A DNA stretch of 28,677 bases from the IMG/VR virus record IMGVR_UViG_3300025873_000030, positions 1 to 28,677 of that record; one strand, 5' to 3'. Position 1 is the first letter of the stretch. Each line of letters starts with the position of its first letter. Below, in pieces: positions 1 through 28,677 of the stretch. The notes beneath the pieces are model-generated. The model worked only from the letters and a program-made list of their open reading frames with translations, did no database searches and had not been told where the DNA came from. The DNA comes from a virus. The translations under genes were made by a program, and so were the position numbers.

Positions 1-2
1 AC

Positions 3-16
3 TTTTCGTACGAAAA
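3..16. repeat. 14-bp perfect palindrome at the left edge
   Basis: TTTTCGTACGAAAA is a perfect inverted repeat with no loop, so it is more likely a protein-binding site than an RNA hairpin. It lies in the non-coding stretch before the first gene, 53 bases upstream of the -7 element. If the genome is circular this stretch joins the right end of the window. The TTTTCGTA half recurs at 2871-2878 before the portal gene, and TTCGTA recurs in the control region near 19271. Confidence 0.5.
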
Positions 17-30
17 CCCACAAATAACCA

Positions 31-76
31 TTAGGGGGGTATAGCTTTTTAGCTAAAGCAAAAGTTTTATATCTTT
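31..76 (+). promoter_or_regulatory. Putative promoter and operator region of the structural-gene unit
   Basis: TATCTTTG at 69-76 fits the Bacteroidota -7 consensus TAnnTTTG and lies about 21 bases before the TTG start of the first gene. No clear TTG -33 element is seen, so it may need an activator. Upstream are TTAGGGGGGTATA (31-43), resembling TTAGGGGTATA at 19297-19307, and a small inverted repeat TAGCT-TTTT-AGCTA (42-55) that could be an operator or hairpin. The consensus is known for Flavobacterium and Bacteroides; its use here is inference, since chance matches occur inside coding regions. Confidence 0.45.
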
Positions 77-97
77 GTAAACAAAACAAAATAAAAA

Positions 98-604
98 TTG
101 ATTGTAAAATATAAAAAAATAAATGATTTAATTTTTGCAGATTACAACCCAAGGAAGCTAACTAAAAAAGAGCACAAAGAACTAAAAGATAGTTTAACTC
201 GTTTCGGTTTAGTAGATCCTATAATAATAAATATAAATAAAGACAGGAAAAATATAATAGTAGGAGGACACCAAAGAGTAAGGATATGGGAGGAACTAGG
301 AAACGAAACAATACCAGCTGTAGAAATAGATTTAACTTTAGAAAAGGAAAAAGAGTTAAATGTACGGCTCAATAAAAATGTAGGAAGCTGGGACTTTGAT
401 GTAATGGCAAATCATTATGATATCGAAGAACTAACTGAGTGGGGATTTAAAGAGAGTGAAGTATATGCAGAATTTGAAACTAAGGAAAAGCAATTCACAC
501 CAGATGATTGTATTGTAGAATGTGCTTTAATAAATAAAGATTGTATGGGAGTAAAAATATGGGAAAATAAAACAGGATGTAAGATGTCAAAACAAAATAA
601 CTAA
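98..604 (+). CDS. ParB-like N-terminal (ParB/sulfiredoxin-fold) domain protein
   Basis: A 168-residue protein. Residues about 8-75 match the ParB/RepB/Spo0J N-terminal domain: a YNPRKLT segment, a GLVDPIIIN segment and the conserved GGHQR motif. Such proteins are common beside terminase genes and may bind CTP or act as nucleases or regulators; the role here is unknown. There is no ParB-type helix-turn-helix DNA-binding domain; the C-terminal third is unrelated and contains three cysteines. The start is TTG, because the nearby ATG at 123 is out of frame. It follows the TATCTTTG element and an A-rich leader. The stop shares one base with the terminase small subunit start (TAATG), so the two are probably translationally coupled. 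Confidence 0.8.
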   Translation: MIVKYKKINDLIFADYNPRKLTKKEHKELKDSLTRFGLVDPIIININKDRKNIIVGGHQRVRIWEELGNETIPAVEIDLTLEKEKELNVRLNKNVGSWDFDVMANHYDIEELTEWGFKESEVYAEFETKEKQFTPDDCIVECALINKDCMGVKIWENKTGCKMSKQNN

Positions 605-1080
605 TGGCTAGGGGTCGTAAAAAAGTACCGACAAAGATAAAGGAACTCCAAGGAACAATAAAAGCAGAGCGAATGATGGAGAACGAAATGCAAGTAGCAC
701 TCGTACAAACCATACCACTCGCACCAGAATGGCTATCTGAAATAGGGAAAACAGAATGGATTAAAGTATGCTCTGAACTTTTTAATAAGAGAATGCTACA
801 TCAGATAGACTTATCACTTTTGGAAGCATACTGCAATGCCATAAGTTTGCACATTGAAACAGAACAAATGCTCAGAGAAAAAGGAAGGATACAAATATAT
901 AAGAACCCAGATGGAACGCTTAAACATATGCAAGCAGTACCTTATCAAAAGATAGCTAACGATGCACTGGATAGAGCCTTAAAATTAGCTACTCAATTCG
1001 GATTTACACCCACGGCTAGAAGCTCAATAAACCAACCAACACTGGTACAAAACAATAACGAATTTAATTTCTTTGAGTAA
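604..1080 (+). CDS. terS: Terminase small subunit (P27 family)
   Basis: A 158-residue protein opening with RGRKKVPTKIKELQGT, the basic N-terminal signature of the phage P27-type small terminase. The rest is helical, as expected for the oligomerising part. TerS recognises the packaging site and recruits the large subunit to start DNA packaging. Length is normal for the family. The start overlaps the preceding stop by one base, and the end overlaps the large-subunit start by eight bases, giving a tight ParB-TerS-TerL cluster. The site it recognises is not known; the non-coding region at the window ends, next to the HNH gene if circular, is the obvious candidate. Confidence 0.88.
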   Translation: MARGRKKVPTKIKELQGTIKAERMMENEMQVALVQTIPLAPEWLSEIGKTEWIKVCSELFNKRMLHQIDLSLLEAYCNAISLHIETEQMLREKGRIQIYKNPDGTLKHMQAVPYQKIANDALDRALKLATQFGFTPTARSSINQPTLVQNNNEFNFFE

Positions 1081-2644
1081 AAAAGATAAATATTATTTTG
1101 ATGAACAAGCAGCTGACCGAGCAGTAGCTTTTATAGAAACGCATATAAGACACTGCAAAGGAGAACTAGCAGGCCAACTTTTTATACTAGAAGCCTGGCA
1201 AAAAGATGATTTAATACGGCCAATTTTTGGATGGAAACATACGGATACAGGCCTAAGAAAATACAGAACAGTCTACTGTGAGATAGCTCGTAAAAACGGA
1301 AAATCGAGTCTCGGAGCAGCAATAGGTTTGTATTTATTATTTGCAGACTCTGAACTTGGGTCAGAAATATTCTCTTGTGCTGGCGATCGAGCACAGGCCT
1401 CAATTATTTTTGATTTGGCGAAGCGAATGATAATGCAAGACCCAATGCTAAGTAGCAAGGCTAAAGTATTTCGGAACTCTATAACATTTCCACAAAAGGG
1501 AAACACATACAAAGTGCTATCATCAGATGCTAGCCTGCAGCACGGCCACAATCCAAATGGTATACTTTTTGATGAATTGCACACCCAGAAATCCAGGGAG
1601 TTATATGACACAATGATAACAGGAACTGGAGCAAGGACACAACCGTTATTATTTACAATGACCACGGCTGGCTCAAGCAAAACAGATGGGAACATTTGCT
1701 GGGAGGTACACGAATATGCTCAAAAAGTAAAAGATGGAATTATAAATGATGATACATTTTTACCAGTTTTATATGCAGCCGATGATGATGATGATATACA
1801 AGACCCAGAAACTTGGAAGAAGGCCAACCCAAATCTAGGAGTATCTATCACGGAAGAATATTTAAAGAACGAAGCTAAGAGAGCAGCCGAACTACCTAGC
1901 TATGAGAACACATTTAAGAGGCTACATCTGAATCAATGGACTACCTCGATTTCGAAGTGGATAAGCGACTCAGTATGGATGGAAAACTATGAAGACATAG
2001 ACCTAGAAACTTTGAAGGGACAAAAGTGCTGGGGTGGATTAGACTTAGCATCAACTATGGATTTAAGCTCGCTAGTTTTATATTTTCCTATGGAGGACCA
2101 AAAAGATGTGGTGCTCGTTTTCTTTTGGTGTCCAGAAGCATCGGCCGAAATAAGAGGTAGAAAATACAAGCTACCATACGATGAATGGATACGAGATGAA
2201 TACATAAAAGCAACACCAGGAGATGTCCAAGACTACGAATACATAAGACAAGATATAAATACAATTATAGAAGACTACGACCTACAAAGTATAGCCTTCG
2301 ATAGATGGAATTCTAGCCAATTAATTATACAACTGAGCCAACAAGATGGAATACCGATGTCTCAATTCGGCCAAGGATACAGAAGTATGTCAGCACCATC
2401 GAAGGAACTAGAAAAGCTCGTACTTAAAAAAGAAATAAACCATTTAAACAATCCAGTACTTAGATGGCAATGCGAAAACATACAACTGCAAACAGACCCT
2501 GCAGGAAACATAAAAATAAACAAACAGAAATCATCTGAAAAAGTAGATGGAATGGTAGCCTTAGTAATGGCCCTAGGAGAAATGATGACAGATGAAAACC
2601 CAGGAGAATCAATATATAACGATAGAGGAATACTAAGCTTTTAA
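1073..2644 (+). CDS. terL: Terminase large subunit (HK97-like, Terminase_1 family)
   Basis: A 523-residue DNA-packaging motor. The N-terminal ATPase carries a Walker A-like ARKNGKSS (residues 72-79) and a Walker B plus catalytic carboxylate in GILFDELH (163-170, D167/E168). The C-terminal RNase H-like nuclease shows acidic residues in GGLDLAST, AFDRWNS and KVDGMVAL, as in HK97-type TerL. Length is normal. The start is TTG, because no suitable ATG gives MSKKDKYYF, and it overlaps TerS by eight bases. It docks on the portal, cuts the concatemer and pumps DNA into the prohead. Confidence 0.95.
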   Translation: MSKKDKYYFDEQAADRAVAFIETHIRHCKGELAGQLFILEAWQKDDLIRPIFGWKHTDTGLRKYRTVYCEIARKNGKSSLGAAIGLYLLFADSELGSEIFSCAGDRAQASIIFDLAKRMIMQDPMLSSKAKVFRNSITFPQKGNTYKVLSSDASLQHGHNPNGILFDELHTQKSRELYDTMITGTGARTQPLLFTMTTAGSSKTDGNICWEVHEYAQKVKDGIINDDTFLPVLYAADDDDDIQDPETWKKANPNLGVSITEEYLKNEAKRAAELPSYENTFKRLHLNQWTTSISKWISDSVWMENYEDIDLETLKGQKCWGGLDLASTMDLSSLVLYFPMEDQKDVVLVFFWCPEASAEIRGRKYKLPYDEWIRDEYIKATPGDVQDYEYIRQDINTIIEDYDLQSIAFDRWNSSQLIIQLSQQDGIPMSQFGQGYRSMSAPSKELEKLVLKKEINHLNNPVLRWQCENIQLQTDPAGNIKINKQKSSEKVDGMVALVMALGEMMTDENPGESIYNDRGILSF

Positions 2645-2647
2645 ATT

Positions 2648-2860
2648 ATGAAAATAGGAATAGAGATATTAGCACTACTAAGCCCTGCAGGTTTTGAAGA
2701 ACGCTTCCATAAGAACTGCAAACTAGCCAAAACCAATGAAGAAGCGTACGAGTTAACGGAAAAAGAATATGAAACACACTTTATGAAAAGAAGGTACGCA
2801 TCATACGACAGCTTCAGAGTTACAAAAAATAAGAAAATAAGAAATAATGCTCCATTATAA
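2648..2860 (+). CDS. Small unknown protein between terminase and portal
   Basis: A 70-residue, basic, mostly helical protein with no recognised motif. Its ATG lies three bases after the terminase stop, and it is followed by about 50 non-coding bases before the portal gene. Its position suggests a packaging or head-assembly accessory, but position is the only evidence. Purine-rich codon use matches the neighbours, supporting a real gene. Confidence 0.6.
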   Translation: MKIGIEILALLSPAGFEERFHKNCKLAKTNEEAYELTEKEYETHFMKRRYASYDSFRVTKNKKIRNNAPL

Positions 2861-2909
2861 ACGCTTAACTTTTTCGTATTATTGTAGCAAATAATAGCCA
2901 AAATTTTAT
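2861..2909 (+). promoter_or_regulatory. Short leader before the portal gene with repeated motifs
   Basis: This gap contains TTTTCGTA (2871-2878), shared with the left-edge palindrome. It also has an ATTATT...AATAAT inverted repeat and ATAATAGCCAAA (2891-2902), a 12-base sequence found again at 6317-6328 after the capsid gene. No TAnnTTTG match is present. It may be an internal control or processing site; function is inferred only from the repetition. Confidence 0.3.
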
Positions 2910-4139
2910 ATGGGAGTAATTGATGCACTGAAAAGTGTTTTTAGTCGTACTGAGAAAACCGAGAAAAGAAATAACGACTTTTTATCTGCAATGACTGGTA
3001 GAGGTTCGAGCTCTGGAATTGTTGTAACAGATGAAACAGCGTTAAATTTTACAGCTGTATGGGCTGCAATTAGAATACTATCTGAATCAGTAGCACAGCT
3101 ACCACTTACAATAATAGAAAAAGACAAGCAAGGCAATAAGGACCAAGCATCAACGCATCAGCTTTTTAATTTATTGCACAGGCAACCGAACCCACAAATG
3201 ACAACCTACACCTTAATACAAAAGTGTATGATTGATTTATTGACAAGAGGAAACTCCTATGTTTATATTAAAAGAAACGGTGGAGCTAGACCAGTGGAAC
3301 TGATACCATTAATAGCTAAAGAAGTTAAAGTAGTAGAAAATGAAGGCGAAATATTCTATGAAATAGACCAAGGAGGAATAGTAGATAGCAGCGAAATATT
3401 ACACTTTAAAGTAATGAGTGCAGATGGAATAGTAGGAATGTCTCCAGTAGATGTAGGAGCGAACGCAATCGGCTATGGACTAGCACTAGAAAAATATGGA
3501 AATTCATATTTCGGCAATGGAGCAAAAGTAAGTGGTGTACTTTCTACAGAGCGACACCTATCAGATGAAGCAATTACTAGATTAAAAGTTTCATTCCAGG
3601 AAAACTACACAAACATAGCAGATGCAAATAAAACAATGGTGCTGGAAGAAGGCCTTAAATTTCAACAGATTAGCCTATCAAATGAGGCCTCTCAATTTTT
3701 AACATCTAGAGAATTCAGTATAACAGAAATCGCTCGTTTGTTTAATTTACCTCCTCACTTATTAAGAGACCTAACAAAATCTAGCTTTAATAATATCTCA
3801 GAGCAAAGTAGAGAATTCGTGCAGTACAGTTTAATGCCGTATTTAATAATGATGGAATCTGAGATGAATACTAAACTGTTTAGAACCAACGAACAAGGAA
3901 AAGTACAAACGAAATTTATAGTTAATGCTTTGCTAAGAGGAACACCAAAAGATAGAAGCGAATACTATAGAACAATGCTAAACATTGGAGCAATGAGCAT
4001 AGATGAAATTAGAAAACTAGAAGAACTACCAACGATCGAAGGAGGCTCTAATCACTTTATGCAATTAAATATGGCGACATTAAATGATATAATAAAAGGA
4101 GGAACACTAAAAACAAGCACAGAAAAACCAACAGAATAA
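2910..4139 (+). CDS. Portal protein (HK97 family)
   Basis: A 409-residue protein with the HK97-type portal layout. It has an N-terminal segment with AVWAAIRILSESVAQLPL, a central RGNSYVYIKRNGG strand region, SEILHFK, and a long clip/stem region ending in a helix carrying FNLPPHLLRD. Portals form the dodecameric ring at one head vertex, nucleate capsid assembly and bind terminase and neck proteins. Length and the order terminase-portal-protease-capsid agree with the family. The stop is followed by one base and then the ATG of the protease gene. Confidence 0.93.
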   Translation: MGVIDALKSVFSRTEKTEKRNNDFLSAMTGRGSSSGIVVTDETALNFTAVWAAIRILSESVAQLPLTIIEKDKQGNKDQASTHQLFNLLHRQPNPQMTTYTLIQKCMIDLLTRGNSYVYIKRNGGARPVELIPLIAKEVKVVENEGEIFYEIDQGGIVDSSEILHFKVMSADGIVGMSPVDVGANAIGYGLALEKYGNSYFGNGAKVSGVLSTERHLSDEAITRLKVSFQENYTNIADANKTMVLEEGLKFQQISLSNEASQFLTSREFSITEIARLFNLPPHLLRDLTKSSFNNISEQSREFVQYSLMPYLIMMESEMNTKLFRTNEQGKVQTKFIVNALLRGTPKDRSEYYRTMLNIGAMSIDEIRKLEELPTIEGGSNHFMQLNMATLNDIIKGGTLKTSTEKPTE

Positions 4140-4140
4140 A

Positions 4141-5043
4141 ATGGATGTAAAAAAAAGACACATAATCGAGATTATAGAAGATGAGAAAACCGTTACAATT
4201 GTTTATGAAAAAGATACTGATGCATCTATTGAAGATAGCGTGGAAGCAGAGGAAGAAGTGGATGCCGAATCGGTGGAAGAAGAAATCGATGAGGAAGAAG
4301 TGGTAAGAGCTCCAGAAGATATGGAAGAAACACCAGAAGAAGAACTGGAAGAAGAAATCGATGAGGAAGAAGAAGAAGAACTGGAAGAAGAAGAAGATGA
4401 ATATAGAGCGAAGGAAAAAGTAGATGTATGGGACAAAAAACATACATCAGAAAAGCGATACTTTAATATAGAAAGCCGACTAGACACAAAAGAAGGTAAG
4501 GATGTAGTTATAGGCCACGCTGCAGTTTTTAACAGCCTAAGCGAAGACCTCGGAGGTTTCAGAGAACAAATAAAACCAGGAGCGTTTGATGATGTTTTAA
4601 AAGATGACACCAGAGCATATTTTAATCACGACCCAAACTTAATACTTGGAAGAACAGAAGCAGGAACGCTAAGATTAAGCGTAGATGAAACAGGACTAAG
4701 ATATGAACTAGATGTACCAGATACAACGGCTGGCCGAGATTTAAAGGAAAATATGAGACTAGGAAACATTACTCAGTCTAGCTTTGCCTTTACGATTGGA
4801 AAAGATGGCGATGCTTGGGAGCGAGCAGAGAATGGTGCAGATATAAGAACCATCAAAAAAGTCAAACGATTATATGATGTAAGCCCAGTATCGCTACCAG
4901 CCTACCCTTCAGCAAATGACCTAGCACTTGCACAAAGGTCTAATTATATAGATAAAGAAAACAAAAGAAAACAACAAGAGGAAAAGTACGAATTGAATAC
5001 ACTATTAAATTTAAAAATTAATCTATTAAAAAGAAAAAAATGA
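4141..5043 (+). CDS. Prohead protease (HK97 family, U35) with an acidic N-terminal extension
   Basis: A 300-residue protein. From about residue 100 it matches HK97 prohead protease: GHAAVFN, FRE.IKPGAFDDVL, YFNHDPN with the likely catalytic His163, QSSFAF with the likely catalytic Ser (213 or 214), and DVSPVSLPAYP. It processes the scaffold part of the capsid protein during maturation. Residues about 25-92 form an unusual tract dominated by Glu and Asp, built partly from an imperfect repeat; it could be a scaffold-like or DNA-mimicking segment. The C-terminus is short and Lys-rich. Its stop overlaps the capsid gene start as ATGA. Confidence 0.93.
   Translation: MDVKKRHIIEIIEDEKTVTIVYEKDTDASIEDSVEAEEEVDAESVEEEIDEEEVVRAPEDMEETPEEELEEEIDEEEEEELEEEEDEYRAKEKVDVWDKKHTSEKRYFNIESRLDTKEGKDVVIGHAAVFNSLSEDLGGFREQIKPGAFDDVLKDDTRAYFNHDPNLILGRTEAGTLRLSVDETGLRYELDVPDTTAGRDLKENMRLGNITQSSFAFTIGKDGDAWERAENGADIRTIKKVKRLYDVSPVSLPAYPSANDLALAQRSNYIDKENKRKQQEEKYELNTLLNLKINLLKRKK
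4274..4372 (+). repeat. 27-base direct repeat in the acidic tract of the protease gene
   Basis: Identical 27-base copies at 4274-4300 and 4346-4372 each encode an EEEIDEEE-type segment, and a shorter partial copy follows near 4382. The tract probably grew by duplication or slippage, so its length may vary between relatives. Confidence 0.8.
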
Positions 5044-6257
5044 AAAAGTCACTAGAATTAAAAGAGACTCGCTCAAGCTTAGTAGAAACTTTGGAAGGTA
5101 TTAAAAATACTGCAGAAGGAGAATCTAGAAACTTAAACGAGGCTGAATCAACAGAAGTAGATAACACATTAGATAAAATCGATGCGTTAGATGTAGAAAT
5201 TAAAAGAGCAGAAAGAATGGAAAACGAAATGAGAGTAGCAGCATCAGTAGGTGGTGCAACTGTATCTACAACAGTAGATAAAGACAAAAGATCGTACTCA
5301 TTCCAAGATGCAATGAAGCAAGCAGTAAATGGAAAATTAGAAGGATTAGTAAAAGAAATGGACCAGGAAGCTAGAAACGAAACACCACACCAAACTTATA
5401 GAGGTGTAGCAATTCCACATTCTATCTTAAACCAAAGAGCAGCAGTAACGACTGCAGCATCTAGCCCATTAGAAGTACAATCTTTCACTGACCAATTAGA
5501 AGCGAACTTAGTACTTGCAAGTGCAGGAGCTAATTTTTACTCAGGTGTAGCTGACCAAAAATTTCCTGTAGTTTCTGATATCGCATCAAGCTGGGTAGCA
5601 GAAGACCCTGGTACTGATGTATCAGCTGCTGGTGCAACAACAAGTATCACATTGACTCCTAAAAAATTAATCTCAGTAGTTGATTTATCTAAAGAAGCAA
5701 TGACTCAAAACGCAGGACTAGAAGCAGCAATCCGTAGAAATATGGCAGCTAACATCGCTTCTACTTGGGAAAAAGCATTACTAAGTGCAAATGATATCTC
5801 TGGAGCTCCAACATCTATCTTTAAAGATGTAACGGCATCATCAACAGGTGTACTTGCTGCAGATTTTATTGACTTAGAAGCTACAGTATTAGGAAACGAT
5901 GTACCATTGGAAGGTGCGAGAATGGGGTATATATTTGATAAAGATGCTTATTCTTCTATTAGAAGTTTATTACAAACTACTGGTGTAGCAGCATTATGGA
6001 ATCCAGAAACTAAAGAGTTAAACAACTACTATGGTTTCTTTTCAACTAATGTAGGAAATGGAGGTACAGCTAATAAAGCACACGCTATGTTTGGAGATTT
6101 CTCTAAAGTACACTTAGCTCAATTCGGTGGATTGGATTTATTATATGACCCATACACTAAGTCAAGACAAGGACTAGGAACGCTTATCGCTACTACATTA
6201 GTAGATGGAGATGCAGTGCAAAATGACAAAGCATTTGCTACTTTAGTTGAGGCATAA
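5040..6257 (+). CDS. Major capsid protein (HK97 gp5 family)
   Basis: A 405-residue protein. The first roughly 75-100 residues form a charged helical region (ELKETRSSLVETLEGI, then DKIDALDVEIKRAERMENEM), typical of the HK97 delta/scaffold domain removed by the prohead protease. The remainder has the HK97-fold pattern, with VVSDIASSWVAEDP, KKLISVVDLSKEAM and RQGLGTLIATTLVDG. Codon use differs from many neighbours (more TTA, GGT and GCT), consistent with selection for high expression. The gene overlaps the protease gene by four bases and is followed by a strong terminator hairpin. Confidence 0.95.
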   Translation: MKKSLELKETRSSLVETLEGIKNTAEGESRNLNEAESTEVDNTLDKIDALDVEIKRAERMENEMRVAASVGGATVSTTVDKDKRSYSFQDAMKQAVNGKLEGLVKEMDQEARNETPHQTYRGVAIPHSILNQRAAVTTAASSPLEVQSFTDQLEANLVLASAGANFYSGVADQKFPVVSDIASSWVAEDPGTDVSAAGATTSITLTPKKLISVVDLSKEAMTQNAGLEAAIRRNMAANIASTWEKALLSANDISGAPTSIFKDVTASSTGVLAADFIDLEATVLGNDVPLEGARMGYIFDKDAYSSIRSLLQTTGVAALWNPETKELNNYYGFFSTNVGNGGTANKAHAMFGDFSKVHLAQFGGLDLLYDPYTKSRQGLGTLIATTLVDGDAVQNDKAFATLVEA

Positions 6258-6276
6258 TTATTAAAAAAAATGGTCG

Positions 6277-6314
6277 AAACTTGGGGAATTTTTCCCCTTG
6301 TTTCTTCCTTTTTT
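6277..6314 (+). terminator. Strong terminator after the capsid gene
   Basis: Stem GGGGAA (6283-6288) and TTCCCC (6292-6297) with a three-base T loop is extended by AAAC/GTTT across a 2x2 internal loop. A T-rich tract (6304-6314) follows. This fits an intrinsic terminator, perhaps partial, since the downstream genes belong to the same module. Confidence 0.75.
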
Positions 6315-6318
6315 AGAT

Positions 6319-6345
6319 AATAGCCAAATCAATTTTAAGGCTATT
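6319..6345 (+). repeat. Second hairpin (AATAGCC/GGCTATT) after the capsid gene
   Basis: A perfect 7-bp stem, 6319-6325 with 6339-6345, and a 13-base loop. It includes the 12-base sequence shared with the portal leader. The rest of the gap, 6346-6494, is A+T-rich with no recognisable promoter; it may be a 5' leader for the neck genes. Confidence 0.45.
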
Positions 6346-6494
6346 TAGAGGCCTATGAGGGAACTTTGCTAGTGTTAATAAGTATTAGTATTAAACATTT
6401 GAGATATTAGAATACAAGCAAATCACTAGGTTAAGAAAAAACGGAAAAAACGAGATAAGTTAATACAAGATTTTAAAAGAAAAGTTAGTCAAAA

Positions 6495-7064
6495 ATGAAA
6501 TATTTACAAATCGAATCACACCATAATACACAAATAGTAAGCACGGCTGACTTGAAGGAACATCTGCGTATAACTTTTAGTGCAGATGATAATTATATAG
6601 CAGATTTAGAAAAAGCAGCAGTGCAAAGAATCGAAGAATTCTGTAATATTTTTTTATTAGAAACTGAATTAAATCAATATGGTTTTAATATTAACGATGT
6701 AGAAATATTATATAAAAGCCCAATTTTATCAACAAACACTCCTTTACTTTCAGTTAATCAAAGTGCATCGTGGGTGGCTCAAACTGGGGTGGAATTTATC
6801 ACAAAGGCAAAACCACCTAGAATGTATATCAACAACGCTACCATAGATACACCAGATAGCGATATAACGCAAAAATATAAAGTAAATTATAAAGTAGGAT
6901 ATGATAGCTCGAGCGACATACCAGATCCATTAATACAATGCATTAAAATAATGGTGGCTGATATGTACGAAAATAGACAATCAGTAATAGTAGGAAAAAT
7001 AGTATCAGAAATACCAAGGACAGCTCAATACCTTATGAACCCTTATAAAATACAAACTTTATGA
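6495..7064 (+). CDS. Head-tail connector (HK97 gp6-like)
   Basis: A 189-residue protein with the head-tail connector pattern. An N-terminal TADLKEHLRI and DDNYIADLEKAAVQRIEEFC helical region is followed by strands, then KVNYKVGYD and a C-terminal helix LIQCIKIMVADMYENR. Connectors of this family form a ring beneath the portal. Position directly after the capsid gene, and ATGA overlap with the next neck gene, agree. The gene has its own 237-base upstream gap, unusual in this compact genome. Confidence 0.85.
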   Translation: MKYLQIESHHNTQIVSTADLKEHLRITFSADDNYIADLEKAAVQRIEEFCNIFLLETELNQYGFNINDVEILYKSPILSTNTPLLSVNQSASWVAQTGVEFITKAKPPRMYINNATIDTPDSDITQKYKVNYKVGYDSSSDIPDPLIQCIKIMVADMYENRQSVIVGKIVSEIPRTAQYLMNPYKIQTL

Positions 7065-7426
7065 TTTCAGTAGGAAGCCTAGACACACCAGTAGAAGTAG
7101 AACAGTGTAGATTTACACAAAATGCAAACTATGGTGGGATACAAGATGAGGTATGGTCTCAAGCAACTACGAGCAGGTTCATATGGGCTCATATAGTATA
7201 TAGAGGTGGAAAAGAAGGAGAAGAAGCAGAGCAAAAAGTAGGCCAACAAAAAGTAGATTTTTATATGAGATATGATGAAACAGTAGATAAGATAGAGCCT
7301 GGATGGAGAATAGCAGTAGAAAAAGATAATAGAGACTTAAAATACTTTTATATAGAATCAGTAGCAGAAGTAGATGGAAGACACAAAATAAATAAAGTAA
7401 CTGCAATAGCAAAAGATAATAACTAA
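7061..7426 (+). CDS. Head closure / head-tail adaptor (SPP1 gp16-like family)
   Basis: A 121-residue beta-rich protein. The pattern is typical of the phage head-tail joining family: an N-terminal VEVEQ strand, a DEVWSQATTSRFIWAHI segment, a central charged GGKEGEEAEQKVG loop, DFYMRYD and GWRIAVEKDNR. It closes the head after packaging and forms the neck with gp6-like and tail-completion proteins. It overlaps the previous gene as ATGA and the next by one base. Confidence 0.8.
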   Translation: MISVGSLDTPVEVEQCRFTQNANYGGIQDEVWSQATTSRFIWAHIVYRGGKEGEEAEQKVGQQKVDFYMRYDETVDKIEPGWRIAVEKDNRDLKYFYIESVAEVDGRHKINKVTAIAKDNN

Positions 7427-7896
7427 TGAATTTAGGAACTATAAATGCAGGCACAGTACTAGGGAATAAAGAACTCCAAGCAGCGATGCGTAAAATACCC
7501 TATGCAGTTAAAAAAAATAAATTCTTTATGGCTGTGTTTAAACAAGCAGCTAAACCAATTATACAATCAGCAAGAGCTGGAATAAGCAACAAAGATGGAG
7601 ACCTTAAAAGAAGTATAAAAGCATTTAGCACAAAAGCAAGTAGAAAACTGCCAGCTTTATATGTAGGACCAAAAGCAACAGGAGGCTCGGCTAAAAAGAA
7701 TGAACAAAGAGGTGGTGGATATTATGGAGCGATAGTTGAATACGGAAGTGCTACAGCACAACCTCATCCATTTATGAGACCAGCCTGGGACAAATCGCAA
7801 AGCAGTGCAGGTTCAATACTCCTAGCAGGAAGCCAAGCAATAGTAGAAAAAGTACTACAAAGAGAAACTAAAGGATTAAAAAGACTTTATAAATAA
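7426..7896 (+). CDS. HK97 gp10-like neck/tail protein
   Basis: A 156-residue basic protein with the hallmarks of the gp10-like family: an ARAGISNKDGDLKRSIKAF segment, LYVGPKATGG, and a GGYYGAIVEYGSATAQPHPFMRPAWD motif region near the C-terminus. Members take part in tail completion or the head-tail joint. Length is typical. It begins at the previous stop (TAATG) and its own stop overlaps the next start by one base. Confidence 0.85.
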   Translation: MNLGTINAGTVLGNKELQAAMRKIPYAVKKNKFFMAVFKQAAKPIIQSARAGISNKDGDLKRSIKAFSTKASRKLPALYVGPKATGGSAKKNEQRGGGYYGAIVEYGSATAQPHPFMRPAWDKSQSSAGSILLAGSQAIVEKVLQRETKGLKRLYK

Positions 7897-9071
7897 TGAG
7901 AGCAGGAGCAATTATATATCCGTTACTAACGAATTATGCTGACCTTACAGCTTTAGTGCCATCGACTAAAATATTCGCTCTACGAGGCGAACAACCAACA
8001 GGAGGCCCATACATAGTATATAGAGAAATAAGCTCTGTACCATTAGACACGAAAGGAGACAGCATAAGTACAGGAGCAGACCCAAGATTAAAACAAAGGT
8101 CAATACTAGACACATCAAGAGTACAAATATCAGTATTTGCCGAAACATACCTGGAAGTAGAAAACATAGCAGTAGAAGTGAGAAATGCACTAGATAGAGA
8201 ATGGGGAGCAGTACCAACACCATACGATAATGATGTATCACTAGACTCCTGTGTTTATGAATCAGCTGTGGATGACTACGATGATGCATATGGAGGTCGA
8301 GGAATTTATATAAAGCACTTAGACTTTAAACTTAGAATAAATATACTACCACCACCAGCACCGTGGTCGAATCTTTATTCTATATTATTTGATGGAGTAG
8401 ATGATTATCTAAACCTTGGAGATAGCGATGTTTTCACATTCGGAAATAATCTAACAGACATCCCTTTTACTTTTTCATTATGGGCAAAAATAAATGAAGG
8501 AAGCCAAGCTCCACTATTTGCAAAATCAACATCACTAGCAAAAGAATATCACATACTAACAAGCTCCTCCGATTTATTAAGAATAAGACTATATGATAGC
8601 AGCACAGGAGGTTATATCCAAAGCCAAATGGATGCAGCAATCAGCACATCTGGATGGCATAATTATATTTTTACTTATGATGGATCTGGTAGTCAAACAG
8701 GAATAAAAATATATGTGGATGCAATCCTACCTGGACAAACACAATCTGTGAGTGGAAGCTATGTAGCAATGTGGAATACACCTACAGAATTAAGAATAGC
8801 CACATCCGAACAGAATAGTTTTTATTTAGATGGAAACATTGATGAGTTTGCATTATTTAATATAGAATTAACATCAACTCAAGTAACAGCAATTTATAAC
8901 AGTGGAACACCAACTGACCTATCAGCACATACAGGTCTAACAGGTTACTGGAGAATGGGAGACCCAACAGGGACATCTGCATACCCTTACATCCAAGACT
9001 TAAGCACAAACAACAATCAAGGAACAATGACTAATATGATAAGCTCGGACATAACAACGGATGTCCCTTAA
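7896..9071 (+). CDS. Tail completion protein (DUF3168-like) fused to a LamG lectin-like domain
   Basis: A 391-residue, two-part protein. Residues 1-150 resemble the tail completion/DUF3168 family: PLLTNYADLTALV, GPYIVYREIS, VQISVFAETYLEVENIAVEVRNALD and YIKHLDFKLRI. A Pro-rich linker, LPPPAPW (about 150-156), leads to residues about 160-385, a LamG/concanavalin-like beta-sandwich. Signature segments there are LFDGVDDYLNLG, FTFSLWAKI, WHNYIFTYDGSG, DGNIDEFALFNIELT and GYWRMGD. The fusion would place a carbohydrate- or surface-binding module at the neck or tail completion ring, like a collar whisker. Reading frame and codon use are continuous across the junction. Confidence 0.82.
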   Translation: MRAGAIIYPLLTNYADLTALVPSTKIFALRGEQPTGGPYIVYREISSVPLDTKGDSISTGADPRLKQRSILDTSRVQISVFAETYLEVENIAVEVRNALDREWGAVPTPYDNDVSLDSCVYESAVDDYDDAYGGRGIYIKHLDFKLRINILPPPAPWSNLYSILFDGVDDYLNLGDSDVFTFGNNLTDIPFTFSLWAKINEGSQAPLFAKSTSLAKEYHILTSSSDLLRIRLYDSSTGGYIQSQMDAAISTSGWHNYIFTYDGSGSQTGIKIYVDAILPGQTQSVSGSYVAMWNTPTELRIATSEQNSFYLDGNIDEFALFNIELTSTQVTAIYNSGTPTDLSAHTGLTGYWRMGDPTGTSAYPYIQDLSTNNNQGTMTNMISSDITTDVP

Positions 9072-9075
9072 TAAT

Positions 9076-9297
9076 ATGAAATATTGTATACTGCCAACAT
9101 TAGAAATCGATAATATAAACTTTGCAAAAGTGGTGGAGTTTAGAGATACGCTAAGATATAGCATTGATGGTTCAGAATTCATATTAAAATATGAAGGAAC
9201 AAAACCAGAAACACTTAAAGACTACACATCTTTAGATCATAAAGTAATAATAGAATTTATTAACAACCCAGCAAATGGCTGGATAAATATAGAATAA
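9076..9297 (+). CDS. Small unknown tail-region protein
   Basis: A 73-residue beta-rich protein (78 if the in-frame ATG at 9061 is used). The 9076 start is preferred because it lies just after the previous stop and begins with a hydrophobic MKYCILPTLEI strand. The segment RYSIDGSEFILKYEG suggests a small beta fold. No family is recognised. It overlaps the next gene by one base, so it is part of the tail operon. Confidence 0.6.
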   Translation: MKYCILPTLEIDNINFAKVVEFRDTLRYSIDGSEFILKYEGTKPETLKDYTSLDHKVIIEFINNPANGWINIE

Positions 9298-9485
9298 TGG
9301 ATATAACACTAACAAAAGAATATACCAGCCCACAGGGTCGAGTATTTCCTGCAGGAAGCAAACTAGCCTGCGATAATGAAACATACGAAAAATTACTAGC
9401 TATTGATGGATGTAAGCCAAAACCAGGAACAAAAAGAAAAGTGAAGGCAAAGAAAAAAATAGAAGAAAATGGCACTGATAAATAG
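9297..9485 (+). CDS. Small basic unknown protein, tail region
   Basis: A 62-residue protein. The N-terminal half (TLTKEYTSPQGRVFPAGSKL) looks like a small beta barrel, and the C-terminal half is rich in Lys and Gly. It overlaps the following gene by 17 bases. Similar short proteins are often found between neck and tail tube genes; no function can be assigned. Confidence 0.55.
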   Translation: MDITLTKEYTSPQGRVFPAGSKLACDNETYEKLLAIDGCKPKPGTKRKVKAKKKIEENGTDK

Positions 9486-9816
9486 TCAAACTATAATAGA
9501 AGGAGGGGACACCCCAACGCTCACTACATTAGAAGCGACATCTAATACTTTCTCAAATGGAGGAACAGAATTTATTATGATTAAAAATGATAGTGGCTCA
9601 AGTGTGACTGTGACTGTAACGGCTGTAACAACCTCAGTAGAAAATCCTATATATGGAGACTTAGAAAAAAACGATGCTACAACTGTAGTAGCAGATGGAA
9701 ATATAGCATTTATGGGGACATTTCCTGTCACAGCATATAACGGCACAGATGGAATCTGCACATTTACTGTTTCAGCACACGCAAGCGTTCGTGTGGGAAT
9801 TTTAACAATAGGATAA
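9469..9816 (+). CDS. Beta-rich structural protein, possible decoration or minor tail protein
   Basis: A 115-residue protein rich in Thr, Val, Ser and Gly, with alternating strands such as GGTEFIMIKNDSGSSVTVTV and FTVSAHASVRVGILTIG. This is an immunoglobulin-like or jelly-roll pattern seen in small virion surface proteins. No signal peptide or cysteines. The start overlaps the previous gene and the end shares one base with the first tail tube gene, so it belongs to the late structural set. Assignment as a virion protein is inference from composition and location. Confidence 0.6.
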   Translation: MALINSQTIIEGGDTPTLTTLEATSNTFSNGGTEFIMIKNDSGSSVTVTVTAVTTSVENPIYGDLEKNDATTVVADGNIAFMGTFPVTAYNGTDGICTFTVSAHASVRVGILTIG

Positions 9817-10247
9817 TGGCTTTAAATGGAATAGTTAATGGAACGGAATACCTACTCTACATAGGAGCATCAACTGTATTATTCGGCACAGCTGTCAGCT
9901 ATAGTGTAGAAATGGATACCAAAGATATATCTGCTAGGGAAACTTACAACTGGAAGAAAATACTACCAACAACTAGAAAATGGTCTATGGAGTTTGAAGG
10001 AAAACTAGCGTATAGATTAGTAGATGGAAGCACCCCAACAGGATATACATTTGATGAAATAATAACAGAATTTTATACAGGACAAAATAAGCAGTTTATA
10101 ATGGTAACACCACTACTCTCTGGAGCTAGAGCCTGGGGTGGTTTTGCCTTTTTATCATCAGCATCGATAGAAGGACCAAATGAAGACAATACAACATTTA
10201 ATCTAAGTTTTACTGGAATAAATGAATTAGTACAATCAACAACATAA
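9816..10247 (+). CDS. Tail tube protein, copy 1 (TP901-1-like family)
   Basis: A 143-residue protein with the major tail protein pattern. It starts with GIVNGTEYLLYIG, has KWSMEFEGKLAY in the middle and ends with FLSSASIEGPNEDNTTFNLSFTG.NELVQ. Tail tube proteins stack as hexameric rings around the tape measure. It is clearly a paralogue of the next gene: same length, same NGT start motif, EG motif and PNED/ELVQ ending. It could be a minor tube, terminator or initiator ring; which copy builds most of the tail cannot be told from sequence alone. Confidence 0.8.
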   Translation: MALNGIVNGTEYLLYIGASTVLFGTAVSYSVEMDTKDISARETYNWKKILPTTRKWSMEFEGKLAYRLVDGSTPTGYTFDEIITEFYTGQNKQFIMVTPLLSGARAWGGFAFLSSASIEGPNEDNTTFNLSFTGINELVQSTT

Positions 10248-10310
10248 CAAAGATACAAGATAACTGAAAACTAATAAAAAAAAATAATAAACTAAAAAAA
10301 ATTAAAAATT

Positions 10311-10742
10311 ATGGCTACAGATGGAGTAATCAACGGTACAAAATTTGGAGTTTATGTAGCAGGCACTAAAGTTGCTTACGCTACCTCAGCTTCGATATCA
10401 ATGAATCACAACCTCAGAGACACAAGCACAAAAGACTCTGGTGGATGGAGAGACCAACTAGAAGGACAAAGAGACTGGGAAGTTTCAGTAGAAGGAATGT
10501 TAATATTTACAAACTTAGATGGATCGGCTATAGCAGGCCTGACAGCTAATGAGTTATACAGCACATACATCTACGCTAGAACACAATTTGAATTGAAATT
10601 CTCTACAGAAGTAACAGGAGACATCAAGTGGACTGGTCAAGCATTCCTAACATCTTTAAGTGCAGACACACCAAATGAAGACTCGAGTACTTGGAGTGGA
10701 TCGTTCAGTGGAACTGGAGAATTAGTACAAGCAGCATCATAA
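10311..10742 (+). CDS. Tail tube protein, copy 2 (TP901-1-like family; likely the major copy)
   Basis: A 143-residue paralogue of the preceding gene, with GVINGTKFGVYVAG, DWEVSVEGMLIF, FLTSLSADTPNEDSSTWSGSF and GTGELVQ. Unlike most genes here it has its own 63-base A-rich leader and is followed by a strong hairpin, features shared only with highly expressed genes such as the capsid gene. I therefore favour it as the major tail tube protein, but this is inference. Confidence 0.83.
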   Translation: MATDGVINGTKFGVYVAGTKVAYATSASISMNHNLRDTSTKDSGGWRDQLEGQRDWEVSVEGMLIFTNLDGSAIAGLTANELYSTYIYARTQFELKFSTEVTGDIKWTGQAFLTSLSADTPNEDSSTWSGSFSGTGELVQAAS

Positions 10743-10757
10743 CAACAATAGAGTAAA

Positions 10758-10796
10758 CCCTGGCTACCTTTTTATTTGTTAAAGGGGTGGCTGGGG
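10758..10796 (+). terminator. Large hairpin after the second tail tube gene
   Basis: CCCTGGCTACCTTT (10758-10771) pairs with AAAGGGGTGGCTGGGG (10781-10796) through G-C, A-T and some G-T pairs, with a two-base bulge and a nine-base loop. The sequence after it is A-rich rather than T-rich, so it may be a partial terminator or an RNA-stability element rather than a full stop. Confidence 0.6.
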
Positions 10797-10833
10797 AAAA
10801 CTCTTAAAATTAACCTTTAACAAAATAAAGAAA

Positions 10834-11190
10834 ATGACATACGAAATAGTAAAAATAGCTAACAAAAATTATCCTGTATTTTTTGGCTTTAACGGACTAA
10901 GAAAATATTGTGCAGCAACAGGAACATCGCTAAACAAACTAATGAATCTAGGACAGGATATGACCCTGGACCAAGCTCTACAATTAGTATTAGTAGGAAT
11001 CGAAGAAGGGTGCAGAAAATCATCTCAAGATTTCGACCTTACGATAGATGAATTAAGCGATTTATTAGACTCAGATATGGGAGGCCTTACTAGAGCCTTA
11101 GAAATATTCGGAGAACATATGGGACACAATATAGGAGGCCAGGAAGACACATCAAAAAAAAAGGCAAAAAAGAAAAGAGTGAAGAAATAA
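10834..11190 (+). CDS. Tail assembly chaperone, short form (gpG-like)
   Basis: A 118-residue protein directly before the tape measure gene region. It is helical, with NYPVFFGFNGLRKYCAATG and DQALQLVLVGIEEGCRKSSQDFDLTIDELSDLLD, the common pattern of gpG-type tail chaperones in siphoviruses. These coat the tape measure protein before tube polymerisation and are not in the virion. The C-terminal Lys-rich end is encoded by a run of A residues containing two dnaX-type slippery heptamers. A fraction of ribosomes is predicted to shift to -1 and make the longer G-T fusion. Confidence 0.82.
   Translation: MTYEIVKIANKNYPVFFGFNGLRKYCAATGTSLNKLMNLGQDMTLDQALQLVLVGIEEGCRKSSQDFDLTIDELSDLLDSDMGGLTRALEIFGEHMGHNIGGQEDTSKKKAKKKRVKK
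11157..11172 (+). promoter_or_regulatory. Programmed -1 ribosomal frameshift site (two A_AAA_AAG heptamers)
   Basis: A_AAA_AAG occurs at 11157-11163 and again at 11166-11172, both in the correct register of the chaperone frame (codons at 11158/11161 and 11167/11170). A_AAA_AAG is the E. coli dnaX slippery sequence. After a -1 slip the frame stays open from 11163 to the stop at 11520-11522. A purine-rich AGGAAG (11141-11146) lies 10 bases upstream, the spacing of the dnaX stimulator, though Bacteroidota may not use it. No strong downstream stem was seen. Confidence 0.82.
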
Positions 11191-11522
11191 CTTTTGATAT
11201 ATTAGAACAAATAGCATTCGGAGAATTAAATATGAGCTTAGAACAATTTTATAATATGTGCCCTCGCAATTTTTACAATGCTCAGATTGGAAGCAAAAAG
11301 CTGTACGAACAAAACCAACAAGCAGAATGGGAGCGAGCAAGATGGATGGCTTGCGTTATTATTAATCCACACTTAAAAAGAGGAATAGATCCTAAAAAAA
11401 TTACTACATTCCCCTGGGAAAAAGTAATAAAAACGACTGCACAAAAGAAGCACGATATAGAAAAGATTATAAGAGACTCCGACTACGATGACCAAATACA
11501 AAAACTAAAAGAAAATGCCTAA
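11163..11522 (+). CDS. Tail assembly chaperone, -1 frame extension (T part of G-T fusion)
   Basis: This is the -1 frame region expressed by frameshifting from the preceding gene, giving a fusion of about 229 residues from 10834 to 11522. The junction would read KK-GKKEKSEEITFDILEQIAFGELN and continue into MSLEQFYNMCPRNFYNA. The in-frame ATG at 11232 could allow separate translation of 96 residues, but the T parts of such chaperones are normally made only as fusions. LEQFYNMCPRNFYNAQIG and EWERARWMACVII are typical of the T domain, which binds the tape measure. The end overlaps the tape measure start by eight bases. Confidence 0.8.
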   Translation, partial: GKKEKSEEITFDILEQIAFGELNMSLEQFYNMCPRNFYNAQIGSKKLYEQNQQAEWERARWMACVIINPHLKRGIDPKKITTFPWEKVIKTTAQKKHDIEKIIRDSDYDDQIQKLKENA

Positions 11523-14172
11523 AAAAGCCCTCGCTTCCTTAAATGTAGTAATCAACGCAGTTACATCTCCACTTTTTAAAGGATTAGCAATAGCCCAAAA
11601 ACGAATGGTAGCATTCGGTACGAAAATGAAAGCTATAGGTAGAAGTATATCTATGAGCTTCACTCTACCATTTGCAATGATAGGAGTAGCTGGAGCTAAA
11701 ATGGCTATTGATTTCGAAAAGAATATGACCAAGATAAATACCCTGGTCGGTATTTCAGCGAAGGAAGTCAATATAATGGGAAAAGAGGTTATGAAACTAT
11801 CTGGCGAAACAGCACAAGCACCAGCTGACCTAGCCGAGGGTTTATTCTTTTTAACATCTGCAGGACTTAAAGGTGCGAATGCAATGTCAACCCTGGAGCA
11901 AGTGTCAAAAGGTGTAGCGATAGGACTAGGGGAACAAGCTGACCTTGCTAAAGTAGCTGCAGCTGCTCAGAACGCATATGGGGAGGAAAATCTATCAGCT
12001 TCAAAAGCCCTGGATATTTTCGGAGGAATGGTAAAGACTGGTATGTTTGAAGCATCAGACCTGGCTGGAGTACTTGGAACGCAACTCGGACTAGCTGCTA
12101 ATTTAAATATCTCATTTGAAGAACTCGGTGCGATGATTTCTACATACACCAAAACTACTGGAGATGCTAACGCAGCTACCACAGGACTGGGTGGAATTAT
12201 GATGTCATTCGCTAAAATTACTCCAAAGCAGGAAGCAGCCCTAGAAAGTGTAGGAATGTCAGTAGATGGATTAAGGGAAAAGATAGGAAGCCAAGGATTA
12301 CAGTCGACATTAATAGAAATGCAAGAGGCATTTGCAACTAACAATGTCGACCTATCAGAATTTTTTAGTAAAAGCCAAGCATTAAAAGGGGTGCTAGGTG
12401 TACTTGGAAATCAAACCGAAACATACAAAGCTGTACTTGATGATTTACACCAATCTACTGGGTTTGTAGATGAAGGCTTTGAAACAGTCAGCCAAACTGC
12501 AGGGTTTAAAATGCAGAAGTCTTTTAATAATTTAAAGAACGCTGCAATGGAACTGGGTGCGATGTTGATGCCAGTATTTGCTGCACTAGTTGATGGAGCT
12601 ACAAAAATAGCGAAAGGGTTTACATCTTTAGATGGAGGAACTAAAAAACTAATAGCTGGAGCAGCAGCTGTATTAGCTTTATCTGGACCATTAATGACAC
12701 TGGCTGGTGGTTTAGTTTCAGCTTTAGGAATGGTACTATCTCCGATAGGATTAGTAGTAGTAGCTTTAGGTGCAATTTTTTATGTAGTTTATAATAACTG
12801 GGGAACGGTAAAAGGATATCTGGTGGAATTTGTAAATTATTTTATAACGCTTTATAATGAAAGTACACTTTTCAGAGGAGCAATTCAATATGTCATTTTT
12901 ACTTTAAAAACAGTATTAGCTTATGCAATATTTTGGGGTAAAAGTGTAGTTGATATTTTTGTAGCGATGAAGAATTCAGCAATGAAAATACTGGGTGGAA
13001 TAGGAGATATTATACTGGGAATATTTACATTTGATAAATCAAAAATAGCTGATGGGTTTAAAAAAGCAACATCTGGAATAGGAGATACTATAGCCGAAGC
13101 ATTCGATGGAATATCTGAAAATGCTAAAGAGTTTGGAGATAAAACGGCTCAAAACTTTGCTGATGGAGTAGAAGCGACAATGAATGCTAGACCCCTAGAA
13201 ATGATAACAGAAGAAGACATCCAAGGGACAGTAGATAATGTGAGCAACTGGTTTACAGATAAACTAGGAAAAGTAAAAGATAAACTAAAAGGCTTTATGG
13301 GTGGCTCTAGTTTACTCGTACCAGAAGGAGGAGGTGGAGGAGGTGGAGGAGAAGGAGGAGGTGGAGGTGGAGGTGGAGATGATGGCACTGCAGCATTAAA
13401 TAAATCGATAGCAAAGAAAAAGTCAGCATTACAGGAATACCTAGAATGGGCAAAAGAAGGATATGGAGAATTAGCTGATAAAGTGGGTGAAGTATGGGGA
13501 AACATAAGCCAAGTAGCTGGAGCTGCTCTATCTGGAATAGGTAATATGTTTGCTGCAGAACACGAAAAACAAACGGCTATACTAGACAACGAACAAACAG
13601 CAAGCGATGAAAGGTTCTCAAAAGATATGGAGCGTGAACTCTTAGGAGTGGAGAATTCTAAAATGACTGAAGAACAAAAAAAATCAGCAATAAAAAAGAT
13701 AGAAGACAAATATGCCCAAAAGAAGGCACAAGCAGATGAAAAGATAGATGCTAAAAGAAAAGCCCTAGAACTTAAACAAGCGAAGCGAGACAAAGCAATG
13801 AAAATAGCAAGTGCAATAATGGGAACGGCACAAGCAATAGTAAATGCTTTAGCACAAGGAGGACCAATAGCAGGACCAATTCTAGCAGGATTAATGGCTG
13901 GACTTGGAGCAGCTCAAATAGCTACGATAGCATCTACACCACTACCTATGGCCTCTGGAGGAATTGTATACGGACCAACCAACGCATTAGTAGGAGAATA
14001 TGCAGGAGCTCAGAATGACCCAGAAGTAGTAGCACCACTATCCAAATTAAAAAATATGCTAGGAAACCAACAGCAAATGAATGTAGCATTAAATGTAGGT
14101 GGAGTATTAAAAGGCGAAGACATATTCCTAGCAAATGAAGACACAGGAACAAATAGACAAAGATATATATAA
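11515..14172 (+). CDS. Tape measure protein (TP901 core family)
   Basis: An 885-residue protein setting tail length. Residues about 65-330 match the TP901 tape measure core: DFEKNMTKINTLVGIS, QAPADLAEGLFFLTSAGL, AAAAQNAYG and TTGLGGIMMSFAKITP. Hydrophobic segments (about 380-430) are probably membrane-interacting at DNA ejection. A glycine tract (about 605-623) is followed by a charged helix (KIEDKYAQKKAQADEKID) and the common C-terminal motif MASGGIVYGPTNALVGEYAG. Residue count predicts a tail of roughly 130 nm by the usual 1.5 angstroms per residue rule. It overlaps the chaperone by eight bases and the next gene by one. Confidence 0.93.
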   Translation: MPKKALASLNVVINAVTSPLFKGLAIAQKRMVAFGTKMKAIGRSISMSFTLPFAMIGVAGAKMAIDFEKNMTKINTLVGISAKEVNIMGKEVMKLSGETAQAPADLAEGLFFLTSAGLKGANAMSTLEQVSKGVAIGLGEQADLAKVAAAAQNAYGEENLSASKALDIFGGMVKTGMFEASDLAGVLGTQLGLAANLNISFEELGAMISTYTKTTGDANAATTGLGGIMMSFAKITPKQEAALESVGMSVDGLREKIGSQGLQSTLIEMQEAFATNNVDLSEFFSKSQALKGVLGVLGNQTETYKAVLDDLHQSTGFVDEGFETVSQTAGFKMQKSFNNLKNAAMELGAMLMPVFAALVDGATKIAKGFTSLDGGTKKLIAGAAAVLALSGPLMTLAGGLVSALGMVLSPIGLVVVALGAIFYVVYNNWGTVKGYLVEFVNYFITLYNESTLFRGAIQYVIFTLKTVLAYAIFWGKSVVDIFVAMKNSAMKILGGIGDIILGIFTFDKSKIADGFKKATSGIGDTIAEAFDGISENAKEFGDKTAQNFADGVEATMNARPLEMITEEDIQGTVDNVSNWFTDKLGKVKDKLKGFMGGSSLLVPEGGGGGGGGEGGGGGGGGDDGTAALNKSIAKKKSALQEYLEWAKEGYGELADKVGEVWGNISQVAGAALSGIGNMFAAEHEKQTAILDNEQTASDERFSKDMERELLGVENSKMTEEQKKSAIKKIEDKYAQKKAQADEKIDAKRKALELKQAKRDKAMKIASAIMGTAQAIVNALAQGGPIAGPILAGLMAGLGAAQIATIASTPLPMASGGIVYGPTNALVGEYAGAQNDPEVVAPLSKLKNMLGNQQQMNVALNVGGVLKGEDIFLANEDTGTNRQRYI
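13327..13378 (+). repeat. GGA/GGT trinucleotide repeat encoding a glycine tract
   Basis: A run of GGA and GGT codons, interrupted once by GAA, encodes a nearly uninterrupted poly-glycine stretch in the tape measure protein. Such a repeat is prone to slippage. The opposite strand of this region shows only a spurious Pro-rich reading frame. Confidence 0.85.
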
Positions 14173-17100
14173 TGGCATTTAACAGAACTTATTATTTTGA
14201 TATAAAATCTCTAAAGGGTATGCACTACCGACTCGAAATTTATGATGATATAGCTAGTGGAACTTATATGGATAAAGAGGGAACGCTAGGTGGAGGTGGA
14301 ATAAAAATAAAATACGGAAGTGAAGGGTCTAAAATGTTTGCACCTTTGAAACCTTCTACATTGACATTAGAGATGATGGTCACTGACACGAATTCTTCAA
14401 ATTATATAAAAGAATTAAAAACAAATAGACAGGAGCGAGATGTTTATGTAGCCCTTTATAGACAATGGGTAAGTGGCACAGACAATCCAACAGCAGGACC
14501 AATCTGGGGTGGGTATTTATTGATGGATTTGTCAGCTGACCCAGATGAATCAATGCCGTATAACATAAAACTAAAATGCATCGATGGACTAGCATCGCTT
14601 AAACATTATGATTTTATACCAGACACCCTGGACCAAACACCAGAAGGACTATATGATGTAGAGGACACCTACATAGCACCAGATATGGTGCTGTATAGAA
14701 GTTTTAAAAATTTAATATCTATCTGTTTAAGTAAAAGTGGGTATTTTTCAACTCCCCAAGGGAACACAGCTGAACCACAAATCGTAACAGCCGTGAATTG
14801 GTATAATGGAGAAATGGCAAACACCACAGTAGACCCACTAGCAACGACAAGGTGTAAACCTAATATATTTTATGAAACGGAATCGCAATCCGATGATACA
14901 ATAAAATACAAAGCAATGAACTGCTACGATGTTATAGTGGCGATTTGCAAAGCCTGGGGAATGCGATGTTTTCTCTGGAAAAATAAATGGTATTTTGTGC
15001 AAATAAATCAATGGGAAGTGGACCAATCTGGGAATTATTCAAACCCAGATGATATTGATATTTATAAATATAATATGGCTGGAGTTTTTCAATCCACCAG
15101 CGACACTATAGAAAACTGGTGGAGTACTTATCAATTATATGTAGATAATACACAGGCAGCTCCAAATGTAAAAAATTATAAATTAGCAGGAGGACAATAC
15201 GGAACGCTTCCAGCGTTCAAAAAAGTGACTGTAGACTTTTTAAATGTGGATAATTTCAACTCATTTACAGCATTCCCACCAATACCACTAACAAGCTCAA
15301 TAGGACCTCCAATATCTACATCACAAAATTACGAATTTACATCGCTGGGGAATTTTACATTTGATGGAACAACAGATCAAGCATTTTATCAAAGAATTTA
15401 TATAGCTTTAACAAACAACTCAATGGAAGCTGGGGACTTTTCAACCGAATGGTGTATGGTAGCTCGGGAAACAGGTACAGGAACAAATACAATTAATACA
15501 GAACCATATGTAAATGGCTGGGAATATTTTTTAAATTTCGATTATATTAATAATGTCCACGAATGGGTTATAACCGTAGCCTTAACTTGGGCTGCCTGGC
15601 CTTGTATGGGAACATACCCAATAGTACCAGGAAACCAAACAATAGACCTCACTACAGGAACACCCTACCAATTCCCTACATTTCCTGCTTCAATTTTTAC
15701 AGCTGGAGACTGGGAGATAGGATATTATGTAAGGTCTACATTAACAGGAACTACAACTAACTGGAGTGGCCACGGAAGGTTTAATCCAACTGTAGCTAAT
15801 CCAAATACAAACCCTTGGGATTATGATATCGCATACCAAAATGTAGCATACGGCTATGGGATAGGTTCTTCTGAATTCGCACCAATTATAAGTGGAGCTG
15901 TGGGGTCTTACTCAACTTTGACATCGCTAGTGCAAACAGGAGATGACACTGCAAATGAAACAGTAAAAGATGTATTATTTGGCGATGGCTTCGGAGGAAG
16001 GGGAACGGTTCAGATTTACACAGGAACAGTGTGGAAGAACTCAGATGCATCTGGAATCTGGGGAAAAGATACATTAACAGGAAACAACTCAATGGCTCAA
16101 CAATTAGCTGAGGACATATTCTCAGCACAATCTAAAAGCCTTGTAGAATTTAATGTATCAACAACAATAAACCCTACTCATTCTATATATTACCACGATG
16201 GCTCAACAAACAAGCCACAATTTATGTGTCCATTTACTAAAATTGTAACACCATCAGATATACAAAGCAACACTCCACTAAGAAAATATATAATGCATAC
16301 AGGAGAATGGAATCCAATACAGGAAACCTGGAAGTGGAAACTTTACGAGCAGATGCAAAGCCTAGGCTCTACAACAACTACAACTACAACAACTGGTGGA
16401 TTAAATAGTGGAAACACAGGAGGAGCAGGAACACCAGCACCTGGAGGTGGTTCATCAGCAAAAATGGGAAACCCAGCTGCAAACAATACACTAAATACTA
16501 AGTTTTTACAAGACCAACAAATAGCACCAATAACAACGATAACAGAAGAACAATACATAGTAGTAACTGGCGAGACAGGAACATACGAACAAACCATAAC
16601 ATCGCTCAAAGTTAATGCATTAGAAGAAGTTATAAGTGAAGGAGATAAATTTATATTACAAACACAATCTGTAGATACATCAAATGCTCCAGGAAATAGA
16701 ATAGAATTTGAAGCATCATCCAGAGCAACCCCTGGAGCAACAACAATACTAGTAACCTCTCAAACAATATATCAAAATATTTTAATAGGAGACACGATAA
16801 CATTTAATACCAGCAACCTATTAAGCCAATACCAAAACAAGACCGAAGGAACAATAGCAGGCTTTGATATAGATGATAACGGAATAACAAAAGGTGGAGT
16901 AGAAATAACAGGCTGGCTAGACTCAGATACAATGGCTGGAGCAACAGCTAACAATGTACCTACAGCCGAAAGTGTGAAAGCCTATGTGGATGCATCAAGT
17001 GGAGGAGGAGGAACAGCTCTCTCGGTTTTCTCAATGCTAACTTGTAACACTACAACTATAACATCAGCAACAAATGGAGAAGGAAGTGCAGAAGTTATGA

Positions 17101-22801: not shown

Positions 22802-23411
22802 CTATTACGCAATTATTCCAGCCAATGTGAGATACAGCAACCTCAAGCCAAATACCAAATTATTATATGGCGAGATAACAGCACTAGCAAGCAAGGAAGG
22901 ATACTGCTTCGCATCAAATAGATACTTTTCAGATTTATACGATGTAACAAAGAACACCATCAGCTCCTGGATTTCGGATTTACATAAAGCAGGATTTATA
23001 AAGGTTCAGATCATTAAGGAAGGAAACCAAGTAATACAAAGAAGGATAGGTATAACTCAAAAAGGGGATACCCCTATCACTAAAAAAGAGGAGTATAATA
23101 GTACAAGTATTAATAATACAATTAATAATATATCCTTAAGAATTCAATCTTTTGAAGCTGAGGTTTTAATTTTAGAAGCAGATGAGAACATCAGCCGAGC
23201 TTTTATAATTTATTGGTCGGAATTAAATAAGAGCAAAACAAAGATGAGATGGGAGCTCGAAAGGACTTGGGACTTAAAAGCTAGAATAGGCCGATGGAAG
23301 TCAAGACAAAAGCAATGGAACAAAACAGCACCAAAGAAAAACAACTTTAAAAACAAGATGGAAACTTTTAATAGAGCAAAACAAATGATGAATAAATTAA
23401 ACGGACAATGA
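22791..23411 (+). CDS. Replication initiator-like protein with helix-turn-helix domain
   Basis: A 206-residue protein. Residues 1-85 match the phage replication organiser type winged helix: YYAIIPANVRYSNLKPNTKLLYGEI and FASNRYFSDLYDVTKNTISSWI, then LHKAGFIKV. An Asn/Thr/Ile-rich linker (about 100-120) is encoded by A+T-rich DNA, followed by a basic C-terminal helical region (KMRWELERTWDLKARIGRW) that may bind a helicase or DNA. Initiators like lambda O often contain the origin in the middle of their own gene. It overlaps the next gene by ATGA. Confidence 0.75.
   Translation: MKPSYYAIIPANVRYSNLKPNTKLLYGEITALASKEGYCFASNRYFSDLYDVTKNTISSWISDLHKAGFIKVQIIKEGNQVIQRRIGITQKGDTPITKKEEYNSTSINNTINNISLRIQSFEAEVLILEADENISRAFIIYWSELNKSKTKMRWELERTWDLKARIGRWKSRQKQWNKTAPKKNNFKNKMETFNRAKQMMNKLNGQ
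23063..23150. other. Candidate replication origin inside the initiator gene
   Basis: AGGGG-ATA-CCCCT (23063-23075) is a perfect short inverted repeat. It contains ATACCCCTA (23068-23076), the reverse complement of TAGGGGTAT found at 19298-19306 in the control region. Immediately downstream is a strongly A+T-rich stretch (23092-23145, with repeated ATTAATAATA-type units) suited to unwinding. This layout resembles lambdoid origins, but no iteron array is visible and strand opening is inference. Confidence 0.35.
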
Positions 23412-23788
23412 TAAAGAACATAGCAATAGAGGAACTAAGAACGCAAGCAGTAGATATAATGAGCAAAGCGTACCTGGAGCTAGGACAAAACCCTTCAGAG
23501 GACACGATTGTGAGTTTTGCATACATTCTAGCCGATGACTTAAAGCGAGACTTTCATAATATGGAACTTAAGGATATATGGGAGTCTTTCAGAAACGGAG
23601 TGCGAGAAACCACAGAATACCACATAACAGTAAAAACATATTACAAATGGATAAAGAGCCACCGACAAATAATATGGGACAATGAAACAGTGGAGGAACA
23701 TCTGCAAGATAAGAGACTGCAATACAGAAGCAGGAAGGGAACAGGAATGAAGCGATTAAATATAAACAGCACAAAACAAATAGGATGA
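23408..23788 (+). CDS. Unknown helical protein of the replication cluster
   Basis: A 126-residue protein with a helical pattern (IEELRTQAVDIMSKAYLELGQ, FAYILADDLKRDFHNMELKDIWESFRNGVRE, KTYYKWIKSHR) and a basic C-terminus. Proteins of this style follow initiator genes in Bacteroidota phages as I recall them; a helicase-loader role would suit the place but nothing in the sequence proves it. Coupled by ATGA on both sides. Confidence 0.6.
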   Translation: MIKNIAIEELRTQAVDIMSKAYLELGQNPSEDTIVSFAYILADDLKRDFHNMELKDIWESFRNGVRETTEYHITVKTYYKWIKSHRQIIWDNETVEEHLQDKRLQYRSRKGTGMKRLNINSTKQIG

Positions 23789-24891
23789 AAGTAGGAACAT
23801 TTTTTAGTGGGGTGGGTAGCCCAGAGCAAGCCTTAAATAATTTAGGTATTGATCACGAGATAGAATTTGCTTGCGATATAGATAAATACGCAAAACAAAC
23901 ATATTTAAAAAACTTTAATACTAAACAATTTTATACTGATATTACAACACTAGATATGAAGAATTTGTCTTATGTAGATTTATTAGTATTTGGATTTCCT
24001 TGCCAAGCATTTAGCCTAGCAGGAAAAAGGGGTGGCTTTGAAGACACTAGAGGAACATTATTTTATGATGCATTGAGATATTTAAAAGAACACAGGCCTA
24101 GGTATTTTATAGCTGAAAATGTAAAAGGTTTAGTTTCACACGATAAAGGAAAAACATTTCAAACTATAATAGATTGTTTAGCATCAACTGTAAATACACA
24201 AATGTCTATTATGCCTTTTGATAATTTAGGATATCATATACATTACAAAGTATTAAACACTAAAAACTATGGAATACCACAAAACCGAGAACGAATTTTT
24301 ATAGTAGGAATAAGAGATGAAGCAGATAATAACTTTACATTTCCAAAAGAATTTCCTTTAGAATTAAAACTGAAAGATATTTTACAAGACAATCCAAATA
24401 GTAAATACTTTAATTTGAGTAATTCTCAACAACAAATGATTAATGATGAAAACGATATAAAAAGATATATTAATTCTGACATAATAGATAAATTTAATGA
24501 AGGAGACTGTGCAGATATATCATTCCCAAATGGATATAATAAAGCTAACAGAGTATTTAAGGTAGATGATAAGTATTTTTTAAAAGAAGAAACAGTTAAG
24601 AAACTAAATGAATACAATCAAAGAAATAAAGATAATGGAAATGGATTTAGAGCTAAATTTCACAATCCAGAAACTGATTTAATGAGTGCATTGAAAATAG
24701 GTGGAGCAGGAGCAGATGATTTAATAAAACAAGATAAAATTAGAAGGCTAACACCAATAGAATGTGAAAGACTACAAGGTTTTCCTGACAATCACACCGA
24801 AGGGGTAAGCGACACTCAAAGATACAAACAGATGGGAAATACAATAACAGTAAATGTAATGATGGAACTCTTTAAAAAACTCTTGAAATGA
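23785..24891 (+). CDS. DNA (cytosine-5-)-methyltransferase, full-length
   Basis: A 368-residue enzyme with the ordered C5 methyltransferase motifs. These are motif I FFSGVGS (6-12), motif IV GFPCQ with catalytic Cys73, motif VI ENV (111-113), motif VIII QNRERIFIVG (166-175), a variable target-recognition region (about 180-310), motif IX RRLTPIECERLQGFP and motif X QMGNTITVNV. No partner restriction enzyme gene is adjacent, so it is probably an orphan, anti-restriction modification enzyme. T-richer codon use than surrounding genes hints at recent transfer. ATGA overlaps at both ends. Confidence 0.95.
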   Translation: MKVGTFFSGVGSPEQALNNLGIDHEIEFACDIDKYAKQTYLKNFNTKQFYTDITTLDMKNLSYVDLLVFGFPCQAFSLAGKRGGFEDTRGTLFYDALRYLKEHRPRYFIAENVKGLVSHDKGKTFQTIIDCLASTVNTQMSIMPFDNLGYHIHYKVLNTKNYGIPQNRERIFIVGIRDEADNNFTFPKEFPLELKLKDILQDNPNSKYFNLSNSQQQMINDENDIKRYINSDIIDKFNEGDCADISFPNGYNKANRVFKVDDKYFLKEETVKKLNEYNQRNKDNGNGFRAKFHNPETDLMSALKIGGAGADDLIKQDKIRRLTPIECERLQGFPDNHTEGVSDTQRYKQMGNTITVNVMMELFKKLLK

Positions 24892-25124
24892 GCAAGCAAA
24901 ATAAAAAACTTATAGAAAACCTAAAAAAATTAGATAAAATGATGTACTATTGTAAATGTGGAAACACAAAGCACCTACCAAAAGCAACGATAATATATAT
25001 AGAAGGCAAGGGGTGGGTTACTAAAGAAGCAAAGTGTACAAAATGCCCAGAGTATATGGACAGCAAACCAACCGAAGGAATGCCAGGAATAATAAGAACC
25101 GAACCAACACTCACAAAGAAATGA
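24888..25124 (+). CDS. Small zinc-ribbon-like protein
   Basis: A 78-residue basic protein with CKCG and CTKC about 30 residues apart, a likely four-cysteine zinc site. It lies between two methyltransferase genes with ATGA overlaps on both sides. Function unknown; a nucleic-acid-binding or accessory role is possible. Confidence 0.6.
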   Translation: MSKQNKKLIENLKKLDKMMYYCKCGNTKHLPKATIIYIEGKGWVTKEAKCTKCPEYMDSKPTEGMPGIIRTEPTLTKK

Positions 25125-26005
25125 AAGAAGAAGATTTGTTTAATAATAACCTAAATAAAAAAATTGAAAAAATAGATTTATTTGGTAATATTACAATAGA
25201 AAAATCTATTAAAAAAAGAATTGGTTTTTTACCTACTTCTGTTTGGCGACCTAATTGGGAAATAACTAAAAGATTAAAAAAATTAGTAGGAGATAGCTCA
25301 CAAACAAGAGAAAGTTTAAATAGTAATAGAAGTGATAGAAGAAATGGTGTGAATAATGGAAAACCAAGTATTTTTAACCCTAATTTATGTCAAATGATAT
25401 TATCAGCATATTGTAATGAAAATAGCACAATTTATGACCCATTTGCAGGTGGTGGTACAAGGGCAATTATTTCATCTATGTTTGGTCATAAATATTATGG
25501 TGTTGAAATTAGAAAAGAGGAAGTTGATAGAATAAATACAAAAAAAAAGGAATTAGATTTAGATTTTACTGTTATAAAAGGTGACGCTTTAAATAAAAAC
25601 TTTGATGGTATAAAATTTAATTTTTCTTTGACTTGCCCACCATATTATGACCTTGAACAATATTCCAATTTAGATAATGATTTAAGTAATCAAAAAGATT
25701 ATAATGGGTTTTTAGAAATGCTTTCAAAATCTATTAAAAGAGTTTATGATTGTTTAGAAGATGGTAGTATTTCTGTTTGGGTTGTTGGTAATTTTAGAAA
25801 TAAGTTTGGTGCTTTAGAACATTTAAACGGAGATTTAATTAGAATTGGAAAAGAAAATGGATTTATATTATTAGATGAAGTAATTTATGAGGGTGCATCT
25901 AAAGTAGCGTTAACAAGGTGCTCTAAATTTGAGAAAAACAGAAAAAGTATAAGAATGCACGAATACATAGTGATATTTAAAAAGACAAATAAAAAACTAA
26001 ACTAA
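25121..26005 (+). CDS. DNA amino-methyltransferase (N4-cytosine or N6-adenine)
   Basis: A 294-residue SAM-dependent enzyme. DPFAGGGTR (106-114) is the SAM-binding motif and TCPPYYD (171-177) the catalytic motif; the SAM motif comes before the catalytic one. RMHEYIVIFKK near the end is typical of phage methyltransferases of this group. TCPPY does not distinguish N4-cytosine from N6-adenine targets. The ATG at 25121 is chosen because it overlaps the previous stop as ATGA and the longer frame back to 25034 is inside the zinc-ribbon gene. The gene is markedly T-rich (TTT, ATT, GGT codons) compared with neighbours, the strongest sign of recent acquisition in the window. Confidence 0.88.
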   Translation: MKEEDLFNNNLNKKIEKIDLFGNITIEKSIKKRIGFLPTSVWRPNWEITKRLKKLVGDSSQTRESLNSNRSDRRNGVNNGKPSIFNPNLCQMILSAYCNENSTIYDPFAGGGTRAIISSMFGHKYYGVEIRKEEVDRINTKKKELDLDFTVIKGDALNKNFDGIKFNFSLTCPPYYDLEQYSNLDNDLSNQKDYNGFLEMLSKSIKRVYDCLEDGSISVWVVGNFRNKFGALEHLNGDLIRIGKENGFILLDEVIYEGASKVALTRCSKFEKNRKSIRMHEYIVIFKKTNKKLN

Positions 26006-26020
26006 TTTAAAACAATAGAT

Positions 26021-26218
26021 ATGAAAGCAGAAGATAGAATTTATTACATTAAGGGTTTGGTGGATAACGAACTTATAAACACAAAGCATAAAATATTTGT
26101 TAATCTAACTAAGTTTGAAGATAATGACAGACAAGACCCACAAGACATAGAGTTAGGACATACATTAGTTGAAGTAAAAAAGCAACTTGATGAAATAATT
26201 AAAGAACTAAAACAATAA
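26021..26218 (+). CDS. Unknown small acidic protein
   Basis: A 65-residue protein with helices DRIYYIKGLVDNELINTKHKI and HTLVEVKKQLDEIIKEL. Not recognised. Its start lies 15 bases after the methyltransferase stop with an ACAATAGATATG leader. Confidence 0.5.
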   Translation: MKAEDRIYYIKGLVDNELINTKHKIFVNLTKFEDNDRQDPQDIELGHTLVEVKKQLDEIIKELKQ

Positions 26219-26221
26219 GAT

Positions 26222-26446
26222 ATGAAAGCCGAACAACTAGAAAAATACCCAGCATTTGAAAAATGGCTAATGAGAGAATCCCAAGGCGATAAAGATATCC
26301 TATGGCTTTTATTATATAAGGAATTAACGCAACAAAATGAAATAGTATTTGACTGGCTAGATAAGAAGGCTGGAAACCTCAAATCAAATTTAAATAAAAT
26401 AAGTGTAGAAATAATTAAAAGAAACCAAACCAATGCCAAAAGATAA
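26222..26446 (+). CDS. Unknown small helical protein
   Basis: A 74-residue protein with EQLEKYPAFEKWLMRESQ and DKDILWLLLYKELTQQNEIVFDWLDKKAG; helical, no family recognised. Overlaps the next gene by 14 bases. Confidence 0.5.
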   Translation: MKAEQLEKYPAFEKWLMRESQGDKDILWLLLYKELTQQNEIVFDWLDKKAGNLKSNLNKISVEIIKRNQTNAKR

Positions 26447-26624
26447 GGAAGAATTCAGCACATTAAAATATGTAAACTTAGATAACAAAAGAGGAATAAA
26501 AGAGGAATATGCAGATTATAGAAAACGACTCCAGGAAAACTACTACAAAGTTAAATACTATTTAAGAGGCGAATTATACTGGGACAGCTTATCCAAAGGA
26601 ACTTATAGAATAACAAAGAAATGA
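26433..26624 (+). CDS. Unknown small charged protein
   Basis: A 63-residue protein rich in Lys, Glu and Tyr (EEYADYRKRLQENYYKVKYYLRG). No function recognised. Coupled to the next gene by ATGA. Confidence 0.45.
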   Translation: MPKDKEEFSTLKYVNLDNKRGIKEEYADYRKRLQENYYKVKYYLRGELYWDSLSKGTYRITKK

Positions 26625-26821
26625 GAATACTGGACCACTTAAAAAAGGCGAGCTTTGATAAAGATATAAGATGGATCGTAAAATACAGCAAAGCAGGAAA
26701 AGTAATAGAAATAAAACAATTATTCGACCCTGGAAACTTTAAAAAGAATAACAAGCACAATAGAAAAATACTTAATAAAGAAGAACTTATAACTATACTA
26801 GAGAATGACAAAGCACAATAA
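26621..26821 (+). CDS. Unknown small basic protein
   Basis: A 66-residue basic protein (IRWIVKYSKAGKVIEIKQLF, then KNNKHNRKILNKEEL). No family recognised. Overlaps the next gene by 17 bases. Confidence 0.45.
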   Translation: MRILDHLKKASFDKDIRWIVKYSKAGKVIEIKQLFDPGNFKKNNKHNRKILNKEELITILENDKAQ

Positions 26822-27065
26822 ACTATACTACGATATAGAGCGAAACGGAAGAACAGATAAGAAATCGAACACACCGAAATACTACATAGGAAACAAAGGA
26901 CTGGAGGCAATAGATGTAATACACCAATTCAACCTAAGCTACGACTTAGGGAGTGCCTGCTCCTACATTTTAAGAGCAAAGAACAAACATAAGGATGGAG
27001 GAAAAGAATGCATAACAAAAGCAATAGAGCATCTGAAGTACGAACTAAGAAAACTAGAAGGATGA
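26805..27065 (+). CDS. DUF3310-like phage protein
   Basis: An 86-residue protein. YYIGNKGLEAIDVI, FNLSYDLGSACSYILRAKNKH and ECITKAIEHLKYELRKL follow the order of the DUF3310 pattern (ligand-like loop, then YLxRxxxK and a C-terminal helix). The family is widespread in phages and sometimes described near nucleotide-metabolism genes; its function is not established. Coupled to the next gene by ATGA. Confidence 0.7.
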   Translation: MTKHNKLYYDIERNGRTDKKSNTPKYYIGNKGLEAIDVIHQFNLSYDLGSACSYILRAKNKHKDGGKECITKAIEHLKYELRKLEG

Positions 27066-27370
27066 AACAAAAGAGCGAACGAGAACAACTGATAACAAAC
27101 CTGGATATAAACCTAGCCCTTGCATTAGTTAAATGCTTAAGCGAACATCTCCACACGATGCAGTGGACACATTCACAAATGGTAAAGGTTAAATTCAACA
27201 AACTTTTATATGTAGCGAAGCAATATGAAAAAGAGATAGACAAATCAATGCACAGCACCAAAGATGAAACAATAGAAAATATATACGATGCTTTAATGGA
27301 CTCAATCCTGGAAGCAAAAGAAATAGCAATAGAAAATTATGACAATGAGAAAACCGATATTAATAATTAA
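27062..27370 (+). CDS. Unknown helical protein
   Basis: A 102-residue, helical protein (EREQLITNLDINLALALVKCLSEHLHTM, NKLLYVAKQYEKEIDKSM). ATG at 27062 is preferred over 27008 because it overlaps the previous stop as ATGA. The His- and Asp/Glu-bearing helices could hold a ligand, but no family is recognised. Confidence 0.55.
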   Translation: MKQKSEREQLITNLDINLALALVKCLSEHLHTMQWTHSQMVKVKFNKLLYVAKQYEKEIDKSMHSTKDETIENIYDALMDSILEAKEIAIENYDNEKTDINN

Positions 27371-27512
27371 TTTAATAGTTAAAACATTAGTAGAAATTAT
27401 ATTAGTTTGCACTTTTGGAATTGCAATAGGAATTATAGTATTTGCAGGAGTTTATATCTACAAATTAATAAATAATGCAATAGAAGACTACAAAAGACAT
27501 TCTAGCAATTAA
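27345..27512 (+). CDS. Small single-span membrane protein
   Basis: A 55-residue protein with N-terminal RKPILIINLIVKTL, a strongly hydrophobic core (IILVCTFGIAIGIIVFAGVYIY, about residues 18-39) and a charged C-terminus (NAIEDYKRHSSN). It overlaps the preceding gene by 26 bases; an in-frame ATG at 27339 is an alternative. T-rich hydrophobic codons interrupt the usual purine-rich pattern, as expected of a membrane segment. Possible superinfection or membrane-associated role; not known. Confidence 0.55.
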   Translation: MRKPILIINLIVKTLVEIILVCTFGIAIGIIVFAGVYIYKLINNAIEDYKRHSSN

Positions 27513-27580
27513 CAACGCTCTATTAATAACTTAACAACCTAAAGTACCTAAACATAAAGATAAGCCCTTAAATTGCAGCT

Positions 27581-27922
27581 GTGAACGAGCAGAAGCAACA
27601 AGAGGCAATAGTTACATACTTACAACTACAATATAAGGATGTGAGGTTCTGTGCCTCATTAGGAGGACAATATCAACAATACCAAAGCCAAAGAACAAAA
27701 GCAATCAAAACTGGATATGTTAAAGGCTTCCCAGATCTACAGATAACAGAAGCCAGAAGAAACTATCACGGACTTTTTATCGAACTCAAAACTAAAACAG
27801 GAAGGCTAACACCACACCAAAAGCAATGGATAGAAGACCTCAACGAACGAGGCTACCTAGCCAAATGCTGTAAAGGAATGGAAGAAGCAATGGACCTTAT
27901 AGATTGGTATTTAAAAGAATAG
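27581..27922 (+). CDS. VRR-NUC domain nuclease
   Basis: A 113-residue PD-(D/E)xK nuclease. GYVKGFPDLQI carries Pro51-Asp52, and GLFIELKT carries Glu68 and Lys70. GRLTPHQKQWIEDLNERG follows, typical of the small phage VRR-NUC proteins; these resemble Holliday-junction resolvases. It may resolve replication intermediates before packaging. Start GTG at 27581 gives MNEQKQQEAIVTYL, the usual beginning. Confidence 0.88.
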   Translation: MNEQKQQEAIVTYLQLQYKDVRFCASLGGQYQQYQSQRTKAIKTGYVKGFPDLQITEARRNYHGLFIELKTKTGRLTPHQKQWIEDLNERGYLAKCCKGMEEAMDLIDWYLKE

Positions 27923-27924
27923 AT

Positions 27925-28260
27925 ATGAAACAGATAAGTAAGAAACAATCAAAGATTAATAAAGAACTCAAAAGAGTTTATAACGAGATAGCAGAAACAA
28001 GAGGACACTACTGCACAGGATGTGGCCGTTCAGATGTACCACTGAGCCACAGCCACTACATCAGCAGAGCCAGAAGGAAGGACCTGGAGACAGCAATAGA
28101 TAACATTACATACCACTGCCTATCAATGGGAGGCCGTAAAGGATGCCACGATTTATGGGAGGGTGGGATAGCCGATAAACAAAAGCTACTCGACTACCCA
28201 AGAGCAATAGAATATATACTGGAACAAGACACCGAGCTATACTTTTTAATTACAGAATAA
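27925..28260 (+). CDS. Zinc-binding NinG/HNH-like recombination nuclease
   Basis: A 111-residue protein. CTGC (Cys30/Cys33), LSHSHYISR (His42/His44), DNITYHC (His64/Cys65) and GCHDLW (Cys74/His75) form an HNH-like metal site similar to lambda NinG and related phage proteins. It probably acts on branched DNA. The ATG at 27925, three bases after the previous stop, is preferred over the in-frame TTG at 27904. Confidence 0.68.
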   Translation: MKQISKKQSKINKELKRVYNEIAETRGHYCTGCGRSDVPLSHSHYISRARRKDLETAIDNITYHCLSMGGRKGCHDLWEGGIADKQKLLDYPRAIEYILEQDTELYFLITE

Positions 28261-28268
28261 CAATAACA

Positions 28269-28619
28269 ATGCCAAAGCTCCCACCAAAGAAGTCGAGACC
28301 CTGGATACCAAAGCGAGAACCCAAGCAGGAAGTATTCAGAAGCACAGCATCAAGGTCATCTGGCGATATGAGACAATTCTACAACAGCAAAGCCTGGAGA
28401 AGTTTAAGAAACTACAAGATACAGATGCAACCTTTATGTGAGATATGCGAGAGCAAAGGACTAACAGAACCAGCAAGAGAGATAGACCACATAGAAGCAA
28501 TTAAAGATGGAGGACCAAAACTAAGCATAAGCAATCTACAAAGTTTATGTAGAAGCTGCCACGCTTCCAAGAGTGCTAAAGAGAGAGAAGCAAGGAAACA
28601 TATAAAAAAATATTATTAA
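28269..28619 (+). CDS. HNH endonuclease, probable packaging accessory
   Basis: A 116-residue HNH enzyme. CEIC (57-60), EIDHIEAI with Asp73-His74, Asn89 in SISNLQSLC, and CRSCH (94-98) are the full Cys4-HNH motif set. The Pro/Arg-rich N-terminus (PKLPPKKSRPWIPKREPK) is common in terminase-associated HNH proteins. On a circular map it is the gene immediately before the ParB/TerS/TerL group. HNH proteins in that position are known to help terminase cleave DNA in HK97-like phages; that role here is inferred from position. Confidence 0.9.
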   Translation: MPKLPPKKSRPWIPKREPKQEVFRSTASRSSGDMRQFYNSKAWRSLRNYKIQMQPLCEICESKGLTEPAREIDHIEAIKDGGPKLSISNLQSLCRSCHASKSAKEREARKHIKKYY

Positions 28620-28677
28620 AAAAAAAAAAAGATGTTGAAGGGGACTGTCAAATCTTAAAAACAACATATAGGTAGAC
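28620..28677. other. Non-coding right end, candidate packaging-site region
   Basis: A poly-A run follows the HNH stop, then an inverted repeat ATGTTG (28632-28637) and CAACAT (28662-28667) around GGGGACTGTCAAATC. If the molecule is circular, this joins the left-edge palindrome to make a non-coding region of about 155 bases between the HNH and ParB/terminase genes. No direct repeat of the left end was found here. Confidence 0.35.

Follow-up and report, generated by a model that had tools for sequence, protein, structure and literature searches.

The window considered here is the whole stretch of 28,677 nucleotides (positions 1 to 28,677) of the IMG/VR virus record IMGVR_UViG_3300025873_000030. 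It carries four neck genes in the order Ad1-Hc1-Ne1-Tc1, an order classed as Type 1 by Lopes et al. (PMC4362835), and two tail tube proteins are encoded downstream. The last of the four occupies 7896-9071, the place at which the preliminary description had located it, and its frame runs unbroken for 391 aa. This gene is the only recognisable tail terminator of the phage and bears a LamG lectin-like domain at its C-terminus. The features of the region are the following:

6495..7064, plus strand: head-tail adaptor Ad1 (PF05135, 1e-9; PHROG 442/40)
7061..7426, plus strand: head-closure protein Hc1, bare in the window (PF05521, 1.6e-7)
7426..7896, plus strand: Neck1 (Ne1) protein (PHROG 5, 2.8e-11)
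7896..8345, plus strand: tail terminator domain (Tc1 / gp17-like), about residues 1-150, assigned from PF11367 and PHROG 347; bare homologues stop here
8346..8369, plus strand: junction or linker ILPPPAPW, not conserved in the alignment; DNA homology to L011 stops at 8341
8370..9068, plus strand: LamG beta-sandwich (PF13385, 2e-18; structural model and Foldseek)
8394-8885, plus strand: Pfam core of LamG (PF13385)
8886-9068, plus strand: conserved C-terminal extension of LamG, GYWRMGD...TMTNM, up to the end of the ORF
9061..9297, plus strand: small companion ORF of 78 aa, from a LamG-associated family that occurs behind LamG ORFs

The two tail tube genes (9816-10247 and 10311-10742) are adjacent paralogues of 143 aa each that match PHROG 1407, and the tail may contain two tube proteins or one paralogue that has become specialised.

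Profile searches with each half of the fusion protein bear out the two-part architecture claimed in the preliminary description. Residues 1-153 alone match Tail_completion_gp17 (PF11367, 3e-8) and the last 233 residues alone match Laminin_G_3 (PF13385, 2e-18), in both cases above the curated Pfam cut-off. The full 391-aa protein matches PHROG 347, 'tail terminator' (3e-38), and this match, together with PF11367 and the Ad1-Hc1-Ne1-Tc1 order, agrees with the earlier identification as a neck/tail-completion protein. The PHROG 347 profile has 394 positions and spans terminator plus LamG, and the terminator-LamG architecture is already implicit in it. A single-chain AlphaFold2 model built from 20 relatives (mean pLDDT 78, pTM 0.58) combines an alpha/beta domain at the N-terminus with a C-terminal half made of beta strands only. 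Foldseek matches in the PDB comprise LamG, pentraxin and CBM40 sandwiches (E 1e-9 to 1e-6), headed by 4dqa, a putative carbohydrate-binding protein, and the sandwich fold anticipated for the C-terminal half is predicted, with the correction that its conserved strands extend to about residue 380. The 50 Foldseek matches listed cover the LamG half and give no support to the terminator half, and no sequence match was found in the PDB; this half is assigned as a terminator from sequence profiles and gene order. The same profile and gene order place it in the family of the Tc1 terminators (lambda gpU, SPP1 gp17, R4C gp18), although, unlike plain members of that family, the protein is extended at its C-terminus by a LamG of about 230 residues. 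The Pro-rich linker described earlier is present as a short ILPPPAP, but it is not conserved, and relatives have, for example, NRINIDNAW. The motif GYWRMGD...NNGTMTNM (8886-9068) follows the core in the window, whereas a similar motif, YW.F/DSSGN, precedes the core in many LamG_3 proteins; for this reason, the LamG domain may be circularly permuted.

Terminator-based searches recovered numerous stand-alone terminators, 133-156 aa long, which stop where LamG would start, and near relatives with an 86% identical terminator likewise stop after the terminator domain, without LamG. Since so many close relatives lack it, LamG is not essential. No frame of the sequence covered in bare-terminator loci contains LamG, nor was any found in seven bare-neck records of 18-30 kb, which may be fragments. 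Six fused records, including the window and possibly also fragments, contain exactly one LamG each, at the neck. At the DNA level, the window aligns with L011 as far as 8341, where the terminator domain ends, and the alignment resumes at 9296, where the small ORF ends; L011 lacks LamG together with the small ORF as a single block. The window record holds one recognisable terminator and one LamG and, therefore, no separate bare terminator would be available to build the ring.

The small ORF starts either at ATG 9061, which gives 78 aa, or at ATG 9076, which agrees with most relatives, and 9061-9297 has no match in Pfam or PHROG. Its structural model (pLDDT 68) leaves the fold uncertain, and the Foldseek matches are mostly unnamed viral proteins. 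The family to which it belongs is about 75 aa long, is characterised by the motif Y.I...ID.I.F..V.E....LRY.LDG..FIVK..G..P and has more than 100 relatives in viral contigs, behind LamG genes of very different phages. The alignment search gave 107 relatives; 80 were retained, and 78 of their loci include an ORF upstream on the same contig, which contains LamG in every case (78/78), as tested with a profile built from window-type fusions only. These 78 loci were reached via the small ORF and, therefore, the fair test is the set found through the terminator. Without the small ORF as query, 58 distinct fused terminators with an intact frame were found, and, where enough downstream sequence was available, the small ORF lies behind 56 of 58 fused and none of 28 bare terminators, counts that refer to related and not to independent sequences. 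Independent supported branches provide five contrasts, practically all of which point the same way, a number too small for p = 0.05. These data show that LamG and the small ORF constitute a cassette whose two parts are almost always gained or lost together. L119 and L158 possess LamG and lack the small ORF, which is therefore not obligatory.

The distribution of the fusion implies repeated change, since a tree of 100 terminators needs six transitions between the fused and the bare state, five of them forced by supported branches. Moreover, the two halves have different histories. Between the window and L070 the terminators are 41% and the LamG domains 61% identical, whereas between the window and L005 (= L039), which belongs to its own terminator clade, the values are 75% and 34%; the window LamG shows about 34% identity to most LamGs on that clade. 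In the LamG tree, from which fibre-type domains were left out because motif trimming missed them, the window LamG clusters with that of L070 (support 98/98), whose terminator is distant; long branches make the positions of L045, L064, L066, L105 and L112 unsure. A LamG that is close to one on a distant terminator and remote from those on its own clade has therefore been swapped between terminators. Strict co-transfer of LamG and the small ORF was also considered and is weakened both by L119 and L158 and by the window itself, whose LamG resembles that of L070 while its small ORF is nearer to its own clade (69% identity to L039 and 47% to L070). In 116 of 120 fused pairs of the window type, conservation is lower in LamG than in the terminator half (mean 45% vs. 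68%), and this faster divergence fits a changing ligand pressure, although relaxed constraint would look alike.

As a separate observation on the head genes, the major capsid protein of L010 (2430-3653) is far more diverged from the window group than the adjoining portal, and this disparity between neighbouring sequences suggests recombination inside the head module.

The preliminary description was right in placing LamG on the terminator, but missed that LamG belongs to a cassette subject to gain and loss and that it has other carriers. In L059-L063, LamG and the small ORF are found on the head-closure protein (PF05521 + PF13385), and in L062, where LamG sits on this protein, the terminator is bare. 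The DNA of L115 is 91% identical to that of L062, and there the head-closure protein is bare, the small ORF is absent and the terminator is bare. Further carriers comprise two other types of terminator, proteins with fibre-like N-termini (MANKK...) and one stand-alone LamG protein. In L031 (= L066), a terminator of 652 aa (6001-7959) bears two tandem LamG domains that are very unlike each other. Among cultured marine phages, the cyanophage Synechococcus phage S-SKS1 encodes a four-LamG protein followed by the small ORF, and in Flavobacterium phage immuto the small ORF comes after a LamG-containing ORF that lies next to genes annotated as tail fibre. Both resemble the window in the succession of LamG and a small-ORF homologue but differ from it in that their LamG is not on a neck protein, that of immuto lying amid tail-fibre or structural annotations.

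The best explanation, and probably the correct one, is that a modular LamG adhesin cassette is displayed at the neck, where it would reversibly hold host glycans. Each subunit of the terminator, whose ring closes off the tail tube, would contribute one LamG, which would result in a lectin-like ring around the neck, presumably exposed outward; if the ring is hexameric like other terminators, for instance the one of R4C (PMC10276861), it would hold six copies. Such a ring would behave as a low-affinity, fast-evolving adhesin with a putative glycan ligand, keeping the virion reversibly attached to surface glycans of the host until the tail tip engages, and the product of the small ORF might aid the folding or assembly of LamG. 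The cassette is gained, lost and exchanged, residing on the terminator here and on head-closure or fibre-like proteins elsewhere. Not all LamG folds bind glycans. In phage T5, the terminator polymerised aberrantly when it was tagged at its C-terminus (PMC11784142); therefore, C-terminal display does not come without cost, and the way in which the fused C-terminus exits from the ring matters. A more general reading, advanced only tentatively, is that of a two-part plug-in adhesin moved among unrelated ring and fibre proteins, for which the neck might be a standard lectin mount and the companion a chaperone or bound subunit of LamG.

Other roles of the ring have to be weighed against this one. 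The two neck carriers of LamG, the terminator and the head-closure protein, are joint proteins, and Staphylococcus phage 812 possesses neck decoration proteins (PMC12886913), so that the ring could reinforce the head-tail joint or anchor another part of the virion with no glycan binding; this is nevertheless unlikely, since near relatives assemble with bare terminators, the same cassette also occurs on fibre-like proteins and both the divergence and the swapping of LamG far exceed those of the protein that bears it, unlike a part with a fixed interface. More doubtful still is the attachment to free polysaccharide, particles or the surfaces of organisms other than the bacterial host, which the preliminary description had proposed and to which the likeness of the fold to pentraxins and CBM40 lends some weight, given that no sequence feature speaks in its favour and that the cassette is shared with phage proteins of the fibre type, which usually serve to bind the host. 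The patchy occurrence of LamG, its repeated gain or loss and the many close relatives devoid of it would also be expected of a neutral or selfish mobile domain that neck proteins tolerate at their C-terminus with no benefit for the virion; this is more improbable again, considering that the frame is unbroken in all 58 distinct fused terminators, that fold-bearing residues and the C-terminal motif are conserved and that a useless extra domain would not stay intact for long on a ring protein that the phage cannot do without. Finally, a sequencing or assembly error that joined two genes, an origin already contemplated in the preliminary description and brought to mind by the bare terminators of near relatives, is rejected as having a negligible probability, because the frame is open across the fusion in many intact copies from independent metagenome contigs, bare relatives possess no separate LamG gene in the sequence covered and the PHROG 347 profile itself represents terminator plus LamG.

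A reversible LamG adhesin at the neck would have its closest precedent in the lactococcal 936 phages, which carry carbohydrate-binding modules on the neck passage structure (NPS), evolved Dit and the extended major tail protein, and in which one NPS module bound host cells (PMC6669499). As in these phages, a module of carbohydrate-binding type, with putative binding in the present case, is placed on a virion structural protein, including at the neck. However, the 936 NPS is a neck protein in its own right, ~500-900 aa long, with a conserved N-terminus of ~180 aa and modules of BppA-like, pectin/alginate-type or esterase-type folds (PMC6669499), whereas the window protein, which is no separate neck protein of that size, has LamG fused to a 150-aa terminator within 391 aa and is accompanied by the companion ORF. 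Larger terminators with extra domains are also known, e.g., those making sheath contacts in myophages (PMC11784142). In the capsid turret of HFTV1 (PMC12494034) and the baseplate of R4C (PMC10276861), carbohydrate-binding domains have been proposed to make the first reversible contact with the host; in the window, the LamG domain, which would bind glycans in a similar way, is instead on the terminator ring, and in other phages on the head-closure protein. Neck-mounted adhesion modules are, then, already known. No description of a LamG-terminator fusion was found in the literature, a weak absence as most subscription journals lay beyond the search, and, as far as can be tested, a mobile cassette of LamG and companion on a terminator or head-closure ring is undescribed.

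This phage group is uncultured and probably marine. The cultured relatives of its TerL and MCP are only distant, and no relatives that could lead to the host through a prophage were found in bacterial or archaeal genomes. Shine-Dalgarno-like motifs of at least four bases precede 3 of 38 starts, a rate estimated to be near chance for the base composition, and the leaders are A/T-rich. Bacteroidota naturally lack Shine-Dalgarno sequences (PMC6847099) and, given their near absence here, the host is probably a member of this phylum. Three DNA methyltransferase genes are present in this small phage genome, namely a PHROG 757-like one (21739-22368) and, at 23785-24891 and 25034-26005, genes of the C5-cytosine and N6/N4 types. 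The tail-tip ORF of 1126 aa (14172-17552) has no match in Pfam or PHROG; it ends in a possible receptor-binding head and is the sole other candidate adhesin noticed.

Adhesion domains are usually sought on fibres or at the tail tip, and here an assembly ring protein bears a domain of adhesion type. The natural pairs with and without LamG on two neck proteins offer a ready comparison for the function of a neck adhesin. Moreover, the small-ORF family can be used as a marker for such modules in unannotated viromes.
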